Origin: a bacterium
GTDB taxonomy: Bacteria > Patescibacteriota > JABMPQ01 > JAUVWW01
Direction of reading: 5' to 3'
Length of the DNA: 61,826 nt
Assembly: GCA_030603885.1 (NCBI GenBank)
Contig: JAUVWW010000006.1
Span: 1-61,826 of the forward strand
Shown here: in pieces, positions 1 to 61,826 of the stretch
Layout: each line of letters begins with the position of its first letter
How positions within the stretch are numbered: position 1 is the stretch's first letter
Made by a program: the position numbers and the translations under genes
The notes under the pieces: generated by a model
Seen by the model: the letters and a program-made list of their open reading frames with translations, nothing else
The model's database searches: none
What the model was told of the DNA's origin: nothing

Positions 1-2
1 CC

Positions 3-731
3 CACCTAAGAGTATTAGAAAAGAATGGAAAGTATACTGGCTGGGATGTCTTTGCTTTTGATCGAAACTTCAGAAAAGGAATTAATGTGGCCACGGGAGA
101 TGTGGATGGGGATGGTATTGACGAAATTGGAGTCTGTCAGGCTCAAGGAGGTCATGCCTGGTGTAAGGTATATAAGTATAATAAACAAAAAACCATTCTT
201 GGAGAATGGAATGCCTTTGGTAATGTTGAGTGCGGAGCTTCCATTGCCATGGGAGATATTAATGGAGACGGGAAGGCAGAGGTTATTGTAGGAGCTGGAC
301 CAGGAAATAAGCCCCAAGTCAAAGTATTTGACGCCCGAGGAAGATATTTAGGTTGGGAATTGATTGCCTTTCATCCTGACTTTAGTAAAGGAATTAATGT
401 GGCGGCCGGAGACGTAGATTTAGACGGTCGGGACGAGATTGGGGTCTGTCAAAAGATTTCTGGCCATGCCTGGTGCAAGGTCTACAAGTATAATAAACAA
501 AAAGCCATTCTTGGAGAATGGAATGCTTATGGTAATGTTGAATGTGGAGCCTCAATTGATTTATCCGATATTAATGGAGATGGAAAAGATGAAGTAATAA
601 CCTTTCCCGGTCCGGGATATAAACCTCAGATAAGAACATTTTCATCTTCAGGCAAAGCTTTAAATTATGGCTTTCTTGCCTTTGGAAGAGCGGAAAGAGT
701 AGGTTTTAATCTGGCTTTAAAAAATAACTAA
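3..731 (+). CDS. FG-GAP/VCBS-repeat protein, C-terminal part (5' end outside window)
   Basis: Frame open from window start (HLRVLEKNGKYTGWDVFAFDRNF...); repeated GDVDGDGIDEI / GDINGDGKAEVIVGAGPG calcium-binding-like motifs; stop at 729-731. Confidence 0.85.
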   Translation, partial: HLRVLEKNGKYTGWDVFAFDRNFRKGINVATGDVDGDGIDEIGVCQAQGGHAWCKVYKYNKQKTILGEWNAFGNVECGASIAMGDINGDGKAEVIVGAGPGNKPQVKVFDARGRYLGWELIAFHPDFSKGINVAAGDVDLDGRDEIGVCQKISGHAWCKVYKYNKQKAILGEWNAYGNVECGASIDLSDINGDGKDEVITFPGPGYKPQIRTFSSSGKALNYGFLAFGRAERVGFNLALKNN

Positions 732-765
732 TAGATAGTACGAAAACTAGGCGGTGGGATTGGTT

Positions 766-1197
766 TTATCTCTGACTGGCGAAACTGATCTTTCTCTTAT
801 TTTTACCCAGGTATTCGAATTTGATATTCAATCTTTTCTTAGGAAGGATTTTTTTTATTCTGTCTGCCCATTCGATAACCACAACTGTATTTTTTAGAGA
901 CAGAATTTCCTCAAAACCCAAATCTAAAATTTCTTGAGGATTTTTTAGTCGATAACAATCTATGTGGTAGAAATAGCTGATGGCTGGTATTTTGTATCTT
1001 TTAATTAAAACAAAAGAAGGACTAGTGATTTTTTCTTTAATTCCTAGTCCTAAAGCTAATCCTTGAACAAAAGTAGTTTTACCTCCTCCTAAATCGCCAG
1101 TCAAACAGATTACTCCATTACCTTTTAGTTCTTTAGCCAAAAGTTTGGCTATTTTTTTAGTTTGGGCAGGAGAGCTGGAGATAATCGAATAATGCAT
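766..1197 (-). CDS. tsaE: tRNA threonylcarbamoyladenosine biosynthesis ATPase TsaE
   Basis: Walker A GDLGGGKTTFVQGLA, SPSFVLIKRY, HIDCYRL, VIEWADR motifs. Confidence 0.92.
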   Translation of the reverse strand: MHYSIISSSPAQTKKIAKLLAKELKGNGVICLTGDLGGGKTTFVQGLALGLGIKEKITSPSFVLIKRYKIPAISYFYHIDCYRLKNPQEILDLGFEEILSLKNTVVVIEWADRIKKILPKKRLNIKFEYLGKNKRKISFASQR

Positions 1198-1218
1198 GGA
1201 ATATACCCCTACGATTAT

Positions 1219-2013
1219 TTATATAAAGAAACGGACTATCAAGAGTACTATGCCAATCCCAATTAAATAATAAGCAAAAACATTTAGCTTTCCCTGTTTT
1301 AAGTATCTCATCAAATACTTGATGGCAAAATAACCAACCACAGCCGAAAAAATAAATCCTAAAACAAGATCGGGTAATTCACTATTCAATCTATTTTGTT
1401 GGATAAGTTGAGTCATACTCATGATCCCGGCTCCTAAAATAACTAGGGTAGCCATTAAAAAAGAAAATCGAGCCGCTTCTTGACGCTTAATATTTCTAAA
1501 CATTCCACCTGAGATGGTAATGCCTGAACGTGATACGCCAGGGAATAAAGAAACTATCTGAAACAGACCAATAGTCAGAGAGTCTTTCCAGTTTACTTTG
1601 TCTAGATTTTTCTTTTCCACCATTCTATAAGATGTGTATTTTTCTGCGGCTAGAAATATGAAGCCAGTGATGATAAAGAAGGTAGCTACCCAAAGGATCT
1701 CTCTGAATATCTTGCCTATAGTATCTTCTAAAAATAAGCCAGCTACAACTGCAGGTATAGTGGCGATAATGATGTACCAAAACAGTTTACTTTTCTTAGT
1801 AATTGCCTCTTGGATAGTCTTTTTCCAATCCTTGGCAAAATAAACAACTACAGCCAGAAGCGTTCCTAAATGCAAAACTACATCAAAGGCCAATCCTTGA
1901 TCAGGCCAACCAAAAAGTTTGCGGATGACCACTAGATGACCCGATGAAGAAATGGGAATGAATTCGGTTAAGCCCTGGATAATGCCCAGGACAATAGATT
2001 GGATGATAGACAT
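1219..2013 (-). CDS. uppP: undecaprenyl-diphosphatase UppP/BacA
   Basis: GIIQGLTEFIPISSSGHLVV and FPGVSRSGITISGG motifs. Confidence 0.95.
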   Translation of the reverse strand: MSIIQSIVLGIIQGLTEFIPISSSGHLVVIRKLFGWPDQGLAFDVVLHLGTLLAVVVYFAKDWKKTIQEAITKKSKLFWYIIIATIPAVVAGLFLEDTIGKIFREILWVATFFIITGFIFLAAEKYTSYRMVEKKNLDKVNWKDSLTIGLFQIVSLFPGVSRSGITISGGMFRNIKRQEAARFSFLMATLVILGAGIMSMTQLIQQNRLNSELPDLVLGFIFSAVVGYFAIKYLMRYLKQGKLNVFAYYLIGIGIVLLIVRFFI

Positions 2014-2086
2014 AATTTAATAACTAATAACTAGTTTTATCATAGCAGAAAGTTTAATTTTAAGCTAGAATAGGCTAAATTCTCCC

Positions 2087-2095
2087 TGTGGATAA
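2087..2095 (-). promoter_or_regulatory. DnaA-box consensus (TTATCCACA on minus strand)
   Basis: tgtggataa, intergenic. Confidence 0.5.
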
Positions 2096-2100
2096 ACAAG

Positions 2101-2129
2101 TTGACATGCCTTGAGGGTTAGACTATTAT
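2101..2129 (+). promoter_or_regulatory. sigma70-type promoter for DHH gene
   Basis: TTGACA (2101-2106), 17-nt spacer, TATTAT (2124-2129). Confidence 0.65.
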
Positions 2130-2181
2130 GATTTAATATTTGCAATTCTAATCACATTTGCCAAAATTAGCAAGATGTCAC

Positions 2182-3327
2182 ATGGAACTTAACCCCAGAC
2201 AACAAGCCCACCAACTAATCAATAAGGCCCAGAGGATTTTAGTAGCCACTAGAAAAAATCCTGAGATTGATTCCATTGGATCTATCTTGGCTTTATCCTT
2301 AGTCCTTGAAAAAATGGGCAAAGAAATAGATATGGTCACATCAGGTCCTATCAATTCTGTTCTTTCTTTCCTGCCCAAATATGACAAGATTAGTCCCAAG
2401 TTAGATACCAGACGCAATTTTGTAATTTCTTTAGATGCCTCAAAGGCAAAAGTGGCTTCTTTTAGCTATGATTTTTCAAAAGATGGTAAGAGATTGAATA
2501 TTTACATTACTCCTAAGGAAGGTTCTTTTGAGACCAAAGATGTTTCTTCTGAGGCCTGTGGTTTTGGCTATGATTTAATCTGTATCTTAGATAATCCTGA
2601 TCTTGAGACCCTAGGGTCTATATATGAAAGAAATACAGATCTGTTTTATAACACCCCCATTATCAATATAGATCGCAACCCCTCAAATGAGCATTTTGGA
2701 GAAGTCAATTTAGTAGATATAACTGCCTCATCATGCTGCGAAGTTCTATATTCTTTAATTGAATCATTAAGTCCTGATTATATAAGTGATAATGTGGCGA
2801 CCTGTTTGTTAGCTGGTATCATATCCTCAACTTCCAGTTTTCAAAGCTCTTCAACCACTCCCAAATCTTTTACCATTGCAGCCCAACTGATTGCAGTAGG
2901 AGCAGATCAACAAAAAATCATAAAGAATTTTTACAAATCAAAAACCCTTTCCTCTTTAAAACTTTTAGGCAGAGCCTTGGCTCGGATAAAAATGGAGCCA
3001 GAAGCAAAATTAGCTTGGACATTGGTAGGACTTCAGGATTTTAAAAGGACTCAAGCCAAGAGCTCTGATCCTCAAACTCTGGTAGATGAACTTACTACCA
3101 GAGTTCCTGAGGCCCAAATATCCTTGGTTTTGTCTGAACAAAAAGAGGGAGAGATCCATGGGATCATCAAGACAGCTAAAAATGTAGACATAGATAAACT
3201 AGGGGCTATTTTTGAAGCTAGATCAGAAAGCGATGCCCTTCGTTTTACTATCAAAAATAAGGGATTGCTTGAGGCAGAAAAAAGTGTAGTAGAAAAGATA
3301 AAGAAATTTCAGAGAACGAACTTATAA
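2182..3327 (+). CDS. DHH-family phosphoesterase-like protein (degenerate motifs)
   Basis: Overall DHH/DHHA1 (NrnA-like) layout: NPEIDSIGSILAL ... IINIDRNPSNEHFGEVN; ORF opens at TTG 2158, likely start ATG 2182. Confidence 0.75.
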   Translation: MELNPRQQAHQLINKAQRILVATRKNPEIDSIGSILALSLVLEKMGKEIDMVTSGPINSVLSFLPKYDKISPKLDTRRNFVISLDASKAKVASFSYDFSKDGKRLNIYITPKEGSFETKDVSSEACGFGYDLICILDNPDLETLGSIYERNTDLFYNTPIINIDRNPSNEHFGEVNLVDITASSCCEVLYSLIESLSPDYISDNVATCLLAGIISSTSSFQSSSTTPKSFTIAAQLIAVGADQQKIIKNFYKSKTLSSLKLLGRALARIKMEPEAKLAWTLVGLQDFKRTQAKSSDPQTLVDELTTRVPEAQISLVLSEQKEGEIHGIIKTAKNVDIDKLGAIFEARSESDALRFTIKNKGLLEAEKSVVEKIKKFQRTNL

Positions 3328-3418
3328 CTAGCAACTTACAACCAGCACCCTTTATGGGTCTTTTTATTTTTGCTATAATGTAGTTGCTAAATACATTTTT
3401 ATTTTGAATATCTAGTCT

Positions 3419-5068
3419 ATGCAAAATCGATATCTAGAAGAAGAACGAGAGAAAAAACTTAAAGAAAAGATGGAAGCTCTTAGGCTCAAGGAAGAGGAGG
3501 AGGAGACTAAGAAAAGGGCTAAAACTCTAGGTATTCCCTATATTAACCTGGTTGGCTTTCCTGTCGACAAAGAAGCTTTGGCTATTCTGGAAGAAGGAAA
3601 GGCTAGAGTTTTAGGAATGGTCATTTTTTACAAAGAGGACAAGACCATCCATGTTGGTACTCCCAATCTAGATAGCCTAGAGGTAAAAAGAGTCCTTGAG
3701 AAGATTGAAAAAGATAAAGGACTATCTGCTAAGGTTTTTTTAATCTCTCAAAGCAGTCTTGCCTGGGCCCTCAAGGTATACAAACAAATTGTCATTCCTA
3801 AGAAAATAGAGAAGGAGAAGATAGAAGTAGCCAAAGAAGAATTGCCTCGAGCCATTAGGCAAGTAAAACGGTTCACGGAGCTAGGTGAAAAAATAAAAGA
3901 AATACCCATAACTAAACTGTTGGGTGATATTCTGGCCGGGGCATTGGTATGTGAGGCTTCAGATATCCATCTTGAACCAGAAGAGAAAGACCTAAAGTTA
4001 AGATATAGAATCGATGGAGTACTTCAGGATATTACTACTTTACATCCTGTCGTTTATCCCAAGATTTTGTCTCGAATCAAATTACAAGCAGGGCTAAAGA
4101 TTAATGTCACTAATATTCCTCAAGATGGTCGGTTTACCATTGCCTCGGACAGAAAGAAAATCGATCTAAGAATTTCTACTTTACCTTCTGGTTATGGTGA
4201 GACAATAGTCATGAGGCTTCTGGGAGTAGGAGCTACGTCTCTAAAAATAGAAGATTTAGGTTTAAAGGGCAAGGCCTTGGATATAGTTATGGAAGAGATT
4301 AAACAGCCAAATGGCATGATTTTGACCACTGGACCAACTGGCTCCGGAAAAACCACCACCTTGTATGCTTTTTTAAACACCATCAAAAAACCAGAGATAA
4401 AAATTATTACTCTGGAGAATCCAATAGAGTATAAGCTTCCAGGAATCATTCAGACTCAAATTGATACTGGAGCTGGTCTTACTTTTCCTGTTGGACTTAA
4501 ATCTATTCTAAGACAGGATCCAGACGTGGTTATGATTGGAGAAATAAGGGATCTAGATACAGCAGAAACAGCTTCTCAAGCAGCTTTAACTGGTCATCTT
4601 GTTTTTTCTACTTTGCATACCAATGATGTGGCCGGAGTTATTCCTCGTCTGGGTAATATGGGGGTAAGACCACACATTTTGGCTCCAGCTTTGAGGGTGG
4701 CTATTGCTCAAAGATTGGTACGCAAACTTTGTCAAAAGTGTAAAAAAGGATATAAGCCAAGTAAAGAACTGATTACTAAACTCAAAAAGGAATTAGGCAA
4801 GTATTTTCCAAAGAAAGAAATAAAGAAATTACACAGAGCCAAAGGTTGTTCAGCCTGTCATGGTACAGGCTATAAAGGAAGAATAGGAATCTTTGAAATA
4901 TTTAAAGTAGATCGAAAAGTAGAGGATTTGATTAATAAAAGAGCCTCCTCACTTGAGATTATGGAACACGTCATCAAAGATCAAGATATGCTTACTATGG
5001 GACAGGATGGATTTTTAAAAGCGATTGAAGGAATTACTTCGGTAGAAGAGGTGGAGAGAGTGACCTAA
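3419..5068 (+). CDS. type IV pilus/type II secretion ATPase (PilB/GspE family)
   Basis: GPTGSGKTTTLYAFL Walker A, SDIHLEPEEKDLKLRYRIDGVL, GEIRDLDTAETASQAALTGHLVFSTLHTN, CxxC zinc motifs. Confidence 0.95.
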   Translation: MQNRYLEEEREKKLKEKMEALRLKEEEEETKKRAKTLGIPYINLVGFPVDKEALAILEEGKARVLGMVIFYKEDKTIHVGTPNLDSLEVKRVLEKIEKDKGLSAKVFLISQSSLAWALKVYKQIVIPKKIEKEKIEVAKEELPRAIRQVKRFTELGEKIKEIPITKLLGDILAGALVCEASDIHLEPEEKDLKLRYRIDGVLQDITTLHPVVYPKILSRIKLQAGLKINVTNIPQDGRFTIASDRKKIDLRISTLPSGYGETIVMRLLGVGATSLKIEDLGLKGKALDIVMEEIKQPNGMILTTGPTGSGKTTTLYAFLNTIKKPEIKIITLENPIEYKLPGIIQTQIDTGAGLTFPVGLKSILRQDPDVVMIGEIRDLDTAETASQAALTGHLVFSTLHTNDVAGVIPRLGNMGVRPHILAPALRVAIAQRLVRKLCQKCKKGYKPSKELITKLKKELGKYFPKKEIKKLHRAKGCSACHGTGYKGRIGIFEIFKVDRKVEDLINKRASSLEIMEHVIKDQDMLTMGQDGFLKAIEGITSVEEVERVT

Positions 5069-5097
5069 GTTTTAGCATTTTGAGGAAAAGATTAAAA

Positions 5098-5129
5098 AAC
5101 CCGTAAACTTTTTGATAAGCTTACGGGTT
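5098..5129. terminator. bidirectional intrinsic terminator-like hairpin
   Basis: aacccgtaa ... ttacgggtt perfect 9-bp stem between convergent genes. Confidence 0.7.
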
Positions 5130-5138
5130 ATCTTATTC

Positions 5139-5606
5139 TTATACTCCCAGCACCAACAATATACCACCCGCCACTAAACCAACCGTCAAAGTAAAACTAG
5201 CCAAGCGGATTATAGAAGACTTTGGCTTGAGAGAGTACTTAGATAGAGCGTAAATTTCTTTAAGATACTCTTTTGTAATAGCTTTATCGGACTCGAGAGT
5301 CTCTTCTATTCTTTTTGTGTATTCTTCAAAATTCATTTTTTCAAATCCCCACCAACACATCAGCCCAAAAGCTTTCTTTTTTGTTTTTCTAAAAGGGAAA
5401 CTGACCGTCCAAATAGAAAAAAGACAGGCTATAAGGGATGTAATAGCAATGACAAGAAAACCGATCTTTTCCAGATGAACTACAGAGAGAACAAATATTA
5501 TTCCTGAGATGCCTAGCAAAAAGGAAGCCTTGTTATCCAAAGCATCTCTCATTTGATGATGGTGGGCTAAAGTGTCTTTGAGAAAGTGGATTTGAGAAGA
5601 GGTCAT
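5139..5606 (-). CDS. small membrane protein, possibly DUF5706/Pycsar-effector TM-like
   Basis: Two N-terminal TM segments after RDALDNKASFLLGISG, helical region, C-terminal TM; ATG at 5606 lies 3 nt after valS stop; ORF could extend to 5621. Confidence 0.55.
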   Translation of the reverse strand: MTSSQIHFLKDTLAHHHQMRDALDNKASFLLGISGIIFVLSVVHLEKIGFLVIAITSLIACLFSIWTVSFPFRKTKKKAFGLMCWWGFEKMNFEEYTKRIEETLESDKAITKEYLKEIYALSKYSLKPKSSIIRLASFTLTVGLVAGGILLVLGV

Positions 5607-5608
5607 AT

Positions 5609-8041
5609 TTATAAAAGACAAATAATATCAATTTTATTAATGTGAAGAGTAATAGCCTTCTTAACTCTTGGCTTTTTACTTTTAATTTCTAACTTGACTC
5701 GGGCCAGTCTTTCAATAATTTCTTTCTGTTCATCCAGTAGTTTTCTCTTGGTTTTAGTCACAGCATAAGTTTCGATGAATTTAGCTGGTTCTATCTTATG
5801 CTTTGCTCGAGCATTTCGAATACCGATGATTATATCTTGAATAGTTTTAAATTCTTTCTCTGCTTTGGCATCAATAAATTTCTTAACCGGTTTTGGCCAA
5901 GGTTGAATCATCAAAGGCTCAACCCCTAAAGCAGGGCAGGTTCGAGCAGCTCCTACCTTACAGATCTTTTGCCAAATCTCTTCAGTAATAAAAGGCATAA
6001 AAGGATGAAGTAATCTTAGTACAGAGCTTAGAATGTAGAAGGCAAAACTCTTTCTTTGTAATTTGGAAATTTCAAGATACCAATCAGCAAACTCATGCCA
6101 GACAAATTCATATAAATCCTCTCCGGCTTTTCCTAGCCTAAATTTTTCTAAATCATTAGTAACGCTGACAACCAATTTGTTTAATCTACTTAAGATCCAT
6201 TTATCAGCTAAGCTAATAGGTTTTTTTCTAAGCAAGGCCAGAGACTTATCTACATGAGTTTCCATAGTTCCAAATATATATCGAGCTATATTCCACAGTT
6301 TATTGCCAAAATTTCGATATCCGGCAATTTTCTCTTCATACAATCTAAAGTCTTGTCCAGCTGTGGTTCCCAAAACTAAAGACATACGCAAAGCGTCAGT
6401 GCCGTACTTATCAATTAATATCAAAGGATCGAGGCCAGTTCCTTTAGTTTTTGACATTTTCTCACCTGTTTTTGGATCTAGTACTAAGCCGTGAAGATAA
6501 ACGGTCTTAAATGGAATCTCGTCTAGCAAGTAAAGACTCATCATGATCATCCGAGCCACCCAAAAGAAAAGAATATCCCAGCCTGTTTCCATGACTGAAG
6601 CGGGATGAAAATGGCTTAAATCAGCCGTTTTCTTAGGCCAGCCAAGAGTAGAAAAAGTCCAGAGACTAGATGAAAACCAGGTATCTAAAGTATCTGTTTC
6701 TTGGATCCAACCTTTGCCCTTTGGCTTTTTTCCTACGGCTAGCTTTTTGTTTTTATACCAGACTGGTAATCGATGGCCCCACCAGATTTGTCTAGATATA
6801 CACCAATCTTTAATATTTTTCATCCAATTGAAATAGACTTTCTCGAATCGCTTAGGAATGATTTTTATTTTACCTTTTTTAACTGCTTCAATAGCCTTCT
6901 TGGCCAGTGGTTTGATTTTGACAAACCATTGTTTAGAAATCAAGGACTCTAAAGTTCTTCCACAACGGTAACAATGACCAACCGAGTGAGTATAATCTTC
7001 TGTTTTTTCTAGAAGTCCTTGTTTTTTTAACTCTTCAATAATTTTTTCTCGGGCCTTGCTAATGGAAAGGTCAGAAAACTCGCCAGCTTCCTTGGTCATC
7101 TTTCCATCTTTGCCAATGACTTGAATTGTTTCTAAGTTGTGCTCTTGTCCAATTTCAAAGTCAGTCGCATCATGGGCCGGAGTGACTTTAACTGCTCCTG
7201 TACCAAATTCTGGATCAACTCGAAAGTCTTGGATGATGGGGATCTCTCTTTTCATCAGGGGTAGAACAATCTTTTTGTTCAATAATTTTTTATATCTCTT
7301 ATCTTTTGGGTTAACTGCCACTGCCGTATCTCCAAGCATTGTCTCTGGCCTAGTGGTGGCCACAATAATAGTTTTGATTTTTGAATTTTGAATTTTGAGT
7401 GGATATTTAATATACCAAAGTTTGCTCTTTTCTTCTTTGTAAGTTACTTCCAAATCAGAAAGTACTGTCTGACATCTTGGACACCAATTAATAATTCTTT
7501 CTCCTTTGTAAATTAATCCATCTTTGTAAAGCCTAACAAAAGCTTGGTTGACTGCCTCAGATAGATCCTCATCCAAAGTAAAATGATATCTTGACCAGTC
7601 ACAAGAAGCTCCCATTTGTTTGATTTGGCTAATAATTTTCTTTTCTGATTTTTCTTTGTATTTCCAGACCCTCTTTAAAAATTTCTCACGTCCTAAATCC
7701 CATTTAGTTTTTCCCTCTTTGGCCAGTTCCTTTTCTACCATCACCTGAGTGGCAATACCTGCATGGTCAGTACCTGGAATCCAAAGGGCCCTATATCCTT
7801 GCATTCTTCTAAAACGGGTAAGCAGATCTTCAATAGTCATAGTCACTGAGTGGCCAAGATGTAACTCACCAGTGACATTAGGCAAAGGCATGGCAATAGA
7901 ATGAGGCTTGACAGTTTTAGGCAAAGGCAAATTATCTGGATTAAAATACCCAGACTTTTCCCAAAGTTTATAGATTTTGTCTTCAGTTTTTTGTGGCAAA
8001 TAAGCCTTTTCTAAAGCTATTTCAAGCTTTTTCATTGACAA
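5609..8041 (-). CDS. valS: valyl-tRNA synthetase
   Basis: PNVTGELHLGHSVTMTIEDLL, WIPGTDHAGIATQ, GEKMSKTKG (KMSKS), editing domain. Confidence 0.97.
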   Translation of the reverse strand: MSMKKLEIALEKAYLPQKTEDKIYKLWEKSGYFNPDNLPLPKTVKPHSIAMPLPNVTGELHLGHSVTMTIEDLLTRFRRMQGYRALWIPGTDHAGIATQVMVEKELAKEGKTKWDLGREKFLKRVWKYKEKSEKKIISQIKQMGASCDWSRYHFTLDEDLSEAVNQAFVRLYKDGLIYKGERIINWCPRCQTVLSDLEVTYKEEKSKLWYIKYPLKIQNSKIKTIIVATTRPETMLGDTAVAVNPKDKRYKKLLNKKIVLPLMKREIPIIQDFRVDPEFGTGAVKVTPAHDATDFEIGQEHNLETIQVIGKDGKMTKEAGEFSDLSISKAREKIIEELKKQGLLEKTEDYTHSVGHCYRCGRTLESLISKQWFVKIKPLAKKAIEAVKKGKIKIIPKRFEKVYFNWMKNIKDWCISRQIWWGHRLPVWYKNKKLAVGKKPKGKGWIQETDTLDTWFSSSLWTFSTLGWPKKTADLSHFHPASVMETGWDILFFWVARMIMMSLYLLDEIPFKTVYLHGLVLDPKTGEKMSKTKGTGLDPLILIDKYGTDALRMSLVLGTTAGQDFRLYEEKIAGYRNFGNKLWNIARYIFGTMETHVDKSLALLRKKPISLADKWILSRLNKLVVSVTNDLEKFRLGKAGEDLYEFVWHEFADWYLEISKLQRKSFAFYILSSVLRLLHPFMPFITEEIWQKICKVGAARTCPALGVEPLMIQPWPKPVKKFIDAKAEKEFKTIQDIIIGIRNARAKHKIEPAKFIETYAVTKTKRKLLDEQKEIIERLARVKLEIKSKKPRVKKAITLHINKIDIICLL
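7372..7399. repeat. heptanucleotide tandem array in valS
   Basis: ttttgat-ttttgaa-ttttgaa-ttttgag (4 x 7 nt). Confidence 0.85.
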
Positions 8042-8063
8042 AAAATTAAAATTATGCTATGTT
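8035..8063 (+). promoter_or_regulatory. sigma70-type promoter
   Basis: TTGACA (8035-8040), 17-nt spacer, TATGTT (8058-8063). Confidence 0.55.
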
Positions 8064-8089
8064 TTAATTAGGAAAAGGAGGAAGATAAA

Positions 8090-8320
8090 ATGATTGGAAA
8101 AGTAGATAAAGAAAATGGTTTTTTACCAAAAAGAGATTATTGGTTAAGAAGTAGTAAATACGATGCTCCTGTTCACACTATCGAAAAGAACTCTGAGACC
8201 AGACTGTGGAAAGTTCGGATACTCTGGGGGACTGACAGGGGAAAGGAGATTGAGGTTGAAGAACGATATTTATCTCAAATGGGTTTAAGTGATGAGAGTA
8301 TCCGTACGTACGACGATTAA
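8090..8320 (+). CDS. hypothetical 76-aa protein
   Basis: Strong SD (aggaaaaggaggaag), own promoter and terminator. Confidence 0.65.
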   Translation: MIGKVDKENGFLPKRDYWLRSSKYDAPVHTIEKNSETRLWKVRILWGTDRGKEIEVEERYLSQMGLSDESIRTYDD

Positions 8321-8331
8321 GGGAACGATTA

Positions 8332-8365
8332 AGGGAAGAGGAATAAGTTTCTCTTCCCTATTTTA
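8332..8365. terminator. intrinsic terminator-like hairpin between convergent genes
   Basis: agggaagag ... ctcttccct then atttt. Confidence 0.7.
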
Positions 8366-9389
8366 ATTTGGCATTAGCATCAGCTTGTAAAGTTTTCCAA
8401 AAATCAATCTTTTTTCTTTTAAAATGATAATGACCAGCTAGAGCAATCATAGCCGCATTATCAGTACAGTATTTAGGATGGGGTATATAGTATGTTGTGT
8501 GTAGTAGCTCTTTTTTTATTCTTCGCTTTAGAGTTTTTCTTAGAAGCTTATTAGCAGCCACACCCCCACAAAGCAAAACAGCTTTTACTTTGTATTTTCT
8601 GGCAGCTCGAATAGTTTTTTCGATAAGTACATCGACTACTGCCTTTTGGAAAGAAGCACAAAGGTCCCTGATAAATTTTTTACTTTTGATTTTTGACTTC
8701 TGACTTCTGACTACATCTATTACTGCTGTTTTTAATCCTGAAAAACTAAAATCAAAATTTTTTTTGGCTAGCATTGGTCGAGGTAGATCAAAAGCTTTGG
8801 CATTTCCATATCTTGCTAGCTTCTCAATAATCGGTCCTCCAGGGTAGCCGATTTTTAATAACTTGGCCACCTTATCAAAAGCTTCACCAGCTGCATCATC
8901 TCGGGTTGAGCCAAGGACTTTATATTTTCCATGATCTTTCATTAGTACTAGCAAGGTATGACCACCAGAAACAATTAGACAAAGAGCAGGAAACTTAACA
9001 GGTTTGAGGTTTGAGGTTTGAGATTTGAGCCAGTTTGAATAAATATGGGCTTCTATATGGTTGATACCAATAATTGGTTTATTCCAGACATAGGCTAGGC
9101 TTCTTGCTGTATCTACTCCAATCATTAAAGAGGAGATTAGGCCAGGCCCTTTAGTAACGGCTATACAATTAATATCTTTAGGCAAGACTTTAGCCTTTTT
9201 TAAACTTTCATTAATGGCTGGAATAATTGTTTGAACATGAGCCCTGGCCGCCACTTCAGGAACAATTCCTCCATATTTTTTATGAAGATTTACTTGAGAA
9301 GAAACAATATTAGATAAAACTTGCCTATTGTTTTTAACAACCGCAGCTGCCGTTTCATCACAAGAAGTTTCAATACCTAAAATATTCAT
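8358..9389 (-). CDS. tsaD: tRNA N6-adenosine threonylcarbamoyltransferase TsaD
   Basis: MNILGIETSCDETAAAVV, GGIVPEVAARAHVQ, VSGGHTLLV. Confidence 0.97.
   Translation of the reverse strand: MNILGIETSCDETAAAVVKNNRQVLSNIVSSQVNLHKKYGGIVPEVAARAHVQTIIPAINESLKKAKVLPKDINCIAVTKGPGLISSLMIGVDTARSLAYVWNKPIIGINHIEAHIYSNWLKSQTSNLKPVKFPALCLIVSGGHTLLVLMKDHGKYKVLGSTRDDAAGEAFDKVAKLLKIGYPGGPIIEKLARYGNAKAFDLPRPMLAKKNFDFSFSGLKTAVIDVVRSQKSKIKSKKFIRDLCASFQKAVVDVLIEKTIRAARKYKVKAVLLCGGVAANKLLRKTLKRRIKKELLHTTYYIPHPKYCTDNAAMIALAGHYHFKRKKIDFWKTLQADANAKLK
8684..8711. repeat. heptanucleotide tandem array in tsaD (1)
   Basis: ttttgat-ttttgac-ttctgac-ttctgac. Confidence 0.85.
9002..9029. repeat. heptanucleotide tandem array in tsaD (2)
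   Basis: gtttgag-gtttgag-gtttgag-atttgag. Confidence 0.9.
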
Positions 9390-9392
9390 TGT

Positions 9393-10889
9393 TTAATCAA
9401 TTCCTACCACGGAACATCCTCCTTCAAAATTAGGAGCATAAGCCATAAAATTGGCTAGGATAGTTCTTTGCCTATTATATCGATATACTTTTACCCAGGT
9501 CTGGCCAGAAGATGCCTGAGACATGATTATTTCATCAATGCCATCGTGATCAAAGTCATTTGATGCTACATCTATTCCACCATTAAAGTTTTTGCCAAAG
9601 GGCCAGAAATCTAGCTTGGATTTTCCATTGAATTCAAAGACTCTCCCGTGTGGTCCACCACCATATCCCGCTCCGGTAATTATTTCTGCCTGTCCATCTT
9701 TGTCTACATCTCCAGTGGCCACCCTTGCTCCTCCTTCAAAGTTTGGGTGATAGGCCAGAAAGTTGGCTAAGATAGTTCTTGCTTTATTTACTTTATATAC
9801 TTTTATCCAAGCTTGTCCATTTGAAAATTGACTTGTAATTATCTCGTCTTTTCCATTTCTGTCTACATCTCCGGCTGTTACATCTACCCCACCTCTAAAG
9901 TCAGTTCCAAAGGGAAAGACATCCCAACCTAGATACCTTCCTTTATATGAGAAGGCACGAACATGAGCTCCCTCACCTGGTCCTGCGCCAACAATAATTT
10001 CATCTTTTCCGTCTCCATTTATATCTCCAGTGGTAACCCTCACTCCACCTCTAAAATTTTCATTAAAGGCAAAAAAGGAAGAGATTAGCTTTTTAGTAAT
10101 TTTGGAATAGACTTGGACATGCGGTCCTCCTCCCGCCCCAGCTCCCACCACAACTTCTTCCACCCCATCTCCATCAACATCTCCAGCTGTCACATCGGCT
10201 CCTCCGCGAAAGCCATTATTAAAAGCAAAGTTATCTAATCCAGCTGATTTGCCATTACCATAAAATACTTTAATATGGGCTGATCCTCCGAAACCGGCCC
10301 CAGTCAGAATCTGAGAAGGAGGAGCTTGGGGATTGTTCATGCCCAAAATAAATTTTGTGGGATTGTGCCAAGTTTTTAGCTCTTGGCTATCTCCGTATCC
10401 CCAGTAGACCCAGTCATTATTAACATCTACATAGGCTCCTTTTTTAATTCCAAGATGCAAATGAGGAATCCAGCCACCATTTTCATTCCTATCAGCCAGA
10501 TAGCCAACAACTTGTCCTTTTTTAACAAAACTATTTTCCTTGACTGGAGCATTTGATTTTAAATGACCATAAACAGAGCAAATTCTTTTTCCAGAAAGCA
10601 AAAAATGTTCCACAATGGCTACATAACCATACCTAGTATGTAGGCCAAAGTGTCTAAGATATCCTCGAGCGGCAGCTACCACTTTTGTTGCCACGGGCTT
10701 TACCACATCGTCTCCTAGATGATATCTATTTTCTGAAGCTTTAGCTCCAAAAAGATAAGTTATATTGCCCAGCCAATTGGTCAAAGGAAAGATAAAACTT
10801 GAAGCTTCATCATAAGCTAAGGCTTGGCTTGAGAAGCAAAGGGCAAAAATAGTGATTAAAAATGAGATAACAAGGGCTCTTTTAAACAT
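9393..10889 (-). CDS. secreted M23 (LytM-type) peptidase-like domain fused to FG-GAP/VCBS repeats
   Basis: Signal peptide; RYHLGDDVV...GYVAIVEH...VYGHL...GQVVGYL...HLHLGI; then GDVDGDGVEEVVVGAGAGGGPHVQV repeats. Confidence 0.85.
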   Translation of the reverse strand: MFKRALVISFLITIFALCFSSQALAYDEASSFIFPLTNWLGNITYLFGAKASENRYHLGDDVVKPVATKVVAAARGYLRHFGLHTRYGYVAIVEHFLLSGKRICSVYGHLKSNAPVKENSFVKKGQVVGYLADRNENGGWIPHLHLGIKKGAYVDVNNDWVYWGYGDSQELKTWHNPTKFILGMNNPQAPPSQILTGAGFGGSAHIKVFYGNGKSAGLDNFAFNNGFRGGADVTAGDVDGDGVEEVVVGAGAGGGPHVQVYSKITKKLISSFFAFNENFRGGVRVTTGDINGDGKDEIIVGAGPGEGAHVRAFSYKGRYLGWDVFPFGTDFRGGVDVTAGDVDRNGKDEIITSQFSNGQAWIKVYKVNKARTILANFLAYHPNFEGGARVATGDVDKDGQAEIITGAGYGGGPHGRVFEFNGKSKLDFWPFGKNFNGGIDVASNDFDHDGIDEIIMSQASSGQTWVKVYRYNRQRTILANFMAYAPNFEGGCSVVGID

Positions 10890-10984
10890 AATTGAAGATT
10901 AGTTCTATTTTGTTATATTATAGCACATTATTTGATTTTTGGGCTAGATTTTGCTAGATTTTTAATATAACTAACTCTTTTAGA

Positions 10985-12607
10985 ATGAAGACAAAAATCC
11001 TAATAGTAACAATTATTTTAGTAGGTTGTTTTTTTGTTTGGAATAAAACCCAAGCTTCTAATCTAGATAGTCTTCCTCCAGAAGTTCGCATTTTCAATTC
11101 TCAAAATTTTTTAAAGATTGATTCTTTTTTGGCTTTCTCAAGAGATTTTAAAGGAGGAGTTAATCTTGCCGTAGGCGATGTAAATGGCGATGGTAAAAAT
11201 GAGATTGTCACAGGAGCTGGCCCAGGTGGCAGTTCACATATTAGAGTTTTTAAATCAAATGGAAGATATACTGGTTGGAATGTCTTTGCTTTTGGTCTTG
11301 ATTTTAAAGGAGGGGTAACTGTGGCTTGTGGTGATGTTGATGGTGATGGCATTGACGAGATCATTGCTGGTCAGGAAAGCCTGGGCGAGGCTTGGGTTAA
11401 GGTTTATAAAGTTAATCGTAGCAAAACTATTGTGGCTAACTTTAGAGCTTATGAAGAGAAAATGGAATGCGGCGTAAGTGTAGCCGCCGGTGACATTGAT
11501 GGTGATGGCAAGGACGAGATTATCACCGGGGCAGGCAGAAGTGGTACTCCCGAAGTTCGGGTCTTCAAAGATGGCAAAAAAATCTGGGATGTCTGGCCCT
11601 TTCATCCGACTTTTTCTGGAGGACTTGACGTGGCCTCAGGCGATGTAGATGGAAATGGCATTGACGAAATTATTGTTAGTCAAAAAAGAGATGGCGAGGC
11701 TTGGCTGAAGGTTTATAAAGCTAATGCCAAAAAAACAATCCTAGCTTATCAGAGAGTCTTTCCTCAGGGATGGGAAGTGGGAGCCAGGGTAGCAGCTGGT
11801 GATATCAACAAAGATGGCAAGGATGAAGTTATTATTGGAGCTGGCAAATATGGCCCTCATGTCAGAATTTTTGGATTTAAAAATAGAGAGTTTCGACTAC
11901 TTAAAACTGGATTTTTTGCCTATGACAGGAATTATAAAAATGGGGTTAATGTGGCAGCAGGTGATATTAATAATGATGGAAGAAGTGAGATTATCACTGG
12001 AGTTGGAACTCCAAAGGTGATTAAAGATCACGATGTCTATTTAGCTGTACCCTATTTTAGGCAAGAGCATAGACTTTCTTGTGAGGCAGCAGCTTTGCGT
12101 ATGGGTTTGGCTTACAAAGGAAAAAATGTTTCTGAGACTGAGATAATGAAATATGTTGGCTTTGATCCTACACCACACACAGACAATATTTGGGGAAATC
12201 CTCATCAAGCCTACGTAGGAAATATTGATGGTAGGCAGCTAATCTCTGGCTATGGGGTTTATTGGAAGCCCATTGCTAAAGCAGCCAGGCACTTTAGGCC
12301 AGCTATCTATTTTGCTGGCCAAAGTCTAGGAAACATTCTACAAGAAGTGGCTGATGGGAATCCAGTTATTTTTTGGGGATCTATTTTAGATTACCTATCT
12401 CCACTTTGGTGGCAAACTCCAGATGGCCAGACTATTTATGCCATTCGAGGTGAGCACACCTATGTAGTCAAAGGATTTGTTGGTTCAATATATAATCCTA
12501 GTCAGATTATTCTCAACGACTCTCTTTCTGGCGAGAAGCGAGTGTCAACTTCCTGGTTTTTGAAAAATTGGGGATTTTTAGGGAATAGTGGAGTGGTGGT
12601 AAGGTAA
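10985..12607 (+). CDS. secreted FG-GAP/VCBS-repeat protein with C-terminal C39-like cysteine peptidase domain
   Basis: Signal peptide, five or more GDVNGDGKNEIVTGAGPGG-type repeats, then VPYFRQEHRLSCEAAALRMGL...GEHTYVVKGF...NDSLSGE. Confidence 0.85.
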   Translation: MKTKILIVTIILVGCFFVWNKTQASNLDSLPPEVRIFNSQNFLKIDSFLAFSRDFKGGVNLAVGDVNGDGKNEIVTGAGPGGSSHIRVFKSNGRYTGWNVFAFGLDFKGGVTVACGDVDGDGIDEIIAGQESLGEAWVKVYKVNRSKTIVANFRAYEEKMECGVSVAAGDIDGDGKDEIITGAGRSGTPEVRVFKDGKKIWDVWPFHPTFSGGLDVASGDVDGNGIDEIIVSQKRDGEAWLKVYKANAKKTILAYQRVFPQGWEVGARVAAGDINKDGKDEVIIGAGKYGPHVRIFGFKNREFRLLKTGFFAYDRNYKNGVNVAAGDINNDGRSEIITGVGTPKVIKDHDVYLAVPYFRQEHRLSCEAAALRMGLAYKGKNVSETEIMKYVGFDPTPHTDNIWGNPHQAYVGNIDGRQLISGYGVYWKPIAKAARHFRPAIYFAGQSLGNILQEVADGNPVIFWGSILDYLSPLWWQTPDGQTIYAIRGEHTYVVKGFVGSIYNPSQIILNDSLSGEKRVSTSWFLKNWGFLGNSGVVVR

Positions 12608-12689
12608 AGGAATTGACAAGGAGAAATTTGTATACTAAGTTTAGATATTCTGTAAATAGCTTTAAAAACTTAATAGGAAGGAGGTATAA

Positions 12690-14129
12690 ATGCCTAAGAA
12701 GAAAGGGTTAACTTATAAGGATGCCGGAGTTGATATTGATGCAGCAGAGGAGGCTTTAAAGAGAAGCAAAGTTGCTATTGAATCCACCTATCAACCCCAT
12801 GTTTTGAAAGGTGTTGGTCTTTTTGGGGGTATGGTAGATTTTAGAATGGCTACCCGGAATATTAAAGATCTTGCTTTGTTTCATACCATGCAAGGTGAAA
12901 GCTTTGAAGCTGGAGAGAAAGACACCCATCTGTCTGTAACTAAAAACGTAATTCACCAATGTCTGAATCATATGTTTTTTCCAATAATGGACGTTGATAG
13001 CCATGGAATAAGTTTCTTAGACTATATAGCAAGCAGCAAACTCAAGCCTCTTACTGTTTCAGAAACAATAGCAGAAATGGCTAAGATATGTTCTACTAAG
13101 GAAATTCCTATTATTGGGGGAGAGACTGCTGAAATGCCTGGTATTTATCGGGAAGGTGGCATGGAGATAATTGGGGCTACGACAGCTATTGCTCCTTATC
13201 ACCATGAAGTAGGATTTGACGAAGACAAAAGAGCATCTATTATTACTTACTACCTCCGTGATATATTCGAGTCCTATCAGAATCCTGTTTTGGTTCAATC
13301 CATTGACGGAGTAGGAACAAAGACTATGCTGGCTGTGCATTATGGCACCAATGTGGAAGATCTGGTTAGCCATTGTGTTAATGATATTGCAGTCCAGGGA
13401 GCTAAACCTCTATTTATGATGATCTATGCTGATACTGATGTTTGGAGAAAAGATGTAAAAAAGCAACTTCAGGAAGGCACAGAGAAAGCCGAGGCTCAAG
13501 CAGAGCTAAAAATTGTCTTCTCTAAACCCAATCCAGATGTTTATCAACCTAATCAGATTGATTTGGTTGGCTGTATCACTGGAGTAGTAGAAAGAGAAAA
13601 GATAATCGATGGCTCAAGGATTGAACCGGGTGATAGGCTGATAGGTCTGGCATCAAGCGGTCCACACACCAACGGCTACAGTCTTATCCGGAAGATTATC
13701 AAACTTAAAAAGCTAAGATTAGATCGGCATTTTGATGAGCTGGGCTGTACCTTGGGTGAGGCTGTAAGGGAACCGCATCGTTCCTATCTGAAACAAATCC
13801 AGGAATTGATAAAAGGATGTGATGTTAAGGGGTTTGCTCACATTACGGGTGGTGGGCTGGTCGATAATGTTCCCAGGATTATTCCAGACGGTTATACAAC
13901 TCTAATTGATCGTTCCACTTGGCAAGTACCCAAGTTGTTCCAGCTTCTTCAGGAATGGGGCAATGTTCATGACATGTGGCGGACATTCAACATGGGAATC
14001 GGCTTGGTGGCAGTTGTTCCAGAGAAAGAACAGAAAAAGGCTCTAAATCTATTGGAGTGTATGGACCAAACCGCTTACATCATTGGGACAGTACAAGAAA
14101 GAGAAAAGAAAATAGTCTTCACAGATTAG
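12690..14129 (+). CDS. purM: phosphoribosylformylglycinamidine cyclo-ligase, unusual 479-aa form
   Basis: SD aggaaggaggt; TYKDAGVDIDA, GGETAEMPGIY, DGVGTK, VNDIAVQGAKPLF, GVVEREKIIDGS, GLASSGPHTNGYSLIRKI, HITGGGLVDNVPR, FNMGIGL; motif order is non-canonical. Confidence 0.9.
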   Translation: MPKKKGLTYKDAGVDIDAAEEALKRSKVAIESTYQPHVLKGVGLFGGMVDFRMATRNIKDLALFHTMQGESFEAGEKDTHLSVTKNVIHQCLNHMFFPIMDVDSHGISFLDYIASSKLKPLTVSETIAEMAKICSTKEIPIIGGETAEMPGIYREGGMEIIGATTAIAPYHHEVGFDEDKRASIITYYLRDIFESYQNPVLVQSIDGVGTKTMLAVHYGTNVEDLVSHCVNDIAVQGAKPLFMMIYADTDVWRKDVKKQLQEGTEKAEAQAELKIVFSKPNPDVYQPNQIDLVGCITGVVEREKIIDGSRIEPGDRLIGLASSGPHTNGYSLIRKIIKLKKLRLDRHFDELGCTLGEAVREPHRSYLKQIQELIKGCDVKGFAHITGGGLVDNVPRIIPDGYTTLIDRSTWQVPKLFQLLQEWGNVHDMWRTFNMGIGLVAVVPEKEQKKALNLLECMDQTAYIIGTVQEREKKIVFTD

Positions 14130-14189
14130 TCCTATTAATATTCAGTCCAGGGTCATTTTGGCTCTGGGCTATTTTTATATAAGCCAGAT

Positions 14190-14218
14190 TTGACACGACT
14201 ATTAGCCCATGATAGCAT
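14190..14218 (+). promoter_or_regulatory. sigma70-type promoter upstream of purN
   Basis: TTGACA, 17-nt spacer, TAGCAT. Confidence 0.6.
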
Positions 14219-14273
14219 ATACCAACTTGTATTAGAGATAAGTTTTTAAAACTGAATAATGAAAGGAGGAAGC

Positions 14274-14996
14274 ATGGGAAAGATAAAGATTGCTGTTGGA
14301 GCTGATGGTTCTGGTAGTACTTTGCAGGCCATTATTGATGCTTGTAAGCTTGGCAGGCTATTGCATAAGAAAGCCGAGGTAGTCCTGGTTTTCTCTAACA
14401 ACAAGGATGCCTTTGCTTTAAAGAGAGCAGAGAAAAGAAAAATACTGACTGTAGTGAGACAAAGAGAGAAAGGCGAGAAGATATCTGCCTTCTTTGAAAG
14501 AGTCGATGAATGGGGTGTATATATGGAAGTCGATCTTTATTGTTTAGCAGGGATGATGGTAAAAGTACCTGAGGGGTTTGTGAAAAAGCACTATGGCCAT
14601 ATTATAAATTCCCATCCCGCTCCTTTATATGAGTTTGGAGGTAAATGGATGTATGGTATTATTCCCCATGCTGTTCGGCTGGGATTTGTTCGGAGAGCTG
14701 GCAAGGCTTTGACTACCTGTGCTACTATTCACATAGTTAATGAAGAATACGACAAAGGGCCTGTTATAGGAGAGCTGTGGATTGGAATCAAAGAAGATGA
14801 TACTCCGGAGTCACTTCAGAAAAGATTACTTCCTTATGAACATGCACTCTATGTAAGAACAATCAATGCTTGGATTGATAATGAAGGTCAGTTGCCACCA
14901 GTGACCAGAGATCACCCTTTGGTTCTACCAGGACAAATGGAAATACTGGAGAAGATTAAACAAGAAGTTTGGGATAAATATCTTAAAAAACATTGA
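14274..14996 (+). CDS. purN: phosphoribosylglycinamide formyltransferase-like
   Basis: DGSGSTLQAIIDACK, VFSNNKDAFALKRA, IINSHPAPL, TTCATIHIVNEEYDKGPVIGE; SD aaaggagga before ATG 14274. Confidence 0.85.
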   Translation: MGKIKIAVGADGSGSTLQAIIDACKLGRLLHKKAEVVLVFSNNKDAFALKRAEKRKILTVVRQREKGEKISAFFERVDEWGVYMEVDLYCLAGMMVKVPEGFVKKHYGHIINSHPAPLYEFGGKWMYGIIPHAVRLGFVRRAGKALTTCATIHIVNEEYDKGPVIGELWIGIKEDDTPESLQKRLLPYEHALYVRTINAWIDNEGQLPPVTRDHPLVLPGQMEILEKIKQEVWDKYLKKH

Positions 14997-15009
14997 GAGG
15001 AGGTATGTA

Positions 15010-16305
15010 ATGAAAGTGTTAGTGATTGGCGGAGGAGGCAGAGAACATGCTCTGGTTTGGAAGATTAAACAGAGTTCTATGGTTAATGAAATCTTCTGTG
15101 CTCCTGGAAATGCTGGTATTGCTGAAATAGCCCAGTGCTTTCCAGTTAAGGCTGAAGATATTCCAGGCCAGGTTGAATTAGCCAAAAGAGTAGGCGCTAA
15201 CTTGGTGGTGGTTGGTCCAGAGGTACCTTTAGCAGAAGGGATTGTTGATATATGTCAGGCTGAAGGTATCAAAGCTTTTGGTCCTACCAAGAAAGCAGCT
15301 CTTATCGAGTCTGATAAAGCCTTTGCTAAAGGATTAATGGATAAGGCAAGAATTCCTACTGCTAAGTTTAGTACATTTGAAAATCCGGATAAGGCTAAAA
15401 TTGTTTTAAAATGTTTAGAGAAAGAAGATTTTCCCCGAGTGATTAAAGCTTCTGGCTTATGTGCGGGAAAAGGTTCGATCATGGTCAAAGACAAAGAAGA
15501 AGCATTAGCTACTGTAGATAAGATAATGAGAGACCGGATCTTTGGAGAGGCAGGAGATACTATTGTCCTTGAGGAATACCTTGAAGGAGATGAAGTCTCA
15601 CTTCTTGTTTTTACAGATGGAAAAGACTTTGTTTTCCTTCTTCCCTCTCAGGATCACAAGCCAGTCTTTAATGACGATGAAGGTCCAAACACCGGTGGAA
15701 TGGGTGCCTATGCTCCGGTTCCCTTTCTTTCTGATAAGGACATTGGAAAGATAATTGACAAAGTCCATGCACCTGCTATCCACTATTTACGAAAGATGGG
15801 CATTGAATACAAGGGTGTTTTGTATGCTGGCCTGATTATTACAGAGAAGGATCCCAAGGTTTTGGAATTCAACTGCAGGTTTGGTGATCCAGAAACACAA
15901 CCGATCTTTATGTTGCTCGAGACTGATTTGATGGAGCCTTTGCTTGCCTCTATCGAAGGAAACCTGAAAAATATCTCTTTGAAATGGAAGCCAGGCTACG
16001 CCACTTGTGTTATCCTTGCTTCTGGAGGATATCCAGGCAAGTATGAAAAAGGAAAAGAGATCACGGGTCTTGATAAAGTAACTGATGCTGTTGTCTTTCA
16101 TGCTGGTATTAGGAAGGAAGGTGATAAGTGGCTGACCAATGGGGGTCGAGTACTGGGAGTAACAGGGGTAGGTAAAGATCTTGAAACCTCAGTAGACTCG
16201 ACCTATCGAGAAGTGGACAAAATAAAGTTCGAAGGTGTACATAATAGACTCGATATCGGTGTTCATGGGCTTACTTATCTGATGTTCCATCAAAGCCTCA
16301 TTTAA
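15010..16305 (+). CDS. purD: phosphoribosylamine-glycine ligase
   Basis: MKVLVIGGGGREHALVWKI, VVGPEVPLAEGIVD, ATP-grasp GPNTGGMGAYAPVPF, EFNCRFGDPETQPI. Confidence 0.97.
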   Translation: MKVLVIGGGGREHALVWKIKQSSMVNEIFCAPGNAGIAEIAQCFPVKAEDIPGQVELAKRVGANLVVVGPEVPLAEGIVDICQAEGIKAFGPTKKAALIESDKAFAKGLMDKARIPTAKFSTFENPDKAKIVLKCLEKEDFPRVIKASGLCAGKGSIMVKDKEEALATVDKIMRDRIFGEAGDTIVLEEYLEGDEVSLLVFTDGKDFVFLLPSQDHKPVFNDDEGPNTGGMGAYAPVPFLSDKDIGKIIDKVHAPAIHYLRKMGIEYKGVLYAGLIITEKDPKVLEFNCRFGDPETQPIFMLLETDLMEPLLASIEGNLKNISLKWKPGYATCVILASGGYPGKYEKGKEITGLDKVTDAVVFHAGIRKEGDKWLTNGGRVLGVTGVGKDLETSVDSTYREVDKIKFEGVHNRLDIGVHGLTYLMFHQSLI

Positions 16306-16314
16306 TTTTCATTT

Positions 16315-16355
16315 CCCTCTGTTTGTGCAAATTTTTGCGCAACAGAGGGTTTTTA
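16315..16355 (+). terminator. intrinsic terminator after purD
   Basis: ccctctgtt..gtgc/gcgc..aacagaggg followed by tttttattt. Confidence 0.8.
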
Positions 16356-16363
16356 TTTGCCAT

Positions 16364-16391
16364 TTGACAAAGAAATAAACCATGATAATAT
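16364..16391 (+). promoter_or_regulatory. promoter upstream of purL
   Basis: TTGACA (16364-16369), 16-nt spacer, TAATAT. Confidence 0.5.
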
Positions 16392-16443
16392 AAACCAATT
16401 ATGGTTTGTAAAAGTTGATAATCTAAAGAAAAAAGGAGGAATC

Positions 16444-19400
16444 ATGATAACATCGTTTTTCCGTATGTCGGCTTTCTCTGAAATGAAAGAGAGTTTATTG
16501 CTTAGGCAACTGCAGAAAAAAGTGTCTTATGATATTGAGTCAGTTAAGATCGAGTGGAAGTTTTATGTAGAATCTAAGAAGCCTCTTACGAAAGATGAAC
16601 TAAAGAAGTTGGAATGGTTACTTTCAGAAACTTTTGAGCCTGAGAAATTCGGACCTGATTTAAATCCACCACAGAATGTTAAGATTTTTGAAGTTGGTCC
16701 ACGAAAAGTTATTGTCTCGCCTTGGTCTACTAAGATGGTCTCCATCTGTCATTCCTGTGGCCTGGACTCAATCACAAGAGTTGAGAGGACAAGACGTTAT
16801 TGTTTAGAGTTCCGACCTGGTATGAAGCTTTCTGATCAAGTACGACAAAGGATCTTTGATGAACTCCACGATCGGATGACTGAAGAGCCATATCTTGAGC
16901 CGCTTACTACATTTGATTTAGGGATCAGCGCTCCGCCAGCTAAGATTATTCTCTTGCTTGAAGAAGGAGAAACTGCCTTTGACCAATTCTGCGTCAAGTG
17001 GAATCTCTCATTTACCAAGACCCAGACCGATTACATTATCAACCACTATGTCAACGTGCTCCGACGTAACCCAACTGATGTTGAAATCTTCACTTTTGCT
17101 CAGCTCAACTCAGAACATTGCCGACACGGCAAATTCAATGGCCGATGGATAATTGATGGTCAGCCTGGTCAATTTTCGCTCATGGAGATGATCAGGCAGA
17201 CTGCGGTAACTAATCCTGAAGGCGTTATTGTAGCCTTTAAAGATAATGCTGCAATAATCCAAGGCGGAGAAATTCCAGTGTTTGCACCAGAAGACCCAAC
17301 TCTTCCCAGTCCTTATAGCTATTCTTCACGGCGCTATCATTATGTATTCAAAGTTGAAACTCATAACCATCCTTGTGCTATTGCAGCCGGACCAGGTTCT
17401 GATACTGGTATTGGTGGTGTGGTGCGTGACATCTTGGGTGTAGGTAGAGGAGGACAGCCAACTTTTAGTTTTGCTGGCTACTTTGTCTCTCACCTTTTAA
17501 TTTCAAACTATCCTCTACCCTGGGAAGAAAGATTAGTGCCTGTTCCTGAAAACTTCCAGCATCCAGTTAATATTCTAATTGGTGCCTCAAATGGAGCAAG
17601 TAATTATTCTAATCAGCTGGGCATCCCAGTGATTTTGGGAACCACTACTTCTTGTGAGCTTAAGGTTGATAAACGCTTCTTTGGCTATCACAAGCCAATT
17701 GTGGTGGTTGGCACTGGTGGTCTAATTGATGATCCCCATGCCCAGAAGCTAGAGCCGGTTTGTGATTTAGTTCTTTTCCGGCTTGGTGGAGATGCCTATG
17801 CTATTGGTCTTGGTGGTGGAAGTGGTTCAAGTCAAGATGGTGGTGAGTCGCAGAAGGATAAAGAAAGGAAAAAAGCTGAGCTAGACTTTAATTCAGTTCA
17901 GCGAGGCAATGCCATTATGGAAAAGGTAGGGATTAACGTGATTAAGAGGTGTAGTCTTCTTGGTCCAGATAATCCCATCTGGACTGTCACAGATTCAGGT
18001 GCTGGTGGTGCTTGTGTGGCTACTCCAGAAATCGTTTTCCCAAAAGGAGCTGATGTTTATTTACGCAAGATTCCTTGTGGAGACAAAACCATGGCTCCTC
18101 TTGTCTACTTTTGTAATGAATCGCAAGAGATTATGTTTGTTCTGGTGTCTGGTGAAAAACTTCCTGTGATTGAGAAAATCTGTCAGCGAGAGAAATGTCC
18201 TTATGCAGTGGTTGGTAAGGTACGGGATGATGGCAGATTTATTCTCTTTGATGAGGAGAAAAACGAGCAGCTTATTGACCTGACCATGGACTTTTTGCTG
18301 GCCGATTTGCCCCAAGAGGAGATTGTTGCAGAACATGTTCCCTTGGAGCTTACTCCTCTCAAACTACCTACAGGGCTCACTATTGAGCAAGCACTCAAGC
18401 GAACCTCACGACTTCCAAAGGTCTGCTCAAAAGAGTTTTTAACTCGTAAAGCAGATCGTTCGGTTTCTGGCCGAGTCGCCCAACAGCAATGTGTTGGTCC
18501 ACTTCAGTTACCTTTAGCAGACTGTGCTGTTTTTGCAGCCAGTTTTAAAGAAAAAACAGGACTGGCAGCGGCTATTGGTGATCAGCCAATCAAAGGAATT
18601 GTCAATCGCCAAGCTTCAGTGAGAATGGCTGTTGGTGAGGCTCTTACCAATCTTATCTGGGCCTCTCTTGACAAGTATGAGCTGATAAATATCTCTGGAA
18701 ATTGGATGTGGCCCTGCAGGCAACCCGGGGAAGATGCTTTGCTCTATGATGCGGTGGAAGCAGTTACTCATCTGATCGAGAAAGAACTTGGTTTAAGAAT
18801 CTCAGTGGGCAAAGATAGTCTCTCTATGACTGCCAAGACTTTGGTTGAAAAAGCCCAAGAAATTGTGGAGATGACAATTTCTGCTCCTGGTACTTTAGTG
18901 GCTACTGCTTTTGCTCCTTGTGATGATATTACAAAAACCATTACCCCTGATCTTAAGAAACCAGGTGAGAGCAATTTGCTTTTCATTGATCTGGCTTGTG
19001 GCAAACAACGGCTGGGTGGATCTGCTCTGGCTCAAGTTTACAAACAGGCTGGAGATGAAGTGCCGGATGTTGAAGATGCAAAGCTTCTGGTCAATGCTTT
19101 CAAAGCAATCCAGAAGCTGATTGCCAAAGACCTGATTCTTTCTGGACACGATCGCTCAGAGGGCGGGCTCATCCAGACTCTGCTCGAGATGTCTTTTGCT
19201 GGCAATTGCGGCCTAGGCATTTCTACGCCTTCCGAAACTGATCCAATTACCTTCTTATTTAATGAAGAGTTAGGCCTGGTAATCGAGTATTTGCCCGAGC
19301 ACAAAGAAGAAATCTTTGAGACTTTAGCAGAATATGGTCTGGAGAATTCTTACTTCGTAATCGGCGCCCCTACTTTGGAAAAGCAAATTATCATCCGTGA

Positions 19401-20397
19401 TCACCAAGGCAAGATCATTCACGAAGATTCAATGCTTAATCTTCGTGATGCTTGGCGAGAGACCAGTTTTAAACTGGATGAACTCCAAGCTAATCCTGAA
19501 TCTAGCCGTGCGGAACGTAAAAATACCTTTGACCGAGAGGGACCTCGCAGTTATCTGCGCTTTATTCCAGTTTCAACGCCACAAAGCTGGTTTGGCATTC
19601 CTAATAAACCCAAGGTGGCCATTCTTCGTGAAGAAGGCACCAATGGAGAAGAGGAAATGGCAGCTTCATTTGAAGCAGCAGGCTTTGAAGCCAGGGGAGT
19701 GATCATGACCGATATTTTAGAAGGTCAGACCACACTTAGAGATTTCAGGGGTATTGCTTTTCCAGGTGGATTTAGTTTTGGTGATGTAGGTGATGCTGGC
19801 AAAGGCTGGGCCGGAGTAATTAAATTCAATGATCGGGCTCGAGAAGAAGTTGAGAAATTCTATGCCCGAGAGGATACTTTTTCACTTGGCGTTTGTAATG
19901 GCTGCCAAGTAATGGCTCTTCTTGGGATAGTGCCCTGGTCTGGGATTGGGACCGTCAAACAGCCACGCTTTATCCGAAATGAATCAGAGATCTTTGAATC
20001 CCGATTTGTTTCAGTGAAGATATTGCCCTCAAATTCAATCTTTCTTCAAGGCATGGAAGATTCCATCTTAGGTATTTGGGTAGCTCATGCTGAAGGTAAA
20101 CTCCACTGTCCGGACAAGAAAATCTTTGATCAGATCATCGAAGAGAATCTGGCTCCAATTCGATTTGTCAATGACAACAGTAGAATAACCACTGATTACC
20201 CTTTTAATCCCAATGGTTCTCCCGATGGCATTGCTGCTCTCGCATCACCAGATGGCAGACACCTGGCCATGATGCCTCATCCTGAACGTCTTTTTCGTGC
20301 CGGAAAAGCTCAATGGCCTTACTGGCCCCCAGAATGGTCAAAGCTTAAGGCTTCACCTTGGCTAAGATTATTCCAGAATGTCAGAAGATGGTGCTAA
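16444..20397 (+). CDS. purL: phosphoribosylformylglycinamidine synthase, single-chain (PurL-PurQ fused)
   Basis: Long PurL with C-terminal class I glutaminase (SLGVCNGCQVMALLG, MMPHPERLF); AN SEHCRH motif (LNSEHCRHGKFNG); SD aaaggaggaatc before ATG 16444. Confidence 0.96.
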   Translation: MITSFFRMSAFSEMKESLLLRQLQKKVSYDIESVKIEWKFYVESKKPLTKDELKKLEWLLSETFEPEKFGPDLNPPQNVKIFEVGPRKVIVSPWSTKMVSICHSCGLDSITRVERTRRYCLEFRPGMKLSDQVRQRIFDELHDRMTEEPYLEPLTTFDLGISAPPAKIILLLEEGETAFDQFCVKWNLSFTKTQTDYIINHYVNVLRRNPTDVEIFTFAQLNSEHCRHGKFNGRWIIDGQPGQFSLMEMIRQTAVTNPEGVIVAFKDNAAIIQGGEIPVFAPEDPTLPSPYSYSSRRYHYVFKVETHNHPCAIAAGPGSDTGIGGVVRDILGVGRGGQPTFSFAGYFVSHLLISNYPLPWEERLVPVPENFQHPVNILIGASNGASNYSNQLGIPVILGTTTSCELKVDKRFFGYHKPIVVVGTGGLIDDPHAQKLEPVCDLVLFRLGGDAYAIGLGGGSGSSQDGGESQKDKERKKAELDFNSVQRGNAIMEKVGINVIKRCSLLGPDNPIWTVTDSGAGGACVATPEIVFPKGADVYLRKIPCGDKTMAPLVYFCNESQEIMFVLVSGEKLPVIEKICQREKCPYAVVGKVRDDGRFILFDEEKNEQLIDLTMDFLLADLPQEEIVAEHVPLELTPLKLPTGLTIEQALKRTSRLPKVCSKEFLTRKADRSVSGRVAQQQCVGPLQLPLADCAVFAASFKEKTGLAAAIGDQPIKGIVNRQASVRMAVGEALTNLIWASLDKYELINISGNWMWPCRQPGEDALLYDAVEAVTHLIEKELGLRISVGKDSLSMTAKTLVEKAQEIVEMTISAPGTLVATAFAPCDDITKTITPDLKKPGESNLLFIDLACGKQRLGGSALAQVYKQAGDEVPDVEDAKLLVNAFKAIQKLIAKDLILSGHDRSEGGLIQTLLEMSFAGNCGLGISTPSETDPITFLFNEELGLVIEYLPEHKEEIFETLAEYGLENSYFVIGAPTLEKQIIIRDHQGKIIHEDSMLNLRDAWRETSFKLDELQANPESSRAERKNTFDREGPRSYLRFIPVSTPQSWFGIPNKPKVAILREEGTNGEEEMAASFEAAGFEARGVIMTDILEGQTTLRDFRGIAFPGGFSFGDVGDAGKGWAGVIKFNDRAREEVEKFYAREDTFSLGVCNGCQVMALLGIVPWSGIGTVKQPRFIRNESEIFESRFVSVKILPSNSIFLQGMEDSILGIWVAHAEGKLHCPDKKIFDQIIEENLAPIRFVNDNSRITTDYPFNPNGSPDGIAALASPDGRHLAMMPHPERLFRAGKAQWPYWPPEWSKLKASPWLRLFQNVRRWC

Positions 20398-20412
20398 AAG
20401 TAAAATAGTATT

Positions 20413-20452
20413 GACCCGTCCTCTCTAGCAATAGAGTAGACGGGTCTTTTTC
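20413..20452 (+). terminator. intrinsic terminator after purL
   Basis: gacccgtc ... gacgggtc then tttttcttt. Confidence 0.8.
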
Positions 20453-20458
20453 TTTAGA

Positions 20459-20487
20459 TTGACATTTAAGCCTCAATAGATTATGAT
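20459..20487 (+). promoter_or_regulatory. sigma70-type promoter
   Basis: TTGACA, 17-nt spacer, TATGAT. Confidence 0.65.
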
Positions 20488-20498
20488 AAGCAGTTGAT

Positions 20499-21308
20499 AT
20501 GGCTAAAAATATTCGAAAATCTGTTTATCTTATTTTACTTATCCTAATTGTCTTGGGTCTGATTTTTTATTTTAACCGAGTTAAGATCAAAGATTATTTT
20601 CAAGAACTTCGAAAAGAGCCAACACCTGAGGCTATTACTTTAGAAGAGCTAAAAGAGGTAGAAGAAATAAAGGAAGAAGAGGTACCAGAAGAAGTAAAAG
20701 AGGAGCTTTTAATTCCAGATGAAATCAATATTGATGTTCCTTTTACTTCCCAGGCACCAGAAGCAAACTGGGATGAACCTTGGCAAAATGCCTGTGAAGA
20801 AGCGGCTTTAATGATGGTTCACCATTTTTGGCAAGGGAAGAAATCTTTTACTAAAGAGGAGGCTAATCAAGAAATTTTAGATATGATTGACTGGCAAATA
20901 AAAAATTATGGCTCACATAGAGATCTTTTTGTTGAGGAGGTAGCTCAGCTAGCTAAGAATTACTATGGATATAAAAGAGTTGAAGTTGTTTATGATATAA
21001 CTATTGAAGATATAAAAAAAGAAGTTGCCCAAGGGAATCCAGTCATAGTTCCTGCTTACGGCAGAATGCTAGATAATCCAAACTATACCCAGCCAGGGCC
21101 TATTTATCATATGCTGGTAGTGGTGGGCTATACTCCAAAAATTATTATTACTAATGATCCAGGTACAAGAAAAGGAGATGAATTTCAATTTTCCTATGGA
21201 AATTTTTATGATTCTATCCATGATTGGGTCCAGGGCGCCAAAGAGGATCCAGATTTGATGAAAAAAGGGCGAAAAGCCATGATTGTGATAAGAGTTGACA
21301 AGAAATAA
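20499..21308 (+). CDS. membrane-anchored C39-like cysteine peptidase family protein
   Basis: N-terminal TM; VPFTSQAPEANWDEPWQNACEEAALMMVHHFW; IYHMLVVVGYTPKIIITNDPG. Confidence 0.8.
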   Translation: MAKNIRKSVYLILLILIVLGLIFYFNRVKIKDYFQELRKEPTPEAITLEELKEVEEIKEEEVPEEVKEELLIPDEINIDVPFTSQAPEANWDEPWQNACEEAALMMVHHFWQGKKSFTKEEANQEILDMIDWQIKNYGSHRDLFVEEVAQLAKNYYGYKRVEVVYDITIEDIKKEVAQGNPVIVPAYGRMLDNPNYTQPGPIYHMLVVVGYTPKIIITNDPGTRKGDEFQFSYGNFYDSIHDWVQGAKEDPDLMKKGRKAMIVIRVDKK

Positions 21309-21364
21309 AAAAGAGATTAAATTTGTATAATATCTTTTTAAACCAAAAATAAAGGAGGTGAAAA

Positions 21365-21940
21365 ATGAAGAAGTATAATGCTAGTTATGTAAGGGGTGTT
21401 TTGGATACTCTGGCAGCAGAAAATATTCCTTTAGATTCCCAGGAAGATCTACAGGCTTTAGGAACTCTCACACCAGATCTGCTAGACTTTATCAAAGAGG
21501 GTATGAAAAAACAAGGCTGGGACCTTAAATCTATAGCTTCTTTTGTCTCTCAAAATGGACAGGCAGATCCAGTAGCTCTTATCAAAGGACTTAGGCTTCT
21601 AAGTAGATCCTTAGACGTGAAGATAATTACTGATGTGCCCTCTAAAGAAATGACTCCAAAAAAGAAAGAGAAGAAAGCTAAGAAAAAGAAAGGAAAAAAG
21701 AAGAAGACCAGGAAAAAATTTGAAAGGGTGTCCCCAGAAGAATGGGAGAGAAGAAGAAAACTGATTAATAAACACTATTGGGAAGAGGAGCTTACTCACA
21801 TAGAGACGGCTGAAAAAATGGGGGTCAGCAAGGATACTTTGTATTGTTGGATGGTGCAACTTGGGATTCGCAGACGTTCACGTAAAGAAGCAATAGCTTT
21901 AAAGAAAAAGAAAGAAAAAGGTGATGCAGGGGAGGGGTAA
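21365..21940 (+). CDS. Lys-rich protein with HTH-like segment; may be the N-terminal part of the sigma factor via frameshift
   Basis: SD aaaggaggtg; HIETAEKMGVSKDTLYCWMVQLGI HTH-like; overlaps the open frame of the downstream sigma ORF. Confidence 0.6.
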   Translation: MKKYNASYVRGVLDTLAAENIPLDSQEDLQALGTLTPDLLDFIKEGMKKQGWDLKSIASFVSQNGQADPVALIKGLRLLSRSLDVKIITDVPSKEMTPKKKEKKAKKKKGKKKKTRKKFERVSPEEWERRRKLINKHYWEEELTHIETAEKMGVSKDTLYCWMVQLGIRRRSRKEAIALKKKKEKGDAGEG

Positions 21941-22143
21941 AAAGCCCTCCTCCTCAAACTGAAATACAGAAAAAGGGAGGAGAAACTCTTGTTTCTCCTC
22001 CTTCAGTTTTAAAAAAGACAACGACCAAGAAAAAAGGAGGAGGGCAGATAAGATCCCATCTTCCAGAGGAACAGCCAGGTCAATTAGCCACTCATGAGGA
22101 GCCTCATGTTCTTGAAAGACGCTTTTTAGAAGATCCAGTTACG

Positions 22144-23502
22144 ATGTTTATACAAGAAATAGAAAAGAGAGCAAAACCTCTCCTTTCTAAAGAAGAAGAA
22201 GCAGAGATTGGAAAATCTATGGAGCAGGCATATGCTGAGATCACCAAGATGATATTTGATACTCCTCTAGCCATGTTGAAGTTTATAGACTATAGAGAAA
22301 GGATCCAAAAAAATAAGATCCTAATGGCACAGTTTATCAGACTAGTCGAGTCTAAGCTTCTCCAAACCAAAGCGCTTCTGGAGCAGAAAAGAAAACAAGT
22401 ACTGAGAGTGATGGAAATGGTTGAAATAGAGATGAATAAGGTGATTAAGCAAAGAAGAAAAAGACAGTTGGTCAGGACTCTCAAAAAGAAAAAGCACTCT
22501 TTTAAACAAAAATTGTTAGAGATTAATCTTCAATATAAGTATATTGATGAGATTATAGAGTCTCTTAAGGCTGAGTATCGAGTGATGGCGGATCTTGAAG
22601 AAAGGTTAAAAGAGGTCAATGAAGAAGAACAAGAATCCTTGAGGGAGAAAATTGAGCAGATTGAGGATAGAGTAGGAATAGGGAGATGGAGACTAAAAGC
22701 AATGCTGGACGATGTGAAAAAATGGCAAGATGAGATTTCGAGTGCAGTAGAACTAATGACCGAGGCTAATATAAGGTTGGTGATTCATATAGCTAGGAAA
22801 TATATAGGCAGAGGTCTAGAGTTTTTAGATCTGATTCAGGAGGGCAGTAGAGGATTAAGGAAAGCTATATTTAAGTTCGACTATAGAAAGGGTCATAGGT
22901 TCTCATCTTGCGCCTACTACTGGATCAGACAAACGATTCAAAGAGCCATTGCTAATCAGTCACGCACCGTAAGATTACCTGTTCATATACAAGAGGGGCT
23001 AGGAAAAATTGCCAGAGCAGAGAAAACTCTAAAAAGCGAAGGTCAAGAGATAACTCTTGAAGCAATTGCGGATATTACTGAGATGTCTGTTGAGAAGGTA
23101 AAGCGGCTCTTGAAAGCCAGACGAAGTATTATCTCTATGGATGGGAAATTTGGAGATGACCATGATAGTGATGCTGGCAGGATTGGTGATTTTGTCTTAG
23201 ATCGGGATTCAGGCACTGAGCTTTGGCGTTCTGTGGAAGCTGAGCAGTTCTGGGAAATAGTCAAAAAGATAGTTACCCCTAAAGAGCTAAGAATACTTGA
23301 GCTTAGATTTGGACGATACGATCTCCCAATGACTCTCGAAGAAGTAGGAAGTATCTACAATGTAACCCGAGAGAGGATACGACAGATTGAAGAAAAGATT
23401 ATCAAGAGACTTAGACATCCTAAACATCGAAAGAAATTTGAGCACTTTTTAGAAGTCTTCCAGTATATTCCCGAGGGAAGATTTACAGTGGAAAAGGACT
23501 AG
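22144..23502 (+). CDS. rpoD: RNA polymerase sigma-70 factor (RpoD/SigA-like)
   Basis: Region 2 NIRLVIHIARKYIGRGLEFLDLIQEGSRGL..YYWIRQTIQRAI, region 3, region 4 ELRILELRFGRYDLPMTLEEVGSIYNVTRERIRQIEEKIIKRLRHP; frame is open upstream to about 21925 without ATG. Confidence 0.92.
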   Translation: MFIQEIEKRAKPLLSKEEEAEIGKSMEQAYAEITKMIFDTPLAMLKFIDYRERIQKNKILMAQFIRLVESKLLQTKALLEQKRKQVLRVMEMVEIEMNKVIKQRRKRQLVRTLKKKKHSFKQKLLEINLQYKYIDEIIESLKAEYRVMADLEERLKEVNEEEQESLREKIEQIEDRVGIGRWRLKAMLDDVKKWQDEISSAVELMTEANIRLVIHIARKYIGRGLEFLDLIQEGSRGLRKAIFKFDYRKGHRFSSCAYYWIRQTIQRAIANQSRTVRLPVHIQEGLGKIARAEKTLKSEGQEITLEAIADITEMSVEKVKRLLKARRSIISMDGKFGDDHDSDAGRIGDFVLDRDSGTELWRSVEAEQFWEIVKKIVTPKELRILELRFGRYDLPMTLEEVGSIYNVTRERIRQIEEKIIKRLRHPKHRKKFEHFLEVFQYIPEGRFTVEKD

Positions 23503-23589
23503 TTTTACTTCTGTTTTATGGAGTAGAACTGGTCCTTTGTTTTATTTGGATTTGAAAAAATAAAGAAAAAGCAGTATAATTAAATAGAT

Positions 23590-23664
23590 GGCCCTATCGT
23601 CTAGTGGTTAGGACGCCAGGTTTTCATCCTGGTAACTGGGGTTCGACTCCCCATAGGGCCGCCA
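23590..23664 (+). tRNA. tRNA-Glu (TTC), CCA encoded
   Basis: ggccctat acceptor / atagggcc, anticodon loop ttttcat, T-arm ggttcgactcc, 3' CCA. Confidence 0.96.
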
Positions 23665-23682
23665 AATTTAACTCAAAAAATT

Positions 23683-25608
23683 ATGAAAAAGATAATTTAT
23701 CTAATTTTAGGCCTTGTAGTAGGTCTTTTTATTTTTTCTCCTGTCCAGGCTCAAGAAAAATCTTGGTATTTTATCTCTTGGGATATAGATATTCAGATTA
23801 ATCAAGATTCTACTTTTGTAATCAAAGAAACCCAGACTTTTGATTTTACTGGAAATTTTCATTGGGTGAAACGAGATATTGCCAAGAGGAAACTAAAAAG
23901 AATTACTGATGTTAAGGTATTTGATGAGCAAGGTAAAGAGCTGAGATTTCCTGATATAGAAATAACAGAAGATTCAAGTCAAGTTAGCATTAAGGTTAAC
24001 TTTGATCTTACTGACCGTCAGGCTGCTTGGACTTTTCAGTATACTGTCCATGGAGGAATTGGATATTTCGAGGATCATGATGAGCTTTACTGGAATGCAG
24101 TGTCGCAAGATCGAGATGTGAAAATTAATTCCGTAAAAGTTATTGTTCATCTGCCAGAAGAAGTGGAAAAATCTGAGCTAAAACAGAGACTTTTTGTTGG
24201 TCCTTACGGTGCTACCACAGAATCTCAAAATTTTTCTATTGTAGATAAAAAAACATTAGAATACCGAGGCCAAAACATTGCTCCTTATGAAAACTTTACT
24301 ATTGTGGCTGGTTGGCCAAAAGGAATAGTTTATCAGCCAGGCATGGTTAAAATTTACTCTGAGCCAGAAGGAGCTAGTATTGTCATTGATGGCAAAAAGA
24401 CCATTTATAGAACTCCAGCTATTTTGGAAGAAAAAGAAGAAATAGAAACAGGAAAGCACGAAATTACTCTAACCATGAGAGGCCACAAAGAGACTGAAAC
24501 TAAAGAAGTAGAAATAGTTGAAGGTAAACTATATGAATTGAATTTTACTCTAGAAAAAACTTTACTTTATCAAATCTTACCTTTTATATATCTTCTAATT
24601 CCTATCCTGGCCTTTATTTTACTTCTTAGGCGTTGGCTAAGATATGGCAAAGATCCCAAATGGAAAGGAACTATTATTGCTCAATATGAGCCACCCCGCA
24701 CTAAGACCCGTTTAGTACAAGGCAGGCCAGATTATATTGCTCCAGCCGAGATGGGAACCTTGATTCGCGAAGGGGTGAGGAATAAAGATATTACTTCTAC
24801 TTTGATAGATTTAGCTTATCGAGGTTATCTAAAAATTTTTGAAGAAGAGAAAAAGAGACTATTTACTCGACGAACGACATATAAGATTAGAAAATTAAAA
24901 GACTATAGCCAAGAGACCACTCTTAGAGCGCACGAAAAACTATTTTTGGATGGGCTTTTTGGCACCAGTCAAGAAGTGACTCTGGATGATCTGAAAAATA
25001 AATTTTATAGAGAAATCCCTGGGATAAAAAGGAGTCTACTTCAGCAAGTACTTAATTTAGGATATTTTAAAGAAAGCCCAGACAAGATAAGGATAAAATA
25101 CATAGGATTGGGCATTGGTATGGCCGTAGCTGGTGGAGCCTTGTTTATTTTCCTACCTCTTTTAGCTTTTATGGTTTTACTCTCTGGAATACTTTGTCTT
25201 GCTTTTGCCAAAGCCATGCCAGCCAAAACTAAAAAAGGATCAAGCGCTGCTTGGCAGACTTGGGGGTTCAAAGAGTATCTGCATACTGCAGAAAGATTTA
25301 GGCTGGACGTTTGTACTCCTGAAACATTTGAAAAACATCTTTCCTATGCCATGGTCTTTGGAGTAGAAAAACAATGGGCAGCTAGGTTTGTCGACATTTA
25401 TAAGGAACAGCCAGATTGGTATGTCTCGGCTAGACCAGTAGCTGCCTTTTCGGTGATTAGTTTTACAGATAATCTTTCTTCCATGACTCAAACTGCCAGC
25501 GCTGCTCTAACAACTTCACCAGCCAGAAGTGCTTCAGGAGTCTCTGGCTTTGGTGGTGGAGGCTTTGCTGGCGGCGGAGGCGGCGGAGGAGGATCAAGTG
25601 CTGGATAA
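23683..25608 (+). CDS. DUF2207-type membrane protein with PEGA-like domain and Gly-rich C-terminus
   Basis: Signal peptide, WYFISWDIDIQINQDSTFVIKETQTFDFTGNFHWVKRDI, PEGA-like VKIYSEPEGASIVIDGKKTIYRTPAILEEKEEIETGKHEITLTMRGHKE, C-terminal GGGGGGGSSAG. Confidence 0.8.
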   Translation: MKKIIYLILGLVVGLFIFSPVQAQEKSWYFISWDIDIQINQDSTFVIKETQTFDFTGNFHWVKRDIAKRKLKRITDVKVFDEQGKELRFPDIEITEDSSQVSIKVNFDLTDRQAAWTFQYTVHGGIGYFEDHDELYWNAVSQDRDVKINSVKVIVHLPEEVEKSELKQRLFVGPYGATTESQNFSIVDKKTLEYRGQNIAPYENFTIVAGWPKGIVYQPGMVKIYSEPEGASIVIDGKKTIYRTPAILEEKEEIETGKHEITLTMRGHKETETKEVEIVEGKLYELNFTLEKTLLYQILPFIYLLIPILAFILLLRRWLRYGKDPKWKGTIIAQYEPPRTKTRLVQGRPDYIAPAEMGTLIREGVRNKDITSTLIDLAYRGYLKIFEEEKKRLFTRRTTYKIRKLKDYSQETTLRAHEKLFLDGLFGTSQEVTLDDLKNKFYREIPGIKRSLLQQVLNLGYFKESPDKIRIKYIGLGIGMAVAGGALFIFLPLLAFMVLLSGILCLAFAKAMPAKTKKGSSAAWQTWGFKEYLHTAERFRLDVCTPETFEKHLSYAMVFGVEKQWAARFVDIYKEQPDWYVSARPVAAFSVISFTDNLSSMTQTASAALTTSPARSASGVSGFGGGGFAGGGGGGGGSSAG

Positions 25609-25684
25609 TTATCCACTTAAAAGATTTTATTCTTTAAGATATAATAAGAGGTAGATACGATAAAAATAAAGCTAATTTTTAGCC

Positions 25685-26314
25685 ATGAGAAGAGTAATTT
25701 CGCGAACCAGAAGAGTTGTTCGTGGCCCAGAGCATGAATACCCTGAACAATATCCTAGATATAGGTATAGAAGGCCATCCACAGGAAGAAGCTTTAGACC
25801 CACAAGAAGAGCGTCTGGGATTGGTATTTTAGTCGTTATTTTAGTGATTGGAGGAATAGCGGCTTGGAGTTTTTGGGCTTCTCGCAAATCTGCTGAAGAA
25901 GCTCGAAAGACTGGCCCAGAGGCAGTGGTAGAGCAGGTAATAATGGCTTTAGAAAAAGGAAGCGAAAGTAGAGCCAAGACCTTTGTCAAAGAAGAAGATA
26001 CAGCTACCTCGGCTCAACTTTCAAGTCTCTTTACCAATTACCGAGAGTATACTAGTGGAGAAGATTATATTGATTGGAGTAATATGAAATACGAGGTAAA
26101 GACTATCAGCGATACAGAAGCTCAAGTCGAAGTTTCTGGTACAGCTGAGATTATAGAAGTAGAGACTACTACTTGGATTGATGAGTATGGTCAAGAGATT
26201 GAAGAGACAACTGAAATTTCTGGAGGAACATATAATTTTTCCGGAATAATTTTTGGATTAAAAAAGATAGAGGAAGAATGGTTTTTAAGCGAAGTACCAA
26301 GTAAGATTTTCTGA
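25685..26314 (+). CDS. hypothetical single-TM protein with extracytoplasmic domain
   Basis: Arg/Tyr-rich N-terminus, TM GIGILVVILVIGGIAAWSFW, NTF2/DUF4878-like beta-rich C-terminus. Confidence 0.6.
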   Translation: MRRVISRTRRVVRGPEHEYPEQYPRYRYRRPSTGRSFRPTRRASGIGILVVILVIGGIAAWSFWASRKSAEEARKTGPEAVVEQVIMALEKGSESRAKTFVKEEDTATSAQLSSLFTNYREYTSGEDYIDWSNMKYEVKTISDTEAQVEVSGTAEIIEVETTTWIDEYGQEIEETTEISGGTYNFSGIIFGLKKIEEEWFLSEVPSKIF

Positions 26315-26348
26315 TTATAATTATTTAATAAATTAATTCCACTTGCTA

Positions 26349-26363
26349 TCCCGCTCAGCGGGA
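26349..26363. repeat. short perfect palindrome upstream of lemA
   Basis: tcccgctcagcggga. Confidence 0.5.
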
Positions 26364-26379
26364 AGGTGAGTAAAAACCT

Positions 26380-26934
26380 ATGATCATTGGATTGATCGTT
26401 CTAGCTGTCGTAGTTATCCTTGTTATCTGGATCATTGTTGCCTACAATGGACTGATTAGACTGCGAAACAGAACCAAGGAAGCCTGGTCTGATATTGATG
26501 TACAACTGAAAAGAAGGTACAATCTGATTCCTAATTTGGTAGAAACTGTCAAAGGCTATGCTGCTCATGAGAAGAAAGTGTTTACTGATGTTACAGAAGC
26601 AAGAACACGAGCCATGACTGCTGGAGCGCCTCAAAAGAAAGCAGTAGCAGAAAACATGTTAGCTGGAGCTTTGAAGACTCTGTTTGCTGTAGCAGAAAAC
26701 TATCCTGATCTAAAAGCCAATGAGAATTTCCTGTCTTTGCAGAGAGATCTGACCGACACAGAAGACAAAATCCAGGCATCCAGAAGATTCTACAATGGCA
26801 ATGTCAGAGACTTCAACATCAAACAGGAAGTCTTTCCCATCAACATCATTGCCAAAACCTTTGGCTTCAAGAAGGCAGAGTTCTTTGAGGTGGAAGCTCC
26901 AGAAGAAAGAAAGCCAATCAAGGTAAAGTTCTAA
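26380..26934 (+). CDS. lemA: LemA family protein
   Basis: YNGLIRLRNRTKEAWSDIDVQLKRRYNLIPNLVETVKGYAAHE; SRRFYNGNVRDFN. Confidence 0.95.
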   Translation: MIIGLIVLAVVVILVIWIIVAYNGLIRLRNRTKEAWSDIDVQLKRRYNLIPNLVETVKGYAAHEKKVFTDVTEARTRAMTAGAPQKKAVAENMLAGALKTLFAVAENYPDLKANENFLSLQRDLTDTEDKIQASRRFYNGNVRDFNIKQEVFPINIIAKTFGFKKAEFFEVEAPEERKPIKVKF

Positions 26935-26935
26935 C

Positions 26936-27835
26936 ATGTACAAACAAATTGCTTCTAATAAAAGGAAGGCGACTTTGTTTATTTTTTTATTTGTAATTCT
27001 AATTTTAGCTTTAGGTTTTATCTTTGGTTATGTTACTGATCTTGGCTACTTTGGAGTTGGTCTAGCTGGAATTATTGCCATTGGCTATGGTTTAATTGGT
27101 TATTACTCGGGAGATAAATTTATTCTTTTTATCTCTGGAGCCAGACAAGTGACTAGAGGAAATGCTAGACCTATTTATAATTTAGTAGAAAATCTCTGTA
27201 TTGCCTCAGGTCTGCCAGTTCCCAAAATTTATGTTATTCCTGATCTCTCCCCCAATGCCTTTGCTACTGGGAGAGATCCAAAGCATGCTTCTCTAGCTCT
27301 AACTTCTGGCATTATTGAAAAACTGGAAAAAGCAGAATTAGAAGGAGTAGTAGCTCATGAGCTTTCCCATATTAAAAACTTTGATATTAGACTAGCTTCT
27401 ATGGTAGTTATTTTTGTTGGCATAGTAGCTTTGCTTTCCAATTGGCTCCTCAGGATGAGCTTTTTTGGCAGGGGAAGACGAAGAAGAGGAGGTGGAGGGC
27501 AGATAGGTCTGATTTTGCTTCTGATTGGTTTGGCATTAGCCATCTTTTCTCCTTTGATTGCCAGGCTCATCCAGTTTGCCATCTCCCGAAAAAGAGAATT
27601 TCTAGCTGATGCCTCAGGAGCCATGATTACCCGATATCCTGAGGGCCTGGCTCGAGCCTTAGAAAAAATCTCTTCTGATCCTACTCCTTTACAAAGAGTA
27701 AATAATACCACAGCTCATCTTTATATTTCTAATCCTTTAAGAAGACAAAAAGGCTGGCTGACCAAACTTTATTCCACTCACCCACCAATAAAAGAAAGAA
27801 TAAAAGTCTTGCGTAAGATATCAGAAAATGTATAA
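26936..27835 (+). CDS. htpX: HtpX-like M48 zinc metalloprotease
   Basis: VVAHELSHIKNFDIR (HExxH), SRKREFLADASGA, THPPIKERIKVL. Confidence 0.95.
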   Translation: MYKQIASNKRKATLFIFLFVILILALGFIFGYVTDLGYFGVGLAGIIAIGYGLIGYYSGDKFILFISGARQVTRGNARPIYNLVENLCIASGLPVPKIYVIPDLSPNAFATGRDPKHASLALTSGIIEKLEKAELEGVVAHELSHIKNFDIRLASMVVIFVGIVALLSNWLLRMSFFGRGRRRRGGGGQIGLILLLIGLALAIFSPLIARLIQFAISRKREFLADASGAMITRYPEGLARALEKISSDPTPLQRVNNTTAHLYISNPLRRQKGWLTKLYSTHPPIKERIKVLRKISENV

Positions 27836-27878
27836 TAGAATAGTGAATTAGCAGCTAAGTAACTAGTTAACTAAATTC

Positions 27879-28163
27879 ATGCCCATCAAAAAAGCTGCCA
27901 AAAAATGGCTAAGACAATCTAAAAAGAGACAGGCTCGTAATGTCAAAGTCAAAGAAGAGCTAAAAGAGATTATAACCAAAACTCGAGGATTGATTGAGAA
28001 AAAGAAATTTGAAGAAGCCAAAAAAGCCCTGGTTAAGGCTTATTCAAAATTAGATAAAGCAGTAAAGTATGGAATGATTAAAAAGAATACTGCTTCCAGA
28101 AAAAAGTCGAGGCTAGCCCAGGCTTTAAATAAAGCCATGGGTAAGAAGAAGACTGCCGAATAA
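27879..28163 (+). CDS. rpsT: 30S ribosomal protein S20
   Basis: MPIKKAAKKWLRQSKKRQARN; KYGMIKKNTASRKKSRLAQALNK. Confidence 0.9.
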   Translation: MPIKKAAKKWLRQSKKRQARNVKVKEELKEIITKTRGLIEKKKFEEAKKALVKAYSKLDKAVKYGMIKKNTASRKKSRLAQALNKAMGKKKTAE

Positions 28164-28189
28164 GATATATAAGATTACAAGATAAAATA

Positions 28190-28214
28190 CAACCCTACAG
28201 AATTTGTAGGGTTG
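28190..28214. terminator. terminator-like hairpin between convergent genes
   Basis: caaccctaca gaatt tgtagggttg. Confidence 0.6.
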
Positions 28215-28234
28215 ATTTGTAAAATAGTGTCTAT

Positions 28235-28552
28235 TTACAACAAGATCTCCTTTTCTCTTATTATCCTGACTCCCTTTGCCACTGTCACCCTTCTCAGATG
28301 TCTTGGATTAGATTTTTTGCGGTAATAAATGTGTGCCCCGGACCGAAGAAGTCGTATAGCTACAGGTTGATAGCCGGGGAGATAATTATAGAGATCTTCT
28401 CCTATAAAAGTTCGCTGGACAGGACGCCGATTAATAAATGATTCAAGTTCTTTTTTAGATATTTTATATAGGTTCTTAAGACTCTTAATATACCTCCGAG
28501 TATCTTTCGACGGCTTATTTAAGAGGTCTTTCAGCGACTTACCCTTAGCCAT
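28235..28552 (-). CDS. hypothetical basic 105-aa protein
   Basis: Intact ORF with many Lys/Arg residues, plausible upstream ggggtaaaa. Confidence 0.5.
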   Translation of the reverse strand: MAKGKSLKDLLNKPSKDTRRYIKSLKNLYKISKKELESFINRRPVQRTFIGEDLYNYLPGYQPVAIRLLRSGAHIYYRKKSNPRHLRRVTVAKGVRIIREKEILL

Positions 28553-28592
28553 TTTTACCCCCCTTTTCTAAAGGACAAATTTAAAATATTTT

Positions 28593-29552
28593 TTAACTAC
28601 TACATAACTTGGTTACCAGCAAGTCCAAAGCTAGATTAGGTTCGATTTTACTTGTTTTTAAAGCTACATCTGTATCGAGAAGTTTTTGATAGATTTTTTT
28701 AAGTTCGTTTAAAGAAAAATTTCTAGCCTGAGAAAAAGTTTTTTGGACAACAAAGGGATGCATTTTTGTTTCTCTTTGGATTTGGTATTGATTTTTACCT
28801 TGATCAATTAAATCTTTAATGATTAATAGATTTCTAAACTGATAAGTAATCATGGTTAAAAGATAAAGTTCGTGAGCTCCTGATTCTATCTGATCATGGA
28901 GAAGCTTTAAGGCTCTTTTTTTATTTTTTTGACCAATAGCATCAATCATATTAAAGATATTAGTATCTAACTTTGCTTTAACTAAAAGTTCTACATCATC
29001 AGTTGCGATAGGTTCATTTTTAGCACCTTTGTAGCTAATTAACTTATCAACTTCGTTAGACATTTGCCAAAGATCATTGCCAACATAAGCAGCCAGCTTT
29101 TCTTGAGCACTTCTTTCCATTTTTCCTCCTCTTTTTTTTACTTCTTGTTCAATCCATTTTGATAAAGAATAACCAGAAAGTAATTTAAACTCTTGAGCCT
29201 TTTGGGGTTTTTTAAAAAGTTTGAATAGTTTTGTTCTTTCATCTGGACTGTCTTCTTCCCAAAAGACGATCACCGTAGTTTCAGGTATTTTTTTCTTTAT
29301 ATAGTTTATCAATTCATCTGGCAAAGTTTTACTTTTATTTTTGGTTAGTAAATTTTCCACAATGACTAATCTTTTCTTAGCTAAAAAAGGAACAGCCTGG
29401 ACTGCTTTTTTAATATCTTCCGAACCTGCTTTTTCTCCATCTAGAACAGTCAGATTAATATTAGAGGGATCTGACTTTTTAAATTTTTCTTTGATCTGAT
29501 TTAATTTTTGGCGCGATCGATAACTATCTTCGCCATAAAGAAAGATGATCAT
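28593..29552 (-). CDS. holA: DNA polymerase III subunit delta
   Basis: MIIFLYGEDSYRSRQKLNQI; AVPFLAKKRLVIVENLL; DDVELLVKAKLDTNIFNMIDAIGQKNKKRALKLLHDQ. Confidence 0.88.
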   Translation of the reverse strand: MIIFLYGEDSYRSRQKLNQIKEKFKKSDPSNINLTVLDGEKAGSEDIKKAVQAVPFLAKKRLVIVENLLTKNKSKTLPDELINYIKKKIPETTVIVFWEEDSPDERTKLFKLFKKPQKAQEFKLLSGYSLSKWIEQEVKKRGGKMERSAQEKLAAYVGNDLWQMSNEVDKLISYKGAKNEPIATDDVELLVKAKLDTNIFNMIDAIGQKNKKRALKLLHDQIESGAHELYLLTMITYQFRNLLIIKDLIDQGKNQYQIQRETKMHPFVVQKTFSQARNFSLNELKKIYQKLLDTDVALKTSKIEPNLALDLLVTKLCSS

Positions 29553-29649
29553 ATCAATAGGCTTGACAAGTTTATTTTATTAGATTAGAGTATTATGTTT
29601 ATGTTATATAAATTTTGAAGCTAAAAATTAAAGATAAAAAGGAGGTAAA

Positions 29650-30135
29650 ATGAAAAATAGGATTTCTGTTGAGGAGATCCGCAAGCTTTTGCCCCATGGT
29701 AAGGATTGTTTTCTTTATCTGCCTGATCATTTAAAGCACGTAGTATTATTATCTACCGAAGGGGATTATCCGGTAATCCATGCTTTATTTTATCCCCCTA
29801 AAGAGCATTTTAAAGGGCATTTTCCAGGAAAACCTGTCTATCCAGGGGTAATTCAGTTGGAAGCACTAATGCAGCTAGGGGCTATTCTGGTTCTGGCTAG
29901 TGCAGATGAACCAAAGATAATCTATCCTGTTGAGATTAAAAAAGCCAGATTTCGAGAAGCTATTACACCAGATACTCTGTTTGCCATTCTCCATGTAGAA
30001 TTAACAAAATTGAGTAAGCGGGGCGGTGAAGGTTTTGGAGCTGTCTATAAATGTGAAAAGGGCGAGAGTAACTACGATAAAGACAAGAAACCAGCTACTG
30101 AGGCAACTTTTACTTTTCTTTTTGGATCTACCTAA
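29650..30135 (+). CDS. FabZ/hotdog-fold hydroxyacyl-ACP dehydratase-like protein
   Basis: HFKGHFPGKPVYPGVIQLEALMQLGAILVL (FabZ H..PG.P..PGV...E); SD aaaggaggt. Confidence 0.8.
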   Translation: MKNRISVEEIRKLLPHGKDCFLYLPDHLKHVVLLSTEGDYPVIHALFYPPKEHFKGHFPGKPVYPGVIQLEALMQLGAILVLASADEPKIIYPVEIKKARFREAITPDTLFAILHVELTKLSKRGGEGFGAVYKCEKGESNYDKDKKPATEATFTFLFGST

Positions 30136-30151
30136 TAAATATTGCTTTATT

Positions 30152-30184
30152 GGCCGGTCGTTTGAACAACGATCGGTCTTTTTA
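30152..30184. terminator. intrinsic terminator between convergent genes
   Basis: ggccggtcgtt tgaac aacgatcggtc then ttttta. Confidence 0.7.
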
Positions 30185-32773
30185 TATTTCCTTCATCTCC
30201 TCCCAATTATCTCCTACTTTAATATCCACTTTCAAAGGAACTTTTAATTTATAGATATTTTCCATAATATCTTTGATTTTTTTAGCATATCCTGCTATTT
30301 TATCCTTTTTTACTTCAAAAAGCAGTTCGTCATGGACCTGCAAAAGCATTTTCAATTGTTGGCTGTTGGCTATTGGCTGTTGGTTGATTTTGTTCATGGC
30401 CATTTTAATAATATCAGCTGTTGTTCCCTGAATAGGCATATTAATAGCCATTCGTTGGGCCGAAGCAACTAGTTGAGGTTGTCTAGATTTTAATTCGGGA
30501 AGATATCGGCGACGACCCAAAAGAGTTTCTACATAACCATTTTCTCTAGCGAATTCAATAATCTCTTTAATGTATAAAGCTAGACTAATATGTTTTTCAA
30601 AGTACTTGTCAATATAAGCTTTAGCTTTGTCATGATTAATTCCCAAAGTCTTGGCCAAACCAAAAGGACTCATGCCATAAGAAACACCAAAATTAACAAT
30701 TTTAGCTATTCTTCTTTCTTCCGGAGTAACATTTTTAATATCCTTGTCAAAAATTGTAGCTGCGGTTTGGCCATGAATATCCTCACCTCTTTTAAAAGCC
30801 TCGATCATAGCTTGATCCTCTGTTTTGTGAGCCAGAACTCTTAGATCAATTTGGGAATAATCAGCAGATAGTAATTTGTAACCTCTCTCGGCAATAAATG
30901 CCTTTCTAATTTTTCTGCCTGTCTCGGTTCGAATAGGAATGTTCTGTAAATTTGGATCAGAGGAAGAGAGCCTTCCAGTGACGGTTCCTGTTTGATGGAA
31001 AGTAGTATGTACTCTATCTTTTGAGTTAACAAGTTTTGGCAGAGTATCGAGGTAGGTTGTCTTTAATTTTGTAAGCTCGCGATATTGTTCTATAAGTACA
31101 ATAATAGGATGTTTTTCTCTTAGCTTAGCTAGCTCTGAAGCGCCAGTAGAATAACCAGTGGTTGTCTTTTTAATATCCTCGGTTGGTAATTTAAGCTTGG
31201 TAAATAATATTTCTGAAAGTTGTTTAGGAGATGAAATATTAAATTTTGTGCCAGCCAGCCTATGAATTTCTTTTTCTAAAATATCGATACTTTTTTTGAA
31301 ATCCTTGCTTAATTTTTTAAGATAGGGTAGATCAATTTTTATCCCGGCTATTTCCATTTGAGCCAGAACTTTTATCAAGGGCATCTCTGTTTCTTGAAAC
31401 AACTGATACATTTTTTCATTTAATTTTAATTTTTCTTCTAATTTCTCTTTTAGCTGAAAGATTAAACTAGTCTTAAAACAGACTAACTTTTCTCTTTTTA
31501 ATTCTGGCATCTCCATACCCAATTCTTTAAAAGCAATATCTTCTAGCTCAAAATTCCCGGTTGGATTGAGCAGATAGGAAGCAATTATGATATCAAACTT
31601 AACATTAGCTAAGTTCATTTTTTTCTTAGCCAGATCAATAAAAGATTTTTTTAGATGATAGCCATATTTTTCAATCTTTTCATTTTTAAAAACAGACCTA
31701 ATTTGATCTAAATAAGAAATGGGCAGATAATAGATTTCCTTTTTTGATAAAGCAAAAGCCAGGCCATCTTTTTCTAAATAAAAAACAAAGCTCTTTGATT
31801 TATTTAATTTATCTTTTAGTCTACTACATTCTGTTTTTGTTTTAATAAACTTATATTCTTGTTCTTTCTTTTCAGAAAAAGCAGTTTGTTTTGGAACTTG
31901 GGTTTCTGGTAGCCTTTTAATAAGGCTTCTAAATTCTAATTCTTGAAATAGTTTTACTACTTTATCTCGATCATAGGTTTTTAATTTTGCCTTTTTCCAA
32001 TCGATCTCAAATGGTATATCACAGACAATCCGAGCTAATTTTTTAGAAAGAAAAGCCTCGTCTTTATGTTCTTTGAGTAGCTTTCTATACCGATCTTTGA
32101 TTTTTGGAGAGCCAATATTTTTATAAAGCTTTTCTAAAGTTTGAAATTCCTTAATTAAATCAGTGGCTGTTTTTTCTCCAATGCCTAGAACTCCAGGAAT
32201 ATTGTCCGAAGGATCACCCCTTAAAGCCTTAAAATCAACTAATTGCTCTGGTTTGAAACCATATCTTACTTGCACTGCTTTTTCATCATAGATAATAGTA
32301 TCTTGAACTCCTTTTCGAAGGGTATAAACTTTAGTATCTTGGTCGACCAATTGGAGAGCATCTAGATCTCCAGTAACAATAATATTATCAATGCCCACCT
32401 TTTTAGATAGAGCACCAATAATATCATCTGCTTCATAGCCGGCCATTTCATAAGTAGGAATGCTAAAAGCCTCCAGCACTTGTTTAATTCGGGGAATTTG
32501 TTTGTACAGTTCCTCAGGGGCCTTTTGTCTGGTGGCTTTATATTCTTTGAAAATTTTGTGTCTAAAAGTGGGAGCTTTTTTGTCCCAAGCACAGAGAACA
32601 AAATCTGGCTTTAACTCATCAAGTACTTTAAGCAGAACAGAGACAAAACCATAGACAGCATTAACTAGTTCTCCTTTGACAGTGGTAAGAGGTGGCAAGG
32701 CATAAAAAGCCCTGTGTAGCAGAGCATTGGCATCAATGAGGATAAGGAGTTTGGATTTAGATTTCTCTGGCAT
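30182..32773 (-). CDS. polA: DNA polymerase I
   Basis: 5'-3' exonuclease (LLILIDANALLHRAFYA), pol A-family motifs RRIAKIVNFGVSYGMSPFGLA, LQVHDELLFEV. Confidence 0.97.
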   Translation of the reverse strand: MPEKSKSKLLILIDANALLHRAFYALPPLTTVKGELVNAVYGFVSVLLKVLDELKPDFVLCAWDKKAPTFRHKIFKEYKATRQKAPEELYKQIPRIKQVLEAFSIPTYEMAGYEADDIIGALSKKVGIDNIIVTGDLDALQLVDQDTKVYTLRKGVQDTIIYDEKAVQVRYGFKPEQLVDFKALRGDPSDNIPGVLGIGEKTATDLIKEFQTLEKLYKNIGSPKIKDRYRKLLKEHKDEAFLSKKLARIVCDIPFEIDWKKAKLKTYDRDKVVKLFQELEFRSLIKRLPETQVPKQTAFSEKKEQEYKFIKTKTECSRLKDKLNKSKSFVFYLEKDGLAFALSKKEIYYLPISYLDQIRSVFKNEKIEKYGYHLKKSFIDLAKKKMNLANVKFDIIIASYLLNPTGNFELEDIAFKELGMEMPELKREKLVCFKTSLIFQLKEKLEEKLKLNEKMYQLFQETEMPLIKVLAQMEIAGIKIDLPYLKKLSKDFKKSIDILEKEIHRLAGTKFNISSPKQLSEILFTKLKLPTEDIKKTTTGYSTGASELAKLREKHPIIVLIEQYRELTKLKTTYLDTLPKLVNSKDRVHTTFHQTGTVTGRLSSSDPNLQNIPIRTETGRKIRKAFIAERGYKLLSADYSQIDLRVLAHKTEDQAMIEAFKRGEDIHGQTAATIFDKDIKNVTPEERRIAKIVNFGVSYGMSPFGLAKTLGINHDKAKAYIDKYFEKHISLALYIKEIIEFARENGYVETLLGRRRYLPELKSRQPQLVASAQRMAINMPIQGTTADIIKMAMNKINQQPIANSQQLKMLLQVHDELLFEVKKDKIAGYAKKIKDIMENIYKLKVPLKVDIKVGDNWEEMKEI
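30359..30386. repeat. heptanucleotide tandem array in polA
   Basis: ttggctg-ttggcta-ttggctg-ttggttg. Confidence 0.9.
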
Positions 32774-32778
32774 TGTTT

Positions 32779-33666
32779 TTAAACTAATACTTTCTTTGGC
32801 ATCAACTCTTCTGTATCCGGGTCATATTTGGCAATGGCCACCACTTCTTTTTCCTCAGAAAGACAAGCAATATCTTTTTTCTGTTCTTCTTTGGAAAATG
32901 ATTGTTTCCAAGTCACAGCCAAACCTCTTTTTAATTGATCTATTTGTACACTATCCAAAGTTACCTGGAGTAAATTTTCAACTGCAAGATAAGAAGGCAA
33001 AAGTAATTTAGTCCAATTTTCTTTGTTTATTTCCCGCAGAGGAATGGAATCTTTAATGACAAAATTTCCTACTCGAGTTCGTACCAAACTAGCTACATAA
33101 GCTCCTGTTTTTAGTTCCATCCCTATATCATATCCCAGGGATCGAATATAAGTGCCAGTTGAACAAGCTACCTTCAATCTAAGATAAGGATATTTATATT
33201 CTAATAATTTAATATCAAAGATGATGATCTTGGCTGGTTTACGTTCTGCATCTTCACCTAGGCGAGCATACTCATAAAGTTTTTTGCCTTTTACTTTTCT
33301 AGCAGAATAGATGGGAGGCAATTGTTTTTGTGGGCCGATAAAGCCTCGGAGAACCTTTTTTAGTTCTTCCAAAGTTGGTTTTCTTTTAACTTTAATTAAT
33401 TTTTTGATGCCAGTTCGATCATAAGTATTGGTTACTGCTCCCAGCCTGATTTTAGCATTGTATGTTTTTCTTTCATTTTTGATATATTCTGCCAAACGGG
33501 TAGCTCGATTAAGGCAAATAATCAAAACCCCCACAGCAAAAGGATCTAGGGTACCTGTATGACCAACTCTTTTTAGACCAGTTTCCTGACGTATAACTTC
33601 AACTACAGCATGAGAGGTCATGTCTGGTGGCTTGTTAATGTTAAGCAGTCCTGATTGATTTGACAT
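32779..33666 (-). CDS. truB: tRNA pseudouridine(55) synthase
   Basis: GLLNINKPPDMTSHAVVEVIR, GHTGTLDPFAVGVLIICL. Confidence 0.95.
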   Translation of the reverse strand: MSNQSGLLNINKPPDMTSHAVVEVIRQETGLKRVGHTGTLDPFAVGVLIICLNRATRLAEYIKNERKTYNAKIRLGAVTNTYDRTGIKKLIKVKRKPTLEELKKVLRGFIGPQKQLPPIYSARKVKGKKLYEYARLGEDAERKPAKIIIFDIKLLEYKYPYLRLKVACSTGTYIRSLGYDIGMELKTGAYVASLVRTRVGNFVIKDSIPLREINKENWTKLLLPSYLAVENLLQVTLDSVQIDQLKRGLAVTWKQSFSKEEQKKDIACLSEEKEVVAIAKYDPDTEELMPKKVLV

Positions 33667-33726
33667 AGTTTATAGTGGTGCTATGATTAAATATTCTTTT
33701 TATAAAATTTGAGAAAGGAGGTTCAA

Positions 33727-35121
33727 ATGAGTGGCATGTTTGGTGCTATTTGTAAAAGAGAATGCTCAGAGACTTTGTTTCTTGGAACAGATTATCATTC
33801 TCACTTAGCTACAGGGTTTGGAGGATTAGTAACTTGGAATAAGAGAGGAATGGCAAGAAAGATACATGAATTGGGTGGAACCCAGTTTAGGGCTAAGTTC
33901 TTCGAGGACTATAAGAAGATGAGAGGAAATCGAGGTATTGGTGTTATTAGCGGTGAAGAACAGCCTATCTTTCTTAATTCAAACCTTGGTCCTTTTAGTG
34001 TTTGTGTAAATGGTCGCATTTCAAACCACAAGACTCTGGTCAAAGAGCTTTATCTCGAGGGAGTTTCTTTTTCTGAAATGGGCAAGCATAAAGAATCAGT
34101 AAATAGTGCAGAGTTAATAGCCAGACTGATCACAAGAGGGAGCAATTTTGTAGATGGTATCGAGAAAATGTTCAATAAGATAGAAGGATCCTGTTCACTT
34201 TTGTTATTGTCCGATAAAGGTATTTATGCTGCTAGAGATAAGCTGGGCCATACTCCCTTAGTTATTGGTGAGAGAGATGGAGAATGGGCAGTGACTTCGG
34301 AGACATCTGCTTTTCCCAACTTAGGATTTAAGGTGCGCAAGTTCCTTGGGCCAGGCGAGATCGTTCTTATCGACGAGAAGGGAATGAAAGAAAAAAGTGA
34401 GGCTGGATCCGAACTACAAATTTGTGCTTTTCTTTGGATCTATACTGGTTTTCCTGCTTCGGATTATGAAGGGATAAATGTAGAGACAGTCAGAGAGAGA
34501 TGCGGACAGGCTTTAGCAAGAAAGGACAATGTAGAAATAGATCTAGTTGCTGGAGTACCTGATTCGGGTACTACCCATGCTATTGGATATGCCATGAAGT
34601 CGAGAATTTCTTTCCGGAGGCCTTTGGTAAAATATACTCCTAGTTATGGAAGAAGCTATACCCCGCCCTCTCAGAGAATCAGAGACCGAATTGCTCGGAT
34701 GAAACTGATTCCAATAGAAGAACTTACTCGGAATAAAAGAATACTTCTTTGTGAAGATTCCATTGTGCGTGGGACACAGCTAAAGAACTATACACTGGAG
34801 AAACTCTGGCGCAGCGGTGCAAAAGAAATTCATGTCAGGATAGCTTGTCCTCCTCTAATGTTTCCTTGTATATTCAATATTTCCACGAGGAGTATTAAGG
34901 AACTCGCTGCTCGTCGGGCCATAAAAGTGCTTGAGGGTAAGGCAATAGAGGATGTCAGCGACTATCTTGATCCGTTTACACGAAAGTATCAAAAGATGGT
35001 GGATCGGATTGCCAAGGAGATAAAGGTAACCTCTTTAAAGTACCAGACTCTAAATGATATGGTAGAGGCAATTGGATTACCAGAAAAGAAGCTTTGTCTT
35101 CATTGTTGGACGGGGAGTTGA
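33727..35121 (+). CDS. purF: amidophosphoribosyltransferase-like, altered glutaminase domain
   Basis: PRTase domain AGVPDSGTTHAIGYA, YTPPSQRIRD, ILLCEDSIVRGTQLKNYT, PPLMFPC; N-terminus MSGMFGAI; SD aaaggaggttc before ATG 33727. Confidence 0.88.
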   Translation: MSGMFGAICKRECSETLFLGTDYHSHLATGFGGLVTWNKRGMARKIHELGGTQFRAKFFEDYKKMRGNRGIGVISGEEQPIFLNSNLGPFSVCVNGRISNHKTLVKELYLEGVSFSEMGKHKESVNSAELIARLITRGSNFVDGIEKMFNKIEGSCSLLLLSDKGIYAARDKLGHTPLVIGERDGEWAVTSETSAFPNLGFKVRKFLGPGEIVLIDEKGMKEKSEAGSELQICAFLWIYTGFPASDYEGINVETVRERCGQALARKDNVEIDLVAGVPDSGTTHAIGYAMKSRISFRRPLVKYTPSYGRSYTPPSQRIRDRIARMKLIPIEELTRNKRILLCEDSIVRGTQLKNYTLEKLWRSGAKEIHVRIACPPLMFPCIFNISTRSIKELAARRAIKVLEGKAIEDVSDYLDPFTRKYQKMVDRIAKEIKVTSLKYQTLNDMVEAIGLPEKKLCLHCWTGS

Positions 35122-35163
35122 ATGTTGAACACCTAAAGTTTAGGGCTGTCCTTAGTTTAAAGG

Positions 35164-37140
35164 TCAGTCCTTTTTTATTTTCTTAAGTTCAGCTATCTGA
35201 TCTCTTATCTCTGCTGCCTTTTCAAATTCTAGATTTCTGGCAAAAAGGTCCATTTGAAATTGTAAATGTTTAATCAGTTGAGGCAGACTTTGTTTGGCAA
35301 TATCTTTCAGTTCTAATTTCGGAGGTTTGGGAGCAGCTTGAACCCCAGCTAATCTGCCCTCTCTTATTTCTTTTTTAATAGAACGAGGAACAATGCCATG
35401 CTTTTTGTTATATTCTTCTTGAACCCTTCTTCTTCTGTTTGTTTCTTCAATGGCTCTTTTCATGGAGCCAGTCATTTGATCGGCATACATAATGGCCTGG
35501 CCATCTTTGTGTCGAGCTGCTCGGCCCATGACTTGAATTAAAGCAGTCTCTGATCTTAGATATCCTTCCTTATCTGCATCTAGAATAACAACTAAAGAGA
35601 CTTCTGGCAAATCCAAACCTTCTCTAAGAAGATTGATTCCTACTACTACATCATATTTTCCTAGTCTTAAATCTCTTAAAATGGGAGGACGTTCTAGAGT
35701 AGGAATTTCAGAGTGTAAGTAACGCACCTTTATTCCTGTTTCGGCTAAATAATCAGCTAGTTCCTCGGCCATTCTTTTGGTTAAGGTAGTCACCAAGACT
35801 CTTTGTTTCTTTTTAACTCTTTTTCTTATCTGATCTATTAGATCATCGATTTGGTTTTTAGTAGGTTTAACTTTGATACTCGGATCTAAGAGTCCGGTAG
35901 GTCTTAGCAGTTGTTCGACAATTTGTTTGGACTTTTTTCTTTCGTACTCAGCTGGGGTAGCTGAGACAAATGTTGTCTGACTCATTCTTTTTTCAAATTC
36001 AGAAAAAGTTAAAGGTCGGTTATCATAAGCCGAGGGAAGTCTAAAGCCATGTTCAACTAAAACATCTTTTCTCGCTTTGTCTCCCAGAAACATGCCTTCG
36101 ATTTGGGGAACAGTCATATGACTCTCGTCAATAAATAGAAGATAGTCTTTAGGGAAGTAGTTGAGTAAGGTAAAAGGAGGTTGTCCTGGACTCCGGCCAT
36201 CAAAATATCGAGAATAATTTTCAATACCATGACAAAAACCAGTCTCTTTGATCATTTCTAAATCAAAATTAGTTCTTTGTTCTAATCTCTGAGCCTCTAA
36301 AAGTTTGCCATGTTCTTTGAAAAATCTTACTCTTTGTTTGAGCTCTTCTTTGATTTGATCTAGGATATTAGGAATATTTTTCTTAACAGTGATGTAATGA
36401 GAGGCAGGGAAGACGTTTATCGCTAATTGCTTATTGTTTATTGTTTTACCAGTGAGAAAATTTACTTCCGAAATTCTTTCTATTTCGTCACCAAAGAACT
36501 CGACCCGAATAATTTTATCTTCTGAATAAGAAGGAAAGATTTCTACTATATCTCCTCTTACTCTAAAAGTTCCTCGGTGAAAATCTAGATCATTCCGAGT
36601 ATAGTAAAGATCAGTTAACTTTCTTAGTAGGTCATCTCTTTTTACTTTTTGACTTTGTTTGATGGTCAACTTCACCTCTTCATAATTTTGAGGAGAGCCA
36701 AGACCATAAATGCAGGAGACAGAAGCAACAATAATAACATCATTCCTAGTTAGCAAAGATTGAGTGGCAGTGTGTCTTAGTCGATCAATCTCTTCATTTA
36801 TAGAAGCATCCTTGGCAATATAGGTATCGGTTTGAGGAATATAGGCTTCAGGCTGGTAGTAATCATAATAAGAAACAAAATAGCAAACTGCATTTTCTGG
36901 AAAAAATTGTCCTAATTCAGAAGCAAGTTGAGCAGCTAAGGTTTTGTTATGACTGATGATTAAGGTTGGTTTTTGAATCTGTTCTATAACACAAGCCACA
37001 GTAAAGGTTTTACCCGAACCAGTCACCCCCAAGAGACCTTGACATTTTAGATTGTTCTTGATACCCTTAACTAACTTTTCAATGGCTTGTGGTTGATCTC
37101 CAGTTGGCTCGTAAGGAGATCTAAGTTTAAATCTTTTCAT
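35164..37140 (-). CDS. uvrB: excinuclease ABC subunit B
   Basis: [69 protein letters not shown]-terminal UVR motif. Confidence 0.98.
36422..36448. repeat. heptanucleotide-period array in uvrB
   Basis: gctaatt-gcttatt-gtttatt-gtttta. Confidence 0.7.
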
Positions 37141-37226
37141 ATTTTAATTAGTTTTGTTTCGCTTTGAAAAATTTTTATATCTTATTATACAGCTAATTGA
37201 TCAAAGAGACAATTAGAGGAGGAAAG

Positions 37227-37865
37227 ATGAAAGAAATTTTGCAAAAGGCTGATGAGTGGCTCAGGAAAGGTGGGGATATTGGAATTCCTCGTCACTCTGA
37301 TGCTGTAGCCTGGTTAGCTGAAAGATTTGCTCCTTTTGTAGGAGCGGATCGAGAATTAGCCTATCTCGTCGGTAAGCTTCACGATGTGGGAAAAGTAGTT
37401 AAAGAAGTACTTAAAGTTTTACGAAGAAATCGGGGGAAATCTTTGACTGAGGAGGATTGGATAATAGTTAAGAAACATCCTTCTTTGGGTATAACTATTT
37501 TGGAAAGGTGGGAAAGAGAGTTAGGATATAAAGTAGATCCTTTAGTAAAACCTGGTGTCTTATACCATCATGCCTGGTGGAATGAAAAGGGTGGTTATCC
37601 CTTAGAGGAAGGATTTTTTTGCCTCGGTCAGGAAGAAAAGGATTTTATTTCCCTGATTAAATTTGCCGACACTATTGCCTCTATGTATGGACCTCTTTTT
37701 AGTCCAGAAGGAGAAAGAACTTATAAGAAAAAAAGAGGATTAATTGAGATTGTTGACGAACTCCACCGAATTTCAGGAACAGAGTTAAACGATACTTTGG
37801 TGACGGAATTTTCTCTACTTTGGTTTAGCATCGAGGAATCCTTCTTTAAAAGATTTAAAAAATAG
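37227..37865 (+). CDS. HD-domain (HD-GYP/HDIG-like) phosphohydrolase
   Basis: RHSDAVAWLAERFAPFVGADRELAYLVGKLHDVGKV; KKHPSLG; YHHAWWNEKGGYP; SD gaggaggaaag. Confidence 0.8.
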   Translation: MKEILQKADEWLRKGGDIGIPRHSDAVAWLAERFAPFVGADRELAYLVGKLHDVGKVVKEVLKVLRRNRGKSLTEEDWIIVKKHPSLGITILERWERELGYKVDPLVKPGVLYHHAWWNEKGGYPLEEGFFCLGQEEKDFISLIKFADTIASMYGPLFSPEGERTYKKKRGLIEIVDELHRISGTELNDTLVTEFSLLWFSIEESFFKRFKK

Positions 37866-38022
37866 GCCAGGACTTGATCTCTGGAAAAAGAAAAAGTCTT
37901 GGTCTTTTGATAATAAAAATGCCTGCCCCGGAGAACGGACATTTAATCTAGTTTATGTCTACCATCTTACATTCGAGGGTCAGAGTAGCCTCTAAATACT
38001 TAAATGCTTAAATGGATAAGAG

Positions 38023-38031
38023 TTATCCACA
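38023..38031 (+). promoter_or_regulatory. DnaA-box consensus
   Basis: ttatccaca in intergenic region. Confidence 0.5.
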
Positions 38032-38102
38032 ACCCTTACATTCACGGATTTTATAAATGTGCTATTCTAAATAGAAAGATATAGCAATTAATTTAAAAAA
38101 TC

Positions 38103-38570
38103 ATGCAAGAAGTAACAAGGACTACGGTTCCTACAAGACCAAGACCATCCAAGGTAGTCATGTTCTGCGTTATCCTGGTTTGTATTGCTGCTCTGCTCAT
38201 GGCAGTGTTGCTGGTGACTCTAACCCTGACTAGAGAAAGTCTACCTAAAGTAACCTTTGATTTAGAAAAGTACTATGCCGTATTTCTGACTAACGGCCAA
38301 GTCTATTTTGGGCACCTAATCAAAGTACGATCTGGCTATCTGGCTCTGTCTAGTATCTACTATCTTCAGATGAAGCAGCCATTGCAGCAGCCTAAAGAAG
38401 GGGAAACCAAAGAAGAGCCTAAGCCTGAACTTTCCCTGGTTAAGCTAGGCGAAGAACTTCATGGCCCAGAAGATTCCATGGTTATTAACCGAGATCAGGT
38501 ACTATTCTTTGAACCTCTGAAGGATGATGGACAAGTGGTCAAGGCGATAGAGGAACATAAAGCGAAATAA
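38103..38570 (+). CDS. hypothetical single-TM protein
   Basis: N-terminal TM VVMFCVILVCIAALLMAVLLVTL; ORF followed by terminator. Confidence 0.65.
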   Translation: MQEVTRTTVPTRPRPSKVVMFCVILVCIAALLMAVLLVTLTLTRESLPKVTFDLEKYYAVFLTNGQVYFGHLIKVRSGYLALSSIYYLQMKQPLQQPKEGETKEEPKPELSLVKLGEELHGPEDSMVINRDQVLFFEPLKDDGQVVKAIEEHKAK

Positions 38571-38602
38571 TTTAGTAATCTAATAACTTAGTAATTTAGT
38601 AA

Positions 38603-38628
38603 AGCCCTCGCTTAAGGTGAGGGTTTTA
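38603..38628 (+). terminator. intrinsic terminator
   Basis: ccctcgcttaaggtgaggg then ttttat. Confidence 0.7.
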
Positions 38629-38692
38629 TATTTGATTTAGACACAGTAACATGGTAACATAATAACAAGATAACAAATGTTACCGTGTTAAA

Positions 38693-39268
38693 ATGATCAG
38701 CTTTCTTAGGGGTAAAATTAAGTCAAAGACAGAAGAATACATTATTTTAGAGGTCCAAAATGTTGGTTATAAAGTCTTTCTTTCCTTACCTACTCTTAAT
38801 AAAGTTGGTAAAGAAAGTGATTCAGTTGAACTTTATACTTATTTATATCTTGGTGAAAATATTGTGGAGCTTTATGGATTTTTAACTTTGGAGGAGGAAG
38901 AATTTTTTCAATCTCTGATAGACGTGGTTGGAATAGGACCCAAGGCTGCCATAAAGATTTTAGGTCTGGCCTCTCTAGATAAGATAAAACAGGCTATAGC
39001 TCAAGAAGATGTGGCCTTTTTAGCTTCTGTGCCAGGCATAGGCAAGAAGAAAGCAGAGAGAGTGGTTTTAGATTTGAAAAGTAAGATAGAAGTTAAAGAA
39101 ATGCCTAAAGAAAAGCTTTCTTTAGTCCAAAGAGAAGCTTTAGATGCTTTGGTTAAACTAGGTTACTCTACTCAGAAAGCAAGAGAAGCTTTAGCTGAAG
39201 TGCCAGAAGATATTAAAGAGACAAAGGAAATAGTAAAAGCAGCCCTAAAAATCTTAGCTAACCGATAG
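38693..39268 (+). CDS. ruvA: Holliday junction branch migration protein RuvA
   Basis: MISFLRGKIKSKTEEYIILEVQNVGYKVFLS, GIGPKAAIKIL, GIGKKKAERVVLDLK. Confidence 0.96.
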   Translation: MISFLRGKIKSKTEEYIILEVQNVGYKVFLSLPTLNKVGKESDSVELYTYLYLGENIVELYGFLTLEEEEFFQSLIDVVGIGPKAAIKILGLASLDKIKQAIAQEDVAFLASVPGIGKKKAERVVLDLKSKIEVKEMPKEKLSLVQREALDALVKLGYSTQKAREALAEVPEDIKETKEIVKAALKILANR

Positions 39269-39273
39269 TTAAT

Positions 39274-40293
39274 ATGGAAGTTATTGAGGTAAAAGAGAAC
39301 CAGAAAGAAAAATGGAATAATTTTGTCAAAGCCAGTCCGAATGGTTCTTTATTACAGTCATGGCAATGGAGCCAGTTTCAGGAAGCTTTAGGCAGAAGAA
39401 TCTGGAGATTAGCCATACAAAGTGAAAAAGAATGGTCAATGCTAGCTTTAGTGGTGAAACATAATCTACCCCTTGGCAAGTGTTATCTTTATTGTCCAAG
39501 AGGACCAATATTATTAAATTCCAAATTCCAAATTGCAAATTCCAAATTACTTTTTGATAAAATGCAGGGAATTGCCGAGAAAGAGAATTCTATCTTTCTG
39601 CGAATTGATCCAGCTATTCAGCCAACAGCCAACAGCCAACAGCCATTAGCCATCAAGGACTTAGGTCTAATTAAAACTTCTAAAGAAGTTCAACCCCAAG
39701 ATACTTTAATTCTAGATATTACAAGATCGGAAGACGAGCTTCTAGCTGGGATGCATCATAAGACGAGGTATAATATTAGGCTGGCTAAGCGTAAAGGAGT
39801 AAAGATTAGACAAAGTATAGATCTTAAAGATTTAGACATATTTTGGGATTTGCTGAGTGAGACTACCAAAAGAGAGAAATTTAAACCTCATTCAAGGGAG
39901 TATTATAGAAAGCAGTTAGAAGTTTTAGGCAAGGAGGGTCTGATCAAGCTTTTTCTAGCTCGATATAAAGGCAAAGTTATAGCAGCTAACATAGTTTCCT
40001 TTTTTGGAGATACGGCTACTTATTTACACGGGGCTTCTCTTTATGAATATAGGAAGGTCATGGCTCCTCATCTTCTTCAGTGGGAGGCTATTTTGGAGGC
40101 AAAGAAAAAAGGATGTAAATACTATGACTTTTGGGGTATAGCGCCAAAAGATTCCTCTAGTCATCCCTGGCTAGGCATTACCAGATTTAAGAAAGGATTT
40201 GGAGGACAAGAAGTACATTATATAGGAGCCTGGGATAAAATTTATCAGCCTTTTTGGTATAAAGTTTACAACTTAGTAAAGCAGATTATTTAA
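39274..40293 (+). CDS. FemA/B-like aminoacyltransferase (peptidoglycan branching family)
   Basis: SLLQSWQWSQFQEALGR, HHKTRYNIRLAKRKGV, KYYDFWGIAPKDSSSHPWLGITRFKKGFGG. Confidence 0.88.
   Translation: MEVIEVKENQKEKWNNFVKASPNGSLLQSWQWSQFQEALGRRIWRLAIQSEKEWSMLALVVKHNLPLGKCYLYCPRGPILLNSKFQIANSKLLFDKMQGIAEKENSIFLRIDPAIQPTANSQQPLAIKDLGLIKTSKEVQPQDTLILDITRSEDELLAGMHHKTRYNIRLAKRKGVKIRQSIDLKDLDIFWDLLSETTKREKFKPHSREYYRKQLEVLGKEGLIKLFLARYKGKVIAANIVSFFGDTATYLHGASLYEYRKVMAPHLLQWEAILEAKKKGCKYYDFWGIAPKDSSSHPWLGITRFKKGFGGQEVHYIGAWDKIYQPFWYKVYNLVKQII
39517..39551. repeat. heptanucleotide tandem array in FemAB gene (1)
   Basis: aattcca-aattcca-aattgca-aattcca-aattact. Confidence 0.92.
39619..39653. repeat. 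heptanucleotide tandem array in FemAB gene (2)
   Basis: cagccaa-cagccaa-cagccaa-cagccat-tagccat. Confidence 0.92.
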
Positions 40294-40305
40294 GCTTGTT
40301 AATTT

Positions 40306-40632
40306 ATGAAACAAGAACGTTGGGAACAAATAAAAGAGCTAATTAAAAAGAAATTCAAGGTTTTATCCGAAGATAAGGTTAAGGAAGAGGAAAAAGAGAT
40401 TGAGACTATTGAATTTCAAGGACCTTTGGGTAAAATGAAACTAGAATGGGTTCAAAAACCTAAAGTTTTAGATATCAGAGCTTCTCATGCTGCCAAAAGA
40501 GCAGGAGCAGCAGCGGGAAAAGTAGAACAAGTGCTGTCTGAGACAGAAAAGGTAAGCTACATAAAAGCCTATGTCTTTAAAGATGAAAATTGGGTAGAGA
40601 TTGAACCTGACAAAATGTTAGGCTCTACCTAG
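40306..40632 (+). CDS. hypothetical 108-aa protein
   Basis: Intact ORF downstream of FemAB gene. Confidence 0.6.
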   Translation: MKQERWEQIKELIKKKFKVLSEDKVKEEEKEIETIEFQGPLGKMKLEWVQKPKVLDIRASHAAKRAGAAAGKVEQVLSETEKVSYIKAYVFKDENWVEIEPDKMLGST

Positions 40633-40716
40633 ATGCCAAGCTCTAGCAAGCCTTAGAGATGGAATTGAATATTTTGATTTTTCTCGCTACGCTATAATAT
40701 ATAAGGCGATACTAAT

Positions 40717-40950
40717 ATGCAAGATATAGCTCCACAATCTGATAAAGATATCATTGATGAGATTCAACAAGCCTTTCTTTTGGAAGAGGTAACATATACT
40801 GAGAATGTAGTGGTGGTTTGTAAAAATGGAAAAGTTACTTTGACCGGTGCTGTAGACAGTCTAGAAGATAAACAAAGAATTGAGGATATTGTAGAAAATA
40901 CTCCTGGAGTAGCGCTGGTAAAAAATAATTTAAGAGTTACCAAGATCTAG
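40717..40950 (+). CDS. BON-domain protein
   Basis: VVCKNGKVTLTGAVDSLEDKQRIEDIVENTPGVALVKNNLRV. Confidence 0.85.
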   Translation: MQDIAPQSDKDIIDEIQQAFLLEEVTYTENVVVVCKNGKVTLTGAVDSLEDKQRIEDIVENTPGVALVKNNLRVTKI

Positions 40951-40998
40951 TATTTAAAAAGGCAGAAGAACTAGCTAAGATTTCTGGGTATGTTCAGC

Positions 40999-41007
40999 TG
41001 TGTATAA
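40999..41007 (-). promoter_or_regulatory. DnaA-box consensus (TTATACACA on minus strand)
   Basis: tgtgtataa upstream of first pilin-like gene. Confidence 0.4.
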
Positions 41008-41046
41008 CTTTTTGCCAAATTAAGCCAAATATAGTAAAATAAAGAC

Positions 41047-41625
41047 ATGAGACTTATTCCTTTAAATAGACTTTTAGTTGTTGTTCTTTTGGTTTTTTTA
41101 GGGGTATTCGCTTTCCATTTACCGGTTCAAGCTAATGATAAATGTCAATGCAAGGTTCATGGTGATACAGGCTGCACAGAAGATGGTGCAACGCTAGATG
41201 AGATTTGCAAGCCGGGCAGTACCTATTGTTGTCAGGGAACTATCTGTAAGAATGGAACTTGCGTTGGTGGTCTTTTTACCAAAGGACAATCAGCAGAATG
41301 CCTAGCTAAAGGAAATTGCTCAAGATGTGATCTGTTGATAGTTTTAAAAAATACCTTTCAGTTTTTGGTTCAGATTGCCGGAGCTTTGGCAGTTCTTTCT
41401 ATTATTATAGCTGGAATTATGTTTATGTTAGGTGGAGGAGCCCTAGGCGTGATGACTACCCGAGCTGCTGCTGTCGGGGTAGAAAAAGCCAGGCAGGCTC
41501 TAACTGCTGCCATTGTTGGTCTAATAATTGTTATTTTTGCCTGGAGTATGATTACTTGGATGATGCATTTTCTAGGATATGAGCAAGCGGTAGGCCATGC
41601 TTGGTGGAGTATTCAGTGTGAATAG
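41047..41625 (+). CDS. VirB2/TrbC-like pilin paralog 1, with N-terminal Cys-rich domain
   Basis: Signal peptide, CQCKVHGDTGCTEDG...CCQGTICKNGTC, two TM core. Confidence 0.75.
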   Translation: MRLIPLNRLLVVVLLVFLGVFAFHLPVQANDKCQCKVHGDTGCTEDGATLDEICKPGSTYCCQGTICKNGTCVGGLFTKGQSAECLAKGNCSRCDLLIVLKNTFQFLVQIAGALAVLSIIIAGIMFMLGGGALGVMTTRAAAVGVEKARQALTAAIVGLIIVIFAWSMITWMMHFLGYEQAVGHAWWSIQCE

Positions 41626-41681
41626 GCCCTCTAACTTGTAATAACATTAATTTAAGAATAACCTCTAATTTCCAATTATCT

Positions 41682-42038
41682 ATGCCTTGTTTTTCTAAAA
41701 AAATTCTAGTTTTGACTTGTTTGACTTTGATTTTATTTCCTCTCTTATCCTTAGCCCAGGCTACTGTAGAGATAGAGCCTCCAATAAGTCGAGAGATAGC
41801 CGAGGCTCCTATTCCAGTCATTATCGGCCGAGTGATTCAGTGGATTATGGGAGTTGTAGGTGCTTTAGCTGTGCTTATGATTGTTTACGCAGGGTTACAG
41901 TATATGTTTTCTGTAGGAGATGAAAGGCAAATAAAACAAGCTAAAAGTATTTTAGTGTGGGCTATAGTAGGATTGTTAATTTGTATCTCTGCTTATGTTA
42001 TTGTCTGGGCAGCTCTCCGGGTTGTAGAATTTGGATAA
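41682..42038 (+). CDS. VirB2/TrbC-like pilin paralog 2
   Basis: Signal peptide; VIQWIMGVVGALAVLMIVYAGLQYMFSVGDERQIKQAKSILVWAIVGLLI. Confidence 0.78.
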   Translation: MPCFSKKILVLTCLTLILFPLLSLAQATVEIEPPISREIAEAPIPVIIGRVIQWIMGVVGALAVLMIVYAGLQYMFSVGDERQIKQAKSILVWAIVGLLICISAYVIVWAALRVVEFG

Positions 42039-42567
42039 ATTAAAACGTTTCATGAAGAAAAACAGTCTAAGCTTATTGAAAAAAATATCGATTTCAGCTA
42101 TAATATTAGTAGGTATTGCTTTTATTCTAAGTTTGCCTAATACTGTTTTAGCCTCTACTGTTAAAGATTTTGGATTTACAGATATAAATCAGGTTTCACA
42201 GGAGGTAAAGGATAACTGTAGTAAATACATTAAGGATGGGAATCTTGATAGTATTGACGATGAAGTCACAAATGATGTTGAATTTTCTACCTGTCTAGCT
42301 TCAGCAGAGACAGGGCTAGCTAGACCTCCGGAAGAAGGGGGTCCGGAGATTATCATTGCCCGAATCATTGAAGGTCTGATGGGTATAATCGGAGCTATAT
42401 GTGTATTTTTCGTTGTTCAAGGAGGTTTGAAATATATCATGGCTGGAGGAAATGAAAAGACAATTGAGGAGGCTAAAAAAATGGTTTTATATTCTGTTTT
42501 AGGACTGATTATAGCTATTGTGGCGGTAATGGTTGTGGAGGTAATTATTACAATAGCAAGAGGATAA
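42031..42567 (+). CDS. VirB2/TrbC-like pilin paralog 3
   Basis: IIARIIEGLMGIIGAICVFFVVQGGLKYIMAGGNEKTIEEAKKMVLYSVLGLIIAI. Confidence 0.78.
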   Translation: MDKLKRFMKKNSLSLLKKISISAIILVGIAFILSLPNTVLASTVKDFGFTDINQVSQEVKDNCSKYIKDGNLDSIDDEVTNDVEFSTCLASAETGLARPPEEGGPEIIIARIIEGLMGIIGAICVFFVVQGGLKYIMAGGNEKTIEEAKKMVLYSVLGLIIAIVAVMVVEVIITIARG

Positions 42568-43094
42568 TGAAAAAATTTTTAAAAACATTCATCATTTCTG
42601 GTCCTTTGTTAGCCCAAGAAGACAGCAGAGAATATGGGCTAGTTCCTTTTAGGAATATGGTAAGCCGGGGAATATTCAGAGGAGGAGAGCCAGGGCAGTT
42701 TATAGTGGATATGGTCACTTGGATGATGTCCATTATTGGAGCTGTTGCTATTGCCTTTATTGTCTGGGGAGCTGTCATGTATGTTACCTCGGCTGGAAGA
42801 GAAAAGCAGATAGAAACCGCCAAGAGAATTTTACTTTATGCTATTATAGGCTTTATTATTGCCATTTTAGCAGTAGTCATTTTGCAGGTTGTGGGAAGAG
42901 TGGTGATAGGAGAAGAGGGAGCAGCCTATCCGTGTGATGAGTTGCAAGGATATAGTTGCATATCTGGGAGGTGGGATCCAGAATGTCCACCTGGACAGCC
43001 AGTTGGCCATGATTGTTGCACTGGAGACTGTATCACAAACTGTGCTGGCGACTTCTGTTGTAGTACTGGAGAGCTGTGTTGTTGTAAAGATTAG
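42567..43094 (+). CDS. VirB2/TrbC-like pilin paralog 4, with C-terminal Cys-rich domain
   Basis: MVTWMMSIIGAVAIAFIVWGAVMYVTSAGREKQIETAKRILLYAIIGFIIAI + YPCDELQGYSC...CCTGDCITNCAGDFCCSTGELCCCKD. Confidence 0.78.
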   Translation: MKKFLKTFIISGPLLAQEDSREYGLVPFRNMVSRGIFRGGEPGQFIVDMVTWMMSIIGAVAIAFIVWGAVMYVTSAGREKQIETAKRILLYAIIGFIIAILAVVILQVVGRVVIGEEGAAYPCDELQGYSCISGRWDPECPPGQPVGHDCCTGDCITNCAGDFCCSTGELCCCKD

Positions 43095-43159
43095 AAAAGG
43101 AACTATCTTTTCAGTCTCATTCAAACATCTAAGCATCTAAACATTTAATCTAGAGTTAT

Positions 43160-43666
43160 ATGTTACAAGTTACACGAAAATTAGCTCTATTTCTTCTAAT
43201 AATTTTTGCTTTATTTTTAATCGCCCAGCCTGCTTTTGCCCAGGATAGATGGGGAATCGAGCTTTTTAGAGGCAGACCTGAGTTCGTTGAGGCTCCAGGA
43301 GGAGTAGCCAGCGTCATTGTCAATATAGTAATGTGGCTGATGTCCATGGTTGCTCTTCTATCTCTGGGTTTTATTGTCTGGGCAGCTATTCGCTATGTCA
43401 CCTCAGCAGGGCATGAACAAATGATAACCCAAGCTAAGAGAACTTTATTTTGGGCCATCATTGGTCTATTGATTGCCATTTTAGCCATAGTCATTGTTCA
43501 AGTAGTGGCCAGGGTAGCGGAGAGAGGAGAGATGGAATGTCAAACTGATGCTGATTGTGGTGCTGGTTATTGTTGCTGTGTTAATGATGGGACTGGAAGA
43601 TGTGCTGGATTATGCTGGTGTCAATCAGTTGATTGTGTAGGACCTGGTGATATATCTTGTCATTAG
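43160..43666 (+). CDS. VirB2/TrbC-like pilin paralog 5, with C-terminal Cys-rich domain
   Basis: Signal peptide; two TM core; MECQTDADCGAGYCCCVNDGTGRCAGLCWCQSVDC. Confidence 0.78.
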   Translation: MLQVTRKLALFLLIIFALFLIAQPAFAQDRWGIELFRGRPEFVEAPGGVASVIVNIVMWLMSMVALLSLGFIVWAAIRYVTSAGHEQMITQAKRTLFWAIIGLLIAILAIVIVQVVARVAERGEMECQTDADCGAGYCCCVNDGTGRCAGLCWCQSVDCVGPGDISCH

Positions 43667-43712
43667 TCTAAGAGAGGAGAGAAAGAATATCCCATTTTCA
43701 TGAAAATAGAAT

Positions 43713-44276
43713 ATGAATCTATCTAACTATAAAACAATTAAAAAATTTCTTGTCATTTTATTGTTTCTCTGTTTCTTTATTTCTCTGTTTTTTAGTTGTT
43801 CTAATCCTGCCCAAGCTCAGCAAGGATTAATAGATAGACTTACAGAGCAACTTGGAGGGAGACAAGAAGGCGTCTTTGTTGAAACTCCAGCAGAGACAGT
43901 ATTCGTCAACATTATCATGTGGATCATGTCCATTATTGGCATTATCTGTGTTGCTTTTATTATCTGGGGAGCAGTGATGTATGCTATCTCCGGAGGAAAT
44001 GAGGAACAGATTACTCGGGCGAAAAAGATTTTATTTTATGCTATAATAGGATTAGTAATTGCTATCTTGGCTTTGACTATTGCTCAGTTTGTCACTAGAG
44101 TAGTAAGAGGAGGAGAATGGTGTGTGGTTTGTTGGGAGATTGATCCTGAGACAGAGACATGGTATAAGACAGGTACTCCTTTTGAAACCCAAGATGCTTG
44201 TCAGGAGGCAGCTCGCTATGCTCAGGAACAAGGACATAGCTGCTCCTGTCAGCAAGGGTCTTGTCCTAGTCCATAA
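43713..44276 (+). CDS. VirB2/TrbC-like pilin paralog 6, with C-terminal Cys-containing domain
   Basis: IIMWIMSIIGIICVAFIIWGAVMYAISGGNEEQITRAKKILFYAIIGLVIAI + CVVCWE...CSCQQGSC. Confidence 0.78.
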   Translation: MNLSNYKTIKKFLVILLFLCFFISLFFSCSNPAQAQQGLIDRLTEQLGGRQEGVFVETPAETVFVNIIMWIMSIIGIICVAFIIWGAVMYAISGGNEEQITRAKKILFYAIIGLVIAILALTIAQFVTRVVRGGEWCVVCWEIDPETETWYKTGTPFETQDACQEAARYAQEQGHSCSCQQGSCPSP

Positions 44277-44285
44277 TTAAAATAT

Positions 44286-44654
44286 ATGTCAACTCTAAAA
44301 AAAATCATTATTACTCTTTTAGTTCTGACTGTTTTGTTTGTTTTGTTTAAAGTTACTGCACCCGCTTATGCTCAATATGGTTTTTGGAGACTTAGAGGAG
44401 TAAGTGGCCTAGAGCAAGCCTCTGCAGCTGTAATAATTGTCCGAGTCATTCAATGGATTATAGGTATTGTTGGTCTTATTTGTGTTGTCTTTATTATCTA
44501 TGGAGGAGCAGTCTATGCTACCTCAGGAGGATCCGAGGAAAGGATAACTACTGGAAAGAAAGTTCTACTTTGGTCTATAGTAGGTCTAGTTATCTGTATT
44601 CTAGCCTTTGCCATTGCTGCTACGATAGTGGGCGTCTTGATCAGTCCAGGGTAG
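44286..44654 (+). CDS. VirB2/TrbC-like pilin paralog 7
   Basis: VIQWIIGIVGLICVVFIIYGGAVYATSGGSEERITTGKKVLLWSIVGLVICI. Confidence 0.78.
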   Translation: MSTLKKIIITLLVLTVLFVLFKVTAPAYAQYGFWRLRGVSGLEQASAAVIIVRVIQWIIGIVGLICVVFIIYGGAVYATSGGSEERITTGKKVLLWSIVGLVICILAFAIAATIVGVLISPG

Positions 44655-44656
44655 CT

Positions 44657-44665
44657 TGTGGATAA
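44657..44665 (-). promoter_or_regulatory. DnaA-box consensus (TTATCCACA on minus strand)
   Basis: tgtggataa between pilin paralogs 7 and 8. Confidence 0.45.
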
Positions 44666-44744
44666 AAGATTAGACAAATTAATCAAAATAATTATAATAA
44701 AAATATCTAAATTCTAAATTCCATTTGAAAGGGGGTGAAGACAA

Positions 44745-45098
44745 ATGCGAAAAATAAAGAAGATACTTCCAGTAGCGTTAACTGCTTTAGTACTAGCCGT
44801 GCCTTTGGTAGCTTTGGCTCAGTTTGGTGAGGTTAATCTTGCAGCACAAAATATAGCCATGGCAGGAGAAACTGATATCGCGTTAGTAATTGTCAATATC
44901 ATCCGATGGATTATGGGAATTGTAGGTCTGATTTGTGTCATCATGATTATCTATGGTGGTGTAACTTATGCCACAGCAGCTGGAGTTGAGGAAAGAATTG
45001 AAACGGGAAAGAAAATCTTACTTTGGGCCATTGTTGGTCTGGTTATTGCTATTTTAGCCTTTACTCTAGCCAGGACCATTGTAGATTTGTTTATATAA
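44745..45098 (+). CDS. VirB2/TrbC-like pilin paralog 8
   Basis: IIRWIMGIVGLICVIMIIYGGVTYATAAGVEERIETGKKILLWAIVGLVIAI; SD aaagggggtg. Confidence 0.8.
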   Translation: MRKIKKILPVALTALVLAVPLVALAQFGEVNLAAQNIAMAGETDIALVIVNIIRWIMGIVGLICVIMIIYGGVTYATAAGVEERIETGKKILLWAIVGLVIAILAFTLARTIVDLFI

Positions 45099-45174
45099 GT
45101 AGCTGTCTGCCAAAGGTTTAAAAACAAAATTAACTGTTTTAATATAAACAGCTATTTATATACTTTTAATAAGA

Positions 45175-45204
45175 AGCCAAGGTAATAAGTATCCTTGGCT
45201 TTTG
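45175..45204. terminator. terminator between convergent genes
   Basis: agccaagg taataagtat ccttggct ttt. Confidence 0.65.
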
Positions 45205-45211
45205 AAGTTTA

Positions 45212-46987
45212 TTAGTCGCTAATATGGTATAGAAATATAGAATGGCCTATTCTTTGTATGGGTTTTATATCTTCTAAATAACTATAGAATGGCTGTTTTT
45301 TATTTTTGCTAAAAAATTTACTCCATTGAAGATGATTAATACTTACAGCTAGCCATCCCTGGTAATTGTATGAATTTGACAGGGCAAGTTTTTCGCCAAG
45401 ATAGTACTTTGCTATATCTTCATTAGGAATGCCTCCCCCAAAACAATCAACTCCTATTTTTTTGATATCATTTTTCTCGACCCACATAGCTAACCTCTTT
45501 ATATCTTGTCCCCAATCAAGATTAGAATCTCCCAGATATTTATAGCCATTTTTAACTCCTCCTACATATTCATTGATATAGGCTAGATAATGAGGGTAGA
45601 TCTGGATATTAGCAGCTGCATACCAAACTAATAGAAGACAAAGAGCAACAAGACAGATTCTTTTTTTGCTCTTGACCTGCTTTAGCCAAGCTACTGTCTG
45701 ATTGCTGACCAAGATAAAGATAAAGGGAAAAATAGGCAAAAGATGTCTAATCCCAATGTTAAGTTTACTTTGAATGCTAACTAAGAGATAAATAATAACA
45801 AAGGCTAACATTCCCAGCTCAAAGAAATGTTTCCATAATTTTTTAAAAAACCAGTTTCGATCAGATATAATCTTTTTCAAATGAATGATTAATTTTTGAA
45901 TTGAAAAAGCAAGAGCTAAAATCATTAAAATTTGGACAGCTATAGGAGTTTTTAGTAGAAAAACTATGGGAAAATAATACCAAAAGCCTTCTTTTGAGAA
46001 GTTTCCTAACAAGAAAGTAGGGATTGGTCTAGAATTTGAAATTTGACTTATAGTAGAAAAAAGCCCTACACCATAGTGAGCAAAGGGCTTTAAGAATGGA
46101 TGATTGGTCCAAGTATGAAATAAAGAATTAATTTCTCCTTTGGCAAGGTAAGTATCTATAACTTGATGCTGAATATCTAAAGGAGTCTTTAGAGTATGGA
46201 ACCAATAGATGGTGCCAACTAGAAAAAGACTGATTATAATAATAAGAAAGAAACTTACCCAATAACTAAAAGCTCTCCGAAAAGGATAGGGGCTGTGGCT
46301 ATCTCTAGCCAAAGATAGGATAAAAACTAAAAAGACCGCAAGACAAAAACAAGGAATTAAAAGTAGGGCAGAAAATTTAGAGAGAAGAGCTAAAGTTAAT
46401 GTAATGCTAGAAAGAAGCAAAGATTTCCAATGTGGCGTCTTTAGAAATTTTAGAAAGCAAATAATGGCTAAAAATATAAAAAGCGTGACTCCTAAATCAG
46501 TGGTGACATAACGGCCATGAGCTAAAACAGTAGGAGAGAAGACATAGAGAAAAAGAGCAAGAAGAGCTGTTTTTTTATTAAAAAGTTTATAAGAAAATCT
46601 GTAAATAAAAAATCCTAGAAGAATCATTAAAAGAATTATAGGCAGACGAGTAAAGAATAAAATCCTGTCAAGATTATTTCCTAAATGATATAGAAATTGA
46701 GTACCTATAATTCTCTGGCTGTAGATTTCTAGATTATCCCAGGCTGGATGGTCTTGAGGAAAATTCAATTTCATGAATAGCAACGGAAGACCAGCGAGAT
46801 ATTTAATCAGGGGAGGATGTTCGGGATTAAGACGGGAATCGCCTAATTTAATATAAGAATAAGCAGCTGCTATATGAGGTATCTCGTCAGCTGTAGCTGA
46901 ATCGTCTTTAACACTAGTTACGGCTAAAATAAGCATCAAGGCTAGTAAGGCTACAGCTATCCAATTGGCATGTTTATTAATCCACAT
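45212..46987 (-). CDS. GT-C-type membrane glycosyltransferase (PMT/ArnT-like)
   Basis: Multi-TM; DEIPHIAAAYSYIKLGDSRLNPEHPPLIKYLAGLPLL; DSNLDWGQDIKRLAMWV. Confidence 0.78.
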   Translation of the reverse strand: MWINKHANWIAVALLALMLILAVTSVKDDSATADEIPHIAAAYSYIKLGDSRLNPEHPPLIKYLAGLPLLFMKLNFPQDHPAWDNLEIYSQRIIGTQFLYHLGNNLDRILFFTRLPIILLMILLGFFIYRFSYKLFNKKTALLALFLYVFSPTVLAHGRYVTTDLGVTLFIFLAIICFLKFLKTPHWKSLLLSSITLTLALLSKFSALLLIPCFCLAVFLVFILSLARDSHSPYPFRRAFSYWVSFFLIIIISLFLVGTIYWFHTLKTPLDIQHQVIDTYLAKGEINSLFHTWTNHPFLKPFAHYGVGLFSTISQISNSRPIPTFLLGNFSKEGFWYYFPIVFLLKTPIAVQILMILALAFSIQKLIIHLKKIISDRNWFFKKLWKHFFELGMLAFVIIYLLVSIQSKLNIGIRHLLPIFPFIFILVSNQTVAWLKQVKSKKRICLVALCLLLVWYAAANIQIYPHYLAYINEYVGGVKNGYKYLGDSNLDWGQDIKRLAMWVEKNDIKKIGVDCFGGGIPNEDIAKYYLGEKLALSNSYNYQGWLAVSINHLQWSKFFSKNKKQPFYSYLEDIKPIQRIGHSIFLYHISD

Positions 46988-46989
46988 GT

Positions 46990-48513
46990 TTATTTTACTT
47001 TGTATATTATTGCTTTTTCGTCAGCATATACTTTTTCAAAATCTTCTCTTTTTTCCAAATCTTCATCTAATTCTTTATTTCTTCCATCTAAAAATACATA
47101 GCTTGATTTAAAATCTTCTTTAATTATTCTGGAAGCCTCATCTAGATTTTCCCTTTCTCCAATACGCCTCCATTTTTCATATAAATCTTTATTATAATAG
47201 TACATGAAAGCAGGATCCATGCCTACTATGTAATAATTGTGATGATTCCAAAAGAAAAGTTGAGGAAAATTGTCCCAGGAAACATTAAAGACAATTGAGC
47301 CCTTTTTAGTATTTTGAATAAGCCATTCCGAGACTTTTTTATATTTATCGTAAGGAGGAGAGGATTTCAGCAAACGAATAGTACCTATAACATTGTGACT
47401 GGCAAAATAAAGGAAGAGACCAGCCAAGCAAGTAACTATTACTATAAAAAAAGTTCTTTTTCTTTTCCAAAATCTTTTGATTTTATCAAAATCAAAAAAT
47501 GAATCAAAGATAAAAGCAGCCCAGATAATAACAAAAGGAACCCAGTATTCAATAAAGCGTTGAGAGAAAATGACAAGACAAAGAAACAGTCCTGATATGG
47601 AAGCAAGATACAATATTAATTTAGTTTTTTGATCTTGAAAAGATTTTTTTCTTTCTATAAAAATAAAAATCAAAGCTAAACTCAAGCAGAAAATAAATAA
47701 AAGAAAGACTAAAGCATTGTCTTTTAGAAAATTAAAAAAATTAGTAGAGTACATCTCGGCCCCTAAAGGCAAATTTAACCTCAGTCTAGCTAAGGGAACA
47801 TAAAAATTTTGTGCAAAAATAACATAAAGATTTTGAGGAAAATCTGGACGGATAGCTAGCCCGATAGTATTGCCCAAGATCGCAGAGGCTAAGATTTTCC
47901 AATCAAATTTTTTTGAGGTTAAAAATTCTATGGCAATAAAGAGAAGAGCAAGTACAATTATCATCTGAGAAGCAGTGTAAGTAAGGGCATAAACTAAAGA
48001 GAGAATAAAAAGCCAGGCATATCTTTTTTTAGAAATAAGATAAAAGCCCAATATACAGAATAATATAGATAAAACAAAAGCCCTCGAAAGACATAATCTT
48101 AGGACGAAAGTAGCTGAGATAAAGAATAATAAAAGAGTCCACAAAAAGCTATATTTTATCTTATTTTTATAGAGAACCCAAAATACAGCACAAAAGACCA
48201 ACGAAGCAAACAGACTAGCTGCTAATTTACTAGCAGTTATGAGATTTCCAAGAAAAGTAAAAGGAACCAAGAGAATATGATAGAAAAAAGATAGATCAGT
48301 GGGATGGCTATGCCAAATAGTGAAATAAAGCCACTTAAAACCATCTTCAAATATCTCCCACCCTCTAGTTCTTAAGAGTTGAGCAACTTTTATATGGTAA
48401 TAAGGATCATTACCAAAAATATTAGGAGAGGAGAATTGAAGTAAAGCAAAAAGACTAAAAAAGACTAAAAAAATTCCAAAAATAAAGAAAGCATCTTTTC
48501 TAAGTTTGGCCAT
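46990..48513 (-). CDS. polytopic membrane protein, GT-C/oligosaccharyltransferase-like
   Basis: Multi-TM, NDPYYHIKVAQLLR near N-terminus, C-terminal soluble domain. Confidence 0.65.
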   Translation of the reverse strand: MAKLRKDAFFIFGIFLVFFSLFALLQFSSPNIFGNDPYYHIKVAQLLRTRGWEIFEDGFKWLYFTIWHSHPTDLSFFYHILLVPFTFLGNLITASKLAASLFASLVFCAVFWVLYKNKIKYSFLWTLLLFFISATFVLRLCLSRAFVLSILFCILGFYLISKKRYAWLFILSLVYALTYTASQMIIVLALLFIAIEFLTSKKFDWKILASAILGNTIGLAIRPDFPQNLYVIFAQNFYVPLARLRLNLPLGAEMYSTNFFNFLKDNALVFLLFIFCLSLALIFIFIERKKSFQDQKTKLILYLASISGLFLCLVIFSQRFIEYWVPFVIIWAAFIFDSFFDFDKIKRFWKRKRTFFIVIVTCLAGLFLYFASHNVIGTIRLLKSSPPYDKYKKVSEWLIQNTKKGSIVFNVSWDNFPQLFFWNHHNYYIVGMDPAFMYYYNKDLYEKWRRIGERENLDEASRIIKEDFKSSYVFLDGRNKELDEDLEKREDFEKVYADEKAIIYKVK

Positions 48514-48516
48514 AAA

Positions 48517-49218
48517 TTAGTCAATAAATCTATATTTAATGAGAAGAAAAATAGCCAAAAGCCCATCTTTCCAAGAAATCTTTTTTCCTTCTCTAAATGA
48601 TCTAGGCTGATAGCTAATAGAGACCTCAAGAATTTTATAGCCCTTTTTTAGAATTTTGGCAGTAACCTCGGGACAAAAGCCAAATCCTTGTTCTTTAAGG
48701 GATAGATTCTTTAAAATCTCTGTTTTGAAAACCTTATATCCTGTAGATTCGTCAGTAATATGAGAACCATATAAAAGATTAGTAAGCCAAGAAAGTAATT
48801 TTCCTCCCCAGTAATATCTAGAGTAGCTTCTTGGATTTTTCCCAAGATTACGAGAACCATAGACTACCCGAGCTTTGTTTTCCAAAATTGGTTTTATAAG
48901 CTTTTGATATTGTTTGGGATCATATTCTAAATCTGCATCTTGGGTAATAACAATATCCCCAGTTACATACTTAAGTCCGCTCTGAATAGCTGCTCCTTTT
49001 CCTTTGTTCTCTTTGTGATGTAATATTTTAATATTTTTATGTCTGCCAAATTTTGAATCAAGAATATTTTTAGTTTTGTCCCTTGATCCGTCGTCAATCA
49101 CGATTATTTCTTTTTCAAGATTAGCTTGTAGGACTCGGTTAATAATCTCTTTGATACTTCTCTCTTCATTATAAGCCGGGATAATAACAGAAAGTTTCAT
49201 TGTTTTTAATTTAGGCAT
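48517..49218 (-). CDS. GT2-family glycosyltransferase (dolichol-phosphate mannosyltransferase-like)
   Basis: LSVIIPAYNEERSIKEIINRVLQ, IIVIDDGSRDKT, GDIVITQDADLEYDP. Confidence 0.93.
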   Translation of the reverse strand: MPKLKTMKLSVIIPAYNEERSIKEIINRVLQANLEKEIIVIDDGSRDKTKNILDSKFGRHKNIKILHHKENKGKGAAIQSGLKYVTGDIVITQDADLEYDPKQYQKLIKPILENKARVVYGSRNLGKNPRSYSRYYWGGKLLSWLTNLLYGSHITDESTGYKVFKTEILKNLSLKEQGFGFCPEVTAKILKKGYKILEVSISYQPRSFREGKKISWKDGLLAIFLLIKYRFID

Positions 49219-49275
49219 AAACTTCTCTTAAGTATAGCAAAAATTAGCTTATTGTGCTAAAATAGAAAAAGGTTT

Positions 49276-49362
49276 GCCGAGGTGGCGAAATTGGTAGACG
49301 CGCTAGGTTTAGGACCTAGTGGGGTAAAACCCATGGAGGTTCGACTCCTCTCCTCGGCACCA
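49276..49362 (+). tRNA. tRNA-Leu (TAG), CCA encoded
   Basis: gccgagg acceptor / cctcggc, anticodon loop tttagga, long variable arm, 3' CCA. Confidence 0.95.
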
Positions 49363-49441
49363 AATAAAATTAAAAATGAAAAGATAGACAAATCTAAAGT
49401 AAAGATAGTAAGAGATTTTAAGAAAAAAATGGCAGAACAGG

Positions 49442-49450
49442 TTATCCACA
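49442..49450 (+). promoter_or_regulatory. DnaA-box consensus
   Basis: ttatccaca upstream of lamin-tail gene. Confidence 0.5.
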
Positions 49451-49535
49451 GGCTATCCTCTTTTAAGATTTGCAATAAAAATAAAAGAGTCTATAATTGA
49501 GTTAACATAAATATTAACCAAGAGGAGGTAAGGTT

Positions 49536-51662
49536 ATGTCAAAAACTATTTTTAGTCTCTTTAAGAGACTGGCCAAAGTTATTTTGGTCTGCGTCATCAT
49601 AATAGGAGGTTTTTTATTTGGGGAAATTTTTCAGACCAGGGCAGCTAGCTCAGATATTGTTATTAATGAAATCATGGCCAATGCCTTGGATGAAGATACA
49701 GGAGAATTTGTTGAGCTTTATAATAAAAGCTCTCAAAGCATAGATGTTTTGGGTTGGGGTCTTTTTGATGCCATAGATACTAATGACCACCTCATTGATT
49801 ACACTGGAGCTAATAATTGGGGCAAAGCTGGGACAACCATTCCTGCTTATGGTTATGCTTTAATTGTTGATCCAGAATACGCTGGCGAGTATAATGCTTA
49901 TCTTTCTTCCCATGCTGATTCAAACAAGGTAGTCATGCTTACTATTGACCAAGATACTACTATTGGAAATGGCCTAACTAATAGTGGAGATACCATCACT
50001 ATTGATGATGGAGCTGGATACACAGCTAGTTACACTTGGAGCTCGGATGCTGGAAATGGTATCTCTTGGGAAAAGATTGATCCTCAAGGAGGAGATCAGC
50101 AGTCTAACTGGAAAATATGCACCGATTCTTTTGGCTCAACTCCAGGTAGCCAAAATAGTCCTCCTAATCAACCACCAGTTATAGAGATCACAAGTGCCAA
50201 TCCTTCTTCCATTCCGGCTGATGGCAGAAGCACCACTTTACTTTCGGCTAAAGTTTCCGACCCTGATGGTCTAGGTGATATTGATTCAGTAACCATTGAT
50301 CTTTCAGCTTTAGGCGGAAGTGAGACTCAAGCTATGTATGATGATGCAACTAATGGAGATACAACAGCCTCAGATGGCACTTTTAGCTATTCTACCTTTG
50401 TCTCTGTTGCCACTAAGGCAGGTAGTTATAGCTTGAGTATTACGGTCATAGATTCCATTGGTAGTGAAGCTTCTAAAACTCTGGCCTTAGCTGTTACTCA
50501 GCCTGTTTATTCAGATAAAATCATTGTCAATGAATTCCTTGCCAATCCAGAAGGCACAGATTCAGAAGGAGAGTGGATTGAACTCTATAATAAAGGTAAT
50601 TCCACAGTTGATCTTTCTGGCTGGCAGCTAGATGATGCTGATGGAGGATCAAGTCCTTATACTCTTCCAGATGAGACTTCGATAGAAGCTGGACAATATT
50701 TGGTTTTTTATCGAACAGACACGGGTATTGCTTTGAATAATGATGGGGATCAAGTCCGATTACTTCAGCCAGATGAAAATGTTACTTCTTCAGCAAATTA
50801 TGCTGATTATGCTGAGGAAGGGGTAGCTTATGCTCTTACTTCCGAAGGAGAATGGACTTGGACAACTACTCCTACCCCAGGAGAGCAGAATTTAATTACT
50901 AGCCCAGGAGATGAAGAAGAGGAAAAAGAAGGCGAAGAAAAAGGAGAGGCAGGGGAATCAGGGGATAATCCCAAAGAGCTTTCTATTTCTGATGTAAGGG
51001 AAGAGGAAAAAGGAGTCTGGGTAAAAACAAAAGGCATTATCACTTGTCCACCTGGGATTTTTTCTGGCTCAACTATTTTCTATATTCAAGATGAGAAAGC
51101 AGGAATTAGGATCTATTCTTCTTCTGAAGATGTTGGAGAACTAAAATTGGGAGATGAAGCAGAAGTTATAGGTAAGGTTTCAGAGAGAAGTGGGGAGAAG
51201 AAGATAAATATAAAAGGTGAGGAGGATATCACAGTTGCATCTCATAAGGATCCTCTTCAAGCCAAGCATGTCAAAACAGGAGAGATTGGAGAAGATTATG
51301 AGGGGTTATTGGTTATTATATCTGGAAAGATAGTTGAAACCCATGGTTCTGTATTTTATGTTGATGATGGCTCAGGAAAAATCAAAATCTATATTAAGAA
51401 ATCAACCGGCATTGATAAACCAGAGATGCACAAGGGAGATGTGGTAACCATCACGGGCATTGTTTCTGAAGCCTATGATGCATATAGAATTTTGCCTAGA
51501 TTTCAAGATGACGTTAAGTTAGGGAAAGTTTTAGGAGCAGCCTCTGAAGATAAATTAGCCAAGACAGGAACCAGTTTTTGGTTAGTTATAGTTATAACTT
51601 GTTTAATAATGGGCCTTGGTTGTTTATTAAGGTTTGGAATCCGTCTCAAAAAGATAGCTTGA
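49536..51662 (+). CDS. secreted protein with two lamin-tail-like domains, OB-fold-like region and C-terminal LAKTG/TM anchor
   Basis: DIVINEIMANALDEDTGEFVELYNKS and KIIVNEFLANPEGTDSEGEWIELYNKG; EVIGKVSERSGEKKINIKGEEDI; LAKTG + TM + RFGIRLKK. Confidence 0.82.
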   Translation: MSKTIFSLFKRLAKVILVCVIIIGGFLFGEIFQTRAASSDIVINEIMANALDEDTGEFVELYNKSSQSIDVLGWGLFDAIDTNDHLIDYTGANNWGKAGTTIPAYGYALIVDPEYAGEYNAYLSSHADSNKVVMLTIDQDTTIGNGLTNSGDTITIDDGAGYTASYTWSSDAGNGISWEKIDPQGGDQQSNWKICTDSFGSTPGSQNSPPNQPPVIEITSANPSSIPADGRSTTLLSAKVSDPDGLGDIDSVTIDLSALGGSETQAMYDDATNGDTTASDGTFSYSTFVSVATKAGSYSLSITVIDSIGSEASKTLALAVTQPVYSDKIIVNEFLANPEGTDSEGEWIELYNKGNSTVDLSGWQLDDADGGSSPYTLPDETSIEAGQYLVFYRTDTGIALNNDGDQVRLLQPDENVTSSANYADYAEEGVAYALTSEGEWTWTTTPTPGEQNLITSPGDEEEEKEGEEKGEAGESGDNPKELSISDVREEEKGVWVKTKGIITCPPGIFSGSTIFYIQDEKAGIRIYSSSEDVGELKLGDEAEVIGKVSERSGEKKINIKGEEDITVASHKDPLQAKHVKTGEIGEDYEGLLVIISGKIVETHGSVFYVDDGSGKIKIYIKKSTGIDKPEMHKGDVVTITGIVSEAYDAYRILPRFQDDVKLGKVLGAASEDKLAKTGTSFWLVIVITCLIMGLGCLLRFGIRLKKIA

Positions 51663-51722
51663 AATTTGGTTTTACGTATAAATTAAAGCCTGATATTTGG
51701 GTAAATAAAGAGCATAAACAAA

Positions 51723-51747
51723 AACCCACTTTATAGTGGGCTTTTTT
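51723..51747 (+). terminator. intrinsic terminator
   Basis: cccactttatagtggg cttttttaat. Confidence 0.8.
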
Positions 51748-51826
51748 AATACGGTCTTTAGGAGATGGTGGTTAGAATACAACCTCTATTACCTAGATGA
51801 ATTCTTATGACCCTTTTAACAAACAA

Positions 51827-52456
51827 TTATTTTTTTTCAAAAAGGTCATCTATTTCTTCTTTTGCCTTGCTTATTTCATTTTTATCACTAGTCGATAGAA
51901 TAAAATCATATTTTTCATATAACGTTTTTACTTTTTTGCCAGCTTCCAAGATATATTCTAAACTTATCTTTCCTAAGGCACCCGCCTGATCAAGTTTTTC
52001 ATTATTACTGATAAACCTGTTTTCACCAACGTAACGAAATGACTTAACATATATAATATAAGAATCAACACATTCGATTTGTTTCTCCATGGATTTAATA
52101 AGTAACAACTTAATCTCCTTGGTATATTGGGATATGTCTCTTTGCTGTTCAATTTGTGTTTTATTTTTTTCAGCTATCTCCTTTGACAGATAGAAATGTT
52201 TTAAAGATTCACTCTCTATCTTACGTGGGACATCTTCAGACTTTATTTCTTTATTTGTTAAGACTTCAAGTATAGCGTTGTGACCCTCTATACACTCATT
52301 TTCTGCTTTTGCAGAATTGACTGCTAAGGTCGTATAAAAATCTACAATAAATTGGCGAATATCAGATAGATACAGATGGTAATATAGAAACGCAGATACA
52401 ACACCTAGAAGTATTAAGGCTACTATAATAATCAATATTTTACTTCTAACCCTCAT
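51827..52456 (-). CDS. hypothetical protein with N-terminal TM and helical domain
   Basis: Intact ORF with TM ILIIIVALILLGVVSAFLYYH. Confidence 0.6.
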   Translation of the reverse strand: MRVRSKILIIIVALILLGVVSAFLYYHLYLSDIRQFIVDFYTTLAVNSAKAENECIEGHNAILEVLTNKEIKSEDVPRKIESESLKHFYLSKEIAEKNKTQIEQQRDISQYTKEIKLLLIKSMEKQIECVDSYIIYVKSFRYVGENRFISNNEKLDQAGALGKISLEYILEAGKKVKTLYEKYDFILSTSDKNEISKAKEEIDDLFEKK

Positions 52457-52578
52457 AAAATTTTATATCCTGTGTTTATTCAATAACCCTCTTAACAATC
52501 TTCTGTTATCCATTCTATCATTTTTGAAATAAAATACCAGAAAGACCATCTTCTTCTCTGGTATTTTTTAATCTTGAC

Positions 52579-53310
52579 CTATTTTGTCTTAGGAGATTTT
52601 TTTCTTGATTTTGTTGCAATAAAGATTAAAGCTCCTAATCCCACAATAACAGCGAGGGCATACCAGCCTCCGCTTATACCCTTACGTGCCTCTGCGGTCA
52701 CTCCCTTCACTTCACCCTCTTCATCTAGAGTGGTATCTATAGGTTTACTTTCAGGTTCAGTGTTGGCAGGAGGGCAGACTTTATCTCCATCCTTACAATC
52801 ATTATCAATCCCATCATCACAGACTTCCTCTGCTTTTGGGTTTATATCAGCATTTGAATCATTACAATCACCTTCATTTTCAGTATAGCCATCTTTATCA
52901 TCGTCTCTATTTTCTGGACAAAGCTCATCCCCATTCTTACAATCATTATCCAGACCGTCTTCACACATTTCTATTGCCTTAGGATTTACATTAGCATTAG
53001 TATCGTCACAATCCCCCTGATTTTCTGTATAGCCGTCTTTATCATTGTCTACATCTCTTGGGTCAGGTGGTGGAGGCGTGGGCGGAGGTGTAGGTGGAGG
53101 CACATACTTACACTGAGAGTAATATGGAGCACACTTTGCAGAAAGAGGAGTTCCGTCACAACAAAGATGACCAATATTGCCATCAGAACATTTTTCGGTA
53201 CAAACTCCTCCATGCCAAGAACAACAGCCACTTCTTGCATAAACAGGCAAGCTATACCCAATCGCGAAGATAAGCAGAGCAAGAATTGTTATGAATATAC
53301 CTTTTTTCAT
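52579..53310 (-). CDS. secreted/membrane-anchored protein with two MopE-like metal-binding repeats
   Basis: DVDNDKDGYTENQGDCDDTNANVNPKAIEMCEDGLDNDCKNGDE and DDDKDGYTENEGDCNDSNADINPKAEEVCDDGIDNDCKDGD; C-terminal TM. Confidence 0.8.
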   Translation of the reverse strand: MKKGIFITILALLIFAIGYSLPVYARSGCCSWHGGVCTEKCSDGNIGHLCCDGTPLSAKCAPYYSQCKYVPPPTPPPTPPPPDPRDVDNDKDGYTENQGDCDDTNANVNPKAIEMCEDGLDNDCKNGDELCPENRDDDKDGYTENEGDCNDSNADINPKAEEVCDDGIDNDCKDGDKVCPPANTEPESKPIDTTLDEEGEVKGVTAEARKGISGGWYALAVIVGLGALIFIATKSRKKSPKTK

Positions 53311-53372
53311 ATTAAATTTATCTTAATCTTTATCGTTACTAGTTTAATATCTGTTTTTCCAAAAGTCAAATT

Positions 53373-53509
53373 TTTAGCCTAAACTAAAAAAGAGGCTAAA
53401 TAAAAAACCACCAAATCTTGCGAGATAGTGGTTATTTGTTATTTTAAATAAAAATGCTAGGTGGATATGCACTTGACAAGGAGGGATGCCAAGGCTCACC
53501 ACCTAGCAT
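53373..53509. other. three consecutive hairpins in a divergent intergenic region
   Basis: tttagcct/aggctaaa; aaccac-atct/agat-gtggtt; perfect 11-bp atgctaggtgg/ccacctagcat. Confidence 0.6.
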
Positions 53510-53590
53510 GTATAGTTTAGCATAAATAAAATTAAATGTCAAGCTTGCTTAATTTTTCAAAAAGTGCTAAGCTAAAGCAATCTTACTATT

Positions 53591-55867
53591 ATGTATCTAG
53601 AAAAATTAGAGCTTTTAGGATTTAAATCCTTTGCTCAAAAAACAACTTTAAAGTTTTCTCCAGGCATAACCGCTGTTGTTGGACCAAATGGCTCAGGAAA
53701 GTCAAACATTGCTGATGCTATCAGATGGGTTTTAGGCGAGCAAAGCATGAAGACCTTAAGAGGCAAGAAATCAGAAGATGTTATCTTTTCTGGCTCTAAA
53801 AAGAAATCCAGGCTAGGCTTGGCTGAAGTTGCTTTATATTTAAACAATGAGGATTCACAAATGCCTATTGATTACTCCAATGTTGTTATTGCCAGAAAGC
53901 TAACTAGATCCGGAGAAACAGATTATCTAACCAACAACAATAGGGTTAGACTTTTAGATGTTCAAGATCTTCTCTCTGAAGCTGGTTTTGGACAAAAGAC
54001 CTATTCTGTTATTGGCCAGGGAATGATCGATACTCTTATTTATGCTGGTCCACACGAGAGACTAGAAATGTTTGAGGAAGCAGCTGGCATTAAATCCTAC
54101 CAAATAAAACGTCATCAAGCCTTTTTGAAGCTTAAAGCCACCAAGCAGAATTTAATACGCATCAAGGATATTCTAAAGGAGCTAGCTCCGCGCCTTGGTT
54201 CTCTAAAACGACAAGCCTCTCGGGCTCAAAAAAAAGAAGAGACTCAAAGAAAACTTAAAGAACTTCAGATAAAGTTCTTTAACCATCAATGGAATCAGTT
54301 AGAAAATAAACTTTCAGGTTTTGATAAAAGATGTTCTACTATTTTGCAGGAAAAAGAGAAGCTCCAAAAAATTATACAGGAGACGAGAGATGAAATTGCA
54401 AGACGCGAGAAAGAAATACACGAGTCAAAAACCCAAGAATTAGTCAGGGCCCAGCAAGAAGAATTATATAATCAGAGAAATAAACTTAAAGAAAGTTTAG
54501 CTGTCATGCGGGGTCGGATCCAGATTGAAGAGGAGAGAGAAGCAGCCTCTAGCTCAAGCCCCAGGACCAATCTTTTACCTTTGCTAAAAAAGGTCCAATC
54601 TAGCCTTAAGGAGATTTATCAGGTTCAAGAAGACTTTCAAGAAAGGTTGCATAAATGCAAAGATCTAACATCGTTAGAATATCTTAAAAGTGAAGCCAAA
54701 AATCTCACCACAAGAATTCAGGATTTAATGACCGAGATAGACAAGAATACTCAAAAAGAAAAAAGTAAGAGCCATCAAAAGCTAGATTTAGTTAATGAAA
54801 AAAATAAAATAGAAAAAAAGATTGAAAATTTAGATAAAGAGGTAGATCAATTAAAAGAAAAACTTAGCCAAGAAAATAAAAAGCAAGGAAAAGCCAAACA
54901 AACCATTTTTGATCTAGAGCGAAACTTAAGGCAGACTCAAGATAAACTTGAGGATTTAAAGGATAAGCTAAGAGAAGAAGAAGTAGAAAAAGCACGTTTT
55001 GTAGTTCAAAGAGACAACTTGCAGTCCCAAATTCAAAGCGATCTAGAACTTGAAAGTCTTGATAATCTCTTTTCTGATTTTAAAAAGAAACCTCAAAAGC
55101 TTTCTCTTGAGGAGGAAGAGGAAGCCAGAGATCAAATAGAGAGAATGAAGCGAAGACTGATCCAAATTGGAGAGATAGATCCTCAAGTAACCAAAGAATT
55201 TGAAGAATGTCAAAAAAGACACTCTTTTCTTTCAGGCCAATATGAGGATCTAAAGAAAGCATCCCTTAGTTTGAAAAAAATTATTTCAGAGTTAGATCAA
55301 ACTGCAAGAGAGCAATTCAATGAGGCTTTTTTGAATATCAATAAAAAATTCCAAGAATATTTTAAAATCTTGTTTGGAGGAGGGCGAGCAAAATTGATTA
55401 AACAAATAGTCAACAGTCAACAAGAAAGCGATTCGACAATTTTTTCTTCTGAAGGATTTGCCGAAGGTGAACAGCAACTTGACAATCCGGCAGTTTCCCC
55501 CTACGGAGAATCCGCCGAAGGTAGACAAATATACATTGACATTAAAGCGACCCCTCCTGGAAAAAAGTTAAAGTCGCTAGCTATGCTCTCGGGCGGAGAA
55601 AAAGCTTTAACTTCCATAGCTTTACTTTTTGCTATTATTGCCAATAATCCTTCTCCGTTTATAGTTTTAGATGAAGTTGACGCTGCTTTAGACGAGGCTA
55701 ATTCTCAGCGTTATGCCAAGATTCTAGAGTCCTTATCATCCAAAACTCAGTTTATTGTTATTACCCACAACAGAGAAACTATGAAAAAAGCCAAAGTTTT
55801 ATACGGAGTAACCATGGGAGAAGATGGAGTCTCAAAGCTTTTATCGGTAAAGTTGGACAAGCATTGA
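53591..55867 (+). CDS. smc: SMC-family ATPase, short (758 aa), no recognisable hinge
   Basis: MYLEKLELLGFKSFAQKTTLKF...GPNGSGKSNIADAIRWVLGEQ; C-terminal PPGKKLKSLAMLSGGEKALTSIALLFAI..PFIVLDEVDAALDEAN. Confidence 0.9.
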   Translation: MYLEKLELLGFKSFAQKTTLKFSPGITAVVGPNGSGKSNIADAIRWVLGEQSMKTLRGKKSEDVIFSGSKKKSRLGLAEVALYLNNEDSQMPIDYSNVVIARKLTRSGETDYLTNNNRVRLLDVQDLLSEAGFGQKTYSVIGQGMIDTLIYAGPHERLEMFEEAAGIKSYQIKRHQAFLKLKATKQNLIRIKDILKELAPRLGSLKRQASRAQKKEETQRKLKELQIKFFNHQWNQLENKLSGFDKRCSTILQEKEKLQKIIQETRDEIARREKEIHESKTQELVRAQQEELYNQRNKLKESLAVMRGRIQIEEEREAASSSSPRTNLLPLLKKVQSSLKEIYQVQEDFQERLHKCKDLTSLEYLKSEAKNLTTRIQDLMTEIDKNTQKEKSKSHQKLDLVNEKNKIEKKIENLDKEVDQLKEKLSQENKKQGKAKQTIFDLERNLRQTQDKLEDLKDKLREEEVEKARFVVQRDNLQSQIQSDLELESLDNLFSDFKKKPQKLSLEEEEEARDQIERMKRRLIQIGEIDPQVTKEFEECQKRHSFLSGQYEDLKKASLSLKKIISELDQTAREQFNEAFLNINKKFQEYFKILFGGGRAKLIKQIVNSQQESDSTIFSSEGFAEGEQQLDNPAVSPYGESAEGRQIYIDIKATPPGKKLKSLAMLSGGEKALTSIALLFAIIANNPSPFIVLDEVDAALDEANSQRYAKILESLSSKTQFIVITHNRETMKKAKVLYGVTMGEDGVSKLLSVKLDKH
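55401..55428. repeat. short heptanucleotide-period tract in smc
   Basis: aacaaat-agtcaac-agtcaac-aagaaag (only two exact units). Confidence 0.5.
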
Positions 55868-55938
55868 ATATTATCTTATAATGAACGAAGTGAATAACAA
55901 GGTCCTTGAGCAAAGCGAAAGGTTCTTATAATGAGAAT

Positions 55939-56190
55939 ATGCTAAAAATACGTTTAACCCGCATAGGAAAAAGAAAAGAGCCACACTATAGGGTTGTAGT
56001 TATAGAGCACACTAAAGCTGCTAAAGGTAAGTTTATTGAGATACTTGGTTTTTATAATCCTCTGGCAGATCCTTCTGTCTTTAAAATTAAAGAAGATAGA
56101 CTCAAATACTGGTTAGATCAAGGAGCACATTTGACAGCCACGGTGAAAAATTTATTAAAGAAAGAAAAAATTTCAGTATCTAAAAAGTGA
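55939..56190 (+). CDS. rpsP: 30S ribosomal protein S16
   Basis: MLKIRLTRIGKRKEPHYRVVVIEHTKAAKGKFIEILGFYNPL. Confidence 0.95.
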   Translation: MLKIRLTRIGKRKEPHYRVVVIEHTKAAKGKFIEILGFYNPLADPSVFKIKEDRLKYWLDQGAHLTATVKNLLKKEKISVSKK

Positions 56191-56230
56191 ATATTTGCAT
56201 TAATGTAGAATATCTGCTATGTTGATATTA

Positions 56231-56316
56231 GCAAATAGCCAGTCTGGGATAGAAGTTCTATAATTAAGGCTAAAGAGGTCGACAATCCCGCAAGTGAATC
56301 AAGACAGACTATTTGC
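56231..56316 (+). other. candidate structured RNA element between rpsP and KH gene
   Basis: gcaaat-agcc-agtctg-ggat ... atccc ... cagact-atttgc pairing; no poly-U tract follows. Confidence 0.5.
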
Positions 56317-56346
56317 AACTCTTTACTAACTAATCAAAGAAAGAAA

Positions 56347-56673
56347 ATGCCAGCCAAACCAGCATACCAAGAGTTCGTTGAGTACGTAGTCAAATCTATG
56401 GTAGACAATCCTGATAAGGTTAAGGTAGAAAAGACAGTTGATGAGATGGGAGTACTACTTACTCTATTAGTAGATCCAACTGATATGGGTCAGGTCATTG
56501 GAAAAGCCGGTCAGACAGCCAAGTCAATCCGTACTCTTCTGAAAGTAGTCGGAGCCAAGCACGATGCCAGAGTTAATCTAAAGATTCTGGAACCTGAGGG
56601 AGGCAAGAAACCCACCAAGACCAAAGCCAAAGAGTCTTCCGAAACTCAAGGTCTGGAAGACCTCAAGCTTTAA
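56347..56673 (+). CDS. KH-domain RNA-binding protein (KhpA/YlqC-like) with C-terminal extension
   Basis: EFVEYVVKSMVDNPDKVKVEK..DMGQVIGKAGQTAKSIRTLLKVVGAK. Confidence 0.88.
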   Translation: MPAKPAYQEFVEYVVKSMVDNPDKVKVEKTVDEMGVLLTLLVDPTDMGQVIGKAGQTAKSIRTLLKVVGAKHDARVNLKILEPEGGKKPTKTKAKESSETQGLEDLKL

Positions 56674-56753
56674 ACTCGATGTAAGTTCATTCGCAAAGGC
56701 CGTTTTCTAGACTGAAAGAGTATGTCTAGGCGGTTTTTGTTTGTCTATCGCCT

Positions 56754-57395
56754 ATGTTGCAGTTTGATATCCTAACTATATTTCCCGCTATATTTGATTC
56801 CTATTTTAAAGAAAGTATAATTAAGCGCGCTTTAGAAAAGAAGTTAATAAAGATTAATATTCATAATTTTAGAGATTTTGCCAAAGATAAACATAAGACT
56901 GTAGATGATCGACCCTATGGAGGAGGACCAGGAATGATTCTTAAAGTAGAACCAATTTATAGATGCCTAGCGAATATTAAAAGAAAGAAGAAATCAAAAA
57001 TAGTTTTGCTAACTCCCAAAGGAAAAACTTTTAATCAAAAGATAGCTAGCACGCTTTCAAAACTAAATCAGTTAATTTTGATCTGTGGACGATACGAAGG
57101 ATTTGATGAAAGAGTAAGAAAATTAGTTGATCAAGAAATATCCATTGGTGATTATGTCTTAACGGGAGGAGAGCTGCCCGCTATGGTCATTGTAGATGCA
57201 GTGGCAAGATTAGTTCCTGGTATTATAGAGGCAGAATCTTTGGCTGAGGAAACTTTTTATAAAAAAGGATACATAGAATATCCTCAATATACTCGACCAG
57301 AAGTATTTAAAAACTTAAGAGTACCTAAGGTTTTGCTTTCAGGAGATCACAAAAAGATCAGAGAATGGCGGAAAAGATATGAAAGGAAAAAATAA
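56754..57395 (+). CDS. trmD: tRNA (guanine-N1)-methyltransferase TrmD
   Basis: MLQFDILTIFPAIFDSYFKESIIKRA, DDRPYGGGPGMILKVEP, ICGRYEGFDERV, SIGDYVLTGGELPAMV. Confidence 0.97.
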   Translation: MLQFDILTIFPAIFDSYFKESIIKRALEKKLIKINIHNFRDFAKDKHKTVDDRPYGGGPGMILKVEPIYRCLANIKRKKKSKIVLLTPKGKTFNQKIASTLSKLNQLILICGRYEGFDERVRKLVDQEISIGDYVLTGGELPAMVIVDAVARLVPGIIEAESLAEETFYKKGYIEYPQYTRPEVFKNLRVPKVLLSGDHKKIREWRKRYERKK

Positions 57396-57404
57396 TGTGT
57401 ATAA
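57396..57404 (-). promoter_or_regulatory. DnaA-box consensus (TTATACACA on minus strand)
   Basis: tgtgtataa between trmD and rRNA promoter. Confidence 0.4.
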
Positions 57405-57506
57405 AATGTGTACTTTTAAGCCTTTACAACTCTTTAAAAATTGTTTATTTTATAAACATGATACAGCTCTAGTTATAGCTTGTACCAGCCAATATCCTGA
57501 TTATAC

Positions 57507-57535
57507 TTGACAAATAATAGGTTTTAAATTATAAT
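57507..57535 (+). promoter_or_regulatory. consensus rRNA promoter
   Basis: TTGACA (57507-57512), 17-nt spacer, TATAAT (57530-57535). Confidence 0.88.
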
Positions 57536-57571
57536 ATGTTGTGGTTCTTTTTAGGAACCCCTATGATCTTT

Positions 57572-57603
57572 GGCAATTGAAAGGTGATAAGAAAACGTCA
57601 ATT
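57572..57603 (+). other. 16S leader arm of processing stem
   Basis: ggcaattgaaaggtgataagaaaacgtcaatt is complementary to 59213-59249. Confidence 0.8.
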
Positions 57604-57684
57604 CCTTTTGGTTTAGCATCTTATAGGTGCTTTGTGACTACCAATTCAAAAAGTCACACTGAGCTTAAGTTCTAAACTTAAGTT

Positions 57685-59168
<1,484 letters not shown>

Positions 59169-59212
59169 TAAGGAGACTAATCGGTCGATGTCAAATTATG
59201 ACTAAATTATAT

Positions 59213-59249
59213 AAATTGACGTTTAAATTCTTATCACCTTTTAGTTGTC
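59213..59249 (+). other. 16S trailer arm of processing stem
   Basis: aattgacgtttaaattcttatcaccttttagttgtc. Confidence 0.8.
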
Positions 59250-59344
59250 AAAATTTACAAAGTTAAGAGAATAAGAGTTGGTTGCTCTTGAGCAATCGTG
59301 TGCAAAACTCTCTCACACGAGAACTCTTAACTTTTTTGATTTTT

Positions 59345-59421
59345 GGGCGCATAGCTCAGTTGGTTAGAGCGTTACACTGATAATGTAAAGGTCCCTGGTT
59401 CAAATCCAGGTGCGCCCACCA
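59345..59421 (+). tRNA. tRNA-Ile (GAT), CCA encoded
   Basis: gggcgca acceptor / tgcgccc; anticodon loop ctgataa. Confidence 0.96.
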
Positions 59422-59463
59422 TGTTTAGCGTGGTTAAGGCACGCTTAACGTGCCATATTAATT

Positions 59464-59715
59464 ATGTTCGGACAAATATTTTTAGGATTAATTGGTATAG
59501 GAATTGGTATTTTGCTGGTTCTTAAGACCGAGACTCTTCTAGAGTTTACGGGTCGCATCAGTTGGGTAGAAGAGCATTTTCGTGGTTTTGGAGGAACGCG
59601 CATGTTCTACAAGCTTTTAGGAGTACTTATTGTTTTTATTTCTTTGATGTATATGACGGGCATGCTTCAGAACGTGATCGTGGCTATGTTTGGAAGATTT
59701 TTTGGAGCAAGGTAA
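59464..59715 (+). CDS. hypothetical small membrane protein (83 aa) between tRNA-Ile and tRNA-Ala
   Basis: Intact ORF with two hydrophobic segments. Confidence 0.6.
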   Translation: MFGQIFLGLIGIGIGILLVLKTETLLEFTGRISWVEEHFRGFGGTRMFYKLLGVLIVFISLMYMTGMLQNVIVAMFGRFFGAR

Positions 59716-59723
59716 ATAATCTT

Positions 59724-59799
59724 GGGCCGTTAGCTCAGTTGGTAGAGTGCCTCGTTTGCACCGAGGAGGTCACCAGTTCGAATCTGGTACGGTCCACCA
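59724..59799 (+). tRNA. tRNA-Ala (TGC), CCA encoded
   Basis: gggccgt acceptor / acggtcc; anticodon loop tttgcac. Confidence 0.96.
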
Positions 59800-59895
59800 C
59801 CAAGGACTTGACAGATTTTTTTAAAAAAGGAGTAGTTATTAAATTGAAGCTGGAAGCGAAAATTAATCGGCCAGGAGTTGCTTTCTTTAATGCAT

Positions 59896-61826
59896 ATGAA
59901 AAGACAATTTATAAAATTTTTCGCCATCCTCCTGCTATTAACCATATGCTATATACCATATGCGAGTCATTCTGCGCCGTTGCAGAATAACACTAGTGGT
60001 ACCTACACTGATACTTTTTCTGATGCAACTGGTCTTTCTATAAATGAAGCCACTTTATCTAGTGGCTCTCTTTTTGTTCCTTTTACTTCAGCAGATTTTA
60101 CTGAAGCTTTCTCGGTTACTACTTATAAAGATGCTGTCAATACCACGGCTAATTGGGATGTAACTAATCAGCAGTTAAAATTACCCCAAGTAGATGTCGA
60201 ATCCCAGATTACTACTGACTCCAATGACCAGTCATCTCCAGCTATTTATGACGACAAAATAGTCTGGCAGGATTATCGTGATCCAGCTAACTGCAGTCAA
60301 TATGGAACCCAGGGAGAGTGTGAAGCTCATAGTGGGGATGGGTGTCGTTGGGATTCAAAGACGGGAACTTGTTCTAGGGATACTCCATATGATATTTACA
60401 TGTACGACCTTTCTACTTCTCAAGAGTCTCAGATTACCACTGACTCTAATAACCAGCAATATCCAGCTATTTACGACGACAAAATAGTCTGGATGGATTA
60501 TCGGAATGGCAATTATGATATCTACATGTACGACCTTTCTACTTCAACTGAATCCCAGATTACCACTGACTCTAATCAGCAGCAATATCCGGCTATTTAT
60601 GATGACAAAATAGTCTGGCATGATGATCGAAATTCAGTTGACTGTAGTAGTTTTGAAACCCAGGAAGAGTGTGAAGCTCATAGTGGGGATGGGTGTCGTT
60701 GGAATTTCGGGTTTTGTTCTGATGGTACTCAATATGACATCTACATGTACGACCTTTCTACTTCTCAAGAATCCCAGATTACCACTGACTCTAATATCCA
60801 GCAATATCCAGCTATTTATGACGACAAAATAGTCTGGACGGATTATCGTAATGGTATAAAACCTGATATCTACATGTACGACCTTTCTACTTCAACCGAA
60901 TCCCAGATTACCACTGACTCCAATTACCAGGCATATCCAGCTATTTATGACGACAAAATAGTCTGGACGGATGCTCGGAATGGCAATCCGGATATCTACA
61001 TGTACGACCTTTCTACTTCAACCGAATCCCAGATTACCACTAATATTAGTCAGCAGCAATCTCCAGCTATTTATGACGACAAAATAGTCTGGATGGATTA
61101 TCGTGATCCAGCTAACTGCGGTCAATACGGAACCCAGGGAGAGTGTGAAGCTCATAGTGGGGATGGGTGTCATTGGGATTCAAAGATGGGAACTTGTTCT
61201 GGTATTAGCCAATCTGATATCTACATGTATAACCTTTCTACTTCAACCGAATCCCAGATTACCACCGACTCTAATTACCAGCAATATCCAGCTATTTATG
61301 ACGACAAAATAGTCTGGATGGATGGTCGGAATGGTAATAATGATATCTACATGTTTGCGTCAGTTTATGATACATCTAATAATCTAGCCCAATCCACTAA
61401 AGTTAATTTAGTCGGAACCAGCGCGGTCAAAGTTACACTGACCACTACGGCCACTTTAAATAGTCAAACAATTACTTATCAAATGAGTGCCGACGGAGGA
61501 AGTAGTTGGGAAACAGTTACTTCTAGCACAGAACATATATTTACTAATAAAGGTTCAGATGTTAGATGGAAAGCAGTCCTTTCTACCAGTGATAGCTCAG
61601 TTACCCCGGAACTTGGGTCAGTAGCCATTAGATATAGCTACTATCCTACCAACACTCAAAAGAAGGTCATTTCTTCCACTATCACCCCTTCTGAAGTAGG
61701 AGATTTTGAAAAAGTAGATATTTCTAACACCTTGAATGGCCAATCAATAAAGTATTACCTTTTAGATTCAAGTGGCGATTTAATCCCAGATTCAGAGCTT
61801 CCAGGCAATTCTTCAGGATTTTCAGC
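59896..61826 (+). CDS. secreted TolB-like beta-propeller protein (3' end outside window)
   Basis: MKRQFIKFFAILLLLTICYIPYASHSA signal peptide; 7 repeats of (P)AIYDDKIVWxDxRNGN-DIYMYDLSTSTESQITTDSN; frame open to window end; absent from the ORF track because it lacks a stop. Confidence 0.85.
   Translation, partial: MKRQFIKFFAILLLLTICYIPYASHSAPLQNNTSGTYTDTFSDATGLSINEATLSSGSLFVPFTSADFTEAFSVTTYKDAVNTTANWDVTNQQLKLPQVDVESQITTDSNDQSSPAIYDDKIVWQDYRDPANCSQYGTQGECEAHSGDGCRWDSKTGTCSRDTPYDIYMYDLSTSQESQITTDSNNQQYPAIYDDKIVWMDYRNGNYDIYMYDLSTSTESQITTDSNQQQYPAIYDDKIVWHDDRNSVDCSSFETQEECEAHSGDGCRWNFGFCSDGTQYDIYMYDLSTSQESQITTDSNIQQYPAIYDDKIVWTDYRNGIKPDIYMYDLSTSTESQITTDSNYQAYPAIYDDKIVWTDARNGNPDIYMYDLSTSTESQITTNISQQQSPAIYDDKIVWMDYRDPANCGQYGTQGECEAHSGDGCHWDSKMGTCSGISQSDIYMYNLSTSTESQITTDSNYQQYPAIYDDKIVWMDGRNGNNDIYMFASVYDTSNNLAQSTKVNLVGTSAVKVTLTTTATLNSQTITYQMSADGGSSWETVTSSTEHIFTNKGSDVRWKAVLSTSDSSVTPELGSVAIRYSYYPTNTQKKVISSTITPSEVGDFEKVDISNTLNGQSIKYYLLDSSGDLIPDSELPGNSSGFS

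Follow-up and report, generated by a model that had tools for sequence, protein, structure and literature searches.

A PurM-like protein with two N-terminal domains that retain complementary sets of conserved residues

Ordinary PurMs (TIGR00878) carry one AIRS (PF00586) and one AIRS_C (PF02769) domain, as in the proteins of E. coli (1cli), T. thermophilus (5avm) and N. gonorrhoeae (5vk4). PurM (AIR synthetase, EC 6.3.3.1) forms homodimers in which the N-domain sheets make up the interface, and Asp94, His247, Thr249 and Arg259 are listed as active-site residues of the E. coli enzyme (PMC5919458). ThiL and selenophosphate synthetase (SelD), which belong to the same superfamily as the protein described here, also have their active site at the dimer interface. 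In the ThiL dimer, the pocket for ATP lies where the two subunits meet, with the N-terminal helix as part of it; one molecule binds ATP and the other binds the substrate, in the pocket between its two domains (PMC6416309). Similarly, the ATP pocket of SelD lies between two chains (PMC7595633). PurL (FGAR amidotransferase, FGAM synthase), in its long form as well as in small PurL, consists of two fused, pseudo-symmetric halves resembling PurM; one of them contains the synthetase site, and an auxiliary ADP is bound in the other (PMC3815217). PurL is regarded as having arisen by duplication and fusion (PMC5919458). Both C-domains are kept in PurL (A1-B1-A2-B2), which has motifs of its own. Insect GART proteins hold a duplicated AIRS in one chain, as whole units inside GARS-AIRS-AIRS-GART, and no complementary N-domain loss is known in them; no paper on insect GART with a duplicated AIRS was found in the literature searched.

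Here, we analyzed a 61,826-nucleotide stretch of DNA (the window, to which all coordinates refer), a bacterial contig from an 825-kb, 99%-complete genome of a reduced lineage. It contains a purM-like gene whose product resembles ordinary PurM in having all the motifs once its copies are pooled, a normal C-domain, a purine gene context and a score over the family cut-off. Unlike ordinary PurM, it has two N-domains per chain (N1-N2-C) with complementary losses, a reversed motif order and a length of 479 residues. In contrast to PurL, the extra half comprises no more than an N-domain and is placed first, whereas ThiL, SelD and HypE differ in having one N-domain per chain and other substrates. With insect GART, the protein shares a duplication of AIRS in tandem within a single chain.

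Gene, family assignment and domain layout

The gene (12690 to 14129, plus strand) is a single uninterrupted frame. A Shine-Dalgarno-like AGGAGG (12679 to 12684, plus strand) stands 5 bases 5' of the ATG start codon, and the frame is preceded by aaggaggtataaATG. The preliminary description of this DNA had reported 479 residues against roughly 340 to 350 for typical PurM; the length of the product was confirmed, and ordinary PurMs have about 320 to 350. The protein scored 334.6 bits against TIGR00878, the PurM equivalog model, which has a curated cut-off of 236.35. Pfam placed AIRS at residues 200 to 300 and found one AIRS_C (PF02769, 108.8 bits). DGVGTK, VND, FLDY and GGETAEMPG are all present, but they are distributed over N1 and N2. 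Furthermore, the four listed E. coli active-site residues correspond to D232, H384, T386 and R396, all of them in N2 or the C-domain. The E. coli sequence used for this correspondence is consistent with the 1cli alignment and the published numbers. Instead of one N-domain and one C-domain with motifs in the canonical order, we found N1-N2-C and the reversed order. The family score, the catalytic residues and the motifs thus argue for a PurM ortholog of variant architecture, and no second PurM was found in the same genome.

Other members of the fold were considered as well. PurL was rejected since the protein has only one AIRS_C, no PurL model matched and a separate purL is present at 16357 to 20397. 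HypE was rejected on its score (22.2 bits against a cut-off of 251.6), and SelD and ThiL were rejected because neither family model matched.

When compared with the Thermus PurM (5avm) by phmmer, the protein aligned in four pieces: residues 8 to 49 with chain positions 2 to 43, 108 to 163 with 100 to 155, 194 to 243 with 49 to 101, and 291 to 457 with 151 to 318. The order along the protein is therefore arm, GGETAEMPG half, DGVGTK half and C-domain. A profile built from 112 ordinary PurMs matched the protein twice, and the two matches overlap in the profile: positions 5 to 166 aligned with residues 3 to 167 (101 bits) and positions 56 to 342 with residues 194 to 473 (309 bits). These alignments bear out the reversed motif order of the preliminary description; the canonical order, which it had named as the outcome that would contradict it, did not appear. 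Additionally, a DNA pattern for the reversed order matched once in the window and in none of 100 shuffles.

N1 is a complete PurM N-domain (residues 3 to 168; 12696 to 13193, plus strand, as are all features of the gene). It keeps the arm, FGG (starting at residue 45), FLDY (109 to 112; 13014 to 13025) and GGETAEMPG (143 to 151; 13116 to 13142) and is without DGVGTK and VND. The place where DGVGTK, GxD and VND would be expected is taken by a decayed first half (49 to 106; 12834 to 13007), so designated from the column counts given below and from its residual similarity to PurM. A linker of about 25 residues (169 to 193; 13194 to 13268), to which no profile matched, replaces the N-terminal arm that N2 would have had. 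N2, the second N-domain (residues ~194 to 311; 13269 to 13622), keeps DGVGTK (206 to 211; 13305 to 13322), GxD, VND (230 to 232; 13377 to 13385) and GA.P and is without FLDY and GGETAEMPG; D232, the aspartate of VND, corresponds to the active-site residue Asp94 of E. coli (PMC5919458). Its decayed second half (247 to 290; 13428 to 13559) occupies the expected place of GGETAEMPG. The single AIRS_C domain follows (312 to 476; 13623 to 14117), with HITGGG starting at residue 384 and DNVPR at 392 (13839 to 13877); H384, T386 and R396 are the counterparts of His247, Thr249 and Arg259 (PMC5919458). The starts given earlier for GGETAEMPG (13116) and DGVGTK (13305) were right, and the C-terminal half is normal, as had been claimed, with all the listed catalytic residues that fall in it.

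Complementary losses in two complete N-domains

We then compared both copies with the conserved columns of the 112 ordinary PurMs. Among the 28 N-domain columns conserved at 99% or more, 11 have the conserved residue in N1 only, 12 in N2 only, 4 in both copies and 1 in neither. The conserved residue is thus found in at least one copy in 27 of the 28 columns and in both copies in only 4. At a conservation of 90% or more (56 columns), the corresponding counts were 22, 18, 8 and 8. The residues kept in N1 only are those of Y..AGVDI, FGG, FLD and GGETAEM, and those kept in N2 only belong to D.VGTK, the GxD aspartate, the D of VND and GA.P. Over the columns alignable in both copies, retention in one was negatively associated with retention in the other (one-sided Fisher p = 0.02), a value that is only descriptive, since the columns of one motif do not vary independently. 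The blockwise pattern of retention is the stronger argument.

Scored alone with the HMM, the decayed halves were near the level of shuffled sequences, 5% and 1% of the shuffles scoring as high. Global alignment and comparison within the phylum are more sensitive for such segments. Indeed, the decayed second half of N2 aligned globally with the matching segment of ordinary PurM at a z of 4.5 (0 of 1000 shuffles as high). The decayed first half of N1 gave a z of 2.2 against ordinary PurMs (20 of 1000 shuffles), 5.0 against a particular PurM group from the same phylum (0 of 500 shuffles) and about 4 against two further groups of the phylum. The lengths of the segments also agree with the canonical spacing. 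Since the decayed half of each copy can still be aligned with PurM at significant scores, the protein has two complete N-domains and not a single reordered one, and a simple reordering or circular permutation was rejected because both halves retain their length and a residual similarity. The profile alignments and column counts support the earlier reading of an N-domain duplication with complementary loss. Its assignment of GGETAEMPG to the first copy and of DGVGTK and VND to the second held; the copies themselves are complete, decayed N-domains and not only half-domains.

At the DNA level, no meaningful match was found between the N1 and N2 copies. The duplication is therefore not recent, and it does not represent an assembly repeat.

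Purine genes and distribution of relatives

The gene heads a run of four genes in the same direction on the plus strand. It is followed by a purN-like formyltransferase gene (14259 to 14996; TIGR00639, 115.9 bits, below the cut-off of 150.1), purD (15010 to 16305; TIGR00877, 502 bits) and purL in its long single-chain form (16357 to 20397, start codon uncertain; TIGR01735, 1396 bits). A divergent purF lies further downstream on the same strand (33709 to 35121; TIGR01134, 204 bits, below the cut-off of 350). As purN and purF are both well under their NCBIfam cut-offs, purM is not the sole divergent enzyme of the pathway. Two divergently placed genes for FG-GAP repeat proteins were seen at 9393 to 12607, one with a Peptidase_M23 and the other with a Peptidase_C39-like domain.

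A second contig of the genome (L168) carries the cluster guaB-purA-purH-purB-guaA-purC. Its guaA (L168:9410-10348) encodes the synthetase half only (312 residues), without the glutaminase half. In all, purF, purN, purD, purL, purH, purB, purC, purA and guaB were found in the genome, and purE (TIGR01162) was not found anywhere in it. The AIR carboxylation step is thus missing or performed by something unrecognised, and the pathway may have a gap or take an unusual course. Most of it is present, with the N1-N2-C protein as its presumed sole AIR synthetase.

No N1-N2-C counterpart was found in about 1,400 other genomes of the phylum, nor in plasmids or phages, and 7 other genomes of the same order and class gave no PurM match. 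Overlapping samples drawn from the phylum and the class (384, 387, 393, 50 and 359 genomes) gave PurM-like matches in many genomes. Nearly all of these matches lay in frames of the usual length; each aligned with the N-domains one by one, and none spanned N1 and N2. Similarly, a single-protein scan of genome contigs found no relative, and the matches listed for plasmids and phages were of about 1 kb, the ordinary size of purM. The reversed-order DNA pattern matched at least 119 records of the whole collection; among the matches listed, all were canonical PurMs by motif order, as was the one match in viral contigs. In these cases, the MPG part was probably matched by the sequence around the start codon. 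Relatives may possibly exist beyond the genomes, plasmids and phages covered. No PurM of this architecture was found in the literature searched, which lay mostly outside subscription journals.

Two further observations were made during these searches. A 926-residue purD-purM-purN fusion (L179, G1328:C26), whose AIRS unit is ordinary, has a eukaryotic GART-like composition and comes from a bin with 10% contamination; it is probably a foreign contig. In addition, the PurMs L005, L008-L010, L012-L014 and L016 of the same phylum form one well-supported tree group in which GGET remains and DGVGTK is seemingly replaced (TEEPGSK in L005). This group seems to be a divergent AIR synthetase subfamily.

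A putative composite active site and its meaning

The N1-N2-C protein is probably a working AIR synthetase in which an extra N-domain has been fused before a normal subunit and the N-domain pair forms within one chain. We also lean towards regarding it as a naturally occurring PurM heterodimer that is covalently joined and has one composite active site only. On the ThiL template, each site would combine an ATP half from one subunit with a metal/substrate half, C-domain included, from the other. N2 and the only C-domain would provide the substrate and metal half of this site (D206, D224, D232, H384, T386 and R396). N1 would act as the partner that gives the ATP-side elements (the arm, FLDY and GGETAEMPG), as an ordinary subunit gives them to its neighbour. 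The mirror-image site would be unable to work because N1 is without a C-domain, and it would presumably have been the first to die. Residues serving only that site, namely DGVGTK and VND in N1 and FLDY and GGETAEMPG in N2, would then have been free to decay. The residues kept in N1 and in N2-C do look like an ATP half and a metal/substrate half, respectively, an assignment of the PurM motifs that follows ThiL and not PurM coordinates.

A structure prediction from the single sequence reached a pLDDT of 33. AlphaFold2 with an alignment of canonical PurMs split onto N1, N2 and C gave a pLDDT of 54, with a confident C-domain, an N1 with the helix and strand order expected for an AIRS N-domain and a poor N2 (pLDDT 21 to 36). 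All Foldseek matches of this model have the PurM fold. Since this outcome was imposed by the input alignment, we did not count the model and its matches as evidence of geometry.

The same enzyme could be built as a domain-swapped homodimer, with N1 and N2 pairing between two chains to give two composite sites. PurM and ThiL are homodimers, and the linker that would have to bridge N1 to N2 within one chain has only about 25 residues. We consider the swap unlikely, as nothing in the sequence favours it and the fused halves of PurL form their barrel in one chain (PMC3815217). A change of role is quite improbable, whether the protein left AIR synthesis for another substrate or N1 became a regulatory nucleotide site like that of the auxiliary ADP in PurL. 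Proteins of the PurM fold have often switched substrate (HypE, SelD and ThiL), and the ADP in the second half of PurL is of unknown function (PMC3815217), but the protein passes the PurM equivalog cut-off, keeps PurM-specific motifs across two copies and is encoded next to purN, purD and purL in a genome with no other PurM. It is highly improbable that purM is being lost after duplication and that its product no longer works. The small genome of a reduced lineage, the missing purE, the finding of this form in one genome only and the lack of a PurM match in the other genomes of the order would fit such a loss. Yet the frame is intact with a good ribosome-binding site, the C-domain is intact with all the listed catalytic residues and the adjoining purine genes are intact. 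Furthermore, almost all invariant residues survive, most of them in one copy and not in the other, and random decay would not produce such an outcome.

The lack of a second genome with the N1-N2-C form would also fit an assembly artefact or chimera, which is hardly credible. There is one open frame, the copies are without a meaningful DNA match, differ throughout and are complementary, whereas an artefact would duplicate intact motifs; the base composition of both parts also resembles that of the adjoining purine genes. An origin of N1 and N2 from two different, fused purM genes, instead of a tandem duplication, is compatible with a working single-chain enzyme and is a possible but doubtful one. 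The kept half of N1 is closest to PurMs of the same phylum (L002, 51%), that of N2 to those of Acidobacteriota and others (L095, 62%), and no DNA similarity is left between the copies. However, these rankings are weak because the pieces compared have only 46 to 55 residues and the N2-C tree does not resolve the branching around its base, and one and the same PurM group also gives good scores for both the arm and N2.

By the usual view, homodimers with shared active sites turn into asymmetric fused enzymes when duplication and fusion are accompanied by the loss of one site. PurL is a classic case of this route, and its starting steps are long gone. By analogy, the N1-N2-C protein may well parallel PurL in duplication, fusion and asymmetry on a small scale. 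It has the same fold, acts at a neighbouring step of the pathway if it is an AIR synthetase, and seemingly shows the result of the same process run independently and more economically: only an N-domain was added, and the motifs were sorted cleanly between the copies. For a specialist, it is a surprising variant of a known enzyme. If the composite-site reading is true, evolution would have separated, residue by residue, the PurM positions that act in cis with the C-domain from those that act in trans, and the sorting would predict which PurM motifs are given in trans.
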